DNA from: Cinnamomum chago | Lineage: Eukaryota > Streptophyta > Magnoliopsida > Laurales > Lauraceae | Assembly (NCBI GenBank): GCA_038049695.1 | Contig: CP142453.1 | Location: 129,281,001 to 129,345,000, forward strand | Direction of reading: 5' to 3' | DNA length: 64,000 nt | Shown here: positions 1 through 64,000 of the stretch, in pieces | Layout of the letters: each line of letters begins with the position of its first letter | How positions within the stretch are numbered: position 1 is the stretch's first letter | Position numbers and translations under genes: made by a program | Notes under the pieces: generated by a model | Told to the model about the DNA's origin: nothing | What the model saw: only the letters and a program-made list of their open reading frames with translations | The model's database searches: none

Positions 1-20
1 TGGTTTTGATGGGTCTGTAG

Positions 21-70
21 GAGTTTGGCATTTTGACCAGATGCTTCTCCATGGAGGTGTTGCTGCTTAA
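21..70 (+). CDS. FER: Ferritin paralogue, last exon only (rest lies left of the window)
   Basis: After a TCTGTAG acceptor the exon reads [15 protein letters not shown] and stop, the conserved C-terminus of plant ferritin. It matches the last exon of the complete ferritin gene at 12935-12984 with two or three residue changes, and the downstream 3' flank (71 to about 300) matches 12985 to about 13255 closely. It is therefore the end of a tandem ferritin gene on the same strand, or a duplicated 3' fragment; sequence left of the window is needed to tell these apart. The domain identity is clear; whether the rest of this copy is intact is unknown. Confidence 0.85.
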
Positions 71-288
71 AGATGGAAAAGATTTGCTGGAGTTTTGGCA
101 TTTTCATCAGTCGCTTGCTTCTCTTATGTAGTTGTTGGTTTATTCTCGTAGAGGATCTTTATGAACTAGAAAGTTGTGGAATGAAAAAAATAAAGAGAAT
201 GAAAATAAATTTAATGCGCCTGTTTATTGTCGTGGATGTGGCTATATCATTCCCGGCCAGGCTTTTCTTCTTTGTGGGGTTCCCTGCG

Positions 289-768
289 TATATTGTCCGC
301 TTTTGGGCCTTTGACCAGCATTGTTTTGTTTATAGGGCTGACCCGCAGGCGTTCCCCAAAAGGCCTCAGTACTGCAATAGGCGGGGGTCCGCTCTGATAT
401 CATTTTGTCACAGACCTGTCCCACCAACTTGATATTATCTGCTTTTATGCCTTTGACCTGCAGGGTTGACCCGCAAGCGTCCCCAATAGGCAGGAGTCCA
501 GACTTATGGCCCGGACTTATAGCTAGGATCCGGTACATCCTCCCACACTCAAACAGGAGTCGTCATCGGCTTTGATATCATTTTGTCACATACTCGTCTC
601 CCACTAGCCCGGTATTATCGGCTTTTGCGCCTTTGACCTGCACGATTTTGTTTCTGGGGCTGACCTGCAGGTATCCCTAAAAGGCCTTAGTACTACAATA
701 GGCGGGGGTCTAGACTTATAGTCAAGATTTGGATGTCTCACCTTTTCGATGTGAGATTGGGATGTTAC
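289..768. repeat. Three imperfect units of a dispersed repeat
   Basis: Units start near 289, 432 and 612. Each has a 'TATTRTCNGCTTTT..CCTTTGACC' head, a 'GACCCGCAGGCGTCCCC' core and usually a 'CAATAGGCGGGGGTC' part. The third ends in TCGATGTGAGATTGGGATG then TTACA. One further unit sits after the complete ferritin gene (about 13228-13317), where an LTR-like segment interrupts it. No coding potential; family not identified. Confidence 0.6.
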
Positions 769-2329
769 ATGGATGCAGCATACTCAGTAAACATACACAA
801 AATCTACTATCCAAGTAATGGAAGCAAATTTTATAAGGGATATAGTTATCAGAAACTGGAGTCTATCCCCAACTTAAGTTATGATGATGATGTCAAAGTA
901 TGATTAGCAAGTAACAGCTTGTTATCCATTTTTGCAACTGTGGAAGTGATTGGCCGGATGACAGGGCAGTGGCTGTGGGAGTGACATCTTACAATGAGAA
1001 TTAGTCACCTAGTTTGCTAGAAGGCCTTCAAACTGTGAATTGTTCATTTCCAACTATTTATAGTTTTGTTTGCAAACTGCTTTCATAAAATTCTCTAAGC
1101 TGTCTTATAAATCCATTGGTAAAGTCCTCCAAGTTGATCAAAAGCACACAAGTCCTAGTTTTATGCTACATTGGGCTACTGGTAAGGAGTGATATTTTTA
1201 ACTGAAGACCCAGACCCAGGTACCGATATGTGACTTTAGGGTGCCAACATCACTCAACCAAGAGTGTGTTGGCTAGAGTTATGTTGGCACACCACAGTCC
1301 TATTTATCTACTTTGGTTTATATTTAACTAAAATTTATCGACCATTTTGAGGCATAGGATGTTACTTCCTGGATTTCAATCACACGTTTTACAATTGATC
1401 AATCTAATGATGGATTTATATCATGAACTTGAGGTAAATTAGTTCATCCAACTCGGTGAGCTTGAAGTACTATGAATCAAGGCTAATCAAAGTAACCTTT
1501 CACATAAAACTTTTGGATTAAGTTAAGCCTCAAATTATGAATTGCAAACTCGAAAGAGAATTGGTTGAACTGTGAAATAAGGAACTATGAGTGAGATTGA
1601 AACAAGGAGTGGCACCTCAAGTAGAAGGTTCACTTCAAGACACAACTGGTTTTTTTTTTTTTTTTAGCCTGTTTATGCACACCCTAAACTAACAGTTCCA
1701 AGCAACCGAAGCGAACCACCACACCCCCCAAAATCAGTGTGGCAACCACTTATCTATCCCTCCAAATCACAGGTGAAGGGTGGATAAGGATAGTCTCCCT
1801 ATACAAGCATGAATGGACGGATAGTAGAGAAGTGAGGGTTGTGAGATACAGAATAAACCAGGATTTTGTTGGTTGCTTGTTAAACAAATGTAAATGTTGG
1901 GAGTGCATTAGATTGATCAATGTGTATTAGGGTGGGGGCCACATGGGGGAACAGCATATGGTCTGTTGATCATAATCACGTGTTTTAAGGGGCCCAAACA
2001 TATTACAACAATCATATAAGATAATTTTCCATGTCATGGATGGGGGCTGTGGAGGCCTGCAGGCTGCAGCATAGGGAGAATGCAGTAGCAGCCATAATTT
2101 AGGACCTCATCAAATGAACTTCCATAAAGAAGACTTCGGATTGGGTTGAGCCAGAGCTGCATCTCTCGGTTGCTTGAAAACCCTATTTTGACTACCATTT
2201 CCAAAATTGAAAGCTTCTGCTTCGCCCACCCTACCTATTACTTCAAACGTTCTTCGGCCCTGCCGAAACTCCAACTTACCTTCCAATGGACCACTGGAGC
2301 ATGACAGGAGCTGTCATTTTCGACACTTG
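769..2329. other. Intergenic stretch, no gene seen
   Basis: AT-rich sequence with scattered stops in all frames. The only distinct feature is a T-run at about 1650-1665. Nothing resembling a conserved exon was recognised. Confidence 0.5.
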
Positions 2330-2600
2330 GTTTCTCACTTTATTAGTTTAATAAAAGTCATGTAAATTTTTTATTTTTTTTTCAAAGAAGGGGTCACATC
2401 AAAAGTGTACTTTTAAAAAAAAATTATTCTATTTTGAAAAAAAGTAAAAAAACAATCTCATTTTTTAAAAAAAATCCAACTTTCTATATAAAAAGTCAAA
2501 AAAATTTCATACCAAACAACTAAAAATAAAATATTATCATAATTTTATTATATTTTATTATCTCTTAATTTGATGCTTTACTCTATCTTTATTTTCCGAT
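2330..2600. mobile_element. Relic of the MITE family seen at 53251-53558
   Basis: The order of motifs (TTAGTTTAATAAAAGTCATGTAAA, GGTCACATCAAAAGTGTACTTT, repeated AAAAAGTNAAAAA, CATACCAAACAACTAAAA) parallels the complete copy at 53251-53558. The ends are eroded and no target duplication is visible. Confidence 0.5.
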
Positions 2601-2614
2601 AAAATTATGCATAA

Positions 2615-2910
2615 GGCCCGTTTGGATAAATGAAGAGTGGAGTGAACAGAAGTAGATGGAAGTTAAAGTAGAGTACTTCACTTTACTCTATTTGGATATT
2701 TATTTTGAAGTTAAGGTTTGGAGTAAAATCCACTTTTACTCAAAGAAAATTAAAGTATTCAGAGTTGAAGTGAAATGGAGTATATGTGGCTCACGACACT
2801 ACTTCATCTATCGGGTCAGACTCATCCAAGTGGGGTAGAGTTGAAATTTTAGACTGTTAGGGCCCATTTAACTTCACTCTACTCTATTTTTTACCTATCC
2901 AAACAAGCCC
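2615..2910. mobile_element. MITE, Tourist/PIF-Harbinger-like, 296 bp
   Basis: The terminal inverted repeats share GTTTGGATA (left GGCCCGTTTGGATA, right complement GGGCTTGTTTGGATA). TAA flanks both ends, fitting the 3-bp target duplication of PIF/Harbinger MITEs. The inner halves are also complementary around 'agagtgaa'. No transposase. Confidence 0.65.
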
Positions 2911-3233
2911 TAAAAGATGATGACCTTTTTTGCGGTGGGCAGCCAATGGTTGATTGCAAAGGTCTTCAAGGTTATCTTAACAACCTACCCAGAGAAGGAA
3001 AATGTAAATGAAAAATAACCAACTTAAGATACATGTAATTGAAGGTCATTTTAAGCAGAGAAAACGCACAAACTAAACTTTAACATAGAGACATGCAATA
3101 TATAAAAGAATAATTTTTTTTTAAAGATGCATTTTACGGAGGAAAAGCACAAATTGAAAATCAAACTTTTCAATTTAAAATAAGAGTCTTTTCTGAACTT
3201 GATACTAGTGAAGAAGAATATAAAATGTTATTG

Positions 3234-3560
3234 AGGAGTGGGCTCCACTCGATGGGGAATATTGAAATGTATTTTTGCGCCTCTACTAAAGCCTCGAGGT
3301 TTTGGTATAAATGGCTAGCTGAAAAAACTTACTATGGTATAAGAGTCAACCGGTCGCGAGTTTGGCGCACTTTTCACGACATGCTTTTTTTTTTTTTTTT
3401 TTCAGCACCGAGTAGTTCCTCTTGAGATTTGAATTCGCGACCGGTTGATTCTGATACCATCTTAAATTTCTTTAAATAGTTATTCATACCAAAACCTCGA
3501 GGCTTTAGTAGAGGCAGCATAAATACTTTTCAATATTTCCCTCGGGTGGAGCCCACTCCT
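3234..3560. mobile_element. Foldback element, about 327 bp with ~90-130 bp inverted arms
   Basis: The left arm begins AGGAGTGGGCTCCACTCGA and the right arm is its complement with a few changes. Shared arm blocks include AATATTGAAA, GCCTCTACTAAAGCCTCGAG and TTTTGGTAT. The centre carries a second complementary pair (AACCGGTCGCGA / TCGCGACCGGTT) around a T-run. No ORF of note; superfamily unresolved. Confidence 0.7.
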
Positions 3561-4289
3561 AAAAAAAAAGAGAAATAATATGTGTAGATGATTGTTTGAG
3601 TAGAGAATTAAGAGAGGGAGAGAGACCAAGACAAAGTTCTTTTGCAATGGAAAAAGGGGGGACTAAGTGCTTTTTTAAGTGGGGGCTTGCCCAAATCAGC
3701 CTTATAGCCCTTTGGGCTTTTTTTTTTTTTTTTTTTTTTTCTGGTTGGAGCCCTCACACCGATATATGTGAGTCCGTTGGGCTGCCTTCTTTTCTTGCTG
3801 TGAGTCCGTTGGGCTGCCTTCTTTTCTTGCTCTGGTCTTCTTCCCAAGATAGAATATTTTTTTGAAATCCCTGCCACTCCAATATGCTTTAGGACCATGA
3901 GGTTACTGAGATGTCCTTGTTATTTCTAAAAGAAAAGACGAAGGAGAAGAAGGCGAAGCTCTCAACTGCTGTTTGGAACGAGTGCTCTAAGGTATGAAAT
4001 TTTGGGGCCTTTTCGTTTCTGGGTTTTGTAGAGAATGTATTTTTCTAGGTGGGTTATTTTTGTTTTTATTGTTTCAGTTGATGACATGGGTGTTTTTTAG
4101 ACTTTATTTGATGAAAATGGCTTGATTTTTACTTCTTTTTCCCCTTACATTTTACTTAAGTTTCTGGATCCAGCCCCTAGGTCAGGCCCGACTCGTGCGC
4201 ACGCACGGGGCTTTTGGTAAAATAGTCCAAAATAGCTTAAAGTGTATAGAGTGAAAGAGTGCTCCTATTGGCACAAAAAATTTTACTTT
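3561..4289. other. Intergenic stretch with a 32-bp tandem duplication
   Basis: Units 3767-3798 and 3799-3830 are identical 32-mers following a 22-base T-run. A short exon-like stretch at about 3911-3992 ends at a GGTATG donor-like site but is not recognisable as a known protein. No gene is called. Confidence 0.45.
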
Positions 4290-5040
4290 TCAAACACAAA
4301 GAATTTATCTATTTTTTTATTACATTCTTACCCCTTCATGAAATGTGGGCCAACTTTTGGTAAATTTAAATATGGGATCCACATTTAGAAATTAGAATAT
4401 GGGATCACATTTATAGGATTACAATGTGGGTGCACCTTTTGTAAACGAGACCATATGACCCATATTTATGAATTACAAAGTGGAGCCACACTTTTTGTAA
4501 TTGTAGACATAGGGCCCACCTTTAGAAATTAGAATGTGATGCCCACCTTTAAAAATTATAATATGGGGGTAGCACATTTATAAAATTTACAATGTGGGCC
4601 CACCTTTATAGGAATTATAATGTGGGGCTATACTTTTTGTTAATTGTGAACATGTGACCCACCTTTAAAAAAATTAAAAAGTGGTACCCACATTTAGAAA
4701 TCCAAACATGAGGTCATCATTAAAATGTGGGTCATACTTTTTGTTAATTGTGAACACAGGACCCACCTTTAAAAAATTACAATATGGTACCCACATTTAG
4801 AAATCCGAACATGTGGCCACCATTAAAATGTGATTGTGGACACGGGACCCACCTAGAGAAATTATAATGTGATGCCTACTTTTATAAACTATTTATAATG
4901 TGGTCCCACCATTATAGAATCATAATAGGGGTCCACCTTTTATGATTGTGACCATGTGACCCACCTTTAGGAAATATAAAATGGGGTCACCTCCTTTGGG
5001 ATTGTGATTGTGGGTGCCTACATTTAGGATAAGTGAGATG
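4290..5040. repeat. Degenerate tandem array, period about 40-55 bp
   Basis: More than twelve diverged units alternate 'CCCACCTTTAGAAATTA' with 'AATGTGGG'-type blocks and variants such as 'TTTTGTTAATTGTGAACA'. Spacing is irregular and units are well diverged, so this is an old array. No coding content. Confidence 0.65.
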
Positions 5041-5067
5041 ATTTAGAATCTTCAAATAATATTTTTT

Positions 5068-6345
5068 AGGGGATTTAACCAGAAAAACCCTCTAAAACAG
5101 GCTATTAATGAATTTGGCCCCAATAGAAAAGGCCAGACAGAATAGGCCCTAAATTGATGTTTCTCTTTTCTTTTTTGTCTTTTAGCGTATAGTCGATATC
5201 GACGCTCTCGCCTGAACATTCATTCGTCTCTTCCTCTCTCTCTTATTCTCTCTTGCTCTCTGCAACTGATCTCAAATCATAATCTTTGAGAAGGGGGAAG
5301 AAGGAAAGAGAAAGCTGGTAGGTGTCTGCAGATGAGATGCATGGAGATGGAGGTGTGCGCAGGGGCTGTGAGGGCGGAGTGCAGCAGTGAAGGAGGGGGA
5401 AACGAGAAAAGAAGAGGAGGAAAGAAAGAGAAAAAAAAGGAAAGAGAGGGAGAAGGAAGGACGTGGAGTGCAGTGGGTGGCAAAGGGTAGTGCAGGGAGA
5501 ATGGAGAAGAAGAGGGGGAGAGGGGGAAGGAAGAAAGAAAGAAAGAAATGAAAAAGGAGGAGAGCCATCTCAGTGGGGTATGCAGGTGGGTGTGCGGTGG
5601 CCCATCACGGCTCATCTCCTTCATCTCATCTTCACCATCCCAGGACGCAGACGGTAGACCTCTCCCTCCTTCTCCTTTGTCTTCTCCGGCCAGCCAACCC
5701 ACCACTCCTTCATCCTTTCCATCTCCCTCCCATCAACCTCCATCTCACCCTATCCGTAGCCCTCACGCATCTCCCTTATCTCCACGCAGCCCATCATCAG
5801 CTCTTCTTCATCTCCATCTCCACGAGGAATGGAATGCAAGTTCGGAGTCCTTAAACCGATCATTTAATTGTATCCATATCAAGCTGGAGGTGTTTTCAAA
5901 TAAAGCCCATGAAGGTGTTCGATGAAATGACGAAGAGAAAGGAGAAGGAAATTTCACGCTCATTTCTCTTATTTTTCTCATGGGAAAGAAGTCTGCTGCT
6001 GTTGTGGGGTTTGTCCTTCCTTGATTTTGCTCACTAGAAGATATTGGATGAAATGAATTAGAGAACATGAGTGGGGTTTTCATTTCTTGATTTTTGTAAT
6101 TTTCAAACATAGTTCATGTATATATATTTTGAAATGTAAGGTCAATACACAATGAACTTGTAATGTTGTGAATGGTTTCCCCCTATTTGAGATGTTTGAA
6201 ATGTGTTTGAGGAGTTTGAAAGGTATTTGAAATGTCCGAACTCTTGAGCTTTTGAAATGTCTGAGTGAAGGGTCGAAACCTCCCCACCAAAACTCTCTAC
6301 TATGACGTTCAAGGATGAAATTGGTATTGGTTGAATCGGTGGAAG
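5068..6345. repeat. Left inverted arm of the long-TIR element
   Basis: Pairs with 8138-9424. It contains an AGTCGATATCGAC palindrome about 130 bp from the outer end (5191-5203), then a strongly purine-biased block (about 5280-5580) followed by a pyrimidine-rich block. Differences between arms are few small substitutions plus an indel near 9003 in the right arm. Confidence 0.85.
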
Positions 6346-6955
6346 CATTTTTTGGAAGGGTGATGCAAGAGTCAATGTGAACTCTTTTTTTGTTGGTGTT
6401 AATAGTTGGTGCTTATGTGATAGAAGATGCAGCCGTTCTGTACAGTGTACAGTCTACTGAAGCATTTTTTAGAAGGGGGATGCAAGAGTCAATGTGAATT
6501 CCTTTTTGGTTGGTGTTCATATTTGATGTTAATGTGATAGAAGATGCAGCCGTTCTAGACAGTGTACAATCTACTGAAGCATTTTTTGGAAGGGGGATGC
6601 AAGAGTCAATGTGAACTCCTTTTTGGTTGGTGTTAATATTTGGTGTTAATGTGATAGAAGATGCAACCATTCTGGATAGTGTACAGTCTACTGAAGCATT
6701 TTTTGGAAGTGAGATGAAAGAGTTAATGTGAACTCCTCTTTGGTTGGTGTTAGTATTTGGTGTTAATGTGATAGAAGATGTAGCCTTCTGGACAATGTAA
6801 TCTCTACATGGAAGAGATTTTTTGGATGGGGGATGCCCATGTTAATGTCATCATGTCCATTTTTATTGGTGTTAATGTAATTGATAGAAGATGTAGTCGT
6901 GATGGGCTTGCACATTTTGTTGAAGCATTTTTTGGAAGGGCACAAGTGTTAAACA
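6342..6955. repeat. Tandem array, ~117-bp unit, about five copies
   Basis: Units begin near 6417, 6535, 6652, 6769 and 6888 with (G/T)TGATAGAAGATG and each includes a 'GAAGCATTTTTTGGAAG' and a 'TTGGTTGGTGTTAATA' block; a partial unit starts at the inner edge of the left arm. The last two units are the most diverged. No plausible protein. Confidence 0.75.
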
Positions 6956-7140
6956 TACTTTTTCCTTTTATAAAGATCACCCTTTTTTGGGGTTATATGT
7001 TGTTGAGAACTTATCTATGATAATATAATGGTTGTTTGTATTGTCCCGCTAATGATTTTTTATTTTTTTCCACTTTTATTATTGAAAATGATTAGCAAAC
7101 CCCATCTAGAGCTACACTTAGTAAGTTATAGTATTATAAC

Positions 7141-7421
7141 ATAGTCGATATCGACTATGACTGTGTTTTTTATGTTTCAGCTAAATAGTCGATATCGACT
7201 ATGACTGTGTTTTTTATGTTTCAGTTAAATAGTCGATATCGACAATGACAATAGTCGATATCGACTATGACTGTGTTTTTTATGTTTCAGCTAAATAGTC
7301 GATATCGACTATTACAATAGTCGATATCGACTATGACTGTGTTTTTTATGTTTCAGCTAAATAGTCGATATCGACTATGACTGTGTTTTTTAGGCTTCAG
7401 CTAAATAGTCGATATCGACTA
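7141..7421. repeat. Palindrome minisatellite, eight copies of (A)GTCGATATCGAC
   Basis: Copies of ATAGTCGATATCGAC start near 7141, 7184, 7229, 7251, 7294, 7317, 7361 and 7405. The spacing alternates about 44 bp (spacer TATGACTGTGTTTTTTATG then TTTCAGCTAA) and 22 bp. The same palindrome occurs once in each terminal arm (5191-5203, 9288-9300) and I saw it nowhere else in the window. Confidence 0.85.
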
Positions 7422-8137
7422 TTGGTCGTATTAAACAAACCAGAGAATGATACATTCCATTGTCCTAAACATTGTTCTGAATACATTGGTGCATTCCATT
7501 CACACATTCAATTAACAACCATACATTAACATACCATTCAATTTCAAATAATTATACATGAAGTTTCACAATATAAATCCAACTGCCCAAAACTATAGAA
7601 GTTCCACAACCACTGCCCACAAGTTCCACAATTTTAATTACGAAGTAAAGAAAGTAAGTATCTATGTTTGGCCTCTCCTTCTACTGCCCAAAAAACCTTC
7701 ACAAAACTTCTTCTAACCAGTTAAGAGAATTACATCAAACTAGCATTCACTTGTCAACTTCTTTTAAATAACTCAATGACAATTCTGCTACGGAAGTAAG
7801 GGATGTCAGACTGTGTAAATGTGATAGGACGACAGTGAACACAATGCTCTGCGAATGCCACAGTGAAAACTTCGTAGTGATTACAATTGTCTTGATGATG
7901 AATGTCTTCTTTAAACAGGATAGTCCATAAAAATGGATTCGTCCAGTACTTTATTTAAATCGTTGCTAGATACCATGGTACAAATACTGGCTAGTTCATC
8001 ATCTCTACATGAAAGAGATGTTTGTTAATAAAACACAATGCTACAGATATTAATGAAGATGGGTACTACATGAAAGTAATGAGGAAAAATTAGTATAGAG
8101 TTTTGGTGGGGAAGGTTTCATCCGACTCATTTCGCAA
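7422..8137. other. Unique central segment of the long-TIR element
   Basis: AT-rich, no ORF above background and no recognised protein. It could be captured genomic sequence. A partial extra copy of the inner arm motif (GTTTTGGTGGGGAAGGTTTCA) at about 8101-8120 repeats 8191-8210. Confidence 0.5.
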
Positions 8138-9424
8138 CTTCCACTGATTTAGCCAATACCAATTTCATCCTTGAACGTCATAGTTGAAAGTTTTGGTGGG
8201 GAAGGTTTCAGTCCTTCACTCAGACATTTCAAAAGCTCAAGAGTTTCAGACATCTCAAACACATTTCAAACATCTCAAATAGGGGGAAACCATTCACAAC
8301 ATTACAAGTTCATTATGTATTGACCTTACATTTCAAAATATATATACATGAAATATGTTTGAAAATTACAAAAATCAAGAAATGAAAACCCCACTCATGT
8401 TCTCTAATTCCTTTCATCCAATATCTCCTAGTGAGCAAAATCAAGGAAGGACAAACCCCACAATAGCAGCAGACTTCTTTCCCATGAGAAAAATAAAAGA
8501 AATGAGCGTGAAATTTCCTTCTCCTTTCTCTTCGTCATTTCATCGAACACCTTCATGGGCTTTATTTGAAAACACCTCCAGCTTGATATGGATACAATTA
8601 AATGATCGGTTTAAGGACTCCGAACTTGCATTCCATTCCTCGTGGAGATGGAGATGAAGAAGAGCTGATGATGGGCTGCGTGGAGATAAGGGAGATGCGT
8701 GAGGGCTACGGATAGGGTGAGATGGAGGTTGATGGGAGGGAGATGGAAAGGATGAAGGAGTGGTGGGTTGGCTGGCCGGAGAGGACAAAGGAGAAGGAGG
8801 GAGAGGTCTGCCGTCTGCGTCCTGGGATGGTGAAGATGAGATGAAGGAGATGAGCCGTGATGGGCCACCGCACACCCACCTGCATACCCCACTGAGATGG
8901 CTCTCCTCCTTTTTCATTTCTTTCTTTCTTTCTTCCTTCCCCCTCTCCCCCTCTTCTTCTCCTTTCTCCCTGCACTACCCTTTGCCACCCACTGCACTCC
9001 ACGCCAATGCACACGTCCTTTCTTTCTTCCTTCCTTCTCCCTCTCTTTCCTTTTTTTTTTCTCTTTCTTTCCTCCTCTTCTTTTCTCGTTTCCCCCTCCT
9101 TCACTGCTGCACTCCGCCCTCACAGCCCCTGCGCACACCTCCATCTCCATGCATCTCATCTGCAGACACCTACCAGCTTTCTCTTTCCTTCTTCCCCCTT
9201 CTCAAAGATTATGATTTGAGATCAGTTGCAGAGAGCAAGAGAGAATAAGAGAGAGAGGAAGAGACGAATGAATGTTCAGGCGAGAGCGTCGATATCGACT
9301 ATAGCGCTAAAAGACAAAAAAGAAAAGAGAAACATCAATTTAGGGCCTATTCTGTCTGACCTTTTCTATTGGGGCCAAATTCATTAATAGCCTGTTTTAG
9401 AGGGTTTTTCCCGTTAAATCCCCT
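8138..9424. repeat. Right inverted arm of the long-TIR element
   Basis: Complement of 5068-6345. It contains the mirrored palindrome at 9288-9300 and a pyrimidine-rich tract at about 8900-9230. The two arms could form a 1.28-kb duplex in an RNA that reads through the element. Confidence 0.85.
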
Positions 9425-9663
9425 ATTTTTTAAAAGGCAAGAAATAAAAAAGAAAATACTGTGCCAGCAAATTGTTTCTTAAAAACAAAGAGTAAAGATT
9501 TTCTTTTGTTTTCTATACCCTTTATCCGGTGAGAACATGGAAACAGTACATGTATCGGATGTTCGGTAACGGTTTCGGTCACGGGTGTGGAGTGTGAACG
9601 CAAAGATTCCTACCTTTTCAACCTTACCTTACTGCGAGATATTTCATTGGATTCCGCCGAAGG

Positions 9664-9677
9664 AACGAGGTGGCCAC
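9664..9677 (+). promoter_or_regulatory. IDRS-like iron-response motif upstream of ferritin
   Basis: AACGAGGTGGCCAC matches 11 of 14 positions of the iron-dependent regulatory sequence CACGAGGCCGCCAC known from maize and Arabidopsis ferritin promoters. It lies about 209 bp upstream of the start codon. Function is inferred from the match and position only. Confidence 0.5.
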
Positions 9678-9750
9678 GCGCCTTTCCCATAACACAATAT
9701 CGTCCGTCCACTTGTCGCCATATGAGCGGCCCAAATTAAAAGCTGGCGTC

Positions 9751-9764
9751 CACGAGGTCCGGAC
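9751..9764 (+). promoter_or_regulatory. Second, weaker IDRS-like motif
   Basis: CACGAGGTCCGGAC keeps the CACGAGG half of the IDRS exactly but matches only 10 of 14 positions overall. It is 122 bp upstream of the ferritin start codon. A CTATATC stretch at about 9794-9800 could be the TATA element, followed by a CT-rich leader. Confidence 0.35.
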
Positions 9765-9885
9765 TCGACCGTTTTCTTCTCTCTCCCAACCTCTATATCT
9801 TCTCCTTCTCCCTCTCTTCGTCTTCAACATTTCCATCTTCTGCTTCTTCTTCTTTCTCTCTCTGGTTTCAATCCCATTCAAAGCC

Positions 9886-12800
9886 ATGTCTCTTGGATTT
9901 GCTTCTGCTTTCTCTGTTCCCACAAATGCTTTTGGAGGGACCCAAAACCGATTTTCCTCTTCTTCATCTTTCTTTCTCTATGCTGTGAGATCTCCCTGTT
10001 CTTCTCCATCTGTTATTGGTATTTCATTGAGGAAAAGGGGAGATGGGTTTGTTGCAATGGGTGCAAGGGAGACGAATAGTCCGGTTCTTACGGGTGTTCT
10101 TTTTGATCCCTCTGAAGAGGTGAAGAAGGAGCTCCAGATGGTGCCCAACATGCCCCATGTCTCGCTCGCTCGTCAGAAGTTTGAGGATGATAGCGAAGCA
10201 GCCATCAATGAGCAGATCAAGTGGGTTTCTTGGGTTTGTTTATTTTTGTGTTTTTGAGATGTTGGGTTTTGTTCTTCTTGTAAATGTTTCTCTAGATTAC
10301 TCTTTTTTGATGTCTCTGTTTCTTGCTCTTCTATTTTTTCTTGTTTATGTTTATATCTTGTTTCTGCTTGGGTTTGATATATGACCTTTTGGGTCTTTGG
10401 GTTTAATCCATTGGTTTTGTTGCAACTCAAATTGCAGTGTGGAATACAACGTTTCATACGTCTATCATTCTTTGTTTGCCTACTTCGACAGGGACAATGT
10501 TGCCCTCAAAGGCCTTGCAAAGTATTTGACAAACCACTTTCTCTCTCAGTTCTACTTCTGATTTCCCATGTTTTTTTAAACTAATTTACGTCTTGATCCC
10601 TCAGCTTCTTCAAGGAGGCGAGCGTAGAGGAACGAGAGCATGCAGAGAAATTAATGAAATACCAGGTTGTTTTTTCTTAAATAGTCTAGCTTTGTGTTTA
10701 AATCCAAAGGCCAAAGTAGTAATGGCAACTGAGTCCTTCTATTTCCTATTTCAAGAGTTTTATTGTAGCTGGCAAAAGTACTTTAATATTTTGGTCCTTT
10801 AGGCATGTTTGCGTAACGCGGAAAAGTGGACGGTGGTTTTCGGCGGAAAATCCATTTTTTAGGTGTTTGGGGTGGAATAATTCCACATAAACGTTTTCCT
10901 GCCTCTCTGTATTTTCCTTAATAATAGTGGAGAAATGAATTTGGGGGGTTTCCTCGAAAACTTCTCCCTCTTTTCCATTTCAACCCAAAACCCGACAACT
11001 CTTTAATTTTTTTTTTGGTTTAATTAAATAAATTATTATTTGATGTTGAATAAATAATATACATATTATGTTATTTTTATTCAAAAAAACTGTTTTACTA
11101 AATAATAAAGTTTGATTTTCCGAAGTTTTCATTTCTATGAAATTTGCTGACGTGACAGTTTCTCTTTTCCGTGAAAATGGTGTGTACACAAACGTGCTCT
11201 TAAATTCTGTATTGGATATTAGAATGTCTGTGATTTGATTATTTTAAGCAGCATTTCTATATTTCTATTTTATACAACATGAGCTGACAGTGATGATGGT
11301 GATTTTTGTATGCAATTAGGATCTATTTAAGTTAATTTAAATTTTGTGTTGGATCCATAAAATGCAGAGTTTGGGATTGTGCTTGGACACCTCACTAGTG
11401 TTGATTTTTTTATTTTTTTTTTATATGTGTAACTATACTTGTACAACTTGGCTGAAAATTGATTCTTGATCTTCTCAGAACAAGAGAGGGGGAAAGGTTA
11501 AGTTACTGTCTATAGTAATGCCTCTCACCGAATTTGATCATCCCGAGAAAGGAGATGCCTTGTATGGTAAGTCCCACTTACAGAATTTAATTTCATTTAA
11601 ATTCATGGAAGCTTGTTATGCTCTCATAGGGCATTTCAGGTAGGGATGTAAATGGGTCATCGATTCTCCAATTACCCGGAGGTTCCGACCCGTTAAAAAT
11701 TATATTTTTTAATATCAGTTCCGATCCTTATGTAGGCCTCGATAAGTAAATAGATCCGGGTAAGGTTCCACCTTGGTTCGGACCCATGGACTCGAGACCC
11801 GACATATTACCTTAATTTTCGAAAATCTCTGTTAAAACCATATTTTTTAATATCATTTTCTATTTAGACCCGAATCCAGACCCGTCCCATATATGGTTTT
11901 AGTTCTGGTTCCGGAGCCAAGAAATCAGGTCCAGATCCGGATCCAAACCCGTCCAATATATGGTTTTGGTTTTGGTTCTGAAGCTAAGAAATCGAGTCCG
12001 GATCCGGATCCGGTTACACCTTGGTTTCGGTTCCATGAACCGACCTGCTTACAACCCTAATTCCAGGGTTAAATGTCATATTCCTACTAGGCTGGATCAT
12101 TGCCTATTTTATCAATAGTTACATGGTTCGACCCAGCCTGTCCCATGCTTAACTCTACCCATTGGGTATCCATCATTTAATTCCCAGTCCTTTTGTACCA
12201 TAGGACCATGGAAGCCTGTCCCCTTCTATTACTTAGATGTCATGATCCTGGTCAGATTTCACTCATAAGGTGCTACAGAATTCTTCGTTCCAGCTAAATC
12301 AACTGTCACGTTGTGCTTGGTTATACATAAACTCATCTACTAAAACTGTGGTCCTGTTGGTTGTATTATAAGCTAACTAGTTCTGCGTGTTTTCTCATAT
12401 CAGCAATGGAGCTTGCTCTGTCGTTGGAGAAGTTGACAAATGAGAAGCTTCTGAAATTGCATGCTGTAATAGATATAGCATCTCTTAACCTTTGTTTGCT
12501 TTGTTCTCTATGCCTTTCCTACATTTTTATTAACATTCAATTGTGGTGGTAATTTTGTATATGAACAGGTAGCAGTTCGATGCAATGATGCGCAGATGAC
12601 TGACTTCATTGAAGGCAATTTCTTGGCTGAGCAGGTAACGCATGCTTCCCTTAGTTTGGTTTGCTCAGAAAGTTTATTTTTCTTTACAGTTGGCAGATTG
12701 TCTAGAACCAAGTAGCATGTTTTCTAAGTTGGTTTTCTTCAGGTGGATTCCATCAAGAAGATATCTGAATATGTTGCTCAATTAAGAAGGGTGGGAAAAG

Positions 12801-12984
12801 GACATGGTAAGGATTTAAGTCAATTCCCTTCCAGTAGCTACTATGTGTTTGTACAAGGTGATGAGACTGGTTTGATCATCCCATTTCATATTGCTTTTGC
12901 TAACAAAAGGTTTGTGGTTTTGGTGGGTCTGTAGGAGTTTGGCATTTTGACCAGATGCTTCTCAATGAAGGCGTTGCTGCTTAA
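9886..12984 (+). CDS. FER: Plastid ferritin, eight exons, 269 aa
   Basis: Ferritin is the 24-subunit iron store of plastids; it oxidises Fe(II) and deposits ferric mineral. Exons by GT..AG and phase: 9886-10220, 10438-10521, 10605-10665, 11479-11566, 12404-12465, 12569-12634, 12743-12806, 12935-12984, summing to 810 nt with no internal stop. The N-terminus ([13 protein letters not shown]...) is Ser-rich like a plastid transit peptide, then the plant extension peptide ([17 protein letters not shown]). The four-helix core shows [20 protein letters not shown] and [10 protein letters not shown], carrying ferroxidase Glu/His residues, and ends [20 protein letters not shown]. Length and eight-exon structure fit plant ferritins. 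ATG 9886 is chosen because it opens the transit peptide; an in-frame upstream extension lacks ATG. IDRS-like motifs lie upstream. Residue N at the exon 2/3 junction (GLANFFK) varies from the more usual K. Confidence 0.95.
10802..11199. mobile_element. MITE in ferritin intron 3, Tourist/PIF-Harbinger-like
   Basis: 398 bp with ends GGCATGTTTGCGTA and (complement) GAGCACGTTTGTGTA, flanked on both sides by TTA. The inner ends repeat CGGAAAA-type blocks. It does not touch the splice sites of exons 3 or 4. Confidence 0.65.
11641..12059. mobile_element. MITE in ferritin intron 4, hAT-like, 419 bp
   Basis: Ends TAGGGATGTAAA and complement TAGGGTTGTAAG. Flanks ATTTCAGG (11633-11640) and ATTCCAGG (12060-12067) fit an 8-bp hAT target duplication with one change. 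The interior is rich in 'GGTCCGGATCCGG'-type repeats. Confidence 0.7.
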
Positions 12985-13317
12985 AGATGGAAAAGATTTG
13001 CTGGAGTTTTGGCATTTTCATCAGTCGCTTGCTCCTCTTATGTAGTTGTTGGTTTATTCTCGTAGAGGATCTTTATGAACTAGAAAGTTGTGGAATGAAA
13101 AAAATAAAGAGAATGAAAATAAATTTAATGCCCCCGTTTATTGTCGTGGATGTGGCTATATCATTCTCAGGCTTTTCTTCTTTGTGGGGTTCTCTGCATA
13201 GAGTGATGGATTCTCATATAGACCCGTCCTACTAGTCCGATATTGTCCGCTTTTGGGCCTTTGACCAGCATTGTTTTGTTTATGGGGTAACCCGCAGGCG
13301 TCCCCAAAAGGCCTCAT
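12985..13317 (+). other. Ferritin 3' UTR and flank, shared with the left-edge copy
   Basis: The first 150 bp after the stop are nearly identical to 71-225, including AATGAAAAAAATAAAGAGAA. Similarity breaks near 13170-13225 by an indel and resumes in the repeat unit (about 13228-13317), where an LTR-like segment begins. Confidence 0.75.
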
Positions 13318-14478
13318 GTTACACCCCGACCCAAACTAATTATGATTAAGGCTAATTAATTGAGATTAATGCTAATTAAGCATGGATAAATGGGTTAATG
13401 AAGATTAATGACCAAAGAGAGATAAATTAGTCTCAAATGATGCATTGAGCATAGTGGAATGAAATTGAGTTGGTTAAAATGAGTTTAGACTCAAACAAGG
13501 TAGACTAAGGACTTTTTCGTAAATACGGGTTTTCGCGTATTTCGTCGAATATGGAAATTCGGGATACCAACGTGTGTATCTCGAATAGTACGTTAACTCT
13601 CATAATAAACGTGATTCCATTCGACCTCAAATGGACTAAATGAGACTTCATTTGACTCAAAATGTAATTATACTCAATGAAAGGGGGTTTTAGTGTAAGG
13701 AGTTCTTATATTAGAATGAAATAGCTTCTCATTCATTTCACCTTTAGAAAACCCTAGGCACCATTTTCTTCTCCCTTTCTCTTCCATTCCACTTCATCAA
13801 GGGTGAGATTATGAGTGGTTTGAATGGCTTTGAGAGAGAAGACTTCACTTTCATTTTCTTCCTCAAGTCATTTCCTCCATTTTGAAGAGATAGAGCTTGT
13901 AAGAGAACTCAAGATATCTTTGCTTAGAACTACAAGTAAGTAGTTGGTCTTCTCTTAGGATTTCTAAGTTCCATTGGTTGTTTTGTAGAGACTCCTAGCT
14001 CAAATAGCTCATGAGTTGTATATTTTCATGTTTTCATGGGATTAGGGTTTGATTTAGAGATTGTAATCCCAAGCCAAGCTAAGTAAAAGAGGGCTTTGAG
14101 TTCATTGATTTCAAGAGAGGCAAGTATAACCATTTCTTGTGATTAGCATTATTTATTGTAGAAATGCATATAGCTTTTCATGGGTTTGTGCATTTTCCAT
14201 TGATTTTTGGAGTTGGTTATGGGTTGTGTGAATGATTAATGAATGCTTAGAAGGATTGTTTGGAAATGGATGATGTGTGAGGAGGGGACAGGAGATCCCA
14301 TTACTATTGTAGGTTGTGAATGAATAATGGAGAAAGGAGTGTAAAAGAAGAGAAAAATAATCAGATTTTTGGAGTTGAACTCTGGACAGTTCGCTCGAGC
14401 GAACATGGAGTCGCTCGAGCGACCAAGGTTCTGTTTCAGAGTGAAATCGTTCTGGACAGTTCGCTCGAGCGAACATGG
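13318..14478 (+). mobile_element. LTR-like segment, probably Ty3/gypsy-type, without an internal region
   Basis: It begins TGTTACACCCCGACCC exactly where the repeat unit is interrupted, as an LTR start would. The interior has an 'AACCCTAGG' leader-like region at about 13750 and three copies of GTTCGCTCGAGCGAAC or GTCGCTCGAGCGAC near 14388-14475. The right end meets a hAT-like relic, and no protein domains are present. It is read as an old, incomplete fossil. Confidence 0.45.
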
Positions 14479-16112
14479 GGTGCGTCGCGGTAATCGCGGT
14501 ATGACCGATATGATATCGGTATCGGTCGTGGATATCGGTCCGTCGCGGGTATCGCGGTATGAATTTTTTATTAATCCAAAAAAATTCACAAAAATATCCA
14601 AAAAATCCAGAATATTAGAAAATGTTGGAAAACAATATTTGTTTTCATGAATAACAACAATAAATCAAAATCTCGGTCACCGTAAGTTATGAGTCATGTT
14701 TGTGTCGCAGTTCACTATCTTTTCCAGTATTTCATATAATGCAAATATTATTGATGCTCATGATCAATTTATTAGTGTCAAATATAATAAGATAAAGATG
14801 GCATATCAATCATCATTTAATACTAACTTAATCATCAAATAAAGTTGTGAAATTCAAGACCCTGAAGATTAGTGAACGAGATAGTGAGTTAGTGATTGAG
14901 ATAGATAAATCATAAAGCACTTGGGCATCAAAATGTTCATGGTTTACCTGAAATTAGAGGGGACTAGTGGAGAGTACTACTAGAGACTAGAGAGAGACTG
15001 ATGAGTATGAGTGTATGACAGATTGACAGCCTAATACCAAGTGGGGTGTCGCGTTGGCTCAATATCATCATCATCATCATTTCTTCGGTATTGGCTAAAA
15101 AGATATGATCCATACTGTTGTGCAGCACTAGCACTACCATACCCATAACCATATTCATATTATTCTTGATAAGATGATGAACTATCTTGATCCCCTATGG
15201 CTGTGTATTGAGATGGCTGGTTGTAATCAAATGACATGAAATTGTCATGAGAGGAATAAATAGGTCGTCGAGAAACTGGTGGGAGAAGCCTCCCTTACTT
15301 AATTAATATCCGTTCGATAGAAATAATCGGTGTTGGTGAAGGGCGTACCTAATTAGGGTCATATGAATAACCCTCATGCTGTCCATACATGGCACCTTGT
15401 TGGCCAACATAACCCCCATGTTGTCCATACATGGCACCTTGGCCAACATAACTCCCATGATGACTATGAGTAGAGGCGCCGGCGCTACTACTACCCCTTG
15501 CCTCAGTCTGTCCAACATGTCTGACATAGCCACGACGATGATCTAACTCAGTAGCATCAGGAAAATGCTCAACTGTCTCATAAGTGACAGGATCATCATC
15601 TCTATAATGACCCTCATCCCCGAGAGAGTCAAGTGGAATTCCTGCTGATGATGAAGTAGTAGAAATACTTGACTCACTCTCTTCATCCACCTCCTTTCCC
15701 CTTGGCTCACTCGTATTAGGTGTACGCCCCTGCTGCATTGTCAAGTTTATTTCTCTTATCCTTTCTGCAGCCCTCACTGGCTCAGGCCTATCCCTGTCAA
15801 TTCCTCCATCAACTGCTCAAACTCTGGGTTTTGTTCTAACACCGGTTCTTCTTGTTCCTCCAGCCATTGACCTAACACAGTATCCTCTTCTGAAAAGATA
15901 TAGTTCAAATTAATTGGACAGAAATAATCCCGGTGATCCTCAAACTGTCTTCTCCTTCTATTTTGAAAATATCGGCCGAGATATCGGTACAATCGAGATT
16001 TTGTTGAATTTTCCCACTACCGGCCGATATGGGCCGATATTTTGCAGTATCGGCCGATACCGGTTCATATCGGTCGATATGAATCGGTATCAGTCGATTT
16101 TTTGATCCATGC
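14479..16112 (-). mobile_element. hAT-like DNA transposon relic with GATATCGG-rich ends
   Basis: Both ends (14479-14560, 15970-16095) are dense in GATATCGGTC / TATCGGCCGATA motifs in opposite orientations. On the minus strand 15774-15992 and 15349-15777 encode acidic, Gly/His/Tyr-rich segments (LGQWLEEQEEPVLEQ; repeated YVGQ..AMYGQH) that resemble the tail after the dimerisation domain of plant hAT-type transposases. The catalytic core is not seen. The superfamily assignment is tentative. Confidence 0.45.
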
Positions 16113-16247
16113 ATGCATCTCCATTTCAGCTTTTGAAAAAAAAAAATTGGGAAAGATTTGGACTAAAAAATCAATATTTTTCTTAAGAAAATGATGTTTG
16201 AAAGAAAGAAAGAAAGAAAGTCCTAAACTCAATACCAAGTCCTAATA

Positions 16248-16425
16248 ACTCCAACGGGTAGCTCAATTGACGTAGGACCACGGTTTGCACCCGGAGGTTG
16301 AATGTTCGAAATGTACTACCACACTGGGGCTACAGGGATATACGAGAGTTTACCTGGCTTTCATTAGAACCCAGAATGATTAGTCCAACTCAAAGGGTTG
16401 GAACCCACCGATAGCCAAAAAAAAA
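16248..16425 (+). mobile_element. tRNA-derived SINE, 178 bp, with 11-bp target duplication
   Basis: AAGTCCTAATA occurs at 16237-16247 and 16426-16436, directly flanking the element. Inside are a box-A-like GGGTAGCTCAATTG at about 16255, a box-B-like GGTTGAATGTTCGAAAT at about 16291-16309, and a terminal A-run. All hallmarks of a pol III SINE are present. The family name is not assigned. Confidence 0.8.
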
Positions 16426-16798
16426 AAGTCCTAATATCTTTCAGATCACAAGGAAAATTGTGAAAAGAAATTTCACAGTGAGAAATGGAAGGATGGGGGA
16501 AAAATGTAAAAAAAAATGAAGAAACATTGATACACATAAAGTGGAGAGGATTTTGTCCCATACAGCAGGAGCTACCAGGTTAGAACGTTACCTGGATTGG
16601 AATTTGAAAATGGGTACTCGAACACCTGGGTAGGTACGAGGCCTATTTTTAAATTCAGGAGAAACTTGGATCCAAATTCAGATCCTAGCAAATAAATCTA
16701 GCACATATATGGCCACCGTGCAACGGTTATAGATGAAAATCCATTGGGAACAATTTTAAAATTAATCTATTGGAACTGAAAAATGACTTTTAAGTGAG

Positions 16799-18574
16799 GG
16801 GACTATATTCGCAGAAACTTTTTATGGGAGCGTCAGGGGGACAGGAAGAAACTACATCTCATGAAGTGGAGTGAAGTGATTAAGCCAAAATGGAGTGGGG
16901 GCTTGGGTCTTTGTAGTTTGGAGAAAAAGAATGTGGCTTTGTTGGCTAAATAGTGGTGGAGGTTTGGGGAGGAAAGGGAAACTCTTTGGAGGAGAGTCAT
17001 TGCTGTGAAGTACCGTGAGGACAAATGGGGGTGGTGGCCAAATTCTGGCCCAAGATCTCGTAGGTCGGGTTTGTGGGTGCTATTGTGCCTATTGGAGATG
17101 CTTCTTCTGAGTGGGGGAAAGTCTTAGCTAAATGGGTGTGTTTTGTGGTGGGGAATGGGAGGGACGTTAGGTTTTAGTTGGATGAATGGGTTGGGAGAGG
17201 ATCATTATGTGATTTATTTCCTAGGGTTTTTAGGGTGGCGTCCAACAAAGAGTTTGTTGTTTGTGAGTGCTTTGAGGTGAGGGAGGGGTGTACATTGTGG
17301 GGTGTGTCTTTCAGGAGACGTCTTCGTTTGTCTGAGGAGGTTCAATGTGAGGAGTTATTAAGTCTTCTTACTAATGTGTTCTTGTGTAGGGAGTCTAATG
17401 ATTCTCAAATTTGGAAGCACTCGGTTTCTGGAGAATTTTCGGCAAAAGCTTTTTACTTAGCTTTGGAGGGTAGCCAACCCTCTAGAGCTTCTTCCTCCCT
17501 AGTTTGGTTGGGGTTGGTTCCTTCTCAGGTGGAAGCTTTCTGTTGGTTAGCTATTGCAGCAAAGATCTCCATGGCTGATAATTTAAGAATAAGAGGGTTG
17601 ATGTCGAATGTCATCTCAGATACTTGCGTGATGTGTTGCAAAGAGGAGGAATCTGCTGACCACCTTTTTTTTCATTGTGAGGTTGCGGCAAGTGTTTGGT
17701 GTCATTTCTTTGGTAGATGTAGCATCTCTTGGTGTAGTTCAAAAAAAATTACGGAGGTGATAGAGTCATGGAGGGGAGTCAGATTCTTTGGTTGCGGTTG
17801 TACTCTTTGGAGGATGCTTCTGTATGCCATCTTATGGTCCATATGGAGGGAAAGAAATAATAGAATTTTCAATTCTACCTCTTCTTCGGTAGAGGAGTTA
17901 ATTCTTAAAATCACCATGACAGTTGCGGAGTGGGCTTTGACGAGAAATGAGTTTTTCTAACTTCTCTCTTAATGATGTTATTGTTCACTAGGAAGCTTGC
18001 TTGAGGTGCGGTCCAACAAAGGAGAGGATGTCAATTCTTTGGTCTCCTCCCCCACTTGATTTGCTTAAGTTCAATGTCGATGGTGCGGCGAGAGGTAAAC
18101 CATGCCCAATAGGGGTATTTGGGGTGTTCTTCGTAATAGCAATGGTGAGGTCCTTTTTATGTTATCGAAGAATGTTGGCGTCTGTGATTCCAATGAAGCG
18201 GAGGTACTTGCTATTTTAGAAGCTCTTCGTTGCTTTAAGAGATATTTTCACGGTACCCTTATTGTGGAGAGTGACTCTTCTAATGCAATTGCATAGGTGT
18301 CTAATAGAAAGAGCAATCATTGGAAACTTCAATTCCTTTCTAATGAGATTCGAGTGTTGTTGACATTTTCCTCTGTGGTCCTCCGTCACGAACTACGATC
18401 GGCCAACTCTTTTACTGATGCTTTGGCTAAACAAGGGGTTGAGAGGGTGTTTCCTTAGGAGGGTGTCAATATGTAATTTGTGTTAGACGGGGTACAATCC
18501 TTTTGTACCTCCCTTTTTTCTCTTTTTGTATTTTCTTTCTCCTTTAATGAAAGTTTTTGTTACTGTTTTAAAAA
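16799..18574 (+). mobile_element. 5'-truncated L1-type LINE (zf-RVT and RNase H parts)
   Basis: About 16810-17180 encodes a decayed end of the reverse transcriptase (e.g. LHLMKWSEVIKPKWSGGLGL). The ORF 17178-17960 covers the zinc-binding zf-RVT region (CVMCCKEEESADHLFFHC) and its C-terminal helices. 18050-18460 encodes an RNase H domain (LKFNVDGAARGKPCPIG, then VESDSSNA) split between frames and ending near LAKQGVERVFP. A 3' tail with an A-run ends at 18574. AAGTGAG flanks both ends (16792-16798, 18575-18581), a plausible target duplication. Endonuclease and most of the RT are absent. Confidence 0.8.
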
Positions 18575-18589
18575 AAGTGAGAATATACC

Positions 18590-19040
18590 AATTTAAATGC
18601 AATTATAATATATTACGCTAGAAGGTTTTGGTTCCAATTTTGATCATCGGTTATGATTTTGACCGATAATTATGTAACTACTTTTGCAACTACCCACTCA
18701 CTTTTCCATCAAGCCACTCGTGTTTCAGTTGTTCCAACGTAACTACACCATTTTTGTTCCAATTTTTCTATTTCTATTTTATCCAACTTGTTTTATGGAA
18801 AGAGATAATATTTTTTAATATGTGGTTATTTATTTTGCAGTACAGAGAGATACCGTGCTCAGTACGGGTTATTGGGCTAGTCATTTATTATGCTTTGTGT
18901 ATCTTTATGTTTATGAGGGTCTTTGAATTCCCCTCAGATAAATTTACTTGACACCTTAGGAATAGGATTAACATTTTATTTTCCATTGTTAATAGGAAAG
19001 AGCTGTGGTGAAGTGGACATTATTGGTCATTTTGTTTGGG
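18590..19040. other. Intergenic stretch, nothing recognised
   Basis: AT-rich sequence between the LINE and the F-box pseudogene, with no exon-like or repeat structure noted. Confidence 0.45.
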
Positions 19041-19408
19041 ATGGAAGAAAATAATAGCTGGTCAGATCTTCCCCAATGTCTTCTTGAAGTGATCTTGAAG
19101 CGCCTAACCATACCCATATTCTTTGTTTTGGCTCTATTTGCCGCCCATATATGGTGCATAGCTCAGAGACAATGTTCTCATCATCGTGGACTGACTTCCC
19201 TTCATTGTTTTCTACACGAGCTAAGAAAATACAAAATGCCAGTGCCCAAACTCATACTTCTTTATCTCTCCCTTTCATCTTCTCATGGTTGGATGCTGTT
19301 GCAATCCGCCAATAGATTTCTTACCCTACTAGTGAAGGATAAAAAATGTGTTACCCTTCCATTGGAAAAACTGTAATATAGTGAACTTCGAGGATGTAAT
19401 CAGCCAAT

Positions 19409-19475
19409 GTAATATCTTAGACCTCGAGGATGTAATTAATTAGGCTAATTACATCCTCGAGGTCTAGGATATTAC
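19409..19475. repeat. Near-perfect 30-bp hairpin within the F-box pseudogene
   Basis: Arms 19409-19438 and 19446-19475 pair over 30 bp with one G:T-type position and a 7-base loop; the core is TAGACCTCGAGGATG. A third partial copy of the arm core (TTCGAGGATGTAAT) lies at 19387-19400. Confidence 0.75.
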
Positions 19476-19749
19476 AAAATCCGATTGCCTTTTCTTCTCC
19501 ACTCCATCGGATCCCGATGGCATTCTCTTCATCAGTGAATCAAATAATACATTCCTGCTCCATCGACGCTGTGATCGACAGTTCCATGAGCATCAATGGA
19601 AGGGAGGAATTATTGTGTCTAATAGTACCATCTTCCATGAAGGAAGGTTGTATACATTTTCATTGGAAAAAGAGAAAAAAAGAAAGTTGCATTCATTGAT
19701 CGACGAAGAGTGGAGTCTGAACTTTGAGAATTGGAGTCTTGCTGTCGAC

Positions 19750-19780
19750 AACTCTCTCTCTCTCTCTCTTTCTCTCTCTC
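19750..19780. repeat. (CT)n microsatellite
   Basis: A run of CT dinucleotides interrupted once by TTT. Confidence 0.8.
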
Positions 19781-19940
19781 CAGGTAATGTTACTTTCATG
19801 AAGATGAAATTGAATATAGGAAATAATAGTCAGTTGCTACCAGACTGTAGGGCATCATGTAATTATTTTGGTGGATTCTGTCACGACCCTGGACCGAGAC
19901 CGAGCCCACCGAGGCTCTAATCTAGAACCGCGGCGTAGCG

Positions 19941-20319
19941 AGCCGGAAAATTTCGCCCACGCGCGCTTTTAGTTTTACCACAGATTCTCTTAGAGAGATA
20001 CTACTGGTGAAAATGATGGGGAGTCGTGTTCGTGGTCTAAGGTGTGATGTATTTCAAGCTGACTTGACTAAGAAGGAGTGGATCAAGCTGGAAAACTTGG
20101 GTGACCCAACGTTGTTTTTGAGTCAGTGGAGTTCAGTTTCGGTCTGTGCCAGCGAAATGGGTTGTGAAGGGAATTGCATCTTTTATATTCCCAAGTCTAG
20201 AGGCTTGACTGTTGGTACCTGGAATTGGAACGCATCAATGGTTCTTACACGGAATTAGAACGGGGTAGAGATACATTAACCACTCACTCGATTCCCCAAT
20301 CCTATGGGCTGTACTAATC
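19941..20319. repeat. 379-bp host direct repeat, left copy
   Basis: Runs from AGCCGGAAAATTTCGCCC to CTGTACTAATC and is repeated at 24253-24631 with about 2% difference. It contains the last DUF295 coding part. The LTR element 20320-24256 lies between the copies. Confidence 0.9.
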
Positions 20320-23300
20320 TGAAAATTCTATGAGGGGGCTACCAGAATAGATTACTAGTTCTATTTAACCAATCAATACAGCGGAAATAAATCAATCAAA
20401 CAATATAGAACTAGCTATCTACCAATCACACACCACAAGAAGGCAGACACAATATTTAACGTGAAAACCCTATCCAGAGAGAAAAACCACGAACCAGAAA
20501 TCAAGAATTCACGAACAGTTACAAGATATACTCACAAGCTCCTTTACCTCAGTCTGTACCTTGACCTAAGGACTGTAGTTATTCTTGCAAAGAATCCACT
20601 GACACGACATCCACCATGCCCCGTTCTCCTTACTTGATCTCCTCGCACCTTGTCAACCAAGATGATCAATCTTCTACAAGAAAGTAGAAGCAGCAACAAC
20701 CTTCTAGAGCAGCCCTTCAGAATAGTCTCTCAATGGCTCTAGAGAATGACTCTCTCTAAGATATCTCTGACTCATATCAATGAGAGTTGTGATGGTGGTG
20801 ATACTTTCTAGGGTTGAGAGAAACACCCTATAAATAGCTTCAAATTCGTACCTTAGACTTAGTGCACAAATAGGACTCAAACTGGGAAACAAAGTCTCAA
20901 AAGGAAACACTTTCGTATAGAAACTGGGGACTTTCCCGAACTCTGCGCACGCTGTCCGATCGATCGGACAGTGCCTCCGATCGATCGGACCATCCAAATA
21001 ACTGGATGCTTTTTCTGACCGATCGATCGGTCGATCGATCGGGCCTGAGGGATTTCGCCCGGTCTTCTCTTTTCTTCTATTCTTCACTTTAGCTCTTCTG
21101 GCGACACATCCACAGTCCATTCTAAAATAAATTAGAAAATACAACTCAATGGACCCAGAGTTTTGCCCAACCCATGAATTAGCCAATACAAATACTAACA
21201 ATCTCCCCCTTTGGCAATTCATGGACAAAACTCCCTAGAACAATACAAATGATCTACCCAAAAGAAAACCCAAAATACATTGAATTTTCAACAAAAAATC
21301 AGCATCTGTAGATCTTTGCTTATTTCTCCCCTGGCTTCAGTATTCTCCCCCTTTTTGTCCACAATTGACAAACAATTTTCTTCAAGCAGCTTCTATCAAT
21401 CTGGATTCTGCAGCTCCCCCTAAATAGACTCCCCCTCAAGATGATCTTCGTATCAGCACTAGGATGGGGGCTTGATCTTGTAGATCAGGGGTGATGAAGC
21501 TTTGGCACATACACTTGCATTTTCAGATAGTTTAGCATAGTGTGTACCAAGACAGATGGAAGGTCTTCTTTCTTGACCCAGACAGCTTTGGTTTTCATAG
21601 GTGACGCTTCCTTCCGCTTTTTCCATTGCTTTTGGTTTGGAGACTTTCGCAACTTATTACAATGGGGTCGAATGTGTCCTTTAATTCCACAGTGATGACA
21701 AGTGGGTATACGTTCAGGACGTGGCACATTCTTCTTCTTGGCAGCTGTAACATGAACAACAGGATTAGTAACAACTGAATTTTAAACAACACAGTTAATA
21801 CCTTTGGCTTTTGATGTAGATGCCCCGTCAGTGTAGCCAATGCCATGTATGTTATTCTTTGCCTTTTGACTGCTCAGGATGTCATCAAGCTTTTTAGATC
21901 CAGCATTCATCCTGTTTAGTGAAGCCTTGCTTATATCCAACTCAGAAAGAACTATCTTGAGTCTTCCTTGCAAGTCGGTATTTTCAGCTTTCAAGGTCTC
22001 CATATCATGAGTAATCAAAACACACTTTTGTGCTTCAACAGTCAATATATCTGCCAATTTGTTATTTTCAGCCTCTAAGTGACTCACTTTTGTAAAAACT
22101 TCAGACAATTCAGCTTTTAAAGAAGTATTCTGCTCTTCAGATTCTTTCCAGCTTGTGGCCACTTTTTCATTCATCTTAAGCATCTTCATGGTCTTTGCAA
22201 ACAATATATGATATTCAACTTGCCAATCATGTTCTGTCTCTGACTCACTAACATCTTGATCAGTCCCTTCATCAGAAACTAATGGAGTAGTAGAAACAGA
22301 AGGTGTCATGAATGCCATAAATTTTTCTTTGCTAGTATCAGGCTTCTCAGATTCAGATTTTTTATCATCTTCCTCAGAAGTATCATCATCCCAAGTCAAA
22401 TTGAAAGCCTTCTTTTTTTGTTTCTTGTTAGCACAGTCACTAGCAATGTGTCCATAACCATGATACTCAAAACATTTAATCCATTTAGAAGTTTTCTTCT
22501 TTTCAAAATTTTTAGGGACTTTCAGATCACTTTTCTTTCCCTTCATAAAAGCTTGAAATTGCTTCATAAACTCAACAGCAACTTGGGGATCAATCTCCTC
22601 AGAATCAGAATCAGAATCACTAGCAATTTTCTTGTATGATTCTTTGGAGGCTCTCAAAGCAATACCTTTGGATTTTGATTTTCTATTGGTTCTTAGGTTT
22701 GCTTCAAAAGTCTGAAGGTTGTCAACCAATTCTTCAACTTTGAGAATATTTAGATTTTTATTCTCTTCTATGGCCACAACCTTTGCATCAAACCTTTCTG
22801 GAAGAGACCGCAAAATCTTTTTCACAATTCTATTTTCAGGAATTGGTTCTCCCAAAGTAAATGTATCATTCACAATTGTATTCAGCTTTGAATTAAACTC
22901 ATTAAAAGTCTCATCATCCTCCATCTTTATGGTTTCAAAAGATGTATACAATTTCTGGAGTTTCGACTGTTTGACAGTGTCGGTCCCTTCATGCACAGTC
23001 TGCATAATATCCCAAGCTTCTTTTGCAGTAGTGCATGTAGAAGTTTTACGAAACTCAGATATGCTAACTCCATTATAAATAGCATTCAAAGCCCTAGAGT
23101 TGCAAGTGGCTGTCAATTCTTCATCCTTTGTCCACTGTTCTTCAGATTTAAAACTGGTTATCCCATCAGTAGTGACAGTGGGCAAGGAACAGCCTTTCTC
23201 AATAGATTTCCAAACTTTCAGATCTATGGTTTTTACAAAGGCAACCATTATGGCTTTCCAATAAGCATAATTAGAACCATCCAGCAGAGGAGGCTTATTG

Positions 23301-24256
23301 GTTGAAGTGCATTCTCGGTAGACATCCATTCTAGCAATATTTGGATCAACACAATAAAATAGTGCAACCGCTCTGATACCAATTGAAAATTCTATGAGGG
23401 GTTACCAGAATGGATTACTAGTTCTATTTAACCAATCAATGCAACGGAAATAAATCAATTAGACAATATAGAACTAGCTATCTACCAATCACACACCACA
23501 AGAAGGCAGACACAATATTTAACGTGGAAACCCTATCCAGGGAGAAAAACCACGAACCAGAAATCAAGAGTTCACGAACAGTTACAAGATATACTCACAA
23601 GCTCCTTTACCTCAGTTTGTACCTCGACCTAAGGACTGTAGTTATTCTTGCAAAGAATCCACTGACACGACATCCACCGTGCCCCGTTCTCCTTACTTGA
23701 TCTCCTCGCACCTTGTCAACCAAGATGATCAATCTTCTACAAGAAAGTAGAAGCAGCAACAACCTTCTAGAGCAGCCCTTCAGAATAGTCTCTCAATGGC
23801 TCTAGAGAATGACTCTCTCTAAGATATCTCTGACTCAGATCAATGAGAGTTGTGATGGTGGTGATACCTTCTAGGGTTGAGAGAAACACCCTATAAATAG
23901 CCCCAAATTCGTACCTTAGACTTAGTGCACAAGTAGGACTCAAACTGGGAAACAGAGTCTCAAAAGGAAACACTTTCGTATAGAAACTGGGGACTTTCCC
24001 GAACTCTGCGCACGCTGTCCGATCGATCGGACAGTGCCTCCGATCGATCGGACCATCCAAATAACTGGATGCTTTTTCTGACCGATCGATCGGTCTGAGA
24101 CTCCGATCGATCGGGCCTGAGGGATTTCGCCCGGTCTTCTCTTTTCTTCTATTCTTCACTTCAGCTTTTCTGGCGACACATCCACAATCTATTCTAAAAT
24201 AAATTAGAAAATACAACTCAATGGACCCAGAGTTTTGTCCAACCCATGAATTAGCC
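20320..24256 (-). mobile_element. Ty1/copia-type LTR retroelement, gag-only (TR-GAG-like) fossil
   Basis: LTRs are at 20320-21200 and 23384-24256, with about 2-3% difference between them. On the minus strand the 5' LTR is the right one. Next to it (about 23371-23382) is a primer site complementary to initiator Met tRNA, and beside the other LTR is a purine tract (about 21201-21215). The internal region of about 2.2 kb encodes a gag-like protein (21782-23329) with a UBN2-type domain, zinc knuckle and coiled-coil tail, then a second zinc-knuckle segment (21485-21727). I see no protease, integrase or reverse transcriptase, so it is non-autonomous by design or reduction. LTR divergence suggests an insertion in the order of one to a few million years ago. 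It looks broken, with one or two breaks. Confidence 0.85.
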
Positions 24257-24631
24257 GGAAAATTTCGCCCACGCGCACTTTTAGTTTTACCACAGATTCT
24301 CTTGGAGAGATACTACTAGTGAAAATGATGGGGAGTCGTGTTCGTGGTCTAAGGTGTGATGTATTTCAAGCTGACTTGACTAAGAAGGAGTGGATCAAGC
24401 TGGAAAACTTGGGTGACCCAACGTTGTTTTTGAGTCAGTGGAGTTCAGTTTCGGTCTGTGCCAGCGAAATGGGTTGTGAAGGGAATTGCATCTTTTATAT
24501 TCCCTAGTCTAGAGGCTTGACTGTTGGTACCTGGAATTGGAACGCATCAATGGTTCTTACACGGAATTAGAACGGGGTAGAGATACATTAACCACTCACT
24601 CGATTCTCCAATCCTTTGGGCTATACTAATC
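24253..24631. repeat. 379-bp host direct repeat, right copy
   Basis: Second copy of 19941-20319. Its first four bases AGCC are shared with the adjoining LTR, indicating a microhomology junction. Confidence 0.9.
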
Positions 24632-26073
24632 CCTCCGGGCCTAAAGAGAAGCCGGGCAAATCCCCTATGGCCCCCAAGTGATAGCACAAGTGGACTCAAT
24701 CTTCGGAACCTAAAGAGGGGGGATCGGGGGTTGATACCAAGACTTCTAGCTCTGGAAGAGGGATGAATCTTGGTCCTGGCCACTCGGTCAACCCCTTGGG
24801 GTTATTGTGGTGCCTGGCTCACTCCATCTATTTCATAGTCTCAACTTCAACTTCGAACACTAGTGAATAGTTGACGGATTGAACTGGAGTGTAGCAGTTA
24901 TGTAAATAATATATATTGTTTGATCAAGATCTTAATTTTATGGGTGAGGCCTAGAGTTGATAGGAATGGTCCTCGTTATTTATGCAATTATGCCTGCATA
25001 AAAATAATTCTAGGGACATTAAATAGGTACACAAGAAATCTCCCTTCCTACACACACATTTAAGGGGGAAAAAAAACTATTGAAATTATATTTTTGCCCA
25101 CTCCTCCTTCCCCTCCGCCCACCTTTCCTTCACCTACGGTGCTTGCCTAGACCGGCAGCGCCCACTGGCTCCCGCCCGGGACGGCGGCAGATTCCTCTCC
25201 TCCCCTTCTCCCTCTCCTCATCCCTTCCCATCTCCGGCTCTGGCCTGGACCCGCGGCGACCACGTCCCTCTCCTCCCCTTGTCTCTCTCTCCGTCCTTCC
25301 CCATGTTTCCCTCTGCGATCAACCTGACCTGACTCAGCCCATTGCCCTTGCTGCACCTCGTCATCCCGGGGCCAAGAATATTCCTCACCCAGAAACTGTT
25401 TTGAAAATGACCAATGCATGGCATTTGGTCTAACCAACGGTCCCACAATGTAAAAGTGGGCCCTGATTCTCAAAGCGGCCTCTCGAGTAGTTTTGGAAAG
25501 TTAGACAAGCATGGCTTGGGATCCGTGGTTCGGCCAAATTAATGAGTAAAGTGAATTAAACATCTACAAAGCCATGTTTGTGCAACACCAAAGATTCCAC
25601 ATCGGGGTGAGAAATGCTTTGAGATTTTGCACATTGGTGTGGCGTGGTTTCACATAAAACGCAAAAAGATTTCAGGAAAAAAAAAGCAGTTTTCCAATAT
25701 AAAGGAAAAAAAAAAAAGGCTTCCTATGGCATGGTGAAAGATCTTTCCTTGTTTACACGAATTAACTCAAATATTAGATCCATTTGGCTCAGAAAGACTA
25801 GTAGCAACTTTCAATGTAATTGGCAACTGGTTAGATGTCTAATACATAAACTACATATAAATGTTTGGAATCTCCATCCTTTGAGACTCTCTCTCATTAG
25901 AGTAAAACTTGAAAAAATATCATACATGATGGGAGCTTTCATTTTGAGCGATTCCAATTTTCAGTAGGTTGTGCTTTTTAGAGTTCTACTTATTTGAGCT
26001 TTGGAATTAAAATCCATGTGTTTTGTATGTACAGACTCCACAAATATGTTACCTGCACAGGCTGATACCCACC

Positions 26074-26138
<65 letters not shown>

Positions 26139-26652
26139 GCCACAAAGAAGCCTGTATCGTTTAGCTAGCACGGCTTGTAAAATGACATGAGGCCCACAGG
26201 CTTATATTTGACTGCATCATCCGATGGCCCTCGTCACTTTATATCTTAGTGGAGCCTGAGTGGAACGGAGATCACTAACACACCACACTTCCATTTTAGA
26301 ATGAGTGGTGCTTGGGAGGCGAATGCTGCCAAAACATACAAAAAAAATCTGGGCCATTGGGGCTTCCATTAAGGGGAAAATTTGTGAGGCTCCTTTTATT
26401 ATTATTTAAGTGACTTTATCTCACACACTCTCGAATCCTATATGATATTTGAGGCTGATTAATTTATTAGGTTTATGTGGTTGTTTTAGGCCAAATCTAT
26501 CAGATAATCAAGTAATTAAGTTTCCCTTGGAGACATTTTGCTAAGATTTGGTTAGCCTTTCAATGGTATAAAGTGTACACGATGACTCATGTCTAGTTAA
26601 ACATTTTGGCAAAATTTAAGATTATTTCTATTAGCCATTCCGCCATAAAATG
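24632..26652. other. Intergenic stretch with GC-rich block and (TA)n
   Basis: 25080-25433 is GC/CT-rich and can be read as a Pro/Leu-rich frame, but composition alone explains this and no domain is seen. Short A-runs lie near 25067 and 25675-25715. The rest is AT-rich without recognisable exons. Confidence 0.45.
26078..26130. repeat. (TA)n microsatellite
   Basis: About 26 uninterrupted TA dinucleotides. Confidence 0.95.
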
Positions 26653-27158
26653 TTAAAAAAACTGATTTTGTCTATATGCCCAAACTCAAGCTCTTGAAGA
26701 GAATTTGACACTGTACCACACCTAAAAATATTGCTAGTTTGAAGAACAAAGAGAATGGGAAAACCAATTAAGACTCTAGAGGTGTACTGGGGAAATAAAC
26801 CTCAGAGTGAAATTCTGGAGCATTTCCTTAAATACAATCATCAACAGGTAAGTTGGAGAACTACCAATAGTGACCCTAAATAAGAAATAGGGTTGTGTGG
26901 TCTTTATACGAATAATTCAAATACAAATGCATGAAGCTCACCCTGATCGATGGGATAAAGACAGATTATAATATGATGATGGTGATAATGATTGGCTGAA
27001 AGTTCGCACATAACAATGTTAACTCGTATTCATAATCCTCTTCAAGCCACCAAAAACAATAAAGAAACTGAAAATCGAGGAAGAGAAAATTTACATTACG
27101 ACCTCAGCAAGTAAGGTTTGTAATGGCGCAAATATATAATTCTAGCTTGTGCAGAAGC

Positions 27159-27635
27159 TCATTGAAATTGCAACAACTCCGCCAGAAACCTCGAAACTTC
27201 TTCAGCTTCAACAAATTCATTGGTGTAAATTATCATTTTCTCAAGAATAGGGGCATTTATGGATTCCAAATCCAATAACATGCCAAGTCCAACGATCTCT
27301 ACAGCACGAAGGTGATTTAACAAACAATCAAACTGTGTCAACTCGGCCCAGAACTTAGCACCTTCTTCCAATAGATCAATTCTGCACTCTTCCGCATACT
27401 AGATTAAAGAACAAATACAGACACGCAAAATCAGAACAATATTGAATTTTTTTCTTTACCATCACAAGATCAAAATCAACCCGAAATGTTAACTCACCCG
27501 GATTTTGAGTTCTTTCAAGTTTGGCAAGCTTCTCAATATGCATAGGATAGGCAAAATCTCCGTTGAATTCAAATCAATCTCAACTTCAAGATACTTCAGG
27601 TGTACAAGTGTAACAGAAAGCTTCTCTGGTACACC
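27159..27635 (-). pseudogene. F-box/FBD protein fragment (exons 2 and 3 only)
   Basis: Exon 2 (27498-27635) encodes PEKLSVTLVHLKYLEVEIDL and the LRR that follows; exon 3 (27159-27398) encodes the FBD-type end (EEGAKFWAELTQFDCLLNHL). It parallels 54886-55441, and similarity extends through the 3' flank down to about 26653. Compared with that copy, exon 3 lacks five codons in frame and ends early at a TGA where the paralogue has CGA. The F-box and first LRR exon are absent: homology stops abruptly at 27635. The sequence beyond joins a different repeat and then the truncated PBCP gene. Confidence 0.8.
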
Positions 27636-28268
27636 AGTAAATCCAGGTATTGACCCTCTTTTTGGACCCGTCTAGTGTTCATGTCCAGGTATGGGTTCAG
27701 CACTAGTGGGGCCCATACACAAATATCCAATAACCTGATTGATGTATAAGACACTAAATACTATATATAATATATCTTTGATAAATTTTGTCATTATTAT
27801 ATTTTAGAATCATTAAACAGCCAAGTCTTGGGGGTAGATGGTAAAGGTCAACCTTGTGACTAGATGGTAACAGGTTTGAATCCTTGTACTGTGTTATTGT
27901 TATTGTTATTTGAAGGTTTTAAGTTGGGCACGGATCACATACAGGTCCAATAGGTTCTTCAGGTTTGGAGCCAGTCCAAGAATATACATTTAATTGGGTC
28001 CAGGTCTGGATCCAAGTCCACCATGGACCGTAGCAAACCTGATATGATTACTTCCCTAACGATTATCTTGCCTTGTTCACTACAAACATCCACATAGTAT
28101 CCTCATTCGTTTTTGTTTTGTTATGGTATTGTATCCTCTTGAGATATCACAAGCCTACAACGTGACAGTCATGTGGTTTTCTTCAAAAAAGAAACTGCAG
28201 TAGTTCATAGATACAAAGAAGAGAATTGAGAAGAATGATTAGAAGCAGATAGTGTGATTATGACGTAC
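27636..28268. other. Junction region between F-box fragment and PBCP
   Basis: Holds 'GGTCCAGGTCTGGATCC'-type repeat sequence like that of the 11641 MITE and a SINE-like segment, but no homologue of the missing PBCP last exon. An acceptor-like CTGCAG at about 28197-28202 (minus strand) leads into a short frame with no family match. Confidence 0.5.
27818..27911 (+). mobile_element. Possible tRNA-derived SINE fragment
   Basis: A box-A-like GGTAGATGGTAAAGG (about 27834) and box-B-like GGTTTGAATCC (about 27872) are spaced as in a pol III promoter, followed by a (TTATTG)n-type tail. No target duplication was identified. Confidence 0.4.
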
Positions 28269-31200
28269 TCTACTTCTGGCCTCCAAAGAGTAGGGAGAAT
28301 CAAACTTGTAATCTTTTGAATGGCTGCTAGCTAGATCCGCTAATGTCTTTGCTACAGTACAAGACTATTGTTAATTAGAGGGAGAAATAGATAAACAATT
28401 ATCAAAATGATATGCCAGACGAAAAATGAGCCTACCAGCCTCAAGAACATCTTTAGATCTAGATATTATTGAAACAATTTCATGGTCAAAAACATTATCA
28501 AACAATCCATCTGAACCCATAACAATTGTGTCACCTTCCTTCAAATCCACTCTATAAACCTGCTTCCAAGAAAATATCAAGCAAACTTCAGAAGGAAGCA
28601 TCTGGTATCAAGACATCAGTATATGTATTGAATGACCAGCAACAACAAATTGAGGGATGAAGTTTCCAGTATTATAGGCAGTTCCAAACCAAGAAACCAA
28701 GGGGTAAAGCATTCATACATCAACAGTACATAGTAAATGAATTTGGATATGCCTTATATTGCAACATTTGTAACATTAGGCTGTCCAAGGCCCCAGTGCA
28801 AAGAAAAATATTGAAGAATTTCAAAAACTTTTGAGGCTAAAAAGTTTAAATATTGAATGGTCAGCTCTCTTCTGAATATTTTAATATTGCAATCGAGGAA
28901 GGTGGATAAGTTGCAAAATTAAGCTTTCTGCCCATGCTTAGCCTAGCCTATTTTCACAGAAGAAACAGTCTCTGTTTTCAGGATGTGTGCACAATCACTT
29001 AATTAGATAAAATCTATAAGCATGCAGCCACCAATTACAAAAGATGTTTAAGTGAATGATCTAAGCCTTCATCGGATGCAGTGCACGGCATAAAATCCAA
29101 ATGGAATCAGTTTTTATTTTGTAGATGGCAATTAAATATCTCCAACTAGATACTAGGGCAAGAGCCATGGTGAAAGTGGCAGTGAAAACTGAACTCCAAG
29201 GAATTCCTTGGGCAAGAGCCTCGATATACGTATGTGTGAGAAACCTCAGTAAGCAAAGGCCTTCCAGTCTACTTATCTTATTACCTATTTGAAGATAGCT
29301 CTTGCCAGATAGTTTCAAAGGCGTTCAACAAAATTCAAAACTAAATGCAGAGAAGACAGCTCTCCTGGAAATTGGAAATTTGGAATCATATAGGGGATCA
29401 AAGAGATGCAAACAATATGACACATCCAAAGGCATGCATCAGGTGGAACAAACTGTGCTTGTCACTGAAAAATAAGCAGGGGCATGCATCTGCAGGGTCC
29501 AAAATCAATCCACATTTGAAGACAGCTCTCCAGATAGCTCAAAGGAGTTCAACAAAGTCCAAACCTAAATGTAAGAAAACAGCTCTCCCATAGGCAAAGC
29601 TTTCTCAAGGAGTTCAACAAAATCCGAACCTGAAGGTAAGGAGTCAGCTCTCCTCCATGCCTTGGGACCACATATGGAATGAAACATGCAAAAAAACATG
29701 CTGCACCCAAGACATGGATCAGGTGGGTCTATGAAGTTGATCACTTCGCTAAAAATAAGCTGGATCATGCTTCTTCAGGCCCCACATGTGTTCGTCCATT
29801 TGTTTCGTACACTGAGGCCATCTGATAAATACTCCAGCATGACTCATGAGCTGGAACATTTACATGTTTACCACCTTGATGTAGGGCCCAATCATTCACA
29901 TGTTACCACCTTCATTAATGTAACCTCAAGAGGCCCAACTAGTGGCTGCGGATGATCATAGAAAGTTTAAAAACCTATCCATCTAAGTAAAAAAATGTAT
30001 CCACCCTTACATGGATCGGCTGATCATGTATTCTAGATGAATGAATATTGATATGCTTCGATTTATAAATATTTCTTGACAAAATAAAATAGATTACTTC
30101 GGAGATGGGTAGCACTGTTTTTGTGTGCATGTGAATAGTAATGGTCTCGTATTTCATTGCTAGAAAAAGCATTAAAGTAGTGAAGTTCATTGTTCTTCTA
30201 GTTGAGGACGCTAGAAAGTGCATACCATGGCATCCAGGTAAGTTTGGCCAACTATCTCAGAGTTCAACTGGAAAGGACAGTCAAAATAATGTTCTTGTGG
30301 AGATGTAGAAAAATTTACTTGGCCTATAAAATAATAAAAAGAACTATGTGAATGCTTTTGACAAATGACCATGAAAAACCCAACAGGACAGAGCAGTGTG
30401 TATGCTTCCAAAAATCCTCATGAGAAACCTATAGAAGAGAGAAAAATAGCTACAGAAGTATAAACTTATTACCTTCCCGTAGAACTCTTAATCCACAATC
30501 TCCAACATTTGCAATTTTTAAAGTTCCATTCTTCTCCAGCATAGCAACAATTCTATTTACCCATGAGTAGAAAGTTAGAAAAGAAAGTATATGTATTTTA
30601 AAATTTTATATGCAAAGCTATAGAAGTAGGCAGTTGCATTTGCCGTTGATAGTCACGGTTGGCAAAAAGAACAAATGAAAATCTGCCAGATTGTCAATTC
30701 ATTTGGCTAAAGGAACCACATTTTCCCATTGTGGCTCATTTTGCCAAAATGGATGAAACATCCTGTATTGGCCACCAAAATGACCACTGAAATGGTTGGA
30801 GCATGCCAGCTAAACTCCAGTTGGCCTTGTTATTTTTAATCTGTTAACACAGACAATAGATTATGGTGTGTTTGAAGACAAACCATAAATGGTTTGAAGA
30901 TTTTTGCACAAAGGATGGTTATCTATTACATTGTCCATTTAGAATTATATGGAAATCAGAAATTAAATTGCGTGCAATGCCATTGTTCGCACTTGTTCCC
31001 AAAATCGATATTGGCAAAAAAACACCAAGTAATTTTGGGAAGGAAATCATGAAAATACTAATGTTCTGACCTTTTCCTAACTCAATATTCTTCTTTTCAT
31101 AACAGTAAATTTTATTAATAAAATAAAAAAACAATATGTTTTAAGTGGAAGGGAGGAGTTGAACACACATTCACTCTCACACAAACAATCATCCTAACTA

Positions 31201-34200
31201 GGTGAGCTACAAGTTCAGTGACAATGGTATTCCAAATGATTGATAAATGATTGGTTAAGAACTTTAATAAATGATTTTGGGAAGGAAAGCACAACAATGG
31301 TATTCCACGTATAACGTATTGTAACTCTGATTTCTGCATTCCCAAATGCATATTTGAAGAATTATGCATATATTCTGAAATTTAGACTACTGCTAGAGAA
31401 AAAAGAAAAGAAACAATAAAATCCTTGTAAGAACCATGTAAAAAGAGTAGATGTGAAAAACCAATAGGAAGGAACATCATCATCATCATCAACAAAGCCT
31501 TATCCCATGAAATAAGAAATTGACAACTTTTACATATTACTTATATTTTGAGGGGACATTTTGAAGTTTTAATGAATAAAGTCACACTGTAGCTGAACCC
31601 ATGGAGGAAGTAGCGGCGTGCGCTTTCCTCAAGAGAATTCGAGGATCATAATCAACCTATCAACTGAGCAAATCATTTCTGAGAAATTACTAGCAGGCTG
31701 GACTATATATATCCAACAGTGAGGAAGGCCTTCAAAATATCACTAAATTCTTAAAAATGAAATGAATTTAGCACAAACAATTTTGACATTATATCTTGCC
31801 ATTCACTAAAAAAATAAAAGCTTTAAAAAATCCATACTTCTAAGATGGCATGAAGGGAACCTCCAGTTACAAGAAGAAATAAAAAATAGAAGCAGAACCG
31901 ACAACATAACAACATCAATATATGTGAGGGAGTGTGTTGGTTTTCTTTTTTTTTTTTTTTTTTTCATATTTTGTTGAACCATCATATTTTTGCTCTCTCA
32001 AATTACAAGCACATAGGATAAGCTATATGGTCCTCAAACCACTGAAGGAGTGTACACCAATCAGAGGAATGAGTTTACGGGTCCATGGTTCAGTATTCCT
32101 GGCCATTGACCTGAAGGACCAACTGTGAATAGCAATGACCAGAAATTCCTCAACAGGACAAATACTGTCCGTCAATTGATGGTCTGCTTATAACTGTAAA
32201 TAAAATAATCCAGGGCTCACATCCACCTCAAAAAAAAGCCAGCAACAGATGACTTGGATATTCCTATCTGGATTATTCCTGGTGCTTGGTCTATCCACCA
32301 AAGAGCCATTAGATCATCCAAATGAATAACCAAACAATGGGTCCCATGAGCAAATTCTATGCCTGAGGAGTATCATATCCCCAAGTTAAAGATAATGAAG
32401 TCCCCTGGAACACAAAATACCTGATGGTTTTGTTAACGTAAAACTCCATCTCAAGTAATATATACCTCTATATCCTCAACCAAAGATGAAGCATTAGCCA
32501 TCAGCGCTTTAGGAAAGAGCGCAGGGTCCACATATCGTTCAGCCCACCTGTCACTCATGCCAATATTTAAAATTCAATATGCACTTTAGCATGGGATAAG
32601 CATGAAGTTTCAACATTTTCCATTTTAAAAGGCCTTGTAGAAACTGAACTAACTCTTTTGACTCTTTTCTTTTTCTTTTTTTTCGGGTTTTTTTTTTTGG
32701 ATGAAAGCCAACCTATATCTTCCTAAATTTAGACAAGTTTGTAATAGAGCAAAAACTAGTAGTCCACTCCCTTTTTTTTTTAATAAAGTTTCTACTCCAT
32801 TAGTTTGTGGAACTATTGGTCCTCTCCCAAGCCTGGATAAAAAGGGTTGTGTTAGGCAAGTTGACAGCCGGCATAAAACTTTTGTTAGAACTATAACATG
32901 AATTCCTGTGGACTGGAGTAGTGAAACATAATTCATGTAGCTGACCCCAACATAGTTGGGATAGGTTTTGATGATGATGATAATGATTTTTCTTTTTTTA
33001 AGTTCTTTGCCTGGTAATCATCCCTTAAGAAAACCTTTACCTTGTTCACTTAAAGATCAACTCTATCAATCAAAACAGCACATAAAAAAGTTTAAGTGAC
33101 AATTTTCATGAATTGAACTTCGCTACCAATCAAAACAACTGACTAAAAGGATGGACAGAGATTTTTTTTTCATAGACAGACAAGATTATTGTCTTGCCTT
33201 ATCTTTCTTGTTTCTCCCTAAAATAGATTCTAACTCACAGCAATCCTGTTCTTTCTTCTTATATCCATTCTTCTCTCAAGTCTTTAACTGAACCAATAAA
33301 AAAGCAGAATAAATTTGTCACAGTTTTCTCTTCATAGGTCATAAACTTTATGGGCATGCCCAGCCCTCGAACAACAGTTTCTTTTAAACTTGTTTTCGTA
33401 ACACGGCACTGAGGGAACGGAGTCACAGACTACCCATGTTCAAGATATTCTACTTTCTGTCAGATGTAATTATCAACCAAACACAACTTTTTCAATATCA
33501 AAATGAAAAGGTATAGTTGCCTTTATATTTTCTGCTTTCTTGATCTCCCCACCCATTCTACTTTGACGTATTCTCAATGATTTTTAGCAATTGGACAAAT
33601 CACTGAACTTTTAGGGTGAAAAGATGCTGAGATGAACTAAAAAATCATCAAGGGAACATTTCTAAACAGCCATGAATTCCACAGCTTGCGAAATCTACTG
33701 TTTACATTTCCATGGACGTCTTCACTCTTCACTACTACCATTCAAAAAATAAAAAATCCCCTTCTTCACTTGGACCTTTATTCTTTCCAATAGTGATGTA
33801 CTTCTCTGTAATGAAAGCATTAAAACACTATGTCCTGTGTATTAAAGCTTCTCACCCACAAACACCGTCAGCAATGGCAAGAACTCCTCCATTATAATTA
33901 CTCACAAAGAAAGCATCTTCACCACCTCTATCAACCTGGAAAGAATTGAGTGAAGTTGGTGTTTTATAGCATTAGCTATTCAACATTCAACCAAATCTAA
34001 TGTGAAGATAGGAAAATGTTACAGTTAATAGCCATTGACAGGAACAAACTTTTTGCGGGACCCACTATGGTCAACCCAATGCCCTCACCCCCTCCACCCT
34101 CCACTACATCTATTTGCATTGGTCCAAGTTTGATCATGATTAGAGTGATAGTGATCATTGGATTGAATCTCCCTAAGTATTTTATGCTTTTAAACTAGGG

Positions 34201-35648
34201 TCCTAATGATTAATAAGTATCATTGCATACCAAGGATGATATATATATATATATTTGGCCAAGCCACATCCATGATTAGACAAGCCAATCCTACTTGCCT
34301 GAAGAATGTCGGTGGTCCTAAGTGGGGCCCCACAAAGAGGACCGACTCTTATTTTGGTATGGTTCGCTCATTCAACATTGGGCTTGTGCTGGATCCTCAT
34401 GAGGAAGAGTCAGCCCAATTTTTTTTATAGGGCCTGAATCTCAGCTCAAATCTGATGAAATGATTTTTTTTTTTTTAGTCCTAATCCAAATCTGCCCGTT
34501 AGGCCATTTAATATAAAGATCTAGCTCAGGCCATTGGCCACCCCCATTTTGCCCATTCAATTACATAAAGTACATACATATGACATCAACACATATAGGC
34601 AAAATGCAAACAGATAAGCCCCCAAAAAAGATAATGTAGTGGGATCTATTCATCATTCAGACAGTAAAGATATAAACTGGAGTGTAGAACATTTATCCCT
34701 AATAGAGGACTAATAGAATCCAAGGTGCCTTCAAGCCTAGCCTTGGATCTGCCATGTTTACAAAAGGCACCCTCTATTTAGAGTCCCATGTCTGACCTGT
34801 AATGCAGTCATATCTATGTCTGAATGGCACCCAAGAAATTTCAGCGTTTAAAAAGGAACAAACTACCTTAAGCTCAGCACTACCTTGCTTGGATGCGGTA
34901 TGAGGTGAGTCCCAACAGAAAAGGATACCTCAGACCTACAACCACAGCAAAATAGATCAACTTAGGCTGTTCCATTGTGTTTATGATGAAATCTCAAAGT
35001 CTTTTAAGAATGAAAAGATGACCAGCACAAATTACTGAGAAAGACAATAATGGAAAAATCTCAACCGACCCAATCATGCTTCGAATTTGGAAAGTTAGCC
35101 ATCTCCTATATAACCCATTCATCATCCGGTGGCCCCAACTGAAAAAAATTCATGCCAAGTATCCATTTGGTGGCAAATTCCATGAGGTGGAATTCACCCC
35201 TTTTTCTGGGAATCTGTCCAATTCCTAGAAATCTCAAAGTTTTTATAGAAACTGGAGTTTTAGCAAATTCAAAGTGCCCCTAAATTCCAGTCACATATAT
35301 AGAGAGTTCCGAATTCAATAGAAACATGTTATCAGGCAAATTCCAATTCCAGGCATAATTTTCAGGTGCCACAATACCACCAGAAAAACTGCTACTGCAG
35401 TGACAGCTTAGAGTCATGGGAATCCTACTAAAGGCAGTAGAGAGGGATTACCCAAGGGGATGAGATGGTGGTGGTGGTGTTGTTGAAGGGAGACAAGAAA
35501 CAGATAAGAGACTCTTCTTTTTCTCCTCCTCTTTATTCTCTGTTGGAATTACAAGATAAGAAGAAGAAGCTTTGAAATTCTTACGAGTAGATACATATAT
35601 TCTTCTTCGATCACAAACAGTAAAAGACCTCATTATAGAAATTGCCAT
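28269..35648 (-). CDS. PBCP: Photosystem II core phosphatase (PP2C family), last exon missing
   Basis: PBCP is a plastid PP2C-type Ser/Thr phosphatase that dephosphorylates PSII core proteins. Exons (minus): 35452-35648, 34884-34935, 33856-33935, 32466-32547, 31586-31656, 30473-30552, 30226-30323, 28436-28559, 28269-28351, all in phase without stops. The protein starts MAISIMRSF with a Ser/Arg-rich transit-like segment, then LGSEVSFSVGTHLIPHPSK. PP2C motifs follow: GGEDAFF and ADGV (metal-binding Asp), KIANVGDCGLRVLREG, QEHYFDCPFQL and GDTIVMGSDGLFDNVFDHEI. It matches Arabidopsis At2g30170 throughout. That protein continues about 33 residues with a GGKLDD motif carrying the last metal-binding Asp; I find no counterpart before 27635 or in the next 3 kb. 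A possible TATA (TATATA, minus) lies near 35794. The gene may be non-functional or use a distant or novel last exon. Confidence 0.85.
29310..29662. repeat. Imperfect repeat units in PBCP intron 8
   Basis: Three copies of a ~50-bp unit 'CAA(A)GG.GTTCAACAAA.TCC.AACCT' ending in CAGCTCTCC lie near 29318, 29539 and 29618, separated by related sequence containing GGCATGCATC. Purely intronic. Confidence 0.5.
32845..32992 (+). mobile_element. RTE-type LINE or SINE 3' end in PBCP intron 3
   Basis: CATGTAGCTGACCCCAACAT then AGTTGGGATAGG with a (GAT)n tail resembles the 3' end of the RTE LINE at 59889-60765 (complement ATATAGCCGACCCCACCTAG). It is heavily 5' truncated. Confidence 0.55.
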
Positions 35649-35846
35649 TCCTCTTCAGTCTTCACTCCTCCCTCTCTTGTGTAGAGGAAGAGGAACTCAG
35701 GAGGTGTTGGGTGACTGTTGAGATTGGATGCCACCTCAGATTCGGATATGCGTTTTATTCCCACCTATGCTACTTGTCAAGCGCCAAGCATGAATGATAT
35801 ATACAAACCGTTCATCTCACTGAGTCCACCTCCATAGATCAAACTC

Positions 35847-36060
35847 GGGCTTGTTTGGATGATGGTGAATTTAAGTAGAGTGAGGCGGTGTAAAATGATG
35901 ATGCTTTTTTTTTTGTCATTTGCTAGAAAAAGGAAGTTATTTTTTGACTTTTTTTGAAAAAGAACGAGGGAATTTTAAATTTATGTACTTTTAATATGAT
36001 AGGTGGTCTTTTCGGGGAAGCTTTACCTCACCTCAATTCATTTCACCATCCAAACATACA
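35847..36060. mobile_element. MITE between PBCP and MCAT
   Basis: Ends share TTGTTTGGATG.TGGTGAA (left) with the complement TATGTTTGGATGGTGAA (right), and a second inner pair GAGTGAGG / CCTCACC-like. About 214 bp; target duplication unclear. It occupies the place where the missing 3' exons of MCAT would be expected. Confidence 0.55.
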
Positions 36061-38715
36061 ATTAATAATCACGTAGAAGACATGCGGTATCAAGTTAAAA
36101 CGGAGATATTAATTATTTTAAAACAATAAAACTCACTGCCATTCGAGCCTTAAATGACTTTGCCTTGGCTTCCACTGCTTCCACACCTTTCAGACCTCCT
36201 GAAACTGCATAATTACCCTAAAGTTACAAAAAGATCTAGTGTCAGTTTCCAAAAAAAAAAAAAAGTTACGCAAATTGAAAGAGAAAAAGGAAAAGAACTT
36301 ACAGGACAGAGAAAGTTTGCAATCTGGACTTTGTTTTCTCATCTACTTCTTCATTAGCTGCATCACACAAAAGCTGGACCTTTACTGAATCTAGACCTAT
36401 GATACTAACCATAGCACTACTTGCAGCATCGGCAGCTTCCTGAATGCAAGGTAAAAAAGAATAAGAACATCATGAAATGCCACTTAAGCCTGTCAACATA
36501 GGCCTCCTATTGGTAATGTCAGATAATGGAACCATTTCTAGAAACGTACCTGCATAGCCTCCCCTCTTAGCTTGACAAGCTTGAGACCATCCTCGAAGCT
36601 TACAAGTGGAATATATTCATCAAATTAGTGGAGGTTGTAAAGTGAAGTACGAGGACAAAATAAAATGCATGCAAAAGAATGTAATGATAGAGAAATCATC
36701 ATCCTTCAATGTAACTGCTTCAATACAATTCTAGTATAAAAGAATGCAACTTTGTTAGAAAAAAGAACTAACTCAATTGAGGAACTGAGGTGGGATTTGG
36801 ACAAACTTATGAAACTTTGTTAAAGAAAAAGACTTACTCAATTGAGAACCTGAGGTAGGAATTGGAAAAACTTAATACTACAGCAAACCCTCCTCAGTAT
36901 TTCAAATTTGTCGTATTGAATATTGATCGTCACTTAAATGGAAAAGGACATGACAGGAAATAATTAAAGATAAATGATGTCTTCCACCAAATATTGCAAA
37001 AAAAAAAGAAAAAGAAAAAGAATCCAGTCCAGAGATAAGTAGCTTAACAATATAAAAAAAATCAGAATTAGTATATTAAAAAAATTAGTTCAGAATTAGT
37101 ATTTTTCGAAAAAAAAAATACCATCAATCTTAATAAAGTTATCCATTATCTTTCAAAAAACGAATTTTTTTTAATATTGCAATATTTATGGAAAGGACTT
37201 GGCAGTAAATTCCAATAATTTATTCTCATCCGGATCTGAGATTTATATTTTAATCCTCAAAATGTTTTCCAGGAGGTGTTAGCCCAGTGATACCCCTTTT
37301 GTGTAACTCAGTCGTTGTATCTTTTCACTCAAATGTGACATAATTTAATTATATGCTTTATGTGATTCATATTGGAATACCTGAAAGCTCCAGCAAATTG
37401 CGAGGGCAGTATATTCTCCCAAGCTCAGACCACATGTGACATCAACAGAATCAATTATCTGCTGACCTCCATCACGAGCACGCAGAATCTCAACAGCAGC
37501 TAGGCTGGTTACATAGATGGCTGGCTGAAAAAATTGGGAAAAAGAGAAGAGTCTCTTGTAAAGGCAGCATAATCAACTGTAGCAGTGACCAGTATTCTAT
37601 ATGCCTGCCTATACCTATGAAAAAAAAAATATATATATATATATATATATGTAATATATATATTACAGAAGCAAAGGCAGCAAGTGGGAAATATGTTCCC
37701 AATCCCAGCAGCAATTGTCATCATTGAGGGGCATAAGAAACTATAAATAATTTTCGGTTGATTATCAAGATGATTATGGGGCTTATGTGAATGTATTCCA
37801 GTCTGCTTTCATTCAATAGTACAGAAATGACAAATACGTGAAGAAAGAAAAATAAATCTAGCTCTCAAGAAAGATAGCTACCTGACTAATAACAGTCGAA
37901 TTTAGTTTTTCCTTTGGTCCATTTAAGCACACATCCAGAAGATCGAAACTAAGCAAGAGAAGTATAAATATTTAAATGAGATCATTGTAGACACTAAAAA
38001 ATTTGCACATAGATAGCATTACTAGTTCAAATAAATTTCACAGTTCGAGAAAAATAAAATGGAAACAGGAAATGATAAAAGAACAATCTGATAGAATATT
38101 TTAGCTTCATTGTACCCAAGTACTTTATTTGCCTTCTCAAATAAGTCAGCAGCAGCTTGCACATTCTGAGCATCCTTACCCATTCCCACTGATTGTGCCC
38201 CCTGAAAACATAATAATGAAAATATCAACATAGTATGTTAGAGAAAGAACAAGACATAGTTTCAACAACTCAACCGCCAAAAAAAAATAGGGAAATTGGA
38301 TGAGCCCAATCTCAGTCAGTTCAGTTAGAGCATTTTGAAAAACAGATTCCATAGTCCTAGGGTTTCAAACAAGTTCCAATTGTGGTCCCAGCAGGGGAGT
38401 AAATAGGAACTTTAGGGTTGGGAATCCAAGAGTAACATTGTGATACAATCGCACAATCTTAATTTTCCCTTTACGAAGACTAGTTCTTTGAAATGGAGTG
38501 AGGATTATCTGAAGATACCTCTCTCGTCAGGAACTAGTTAAATTACAAACCATCAAAAACCTTCTGCAGAATTCAAAACATCATTAAAAAAAACCCACCC
38601 AAATTCACCAAGATTATGTGCTTTATTCTGCAGATTCCACTTCAATGGAATCTCATTTCCTTGAAAATCCACTTCTCCTTGATTTCCCTGAATCATAATT
38701 CTTGATTGGGAGGAC

Positions 38716-39191
38716 TGTTATATCATTATTAACATGAACCCTAAGATCGTGAACAACATGATAATCACAGGTAAGATTTAATCTTAAATAGGTTGAAGAA
38801 TACCTCCAGACATCCTGATGCAGAGAGCCTTTTGATCTTGCTGTCTGGCGCTGTTGTTGAGATCCGTCAAAGAAGAGGCTGGGTGAATGGTTTCGGTTTC
38901 TCTCTCCTTGCCTATAAACCTTAATGTGTTGATTTTGTGTGCAGCCTTTGTGATGGACCAAAGGCTTTATTTATAGGTGAAGAGAGGACCAAATTTCCAA
39001 TAAGGTTTACTTTAGATTTAATCTCAACCGTCCATCAAGGTAGAGAATATTAAGGAAACTATCTCATTAGGAAACCTTTTGAGAAATTATAGCATATGTA
39101 TCCTATGAAAACGGAATTCCTATTATGACCACACTTCTAGAAAGGAAAGGACTTGTGGTCCAAGTAATGGGCCTAAATTAATTTCCTTACA
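38716..39191 (-). repeat. 3' LTR of the copia element
   Basis: 476 bp, adjoining the purine tract on its inner side and AGGAC on its outer side. Confidence 0.9.
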
Positions 39192-42100
39192 GTCTCCCAC
39201 TTGGTCAATAGGAAGATCCATTAATGTTTTCATTTTTAGGAATCATAAGGCGCGCATTATATGCTAAACACTCATTTAGTCGGTTATCATAGGTGTCTTG
39301 GCTAATTCGGTTGTTAATGGGAGTCATGGCGTGCACATATTATTTTGCAACATGTTTACTTCCATGTACTACGTCATTTACAACCGTCATAACTAGACCA
39401 TAAGATGAGATTTACATAATGGTCTCATAATGTCTTTGTTTAAAGACTGTTTCTGTTTATCATTTATCCAAACATAATTATGTACACAATGGAAAAACAG
39501 AAATAGTAGATGTAGAATTGCATTAAGAGCTCAATAAATGTCATATACAAGTACAGAAATATAATGGCAGAAAATGATAATTAAGAACTATCTTGAAGAC
39601 CCATGCTTTCAGTATGTCCCTGAAAGGTCTTTGGAGGTAGTCCTTTCGTGAATATGTCCGCGACCATGAAATCTGTACGTATAGACTCAATGACAAATTT
39701 TTGTAATCTAACATCTTGCTTCAGTGATAGATATTTAAGGTCCATGTGTTTGGATCCCTTAGATATCCTGTCATGCTTAGAGAAGAAGGTTGCAGCATCA
39801 TTATCACAGTAAATAGTTAATGGCTTAGAGATGAAACTCAAGGCTCCAAACTGAGTGATAAAATTACACAACCATGTTCCTTGAATTGCAGCCTCATAAC
39901 ATGCCACATATTCAGCCATCATGGTGGATGTGTAAAGCAACTCTGATTTCTGGCTTTTCCATGATATTGCTCCTCCACATAAGAGATACACATAGCCAAG
40001 AGTGCAAAGTCTGGTGTCAGGACATCCAGCAAAATCTGAATCCGAATAACCAGTCACCTGTAGGTGACTTGATTTTCTGTATGTGAGCATATAATTCCTT
40101 GTTCCCTTGAGGTATCTCAGTACTTTCTTTGCAGCTTTCCAATGAGCGATTCCTGGGTTACTTTGAAATCTACCCAGCATGCCAACAGCATGACTAATGT
40201 CAGGTCTTGTACAGACCTGTGCATACATCAAACTTCCTACAAGAGAAGCATAAGGATATTTTTCCATTTCTTTACGTTCCAATTCGTTCTGTGGACACTG
40301 CGTAAGATCAAGCTTGTCTCCTTTATGCAGTGGAACAGGACTAGAGGAACATGTCATCATGCCAAATCTCTCTAGAACTTTGTCAATATATGCTTGCTGA
40401 GACAATCCCAAAATACCAAGTGACCTGTCACGGAATATTTCTATTCCTATCACATAGGAAGCCTCACCCATATCTTTCATTTCAAAGTTCTTACAGAGAT
40501 AATCCTTTGTCTCATGTAACAGACCAAGGTCGCTGCTAGCCAGTAATATGTCATCAACATACAGAACCAAAAATATGAACTTACTCCCACTGATCTTGAG
40601 ATATATGCAAGGGTCAACTATGTTTTCTTTGAAATCGAAGGCAGTAATGATTTCATGAAACTTTAGGTACCATTGCCTCGAAGCTTGCTTTAGTCCATAT
40701 ATTGATTTCTTAAGTTTGCAGACCATGTCTTCCTGACCTTCAATTATGAAGCCTTCAGGTTGACTCATGTAGACTTCTTCTTCCAAGTCTCCATTAAGAA
40801 AGGCAGTTTTCACATCCATTTGATGTAACTCGAGGTCATAGTGAGCTACTAATGCCATGATAATTCTAAGAGAATCCTTCCTGGACACAGGGGAAAAAGT
40901 CTCAGTATAATCAATGCCTTCTTTCTGATTAAAACCTTTGGCAACAAGTCTGGCTTTATGTCGTTCAATATTGCATTTGCAGTCGCGTTTGGTCTTGAAG
41001 ACCCATTTACAGCCAACTGGTTTGTGTCCTGGAGGCAATTGAACAACTTCCCATACTTGATTTTCATCCATAGATTTCAATTCTTCCTTCATGGCATCAA
41101 TCCATTTACTAGAATCAACATCCTTGATGGCTTGTGAATAAGAAACCGGGTCTTTAATTGTCCCTTCTTCAGATTCTACTTGGTAAAGCATGTAATCATC
41201 GGAAATAGCTGATCTCCTTTGTCTTTGAGACCTTCTTAATGCTGGTCCCTCTGGTGCTTCATCCATATGTTCATTGGTGACAATCTCATTATGGAGTTGT
41301 TGATCATTTATTGGATTTTCCTCATTGTTAAATGGTTCAACAACGGGAGGATTTCCAACATCTTTCGGAATAGAGGGTAAAGGGATAGGTACCCTGATTT
41401 CCTGAATGATCACATCTTTAGGTTTATTACTCCCACTGATTTCACCATTTTCAAAGAATCTAGCATTACCGGTTTCAACAATTCTTGTACTATGGTTAGG
41501 GCAGTAAAACCTAAATCCTTTGGACTTTTCTGGGTAACCTATAAAGTAACCACTGATCGTTTTAAGGTCCAATTTCTTTTCATGTGGGTTGTAGACTCTA
41601 GCCTCAGCTGGGCAACCCCAAATTTGGAGATGTCTTAAACTAGGTTTCCACCCTTTCCACAGTTCAAAAGGTGTCTTTGGAACTGCCTTACTGGGAACCC
41701 TATTCAAGATATAAACAGCTGTGCGTAGAGCATCCATCCACAAGGATATAAGTAAGTTGGCATGACTCATCATGGATCTAACCATTTCCATGTATATACG
41801 ATTTCGCCTTTCAGCTACACCATTCTGCCATGGAGAACCAGGCGTTGTGTATTGGGCAACAATTCCAAGCTTTTGGAGGAGTTTTGCAAAAGGTCCAGGA
41901 TGTTGTCCTGTTTCATCATACCTACCATAAAACTCACCACCTCTATCTGATCTTATGATTTTCACTTTTTTTTTTTTTTTTTTTTATCTAGTTGCATTTC
42001 GACTTCAGTAATGAATACTTGTACAGCATCCACAGACTGAGATTTGTCATGCAACAAGTATAGGTAACAGTAACGTGAGTAATCATCAATAAAGGTAATG

Positions 42101-44510
42101 AAGTACTTTTCTCCCCCAAAGGTTAGAACATCAAAGGGTCCGCAAATGTCTGTATGAATTATTTCAAGAAGCTGAGTACTTCTTGTGGCTCCTTTCATTG
42201 TGTGTTTTGTTGTTTTGCCTTTAATACAATCCACACATACTGTAATATTAGTAAAATCTAGATCCGGAAGGACACCATCTTTTACTAATCGTTTGATTCT
42301 TTCACTGGATATGTGACCCAGTCTTTTATGCCACAAGATATAAGAGTCATTTTTAGATGACTTTTGTTTTGTTTCCTTAGAATGCAGGGTAAGATGGGTT
42401 TCAGTAAATGGACTATTAAGATGTAACTTGTATAGCCCGTCAATCAATATTCCAGAACCAATGCGACTAGAATTTTTAAATAAACTGAAATTACCATTTC
42501 CTACTTCAAACGAATAACCAACTTTATCAAGTGCGCTTACAGAAACCAAATTACGAAAAATAGACGGAACATAAAGAGTTTGACATAAGTCTAACTGATA
42601 ACCGCTATCTAAAACAAGACGAAAAGTGCCAATAGCTTCAACTGGAGCTTTGTCTTTGTTCCCCATAAAAAGATAGTTCTCACTTGGGTTTATGGTTTGG
42701 ATCGTAAGGAATCCCTTTCTTTTCGAACCATTCTTTACGTTTAATGCAGTCTGCCTGAAAATGTCCAGGTTTCTTGCAAAATCTACATACGTCTTCCTTC
42801 TTTTTCTTCTTGGGGTTCTGACTAGCCTCATTAGGTCTGGGTGGTGCCCTTTTCTGGCCTGATTTATTCTTTTTCCCAGCTTTATGTCCAGCTCCTTGAA
42901 CGAGATGAGCTACTTTAATACCTTGTTGATTCAGCCTGGCCTCCTCTTGAACCAGTTTGTTAGCCAATTCATTCACTGTCCACTTGTCCGTAATAGTGTT
43001 GTAGTGAATTTGGAAAGGCCCGTGCTGAGGAGGTAAATTATTTAGGATAAATTGGACGAGAAAAGCCTCATCCACTGATAATCCCAAATTCTTGAGTTTA
43101 GCAGCAAGGTTGGTCATCTCAATGACATGCTCATGCATTGAGCGAGTGCCATCAAACTTCATGGTTGTAAGATCTGCCATTAGTTTCCCAGCAAGGGATT
43201 TGTCTGCAGTCTTAAACCTATCTTCAATGGCCTTCATATAGTCCTTAGCATTCTCAGGTTTAGGAAGTGATGTTTTGATGTTGGTGGCAATAGTCATTCG
43301 CATAAACATGGTGCTTAGTCTGTCAGACCTCTCCCAAGCATTAAAGAGGGTCTTTTCCTCAGGGGTACTTTTTTCAGTGAGTGAAGCTGGCTTATCTGTA
43401 AGAAGAGCCATATTCAGTTCGAGTACCTCCAATGTGAACTCAACTTGCTCTTTCCATTCTGAAAAGTTGGTTCCATTGAGCTTAGTGACAGAGGTAGCAT
43501 GCGAATTCAGATTAGTGGGTGCAACAACTCTAATAGAGAAACAACAATAAGGCTTTAATTAAAAGAAGACAACACATGCATAAGATATGAATATATACGA
43601 CATAAAATTTAGGTGCTCCTGTGGGTAGTCACCATAATTTCTACACATTATACCATCTAAGGTCGTCATATTCAAGGTGGTGCTAATGAGTGATGTTACT
43701 CTTAATTATGAACAAACACTCCTTAATTATTGTTCAAACGTATGAATAGAATCTACCTGTGGGCGACTAAAAGTTTCATGCGCTTGAACAATATGTAATG
43801 TAAACATCATGATGGTACTATTAGGGTCAAATATCAGTGTTTAATTATTAGGGTCACTGTGGTGAGACCTAACCATAAGCATACAACTTTGGTGATCAAA
43901 ATTAGCTTAATATGAACATAAACATTATATGTTGCATGCATTCATGATAGATAATTTGATATATGAAAAGTATTGATAAGGAGGCCGAGCCCCGGAGGGC
44001 TGCCCCCCGGGCTGCTGACCATAATGCCGCCCCGAAATTTTTTTTTTTTTTGGGAATCAGTATCTTGTTTGGCTTGAGATTTCCATCACAACCGTTAATT
44101 GATGCTCAACTTCGTCTCAACGGCTCATAACTGTTATATTCAATGTGACAGAGATTCTAGCCAAACCTAGATTTAGACGTTAATGAATGGCTTGTTTCAG
44201 CCTCCAATGATGTGACAAAGGGTTCTTAACTTCTCATACTGTTTGTTGAAGACATGTCTCCAGAGAATCGTATAATAAACAGCAAGGTTTGGAGAAAGCC
44301 AAGTTGTTTTTCATCCAAAGTAAAGGACATTCTGCATGAAATTTAACGAGACAGGGTTTTCGGAGAAAACAACAGTTCCGTAATTACTGCATCTTCTGAC
44401 AAGAGTTGGGCATGAATCACTGTCTTAAAAACTGAGCGGGGACAAGCTATGGTTTAACCATGATATAAGCATCACATCATAATTATATAATAAACACAAT
44501 AAAGACGTTC

Positions 44511-46847
44511 GGGAAGTTGTTCAATTGCCTCCAGGACACAAACCAGTTGGCTGTAAATGGGTCTTCAAGACCAAACGCGACTGCAAATGCAATATTGAAC
44601 GACATAAAGCCAGACTTGTTGCCAAAGGTTTTAATCAGAAAGAAGGCATTGATTATACTGAGACTTTTTCCCCTGTGTCCAGGAAGGATTCTCTTAGAAT
44701 TATCATGGCATTAGTAGCTCACTATGACCTCGAGTTACATCAAATGGATGTGAAAACTGCCTTTCTTAATGGAGACTTGGAAGAAGAAGTCTACATGAGT
44801 CAACCTGAAGGCTTCATAATTGAAGGTCAGGAAGACATGGTCTGCAAACTTAAGAAATCAATATATGGACTAAAGCAAGCTTCGAGGCAATGGTACCTAA
44901 AGTTTCATGAAATCATTACTGCCTTCGATTTCAAAGAAAACATAGTTGACCCTTGCATATATCTCAAGATCAGTGGGAGTAAGTTCATATTTTTGGTTCT
45001 GTATGTTGATGACATATTACTGGCTAGCAGCGACCTTGGTCTGTTACATGAGACAAAGGATTATCTCTATAAGAACTTTGAAATGAAAGATATGGGTGAG
45101 GCTTCCTATGTGATAGGAATAGAAATATTCCGTGACAGGTCACTTGGTATTTTGGGATTGTCTCAGCAAGCATATATTGACAAAGTTCTAGAGAGATTTG
45201 GCATGATGACATGTTCCTCTAGTCCTGTTCCACTGCATAAAGGAGACAAGCTTGATCTTACGCAGTGTCCACAGAACGAATTGGAACGTAAAGAAATGGA
45301 AAAATATCCTTATGCTTCTCTTGTAGGAAGTTTGATGTATGCACAGGTCTGTACAAGACCTGACATTAGTCATGCTGTTGGCATGCTGGGTAGATTTCAA
45401 AGTAACCCAGGAATCGCTCATTGGAAAGCTGCAAAGAAAGTACTGAGATACCTCAAGGGAACAAGGAATTATATGCTCACATACAGAAAATCAAGTCACC
45501 TACAGGTGACTGGTTATTCGGATTCAGATTTTGCTGGATGTCCTGACACCAGACTTTGCACTCTTGGCTATGTGTATCTCTTATGTGGAGGAGCAATATC
45601 ATGGAAAAGCCAGAAATCAGAGTTGCTTTACACATCCACCATGATGGCTGAATATGTGGCATGTTATGAGGCTGCAATTCAAGGAACATGGTTGTGTAAT
45701 TTTATCACTCAGTTTGGAGCCTTGAGTTTCATCTCTAAGCCATTAACTATTTACTGTGATAATGATGCTGCAACCTTCTTCTCTAAGCATGACAGGATAT
45801 CTAAGGGATCCAAACACATGGACCTTAAATATCTATCACTGAAGCAAGATGTTAGATTACAAAAATTTGTCATTGAGTCTATACGTACAGATTTCATGGT
45901 CGCGGACATATTCACGAAAGGACTACCTCCAAAGACCTTTCAGGGACATACTGAAAGCATGGGTCTTCAAGATAGTTCTTAATTATCATTTTCTGCCATT
46001 ATATTTCTGTACTTGTATATGACATTTATTGAGCTCTTAATGCAATTCTACATCTACTATTTCTGTTTTTCCATTGTGTACATAATTATGTTTGGATAAA
46101 TGATAAACAGAAACAGTCTTTAAACAAAGACATTATGAGACCATTATGTAAATCTCATCTTATGGTCTAGTTATGACGGTTGTAAATGACGTAGTACATG
46201 GAAGTAAACATGTTGCAAAATAATATGTGCACGCCATGACTCCCATTAACAACCGAATTAGCCAAGACACCTATGATAACCGACTAAATGAGTGTTTAGC
46301 ATATAATGCGCGCCTTATGATTCCTAAAAATGAAAACATTAATGGATCTTCCTATTGACCAAGTGGGAGACTGTAAGGAAATTAATTTAGGCCCATTACT
46401 TGGACCACAAGTCCTTTCCTTTCTAGAAGTGTGGTCATAATAGGAATTCCGTTTTCATAGGATACATATGCTATAATTTCTCAAAAGGTTTCCTAATGAG
46501 ATAGTTTCCTTAATATTCTCTACCTTGATGGACGGTTGAGATTAAATCTAAAGTAAACCTTATTGGAAATTTGGTCCTCTCTTCACCTATAAATAAAGCC
46601 TTTGGTCCATCACAAAGGCTGCACACAAAATCAACACATTAAGGTTTATAGGCAAGGAGAGAGAAACCGAAACCATTCACCCAGCCTCTTCTTCGACGGA
46701 TCTCAACAACAGCGCCAGACAGCAAGATCAAAAGGCTCTCTGCATCAGGATGTTTGGAGGTATTCTTCAACCTATTTAAGATTAAATCTTACCTGTGATT
46801 ATCATGTTGTTCACGATCTTAGGGTTCATGTTAATAATGATATAACA
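44511..46847 (+). mobile_element. Inverted partial copy of the same copia family (RT to 3' LTR)
   Basis: It carries the reverse transcriptase/RNase H part (44525-45982) and a 476-bp LTR (46372-46847), all in plus orientation. It is almost identical to the complement of 38716-41053 of the host element, so the two form a 2.34-kb inverted repeat about 3.5 kb apart. A T-run follows its right end. It is a partial fossil, not an independent full element. Confidence 0.9.
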
Positions 46848-46972
46848 TGTTTTTTTTTTTTTTTTTGCAAAAAGGAGTCATAAACGGATCTGTATTTGCC
46901 GATTATGGCGATGCAAAAGTTACCCTAATTAATGGACGATCATGTGTTCTAAAACCATTCTCTGATACCACA

Positions 46973-47448
46973 TGTTATATCATTATTAACATGAACCCTA
47001 AGATCGTGAACAACATGATAATCACAGGTAAGATTTAATCTTAAATAGGTTGAAGAATACCTCCAGACATCCTGATGCAGAGAGCCTTTTGATCTTGCTG
47101 TCTGGCGCTGTTGTTGAGATCCGTCGAAGAAGAGGCTGGGTGAATGGTTTCGGTTTCTCTCTCCTTGCCTATAAACCTTAATGTGTTGATTTTGTGTGTA
47201 GCCTTTGTGATGGACCAGAGGCTTTATTTATAGGTGAAGAGAGGACCAAATTTCCAATAAGGTTTACTTTAGATTTAATCTCAACCGTCCATCAAGGTAG
47301 AGAATATTAAGGAAACTATCTCATTAGGAAACCTTTTGAGAAATTATAGCATATGTATCCTATGAAAACGGAATTCCTATTATGACCACACTTCTAGAAA
47401 GGAAAGGACTTGTGGTCCAAGTAATGGGCCTAAATTAATTTCCTTACA
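46973..47448 (-). repeat. 5' LTR of the copia element
   Basis: 476 bp, next to the tRNA-iMet primer site on the inner side and AGGAC on the outer side. Confidence 0.9.
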
Positions 47449-47977
47449 AGGACAACTGTTACTGTCCCATTACTCACATTTCTGAAAATCCAAAAAAAAA
47501 AGTCCTTTTTGCAAGAAATCAAATACCTATAAGCCCAAAAAGCATCAAAACCCTAAATTCTCACTTAAAAGTTAAAAAAACCAACCAAATTAAGGCACTT
47601 CCCCATTACCTGACCGGGAAAAAGAAAAGCAGAAGTTGGTTTATAGTCCGCAAACAAGGAATCTTCAACTGCTGCTTGTGCCCCCGCCGATCCAACAGAA
47701 ACGCTCATAAAAACCCAAGATTTCTGCAGATTTCTTCGAAGCGAAGTGCGAAATCCATGTCTGGAGATGGGTAATCTGGAGGGGCTGAGGATCTTCAAGG
47801 AATCTGGAGCAGCTGCATTGGAGGAGAGTCTCTAAAGAGACAGGGATGGGAGGACGATGGAAGAAGAAGACATCTGAAAGAGAGATCTGGAGAGGAGAAG
47901 GAGAGGAGTGCCCAGGATAGAAAGAGGAGGTTGATGAGAGCAAGTGGGGAAGGGGGCTTGGATTTTGTTTTTTGAAT

Positions 47978-47984
47978 TTATATA
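47978..47984 (-). promoter_or_regulatory. TATA box of MCAT
   Basis: TATATAA on the minus strand, 105 bp upstream of the presumed ATG at 47873, followed by a pyrimidine-rich leader. Position and sequence fit a core promoter. Confidence 0.5.
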
Positions 47985-48069
47985 ATGCGCACGCGGTCTA
48001 TGCACGATGCTTGGAGTTTGGAGATTGCGAGGAAATTAACATAGAGGCCAGAGGCCAACGGCCAACTGT

Positions 48070-48779
48070 TTTTTTGGTTACAACCCAACGGCTGTGATTC
48101 CATCAGTGGCCCCCAAATCGCACCGGATCTAGGTGGCCCTGGCTCTGTATTATAGAGGGTGGTAGTGGATTGGTTTGAGTCAAGTTAATTACTCGAGGTG
48201 ATAACCTAGATTTGACCTGTTAATTAATCAGGTTGCAAATATGAACCAGCACCAAATGGGAAGGTAAAAACCTAAGTGCCCACAGTGAAGGGGCGGGATT
48301 GGAAGCGTTAAATTTTAAAATAATTATATGTTTGGAGCGCCTATACAACATATTGATTGTGGGTTTATAAACAATTAACTGATGGGCATAAATAAAAAAT
48401 GGAGGAAAAATTTAACTTTGTAATTGGGTCACATAAAATAGACAATAATTAATAAGTCAGGATAACTTTCTTTATTCAAAAGATAAATATCAACCTTACA
48501 AAAAAAGAAAATGCAAAAGAAAAAAAAAAGATTCCACACAATTCGCTTCATATACGGTCGAACTACGCTTCGAGAATGGTCGAACCGCTCTCTGAGGACG
48601 GAGTAGGATCTAGAAGGCTAAAAGGAGGTTGCAGGCGCTAAGGTAAAAACTCTAGATCTCATTTAAAAATTTTCACTTGGGTAAAAATGGGGCCAATGTT
48701 TTGTCGATCATTGTTAGATTTATTCATGTGTTTACCTAATCAATCTCTAGTCTATTTGATGCTCCCATTCTTCTTTTTG
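48070..48779. other. Intergenic stretch upstream of MCAT
   Basis: Contains AT-rich sequence and a short GC-rich patch near 48590-48640 with 'TCGAACTACGCTTCGAGAAT' and a related 'GGTCGAACCG'. No gene recognised. Confidence 0.45.
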
Positions 48780-49790
48780 TAAAGAAATTTTCATTAATAG
48801 AAGAAAACAAAGGAAAGAAGACCAACAAGACGGGACTTATATTGAGGATATCCTATCACATACCCAATCATGGAAACAAATGTCCCAATAAAATTTATTT
48901 CCAAGGGAAGAACAATACTTTGCGAAAAAATGAGCAACCTTATTAGCAATCCTAGGAAATTAAAAAACTCAATAGAAAAAAGGGAAAGGCTTAAAAACCT
49001 AATATCCAAAACAATAGAGTTGATGACCCAATCAGCTTTCTCTTTAATGCATTCAACAACTTCTTTAGCATATGAAAGAAACACAATTTCAAAAAAACCC
49101 CCATTTTTTTATTCCTTTAGCGCAAAGAGGATAGCCTGCACCTCTACTCTTTAAAGGAAGAGATCGTTGGCCCAAAGTGACCACATGCAATCAAAATAAT
49201 TTTTATATCTCATTATGAAAAGGCCATAGTTAGATTCCTCATCTTTAAGATTAAAAGTTGCATTCGTGAAAATCAAAGTTTTATCCCTGGAGCCCAAGAA
49301 TGGAGTTCTAGCCACTATTGGAGAAGGAGTTAAGACTTTATTGTTATCCCCTAAATTGGGAATTTTTAATCTGAATCGAAGTAATTATCTTATCGGGCCT
49401 AATGCACTCTCCCCTCAAGATAAAATTGTTTCTAGCCTTCCATAAGGCCCACCATGTTGAAAGAAACAAAGGAAACAAGGTTGGTTTCTTCTTTTAAATA
49501 AACCTTATTGTTTAAATCCATTAGCTTCTTCCACCATTCCACGACACTAATATTTTAATTGAAATGAGAAAGAAAGCCAATATTAGAACCAATCCAAACT
49601 TCCCTAGCTTGATCATATAGGCAAAGGGCATGTTCCAACGTTTCCCCCTCAATTTCACAAATAGGGCACATGGTAGAGCAAAAATCTGCCTTAGGCCCTA
49701 GCCACTTTATTGCAAGAATAGCCTTAGAAGACATTTCCAGCCAAAAAGAAGAATTCTATGGGGCAAATTATTTTTCCATATTTGCTTCCA
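48780..49790 (-). mobile_element. L1-type LINE remnant (zf-RVT and RNase H end)
   Basis: On the minus strand 49600-49690 encodes CPICEIEGETLEHAL, the zf-RVT zinc-binding pattern. 48880-49060 encodes shifted pieces of an RNase H C-terminus (VVECIKEKADWVIN; in another frame KVAHFFAKY-like). Several frame changes occur. The 3' end lies near 48780. No target duplication identified; a copy unrelated in sequence to the LINE at 16799. Confidence 0.65.
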
Positions 49791-50373
49791 CTTAATCATA
49801 ATAATATTATTATTGTTATAATTATAATTATGTCTTGCCTGTATTGAGGCCTGAGTCCATTTATAATTGAGAGTCGGAGTTTGGGTCCAATCTAATGTAG
49901 GAGCCTGGATATCAGTCCTCTCATTTAGAGATCAGAGGCTGACAATTTTTCATGTGTCAACAGACCCAATCCGGGCTTTAAAACCAAATGCAAAGTTACA
50001 AAGAATTAAGAGAATCATACAAAACTTGTTTTATTTCCAAATCACTCAATTCAATTCCTCACTGTATATACATAAAGAACATCTAAATGAGACTGATAAG
50101 ATGTGTGGAATATTAGAGTAGCGCTGGGAAGTACCTAGAAGGTTCTCAAACCCCTGTAAATGACACGTGGTTTAATATGGGCATGGCCATTGATAGCATT
50201 TAGTATTCTATAAATAGAGTCCTCATTATTCATTTATAATAAGTAATCTGAGAATGATCATTTGTTTAAGTTGTCTTTCCTCTTATTTTATGGTTATTTT
50301 TCCTTATTTCTTAGTGTAAGACCTAGATTGTCATTGGATAAGGCTGATTCACCTATATAACACTCATAGGTAC
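49791..50373. other. Intergenic stretch, nothing recognised
   Basis: Begins with an (ATT/ATA)n-like stretch near 49797-49832. No exon or element ends were identified. Confidence 0.4.
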
Positions 50374-50381
50374 GTTGTTTC

Positions 50382-50651
50382 TCAAAACTGCACATGTGGT
50401 CCAGCCCCATTAGCTTGTGCATGGACCTGGACTTTCAACACGGCCATCACTCCTTCGTACCAACAATCTTTGGCTTCTTCAGCGTCATGGTCGACTTCGA
50501 CGTTGCTGTGCTCGTCTTCCGGAGACCGGTTCAGATCTAGAAGGTTCTGATGTTGTGCGTTGTTGTTTACCGCCTGATGATCCGGTTCTTGATCCTGCGC
50601 GTGGTTGTCCACCTCTTTTTGATCGTCATCTGCCATATTGTTGTTGTCCAT
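50382..50651 (-). CDS. Small acidic ORF (89 aa) with EAR-like motif, hypothetical
   Basis: The ORF has a true ATG at 50651 and reads MDNNNMADDDQKEVDNHAQD, continuing rich in Asp, Glu, Asn, Gln and His. It contains LLDLNRSPEDE; LDLN-type motifs recruit TOPLESS co-repressors in plant transcription factors, but no DNA-binding domain is present. TATATA lies on the minus strand at about 50729-50734, some 80 bp upstream. The last codons fall in a 28-bp segment repeated at about 52485-52512. It may be a truncated gene or chance ORF; I do not recognise a family. Confidence 0.35.
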   Translation of the reverse strand: MDNNNMADDDQKEVDNHAQDQEPDHQAVNNNAQHQNLLDLNRSPEDEHSNVEVDHDAEEAKDCWYEGVMAVLKVQVHAQANGAGPHVQF

Positions 50652-50737
50652 GGAGCTTTATGAGCATTCATATTCTGGAATTTGTTAGAGAACAGAGAGA
50701 CAAGGGAGATAACATTAAGTGTACGTGTATATATAAG

Positions 50738-52477
50738 TAGGGCTTTAAATCCGGACCTTTGATGTGGGGCCCCGGCCCAGCCCAGCCCTCTAAAGCCCTC
50801 AAAGCGAGGGCTTCTGTCTTAGCTTAAACTATTAAAACTAATATAATAAAATGGAAAATTGATGATAGAATATTTTGCTTAACTTTAGATAATTGCACTA
50901 CAAATGATGCCATGGTAAGGACACTTAAAAATCATCTTACAATCACATGCGTTGTACTGCACATATTCTCAATCTTATTGTGCAAGATGGGTTGAAAGAA
51001 ATAACCCCTACAATTCAAAATATTAGGGATACATTGAAATTCATTAAAAATTCAACAACTCGTATACACGAGTTCCCCGTGATATGGTTAGTGAATTAGG
51101 GCTAAGTAGCACTAGGGGGTTACCTATTGATCGATGTTTCAACTAGATGGAACTCCACCTACTCAACGTTGGAGTGTGCATTAATAATTTAGAGAAGTTT
51201 TCAATTCACTAGGGTTAGAAGACTCAAACTACAAGAACATTCCTTCAAGGAAGAGTGGGAAATAGCTAGTATAATATGTGAATTTTTGAAGTGTTTTTAT
51301 GAAGCTACTTTAAAATTTTCAAGAAATAAGTATCTATCCATTCATTTATTTTTACAAGAAATTATTAAAATACATAGTTTATTGGTAGAAAAGTTAGATA
51401 GTGAAGATATCTTTTGTAGAAATATGGCCAGAAAATTGATAAATATTGGGAGCAGTATAATAAGGTATTTGAAATGGCCATACTCCTTGATCCTACACGC
51501 AAGTTGTCATATTTAGAATATGTTTTAAGAAAGTTATATGGATCAAGAGAAGATATAAGTATTCGTCGAGCTAATACTCTTAGACTCTTTAGAAATCTTT
51601 ATAAAGAGTATTGTATGATATATGATACACTTACCATAACATTGTCAAATGTGGATAAAATTGATTTAGCAAAAAAACCTACTAAGTTTGAGGATGAATG
51701 GTTAGTATTTGAGGAACAAATAACTCAAGCTACAGTTGTATAAGAAAAATCTGAATTAGATCGTTATTTGGAGGAGCCAAGGGATAAATCTATAAATTTC
51801 AATATACTGGATTAGTGGAAAGTCAATTCGGCAAATTATCCAGTTATGTCAAGAATGGCTTGTGACATTTTAGCAATTCCAGTTTTCACGGTTGCTTCTG
51901 AATCGGCATTTAGTACAGAAGGAAGAGTACTTGACCAATATAGGAGTTGTTTAAAGTCTGATACTATAGAAGTCTTAATTTGTGCACAAGATTAGATACG
52001 TTCGCAACAACACAGTGATGATAATGCATCAGATGAATTTTTAGATATTCTAAAAATAGATTAAATAATTAAATAAAGAGTTATTGCTATTTGTTTTATA
52101 TGCATTATCATTTATAGAATTATTGTTATATATTTTTTTGTTTTACATCATTAGAAAAAAATTTCTATCCCACCACCAACCTTCCAATAAATAAGTTTTT
52201 AACTTTGCCATGCTGCCTTTTGGGTTGTATTGCCGATCCCAGCCCGGACAAAGGAGGAGAGTTAGATTGGAAGTCGGTGGTGATGTAAGAAAATTTTCTT
52301 TTAAAAAAAAAAACTCCCTCCTTTTGGCCATGGCCCGGCCCTAGGGCAAGGGCCTAAAAATTACAAGCCCGCTATGAATGTCAAAGGCTTTTGCTCGGTT
52401 AGGCCCTGCCCATACATGTGAGGGTAGGATAAGGGCTTACCTCAGCCCGGCCTACGCCTAGCCCTTTGACAACCCTA
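50738..52477 (+). mobile_element. hAT (Ac-like) DNA transposon with broken transposase
   Basis: Ends TAGGGCTTTAAA and complement TAGGGTTGTCAAAGGGC, with G+C-rich 'GGGCCC/GCCCGGCC' subterminal repeats. Transposase pieces: about 50857-50930 DRIFCLTLDNCTTNDAMV (catalytic-core strand), 51286-51743 the insertion/helical region (MAILLDPTRKLSYLEYVLRK), and 51846-52010 the hATC dimerisation domain (FTVASESAFSTEGRVLDQYR). In-frame stops interrupt it, e.g. near 51741, 51813 and 51993, and the N-terminal BED zinc finger is not visible. No clear 8-bp target duplication. Confidence 0.8.
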
Positions 52478-53250
52478 CCCATCGTTCTCAAAACTGCCCA
52501 TATGGTCCAGCCACGTTTAAACAATCTATACTACATATGATTTTTGCAATAACTCTTTTAACTTGGGCCACACGTATCAATTTTGTTTCACCAAAACCCA
52601 TCTTATAAGGTATTGCTTTGAGGGAAAAAAAAAGATTGACCTTTCTAGTTGGCCATTGTTCGCCCCCATCAAAAAATCAATCAATCCTGAATACGCCACT
52701 GCGGGAGCCCCAGGTCAGATCTTGTTGCGACATCGGTAGGTCCAATCTTTAATGCATGACACGTTTACGATCTCTAATTTTAATGTTAAAGCTCCTAATT
52801 TAGACATGCATTGATTGATTCTTGCACTAAAAATATCACATAGCAGGCTAAGACCTTGAGGATGCAATGACAAATTATGGCGGTGTCTTATTAATGATAA
52901 ATTGCTTAAGATTAACTGTGATGCACATTTACAAGTTATACCAAAAACAAAGTTATTGAGGAATTTACTGTTGTAGTTAAAAAGATTTTATAGGAATTGA
53001 GTTTTATTTTATGCTCGGCTTGTAAAAATAAAAATAAAAAAACATGTCTTTAAACCATGCAATCAATGGAGATTATTCCTTGTTGGCCGATTGGCAGCCG
53101 GCTTTGATTTTGACTTTGTCGATTCAACATACTCCTTCCCACTCAAAAAGAAATCCCACCTATGTCATCTCTTGTCACGTATCTACTGTTTATAGTTGTA
53201 TTTGGTTCGAATTAGTAAAAAAGGCACTCGGAAAACTCAAATGTCCTTTA
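52478..53250. other. Intergenic stretch with a repeated 28-bp segment
   Basis: TTCTCAAAACTGCCCATATGG.. at about 52485-52512 matches 50379-50406 with few changes. No gene seen in the remainder. Confidence 0.5.
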
Positions 53251-53558
53251 GGGCTAGTTTGACACTTTACTAATATAATAAAAGTCAAGTAAAGCCTCTA
53301 TTTTTCAGACAAGATATCACATCAAATGTACTTTAATCAAAACTCTCCCCATCTTTTTCATACAAAAAGTTAAAAAGCAACTATCTTTATCCACTAAAAT
53401 AAAATAAAAAAACTCAATTTTTTCATATAAAAAGTTAAAAAGATTCCATAACAAACAACTTAAAACAAAATACCATCATAACCCACTTATATTTTATTCA
53501 TTCTTCAAAATCAACTTTACTTTATTTGACTTAATTAATAGAGTTACCAAACTGGTCC
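53251..53558. mobile_element. MITE, 308 bp, PIF/Harbinger-like
   Basis: Ends GGGCTAGTTTG and complement GGACCAGTTTG, flanked by TTA and TCA (an eroded 3-bp duplication). Interior repeats AAAAAGTTAAAAAG. A related relic is at 2330-2600. Confidence 0.6.
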
Positions 53559-54506
53559 TCAAGGATGTGTAAACTTCGTATTTAAAAGTACAATTGACCC
53601 CTTCCAATCTTGACTCGCCACCCCTCCTATGTTCTGTTTCGATTTTCCATCTCTATAAAATTTAGAAATAATTCTACAATTGAAGGCATTCACTCAGTAG
53701 AGTGACAAGATCCTCAGGAGCATTGCTCAGCATCTACAATTTTCTCTTTCTTTTTTTTTTCCTTTTTTTTTTTTTTTTTTTGAATTCTCCACTTCAATGT
53801 GTAATTCTTATGTGTTGGCGACTTACGAAGTAAACGAGGAAGGTAAAATGGCCTGTGTTGATGAGAGGTGTTTCATCACAGCAAAGATGATGGAAATTTT
53901 ATATGGTTAATTTGGATTTTTGTTAAGATTTCACATTAGGAAAGTATTTTCTCTGCCTCGATTTTTTTTCTGAGAACCAAAACAAACTGAGAATTTTTTT
54001 TTTTTTTTTCATACAGCCCAACTAGGTAACATTTAGATATCATAAATTCTAACTATAAATCTGAATATTCTATTCATCTTCATGATCTCAAGTGTAAGAC
54101 ACATACACAGACAACTCCTGCATTCGAGATGTGTGAATCATTTCTTAGCATTAAAGCCTGGCTGATTTATCAGCTTTTTATGAAACATATCAGGTCTGAA
54201 GATTACTAAACGGTTTTTAAGCATACTGCATGACCCCTCATTAACCTCACCTTGTTGCCTCTAAGTGAGCTGCTTTTATCCAATTGCTCTTCCAATATGC
54301 TACTTTTGATAAGGCACTCCTCCTTTTGATCGTTTTCTTTTGTTACCAAAAGTCTCCATTCCAAGCGAAAAAACAGAAAAATTAAAAAAAGAAAACATAT
54401 ATACATATCAAAGATATAACCGATATTAGCAGGGCCCAATTTTAACATTTAGATTTCAAAACGCATCACTGATAACAGCAGGTGCAAATGTTTTACACTT
54501 TAAAAG
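53559..54506. other. Intergenic stretch, poly-T runs
   Basis: T-runs at about 53751-53780 and 53993-54009. No recognised coding sequence; 54507 begins the 3' flank shared with the F-box fragment at 26653. Confidence 0.4.
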
Positions 54507-54885
54507 GTTAAAACTTGATTTTGTCTATGCCCAAACTCAAGCTCTTGAAGAGAACTCAACACTGTACCCCACTCAAAAGATTGCTAGGTTTATGAACAAA
54601 GAGAAGGGGAAAAACCAATTGGGACTCTGGAGGTTGTGGTGAAAGACATCTCAGTGTGGAATTGTGGAACATTTCTTTAAATACGATCAACAGGTAAGAA
54701 GGAAAAATAGCAATAGCGATCCAAAATAAGGTTATGATGACTGCCTACAAGTTCACACAAAGCAATGTTTAACTTTTCCAAAAAAAAAAAAACAATAATG
54801 TTAAACTTATGTTCATAATCCTCTTCAAGACACCAAAAACAATAAATAAAAATGAAACGAGGGAAACAAAATTTACATTACAACC

Positions 54886-56859
54886 TCAGCAACTAGGTTT
54901 GTAATGGCCCAAGTATATAATTCTAGCTTGTGCAGAAGCTCGTTGAAATTGCAACAACTCCGTCAGAATCCTCGAAACTTCTTCAGCTTCAACAAATTCA
55001 TTGGTGTAAATTATCATTTTCTCAAGAATAGGGGCATTGGAGAGCATACATTTTATGATTTCCAAATCCAATAACATGCCAAGTCCAATGATCTCCACAG
55101 CACGAAGGTGATTTAACAAACAATCAAACCGTGTCAACTCGCCCCAGAACTTAGCTCCTTCTTCCAATATTCTGCACTCTACCGAGTCTACACCATACTA
55201 GATTAAAGAACAAATTCACACACAAAATCAGAACAATATTGGATTTTTTTTTTATTTTTTTAGCATAACAAGATCAAAATCAACCTGAAATGTTAACTCA
55301 CCTGGATTTTGAGTTCTTCCAAGTTTGGCGAGCTTCTCAATATGCAGAGGATAGGCAAAATCTCAGTTGAATTCAAATCAATCTCAACTTCAAGATACTT
55401 CAGGTGTTCAAGTGTAACAAAAAGCTTCTCTGGTACACCGGCAAGACAAAAAAACTTGCAAAAAGAGAATAGATTGACATGATTTTAGGAGCAATGCACT
55501 ACAAAACCTTATTTCAAACCTTGCAAGAGTGTCCGGTGCATTCTAGATGATCAAAGTGTTTAAGTTATATCAAAAGTAAAAGAATTCCAGTTAATCATAG
55601 GTCTCTAAGACAAACCAACTCTTGTTGGGATGGAATCGTCGGATTTCAAACTATGCACAGCCACGTGACCCACCAATGTTTTGGATTCCCATTGAGGGCG
55701 ATGGTATACCTTTGTGGCAGATTGCTCCCACTTTATCAGCAATTGCCCGGCATCATGAGGTTGCAAAATGGATAGTTCTACCAAAACTAGCAGTCAACAG
55801 GTTTTCAAGCTCATGATGGTTGTTGGTTTATTAGGACCATTTCAATAAATTAATAGAGCATGAGCCTAGGGATCCACGATGGGACCCAACATACAAAGGG
55901 GCCCGTGCCTAAGACCTTATGCTCACCTTAAGTATAATAACTGTAGTACTATAAAAGTTATTGATGTATCTTTAAAAGAAAAGCTATGTATGGGATCATT
56001 CTTCCGATAACTGAAAACTGACAAAATGCATTACCATTACCTGTATAACAGAGTTGTTCAATGCAAGTCTTTCAATTCCATACGAACACCCAATGAATTT
56101 GGTCAAACTGCAATTGTTATCTGTCTCAAGATTTGTAGGGGGCATGTTGAATTCAATAGACACATTAGTCAAAAGTGGACTGTTTCCAAGTGAAAACTCT
56201 CGAAAACATCCCCCGACTTCCAAGTACCGAAGATTTGGAGCATGGATGTGAAACCGATCAAAAAAATCGATTAGCAATTTCAGCCTCTCTAGAAGAGGGC
56301 ATTTTGAAATCAGACGTGCAATATCAACTTTTGAAATAAAAACATCAAGAGTTAGGACCAAGAGATTCTGGAAACCTTTGAATGTTCGAGGTACTTTCAA
56401 CCTACAAATTATCAACTCCAAATGATACAGCTCTTGACAGTTGAAGATACTGGACGGCACATTATAATAACTTTCTCCTAGTTTCATCGCTATGATTATT
56501 TTTTTAATCCCATTCCTCGACAGGAATGCGATCCAGCGATCAATATGACTACAACTTGGGACATAAGACGTGCATGAAAACTTGATAATTGAGCCAACAT
56601 GATTCAAGAGAACTTGATCCACAACATGAGCATGCTCTGTTTTTTATTTATCTTTCATCAAGCAATCCTTATCAAAAACTATATCAGGGATGGAAACCCA
56701 CTTGTGCCTCCATTTTCTTGACAATATGCTTGTCCTAACCGCTTCTCTTATTGGCAAACGCACGAGGACCAAATTCATGACATCCTCAGGTAAATGGCTG
56801 ATTGAATCTACACTTCTTCGCGAGGATTGACCTGCTTGTTTCTGCTTTTTTAAATCCAA
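54886..56859 (-). pseudogene. F-box/LRR/FBD protein gene with internal stop
   Basis: Exons (minus): about 56859-56041, 55454-55302, 55197-54886. Exon 1 has an F-box (ISHLPEDVMNLVLVRLPIRE, SILSRKWRHKWVSIP) and LRR-like repeats (FNCQELYHLELIICRLKVP; FSLGNSPLLTNVSIEFN). Exon 2 encodes AGVPEKLFVTLEHLKYLEVE. Exon 3 is the FBD region (APILEKMIIYTNEFVEAEEV) and ends GHYKPSC. Such proteins are SCF ubiquitin-ligase adaptors. An in-frame TAA (56644-56646) breaks exon 1 after VFDKDCLMKDK while the frame stays open on both sides. The expected start codon reads TTG (56857-56859) in the context LDLKKQKQAGQ. Splice sites are intact, so loss is recent, or the stop is an allele or error. The second half is duplicated at 26653-27635. 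Confidence 0.8.
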
Positions 56860-56979
56860 AAAACCAAATTTCCTTGAGAATATGAATCGGAAAATAACAT
56901 CCTCCTCTGTGGACTGATATAAAACACTTGGGGAGATCTGAGCCTTTCATCATTGCTCCCGTCAATAATGTCATGACTC

Positions 56980-58299
56980 AAAAATAAGAATTGTTAGCAT
57001 AGAGACACACATGCCATAAGCAACTTGACGATTTGGACCAGCCTGATTCATGTTGGCATTTGGGGGGTGGGGTGCGGGGGGCGGGCACATGATGAATGGC
57101 TCAGATCTCTCCCCCTCTATCCTGTTAAAACAAGTACAATTGTAGAGATATACCTTCATGGTAGATTGCTTCTATTAGACGCGGAGATGAGAGAGAAGAC
57201 CACCAATCTTTTATATAACAATTGGGTCACCTCAAGCAAGAAACAGCAACAATCAGGTGTTATAATTTATAAATTCACCAATGTAGCATATGTCTAAAAT
57301 TTAAACCACTGAAGATAACCATCACCCCTTATATTAGCTTTTCATGAAATTTCCAACAATTAGAGTTGGGGCCCATTGAATAAATCATGGCATGTACTTA
57401 TAATTATTAGCCTATCAAGTACAGAATGTCAAGATCTAGCCATCTAAAGGAATTGAATTCGTCAAATGCTGCGAGTTATATCATCAAAGATCATTATTGG
57501 ATGTTTTTCTGTTTAATGAATAATAAGTGAAGTGACAGTGGGCCCAACTATTGGAGAACTTTTTTAAATGACTAATTTGTGTATGTGCGTGCGTGCGTGC
57601 GTTTTTTATTTTCCTAGTGGATTTTCATTTATTTTGAGTGGTTTAGATTATTATAATTGGTCCTTGTTATAGAGGCACAACTTTTTGAGCATCGTTATCA
57701 CTTTAGTTCGTTTGCATTTATTTTGAGTGATTTGGGTTTTATTACAACTGGTCTTGTTAGAGGGGTGCAATTTTGGACTAAACTAGTGTGCTAAATCTGA
57801 GATCTGACCTACTGATTCGACTCAATCTGATGAGGCATGAGTTGACAACTGTTTCCTGTGAATGTGTGGTATTAACTTTATCAATGGGGGAGAGCGGCTT
57901 GCAAAGTGTTGGCTCTATAGGGAAGAGCTTGGAGAACTCTCAAGTCCTGCTTCAACTTTTACTCAATCATTTAGCACATCTCGAATTAATCTTTTAAATT
58001 ATTTTAAAAAATAAAATAAGCATTATTTTGTTACAGATCATTTGACGATTGGCCAATGAAAAAAAAAAAGGGGATCACCAAAAGATGTTATTCCCCCTCA
58101 TATTTTTAGTTCAAATCTATGCCAATAAATCAACATAAAAACAGAATTAAAATTTGTTGATCAATGAAATGTTCAATGAAAAAACAAATGTTTCTAAAAT
58201 ACATCTTAATCCGAATAGAGCATCACAAAGACCAATTTATATCTAACATTATAACTGAGTCTAACTGTTCTATAAAAAAAAAAAAAAAAAAAAGAAATA
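56980..58299. other. Intergenic stretch upstream of the F-box gene
   Basis: Contains a short (GTGC)n run near 57587-57600, a repeated 'TTTATTTTGAGTG.TTTRG' segment (57628 and 57715) and an A-run at 58275-58293. No gene recognised. Confidence 0.45.
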
Positions 58300-58510
58300 A
58301 CATGGGGTTGGATCAACTGTAGGTGGGCCACACCAAAGCATTCAATCGATCCACCCATGTGCATCTAATGGGTCATATTGATCGACCCCAGGAAACAAAA
58401 CATAATATTGTTTAAATACACGAGGAAAGAACTATTTTGCCAAGCATGATACCACCGGCTAATTTTCTGTCCTGATTATTAAATATGGTGCACATGAGCT
58501 ATATGATATG
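58300..58510. repeat. Dispersed repeat, copy 1
   Basis: GGATCAACTGTAGGTGGGCC through AAATATGGTGCACATGAGC recurs at 62937-63130 in the same orientation with about 80-85% similarity. Possibly an unclassified transposon. Confidence 0.6.
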
Positions 58511-59871
58511 TGAAAAATATTTATGGAAAGAGAAGAAGACGATGACTGGGCTCTTTGCTCTTTTTAAGCATGGTTGCAACTGCAGAATCTTTGTGGCAGG
58601 CAGTCTTCTCTTTAACTATTTTGCACAGTTTTATGGAAGGAGTAGAAGAATGGGACCAGGTATCCCTCAATCCCTCTAAAACATAAGACTCTCTCTGCCT
58701 ATAAAACCCCAAATCCAGTTCCCGTTTTCTAAATCCCAAACTGATTCCCTCTTTTACCCTAACCCAAATCCCCCAAAACTAGATCTGAAACACCTAATCC
58801 CAACTATATAAATCCAAACCATTAAAATAACTCAATCCACTAAATCCAATAACAGAGAAAAAAAATTAAGTGAAACAAAGCAATCCAGAAAATAGATCAC
58901 TGCCTCCGTTCGTTCTGTTCAATCAAATCCAAAGAGAAAAATAAATAAATAACAACAATAAAATCACTACATCCAAACCATTAAAAAAGATAAATAATCT
59001 TTATACAAAATCATTAAATCTGATTACAGGCCATTAATTGATTTCCATTTTTACCCTAATCCCCAACCCGCATAACATAAAAAAATCAAATAAGAAAAAA
59101 ATTCGGTACAATAGGAATAATAGAATCACAATATTTGTTCCTTCTGTTGATTCAAGTTCAACTCCAAGTGAATTATATATATATATATATATTAATAAAT
59201 AAGGTGAGTATTAAAACATAATTAAACAGTACCCTATTCTTTCTTGGGAATGATGTTGGTAAAAAGGATGTTGCCGATGGATGTAATTGGAATCGACATG
59301 AAGATTATTTGTAGCCTGTAGGGCCTCAATCCATAATAATGGTGGGGTAAACCCTACTTCAATGTCATCAGAAGAAACTGTGTATATAATACGAAATTTC
59401 AAAAATTTCGGTAGAGTATTTTTAGTCAATAAAGGAAACTGTGTCAGTATAACAAGAAAGTGAGCAGACAGAGATTAAGCTGGAGTCCGGATCCTCCCAT
59501 GCTTTATCCTGGAGATATCTTAAGTTACTGAAAGGAGTAGTAGAAACCCTAAGTGGGCCCATGTGTTAAAATCTGAACCATTTATTGTAGATAAATTCCA
59601 TCCAAGTATATTGGGTGTCCTGAAATTTTACGTCAAACAGAATTTGATTCGCTGTTGGATTGACCATCTGATTAGAAAAAAAAAAAAGTGATTAGCACAA
59701 TCTTTATGCATGTTTATTACAACGTTTTCTTGATACGGTCAATCCAACAGTGGCAAAAACTCAAATGGCTTTATATCCTAAGGGGGTACGATACCTGTTA
59801 TCTGGACGGATTTTCTTTTGAATGGTTTGGATTTCAATAGGTGGGGCTCACTGTGGGCTTCCACTCCTTTA
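58511..59871. other. Intergenic stretch with an inverted repeat
   Basis: CTGTTGGATTGACC (about 59652) and its complement GGTCAATCCAACAG (about 59738) form a small foldback, similar in layout to 63321-63472. A (TA)n run is at 59175-59191. No gene recognised. Confidence 0.45.
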
Positions 59872-59888
59872 ACTTAGACTTTGATTTA

Positions 59889-60765
59889 AACTAAACCAAG
59901 CCTTTTCCCACTAGGTGGGGTCGGCTATATGGATTTGACGACGCCAATCAAATCTGTTTAGGGCCATGTCCTCCGTTAGATCCATGTAGGCAATGTCATA
60001 TTTAATAGTTTCATTCCAACTTCTCTTGGGTCTCCCTCTCCCTCTCCTACTCCGGGCAATCTCTATGCTTTCACACCTTTTAACAGGTGCCTCCGTTGGG
60101 CGCCTTCTAACATGGCCGAACCATCTCAGTCGATTTTCTCTCATTTTATCTTTAATCGGTGCTATTCCTACTTTGCCCCTAATCTCCTCATTCCTAATCC
60201 TATCTCTCCTTGTGATCCCACACATCCATCTTAGCATTCTCATCTACGCAACTTCCATCTTCTTAACATGATTATGCTTTACTGCCCAACACTCTGATCC
60301 ATATAACGCTGGACATACCACCACCTTATAATACTTTCCTTTAACCTTGAGGGGGACTTTCCGATCACATAAGACCCCCGAAGCACTCCTCCATTTGGTC
60401 CACCCGGCCTGAATCATGTGACTTACATCAGTATCAATCTCTCCATCCTGTTGCACCATAGATCCAAGGTACCTAAAGTTTTATTTCTCTACAATCTTTT
60501 GTGTGTCCAAACTTACTTCTAAGTTACCAGGTGTCCTACTTTGACTAAACTTACATTCCATATATTCCGTCTTGCATCGACTTAGCCTAAACCCTTTTGT
60601 CTCTAACGTTTTCCTCCACAATTCTAGCTTAGCATTCACTCCTTCTCTCGTCTCATCCACTAAAACAATGTCATCGGCAAATAGCATACACCACGGCACC
60701 TCATCCTAAATATGTCTTATAATCTCACCCATAACTAGGGCAAACAAGTACGGGCTTAGACTTTG
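59889..60765 (-). mobile_element. 5'-truncated RTE-type LINE with 17-bp target duplication
   Basis: ACTTAGACTTTGATTTA occurs at 59872-59888 and 60766-60782. On the minus strand, 60481-60699 encodes the RT catalytic region [20 protein letters not shown] (ADD motif). 60244-60459 and 59911-60243 encode the thumb and C-terminal part ([37 protein letters not shown]). A stop or frame change separates the pieces; the endonuclease and first RT part are missing. Confidence 0.85.
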
Positions 60766-60782
60766 ACTTAGACTTTGATTTA

Positions 60783-62880
60783 TATATATATATATATAAA
60801 AAAAAAAAAAAAAAAACTTGGACTTTAACTCATTTAAAGCCTAAACATCAACCAGATGTTTCTACCCAAAAAAACAAAAAACTCATTTAAAGCCTGAGAG
60901 GATCTAAAGTCTTGAAACCAAGGTGGCAAGAGGGACATGTGTTTTCTCAAAGTTGTCCAAGGGTCAGGTCCAGGATTGTCCGACCCCTACTTACACATAT
61001 GCGGGTTGGGTCTTGTACAGACCAAAGCCCTCAAAGGGACTGCAATACCTAGGCCCTCATCCGACCCTTGTTGGCTAAGGCCAGGCTTAGGGCCTGAACA
61101 TAAGAGCATCAATTTTTATACTTTTCAACATTGTCATAAACACTCCTTTTTCATCTGAGCTGGACCATCAATGCAATGAAAATAGCAAGATGGTGGCAGG
61201 TGAACATCTATCTACATTTGGTAATCTCCACTATGCCACCTATATCACCCATATGAATAGAGAGGTGTACTAATCTACGAAATGGGTCCTTAGGATGGCT
61301 AGATAGATCATCACACCCTAATCAACACTAAGACTTTCAATCCTAACCTGTGGCATGGATGGAGGACAGCCCCACAAAAGGGTTCATGAATTTGATAGCT
61401 GCAGAAAATTGTGAAATGCCCACATTGGTCAATTCACTTGAACCACGTGAATTTTGGGGTTGCAATTGGTTGAGCGCCTCTCTTTATCAATGTCAAATGA
61501 GATGACCAAGCCCAGGCCGCAGCCACAAATATCTCCGTTATTTTTAAAAACTGTGATGCGATCACATCAATTTGAAAAACAGTTGTTTGAGAAGCCCAAT
61601 GGCAAACGGGATCCCATCTCAACTTAAACGCCAAAGATTGACCCCGCCCCAACAAAATACAATTGGAATGTGTCATATGGGGAAACATGGAACACTCAAG
61701 CAGAGCATAGCGAAGGAATGGAGCACCCTAGGGACAGCCTTGGGGTGATAGATGAGGCTAGCTTAGAACTATGATAAGACGGGTGATAGATGAGGCTACT
61801 TAGAACTAGGATAAGACCGATAGGTTACAGTTCCTCCCATGTAATAGCAAAAATAAAAATAAAAAACAGTTATTTCTTATTAATATCGCCATATTTTAAA
61901 AAATATGGCATTCTAGTTTACTCCAATTTTTTTCTCTTGATGTGATTTGGCTCGGATCTGATTGTGAGAGATGGGATTCTGAGATTTGAGAGGCCTTTAC
62001 AGAAATTGGACTTTCGTATGCAAATGTTAAGAATTATCAAATTCCTCGATTTCTTCTTAAATGTTAAAAATGTTAGAGAGAGAGAGAGAGAGCTCCTACT
62101 TTCAATTTCTAATTTGCTTGCTCCAAAGGGTTATATATTAGAAGTCAGTAATTAGAATGGAATCTTTTTTGGACTATGTCAACAAGAATTTTCCAATTTC
62201 TCTCAATATTCAAAGCCATAATAACCAATGCATTAGCACAGTTGCGACATTAGATGGAGATGAGAGATTAGAGGGAGACTCCGCACAGCATGGAGGAAAT
62301 TGAGGGTCCGTGGCTCAGTAGAGTGGACATGAGAGTGGCAGAGGGTGGGTCTGGGGCTTGGAATATGTTCTCAAGCGGTTGGCACTTGGCACAGAGAGAG
62401 AAGAACAAGAAAAAGAAGAGGGCGCAGCAGCAGGGGGAGAGGGTGAGCGAGATCGACAGAAAATGAGAGAGAGGGAGCTCGATTGAGAGGTGGAAGCTAC
62501 CCGTCCAGAAAACTTCATCTCTCTTTTCATCTCTATCGCCTGCTCTCCTGGTTTATTTTTTAGGGTTTTCAGCTTGTCAGTATAGTTATCATGTAATGCT
62601 TGCTTTTCTCTTTAATGGAAGTAGTCATTAAAAAAAAAAAGGTCACGAGAATAAAGGAGGAGAAGAGATCCAATTGAGTTGATACTTGATAATGACCAAG
62701 AGAGAGAAGAGGAAGAGCTCCAGGCAAGAAAGAGGGGGACCAAGAGAACCAACGAAGCCTCTGTGTACTAGGTTTTCTTTGCACTAGGTTTTATTTGCAG
62801 TAAGTTTTCTCTCGCTTGAAGATTTGGGCGGTACTTTGTTTTTTCATTCCGTCTTTTCTTTTAAATGCGTTATATACATT
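60783..62880. other. Intergenic stretch with simple repeats
   Basis: (TA)n/(A)n at 60782-60819, a 37-bp duplication 'GGTGATAGATGAGGCTA' near 61744 and 61781, and (GA)n at about 62072-62091. 62315-62530 (minus) has an ATG-started Ser-rich frame in a purine-biased block, not recognised as a gene. Confidence 0.4.
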
Positions 62881-62886
62881 AATGAT

Positions 62887-62936
62887 TACCTTATTAATCA
62901 TTAATAAGGTAGGGGGGGGGGGGGGGGGGGGGGGGG
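62887..62936. repeat. Palindrome followed by a 25-base G homopolymer
   Basis: TACCTTATTA / TAATAAGGTA with a 5-base loop at 62887-62911 abuts G25 at 62912-62936. Confidence 0.9.
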
Positions 62937-63140
62937 ATCAACCGTAGGTGGGCCGCACCCAAGGGTTAAATCCCTCCACACATGTCCCTCTAATGGGTCA
63001 TACTGATCGACCATAGGAAACAAAATGTAATATTGTTTACCGCAAGGATTGCATGGTGGTAGGGTCCCATTGCCTGATTTTCCGTCCTAAATTCTGATCA
63101 TTAAATATGGTGCACATGGGCGATACGATATTTGTTAAAT
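62937..63140. repeat. Dispersed repeat, copy 2
   Basis: Second copy of 58300-58510. It begins immediately after the G-run. Confidence 0.6.
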
Positions 63141-63320
63141 ACCTTGCTACAGTGCAATATGCCCTCGTCTAGACCCTCCACAGCATCAATCGTATTCTTA
63201 AGTGGATCCACTTCATTGCATTTGGAAGCATGAAAAAAGAAGAGATCAACTACAGTGGGTCCACCCTACTGCAATTCGAACCATTCAAAATACATGCCCT
63301 ACAATTATTCGAGTCATTCT

Positions 63321-63472
63321 CAAATTTACTTCAACCCGAGCTTTCTCATCATTGGATTGATTATTGAAAAGGACGTGATTAACACAATCTCATACATATT
63401 TTATTATGATGTTTTTCATCAAACAAAACAACCAATCCAATGATGGAGAAAGCTTGGATTGAGGTAAATTTG
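63321..63472. mobile_element. Foldback MITE, 152 bp with ~39-bp arms
   Basis: The left arm starts CAAATTTACTTCAACCCGAG and reaches CATTGGATTG at 63359; the right arm (63433-63472) is its complement with a few changes and one inserted base. No coding content. Confidence 0.7.
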
Positions 63473-63629
63473 ATGCCCCATACAACTACAGGCCATTTAT
63501 TTTAAACGATTTGTACTATACAATAGGTGGGAGGCCTTCTTACTTGGAATTTTGCCCTCCCCATACCATCATATCAATCTACCATCACCCAACTTCATCT
63601 GGATTCCAGAAGCCTCTCTTCTCTGTAGC

Positions 63630-64000
63630 CAGTGGCGGACCCAGGGTTTTCGTTTGAAAGGGGGGAGGGGATATAATGATCAATTGAAGATTTCAAACAT
63701 TATTTTGTTGTAATGTATTCACATTATTTTGATGTTGTTTATTCACATTATCAATGGCAAAAGAGAAAAAGTATTGCAATTAAATAGATACAAAATATTT
63801 AACTACAATAATAATAAAGAAACTATAAAGAACTCCAAAGAAGTATAAATAATTAATCAAGTGAAAATTAATACCTCTCCCCTATCATATGAATCCAAAT
63901 GAGATCATCTGTATTTAAAAATGAAAATTGTTAGTATGTGAAACCAAGAAAATATTAATTAAAAAATCTAATAAGTAGTTAAGAAATAGAAATATGTGAA
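63630..64000 (+). mobile_element. Start of a hAT-type (Tip100-like) element, cut by the window edge
   Basis: CAGTGGCGGACCCAGG followed by a G-rich stretch (GGGGGGAGGGG) is the terminus commonly seen on plant hAT/Tip100-like elements. The rest is AT-rich with no ORF yet. Assignment rests on the terminus alone. Confidence 0.4.

Follow-up and report, generated by a model that had tools for sequence, protein, structure and literature searches.

The window analyzed here, a 64,000-nucleotide stretch of DNA from Cinnamomum chago, holds a transposon-like insertion beside the start of a ferritin gene. The insertion occupies positions 5069..9423 on the plus strand (4,355 bp), begins with GGGG and ends with CCCC, and is flanked by two copies of the 9-bp target-site duplication TATTTTTTA, left at 5060..5068 and right at 9424..9432, neither with an assigned strand. 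The original prediction placed an element at 5068..9424 between 7-bp direct repeats; an element is indeed there, but the direct repeat is an exact 9 bp, and its edges therefore lie at 5069 and 9423. Each end is formed by one arm of a long terminal inverted repeat (TIR), the left at 5069..6345 (plus strand) and the right at 8138..9423 (minus strand), or 1-1277 and 3070-4355 in element coordinates, where 1 is window position 5069 and 4355 is window position 9423. As predicted, the arms are near-identical inverses, pairing at 97-98% within three ungapped blocks and at 94.6% over their whole length of about 1.28 kb when gaps are counted. The ferritin ATG, expected some 460 bp away, is at 9886, 462 bases past the end of the element, with a plus-strand frame open to 10254. 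This frame matches 'Ferritin-4, chloroplastic' (PDB 3a68) at 6.8e-15, and a Pfam scan of the same gene start matched 0 families.

Between the arms lie two tandem arrays and traces of a gene. A 117-bp repeat runs from 6342 to 6836 (no strand) in 4.2 copies, with an additional partial unit at 6909-6940, so that the array anticipated from the sequence is real while its count of five copies is not. The predicted palindrome minisatellite is also present, as an array at 7141..7422 (no strand) of eight units of ATAGTCGATATCGACTAT spaced 22 or 44 bp apart, seven of them exact and one with a single mismatch. Eighteen open frames of 60 amino acids or more were found in the element, the longest of 162 amino acids, in agreement with the claim that it encodes no transposase. 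The further claim that the arrays stand in place of genes needs amending: a relic of an Ulp1/Peptidase_C48 exon lies at 7741..7945 on the minus strand (element 2673-2877), and a relic of the stretch that precedes this exon lies at 7939..8092, also on the minus strand. No family was matched in a Pfam scan of four arm frames, and an Rfam scan of the window at gathering scores returned 0 matches.

Searching the source genome (1.06 Gb) revealed many further copies. The first 200 bp of the element returned 425 first-look candidates, and all 40 that were scored were 99-100% identical to it. A query from the interior returned 305, and 39 of 40 scored places, including the window, were full length at 94-100% identity. 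Copies with identical ends had been foreseen for a mobile family. Among 21 copies read, again including the window, 20 have the same two ends and 18 have a duplication that matches over all 9 bp. Three of those 18 (L042, L047, and L055) sit in simple repeats and are less informative; the three incomplete matches are 8/9 (L046), 7/9 (L051), and 1/9 (L058, which has an altered right end). Copies at four insertion sites (L041, L042, L043, and L044/L045) are identical to one another, and the window copy differs from them at 2 of 4,355 bases; the background mutation rate is 7e-9. Empty sites were also recovered. When the flanks of the window element were joined and used as a query, 39 of 41 matches ran across the junction, the site persists without an insert in a tandem ferritin paralogue 8.5 kb upstream, and a local repeat of the copy's own insertion site is uninterrupted at L050, L056, and L059. 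These dispersed near-identical copies, duplications, and empty sites bear out the view of a real transposed unit, and the element evidently belongs to a recently amplified family with 9-bp target duplications. A local inverted duplication, which has nothing in its favor beyond the arms themselves, was rejected on the same full-length interiors, duplications, and empty sites, and we regard it as scarcely conceivable.

A transposase-bearing relative, of the sort that the original prediction expected to fix the superfamily, was found twice. The termini of a roughly 12-kb element at C4:39846870-39859285 (K) match those of the window element, as do those of a second element of about 12 kb at C1:28366129-28378219 (K2), which was read at both ends and lies between the two copies of an exact 9-bp duplication, TTAATGAAA. 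The repeat flanking K falls in a TCTA run and is therefore compatible with 5 or 13 bp as well as with 9. All three elements have clear TIRs with the terminal 140 bp or so in common, which defines a core terminal repeat in the window element at 5069..5207 (plus strand, element 1-139, 81-84% identical to the ends of the transposase-bearing relatives) and at 9284..9423 (minus strand, element 4216-4355, 82-85%). In K and K2, a MURA transposase gene faces a gene encoding a plant mobile domain (PMD) and Ulp1. Between the matching termini of K, Pfam recognized MULE (PF10551, 2.2e-19), DBD_Tnp_Mut (PF03108, 2.6e-13), and SWIM (PF04434, 3.3e-10), with the MURA reading split over two frames; K2 has an uninterrupted MURA frame of 869 amino acids between its ends, as do 18 of 85 scored MURA loci, K2 among them. 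A PMD match (144 places scored) lay within 15 kb at 60 of those 85 loci, and the two genes were convergent in all 60.

TIRs of the Mutator superfamily commonly measure hundreds of base pairs, and those of the window element measure 1.28 kb with a core of about 140 bp shared with relatives. Its 9-bp duplication, fully matched in 18 of 21 copies, falls within the range of 8-11 bp given for Mutator target sites (PMC6446971), and a MURA-type transposase is present in K and K2 between the same termini and absent from the window element. On this evidence, the element is very probably a non-autonomous long-TIR Mutator-like element (MULE) of a plant genome, a degree of confidence that covers its identity alone and excludes the step concerning the palindrome. 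It would be moved in trans by the MURA of a related intact element.

The relatives also account for the interior, which had been described as unusual cargo. The 117-bp array is homologous, in reverse, to a tandem array of about 101 bp adjoining the MURA gene of K, and the palindrome array has its homologue, likewise reversed, in the array at the center of K and of K2. Element positions 1274-2350 align with K 8632-7580 at 72.7% identity, the exon relic is 85.9% identical in DNA to K 6923-7127, and the preceding stretch is 84.8% identical to K2 and 83.6% to K (in part). A cargo foreign to the family was rejected because both arrays and the Ulp1 relic correspond to the central region of gene-bearing relatives, the arrays to its intergenic part. 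We strongly infer that the ancestor was a MULE of the K/K2 type with a PMD/Ulp1 gene. Its MURA gene would have been lost along with most of the PMD-C48 gene, its core terminal repeat retained together with the intergenic region at the center, and about 1.1 kb of extra inverted sequence gained at both ends.

The inner arm (element 140-1277) had no match in any of the nine sequences from at or near the ends of relatives that were compared (both ends of K, the left end of K2, L064-L068, and L070), so that neither its direct donor nor the source of the extra arm sequence was found there. Only the terminal 74-142 bp or so matched in both ends of K, the left end of K2, L067, L068, and L070; L066 gave short matches around the palindrome, and L064 and L065 gave none. 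An origin of the inner arm as the leader of one of the relatives read was thus not borne out. A genome search with the inner arm returned 329 candidates and no host donor among the 40 scored, all of which were 98-100% identical and 39 of which lie, by coordinates, in copies already found with the interior query; because these scored matches are all near-identical copies, the search could not have brought out a donor of lower similarity. A captured fragment of a host gene would mark the element as a Pack-MULE; within the scope of this search and of the four arm frames scanned with Pfam, none was seen. A GCTC mark points to the MURA side as the source of the arms, but one of four MURA-side ends (L067) is missing it.

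A 12-bp palindromic core, GTCGATATCGAC, occurs once in each arm besides the array, a recurrence that escaped the original prediction. The left subterminal palindrome spans 5189..5206 (core at 5192-5203) and the right 9285..9302 (core at 9288-9299), neither with a strand, and in these arm copies the symmetry extends over the core alone. In three lineages, the same core stands both close to the ends and within the central array, and its subterminal copy does not vary among seven ends (from the window element, K, K2, and L067), all without the array linker at that place. The longest invariant run in the seven aligned ends, ATAGTCGATATCGAC, has a length that was reached by 60 of 20,000 column shuffles, and it occurs genome-wide at 1,917 places with at most one mismatch, compared with 0 for a backwards control. 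A sister MURA clade differs in the bases next to the core, on both sides of it (TTG...CAA in place of TAG...CTA). This symmetric variant, TTGTCGATATCGACAA, occurs at 162 places genome-wide (control, 0), stands at the same subterminal position in both sister-clade ends read, and lies within 25 kb of all six MURA genes scored at 72-74% identity, compared with none of the 19 others on C1 and C2, a split of one clade against the rest that may reflect a single event. The variant is seen as pairs near ends, and each of the two sister ends has another copy next to it that lacks symmetry (TTG...CTA). At L064 and L065, which adjoin two additional MURA genes, 1.9 kb held no palindrome, and no terminus was seen there either. 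Among the 15 papers listed of 31 that contain at least one of three motif terms, none has the 18-mer and none is a transposon paper by its title.

On balance, these patterns favor GTCGATATCGAC as a candidate binding site for a dimeric DNA-binding protein encoded by the elements, which would bind the palindrome in the core TIRs and in the central array. CpG positions are kept at 97-100% in 37 units of the window element, K, and K2, while the observed/expected CpG ratio is 0.13-0.47 across the rest of the element. MURA is the likeliest reader of the motif, a tentative assignment overall, and PMD-C48 is the next likeliest, though an improbable one. We propose that the central array is kept because elements that bind this protein would be moved, or kept active, better. 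The array may instead be a neutral, hitchhiking minisatellite, with only the subterminal copies of importance, or none, which we consider rather unlikely. Tandem arrays expand by slippage, and the same element has a 117-bp array without the palindrome. The 18-mer deviates in 13 units of the window element, K, and K2, 12 of them asymmetrically and one symmetrically, and the 26-bp array linker is also conserved (732 places), so that conservation within arrays does not single out the palindrome. Arguing against neutrality are the invariance of the core in the seven ends lacking the linker, the change on both sides of it in the sister clade, and the same central placement of the array in all three elements.

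A bolder reading than a binding site is that the palindrome arrays are cis-targets of a VANC-like anti-silencing factor, the PMD-Ulp1 protein of the relatives, by which transposase-less long-arm copies would stay unmethylated and mobile. We hold this to be unlikely. Sasaki et al. 2022 reportedly treated antisilencing systems of Mu-like transposons in eudicots. The PMD gene does travel with MURA, as the 60 convergent pairs at 85 loci attest; the non-coding motif arrays, and the change of motif between families, resemble the targets of VANC21 and VANC6 (PMC5735166), VANC genes with Ulp1 have been reviewed (PMC13317346), and Ikeda et al. (PMC5418596) speculate that PMDs captured by MULEs serve anti-silencing. 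The observed/expected CpG ratio is 2.1 in the palindrome array versus 0.13 in the neighboring 117-bp array, but the high ratio arises in part because the motif itself holds two CpGs. Of 30 singleton changes, 13 are C>T or G>A, with 3 at CG, too few for a methylation argument. No match to DUF1985, the domain that VANC genes have, was found in 10 unspliced frames of at least 100 amino acids from K and K2, a scan in which exons could be missed. The presence of the motif in the core TIR as well is at least as suited to a transposase site, and maize MURA itself is reported to cause TIR hypomethylation (PMC10398659). Extended to the whole lineage, the proposal would be that a TIR-bearing group of MULEs has a system of its own, with a dyad-symmetric motif in the TIR and central array, kept by transposase-less copies and co-diverging with the transposase clade, and a PMD-Ulp1 protein counteracting silencing at the arrays; this is conceivable but doubtful.

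The arms make hairpin small RNAs possible, and the original prediction saw in them a natural source of such RNAs next to the ferritin promoter. That they act mainly in this way, silencing the element family or the ferritin gene, seems to us quite improbable. The extent and identity of their pairing would suit a hairpin, and Mutator-like long TIRs are often siRNA sources (PMC10398659). However, outside the outermost 140 bp or so, the arms had no counterpart among the ends of relatives with which they were compared, so that siRNAs from the inner arm are not expected to target those elements, and 18 differences between the arms are common to three subfamilies, with no sign that perfect pairing is maintained.

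The element is of an ordinary kind, a non-autonomous MULE, in an unusually clear state: identical copies are scattered through the genome, relatives whose MURA frames are intact occur alongside them, and of a pair of ferritin paralogues one has the insert and the other does not. With the palindrome it becomes directly testable which of the element proteins recognizes the arrays and whether MULE-borne PMD genes serve anti-silencing, and two natural versions of the motif tied to two MURA clades offer a ready-made specificity swap. If the PMD-Ulp1 system is real, it would explain a recent burst despite siRNA-prone inverted arms of 1.28 kb, and the role that Ikeda et al. speculated for MULE-borne PMDs would gain its cis-targets in the arrays.

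Known systems resemble this one in part. Like the long-TIR non-autonomous MULEs of Ferguson and Jiang 2012 (PMC3310237), whose topic is tandem TIRs, it has Mutator-like ends, long, extended TIRs that can hold acquired sequence, and amplification without an apparently functional interior; unlike those tandem TIRs, it has one long TIR per end, and its interior corresponds to the middle of the gene-bearing relatives, palindrome array included. As in the PMD-carrying MULEs of Ikeda et al. 2017 (PMC5418596), a PMD gene is found in a MULE with MURA. There, in grasses and Amborella, the PMD is described as fused to the transposase, whereas here it is joined with Ulp1/C48 on the opposite strand to MURA, in convergent orientation, and the non-autonomous derivative retains a relic alone. 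The VANDAL elements and their VANC proteins (PMC5735166, PMC10398659, PMC13317346) are likewise of Mutator type, with a second gene that has Ulp1 in some, including Kaonashi, and with a short motif arrayed in non-coding DNA and differing between families, as GTCGATATCGAC does from its sister variant; the VANC system also features a loss of DNA methylation that depends on the motif. In contrast to VANDALs, whose TIRs are degenerate or absent, the window element, K, and K2 have TIRs that are clear to very long, and the core of their motif is palindromic and also lies inside the TIR.

The element in the window occupies 5069-9423 (4,355 bp), beginning with GGGG and ending with CCCC, because the direct repeat that flanks it is the 9-bp TATTTTTTA, at 5060-5068 and 9424-9432. 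The original prediction had recognized such a repeat but gave it as 7 bp, with element edges at 5068 and 9424. The inverse, near-identical arms that it described are real, with a complementarity of 97-98% in ungapped blocks and 94.6% when gaps are counted. Between them lie a 117-bp tandem array (6342-6836), present in 4.2 copies rather than five, and a second array (7141-7422) built of the palindrome ATAGTCGATATCGACTAT, whose 12-bp core recurs once per arm, at positions 5192 and 9288. The longest of 18 frames of at least 60 aa is 162 aa.

Copies and empty sites show that this element belongs to a mobile family, a point that the original prediction proposed to check by a genome search with the element ends. 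In the 1.06-Gb source genome, where all copy counts are lower bounds, the first 200 bp yielded 425 first-look candidates (40 scored, all 99-100% identical), and the interior yielded 305, with 39 of 40 scored places, window included, full length at 94-100% and one split. Among 21 copies compared for target duplications, the window copy and 20 others read, the match extended over all 9 bp in 18, although three of these (in stretches L042, L047, and L055) sit in simple repeats and are less informative; it was weaker in L046 (8/9) and L051 (7/9), and the right end was altered in L058. A tRNA-Glu (CTC) gene lies close to one inserted copy (L055:5205-5277). Copies L044 and L045 share one insertion site in stretches 261 kb apart and therefore represent a single insertion, later duplicated. 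MURA (Mutator transposase) and PMD (plant mobile domain) loci recur alongside these two copies at the same spacing (C3:28.37-28.83 Mb); the region is duplicated, either in the genome itself or in the assembly.

Joining the flanks of the window element gave 41 genome matches, of which 39 cross the junction, as empty sites do, and the remaining two are its own flanks. The best match comes from a ferritin paralogue in tandem, located 8.5 kb upstream; over 1,614 bp, which take in the start of the coding sequence, it is 95% identical and has one TATTCTTTA at the position occupied by the element in the window copy. Three further copies (L050, L056, and L059) have uninterrupted versions of their own insertion sites in local repeats. 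The ferritin ATG, at 9886, is 462 bases past the element, close to the 460 bp first proposed, and its frame matches 'Ferritin-4, chloroplastic' (PDB 3a68; 6.8e-15). Comparison of C3:129277300-129279200 (L069) with window 9424-11000 places the upstream regions of the tandem genes ~8.5 kb apart. Being 95% identical over the part read, with the insert in the window copy only, these genes form a natural with/without pair; the long arms may, as originally suggested, be a source of small RNAs next to the ferritin promoter. The element borders a degenerate repeat (4362-5068; units of ~28 and 103 bp) that, along with the empty site, is found again at dozens of genome places. Downstream of the ferritin start, ~10964-11088 matches the joined flanks of L059 at 86.5% and is another dispersed repeat, invaded by the element family elsewhere.

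Five copies (L041-L045) are identical across 4,355 bases, the window copy has two differences from these, and a second group contains five identical members. With 7e-9 mutations per site per generation, such identity points to an age on the order of ten thousand generations. Arm-arm differences number 22, 24, and 26 in three subfamilies, with 18 common to all; the arms therefore diverged before the burst, and their divergence cannot date insertions.

A terminus pattern found at 359 genome places (≤3 mismatches, sister families included) led to K (C4:39846870-39859285; 12,416 bp), a relative flanked by ATCTATCTA, whose position inside a TCTA run makes the duplication length ambiguous. K carries a PMD/Ulp1-like gene and, in the opposite orientation, a MURA gene (Pfam: MULE, 2.2e-19; DBD_Tnp_Mut, 2.6e-13; SWIM, 3.3e-10; Peptidase_C48, 4.3e-8), with the MURA reading split between two frames. 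A second relative, K2 (C1:28366129-28378219), is flanked by a 9-bp duplication without mismatch, TTAATGAAA, and contains an uninterrupted MURA frame of 869 aa; such frames occur in 18 of 85 scored MURA loci, K2 included, and its stretch 28374601-28376529 is known from the MURA locus search only. The PMD exons of K and K2 match at 82%, with one stop in K, and the Pfam PMD score of 4.9e-42 comes from K2. Four K2-type PMD exons encode an identical protein, and this family therefore seems to have been recently active too. Within 15 kb of 60 of the 85 MURA loci lies a PMD match, always convergent, counting neighbors among 144 scored of 3,079 PMD candidates. The Ulp1-like domain of K2 (L063:6449-7060) retains the Cys stretch NGNDCGVF and has N in EFYNSL, where a catalytic Asp is usual, which may alter its activity as a peptidase. 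A further MURA group (78-79%; 714-aa frames; C6:75461933, C3:129651338, and others), many with PMD neighbors, may use a different motif, since the palindrome was absent within 1.9 kb in L065, beside one such locus.

Because K and K2 share its termini and carry MURA genes, the window element is a nonautonomous Mutator-like element (MULE); these transposase-bearing relatives fix the superfamily, as the original prediction proposed that an autonomous relative would. The original prediction treated the interior as an unusual nongene cargo, but its origin is otherwise. Element positions 1274-2350, 2673-2877, and 2871-2998 align in reverse to K 8632-7580 (72.7%), 7127-6923 (85.9%, within the C48 exon), and 6011-5879 (83.6%), and the same order holds against K2 at 69-85%. 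This match to the center of both relatives means that the two arrays and an Ulp1 relic were inherited, not picked up. The terminal repeat common to the element and its relatives stops just past the palindrome, ~137-142 bp in, and the arms beyond match none of the compared ends of relatives. A GCTC mark occurs in both arms and, among four MURA-side ends, at those of K, K2, and L070 but not of L067, whereas both PMD-side ends read have TAT. This pattern suggests, short of proof, that each end of the element is a copy of the MURA-side end.

Across an alignment of seven ends, the longest invariant run is ATAGTCGATATCGAC, 15 columns, a length reached in 60 of 20,000 column shuffles. The palindrome 18-mer occurs at 1,917 genome places with ≤1 mismatch (backwards control, 0), outnumbering the array linker (732 places, ≤3 mismatches), though the linker is conserved too. 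A variant changed on both sides, TTGTCGATATCGACAA, has 162 exact occurrences (control, 0) and, on the two contigs listed in full for this comparison (C1 and C2), lies within 25 kb of all six MURA genes scored at 72-74% identity and of none of the 19 others (Fisher p 6e-6; the six are one clade, not independent). In the single end read for each of two clade members, L066 (next to C9:47882477) and L071 (next to C2:85547337), it holds the same subterminal position within a strongly diverged terminus and is followed by an asymmetric second copy (TTG...CTA). A constant symmetric core with both flanks changing between clades would be expected of a homodimer site. Among 37 units from the window element, K, and K2 (≤4 mismatches), CpG positions are retained at 97-100% and outer positions 2, 3, and 16 at 86-89%; CpG observed/expected is 2.1 in the palindrome array versus 0.13 in the 117-bp array. 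Asymmetry in 12 of 13 deviating units, with one symmetric, makes it less likely that the outer bases are strictly symmetric and lowers our estimate a little; we still give slightly better than even chances that the palindrome is a binding site of an element-encoded dimeric protein.

In the mechanism we infer, MURA supplied in trans by an intact relative would recognize the core terminal inverted repeat (TIR), including the palindrome, and move the window element, and the central array would offer extra sites to the same MURA or to the PMD-Ulp1 protein. VANDAL MULEs have degenerate TIRs, unlike the window element, K, and K2, and DUF1985, found in VANC, was absent among the frames scanned; on both grounds the family is not a VANDAL member. 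There are nonetheless parallels to this mechanism: VANC proteins are described as binding short arrayed motifs and causing methylation loss (PMC5735166, PMC10398659), Ulp1 as present in some VANC genes (PMC13317346), and anti-silencing as a proposed role of the PMD captured by MULEs (PMC5418596).
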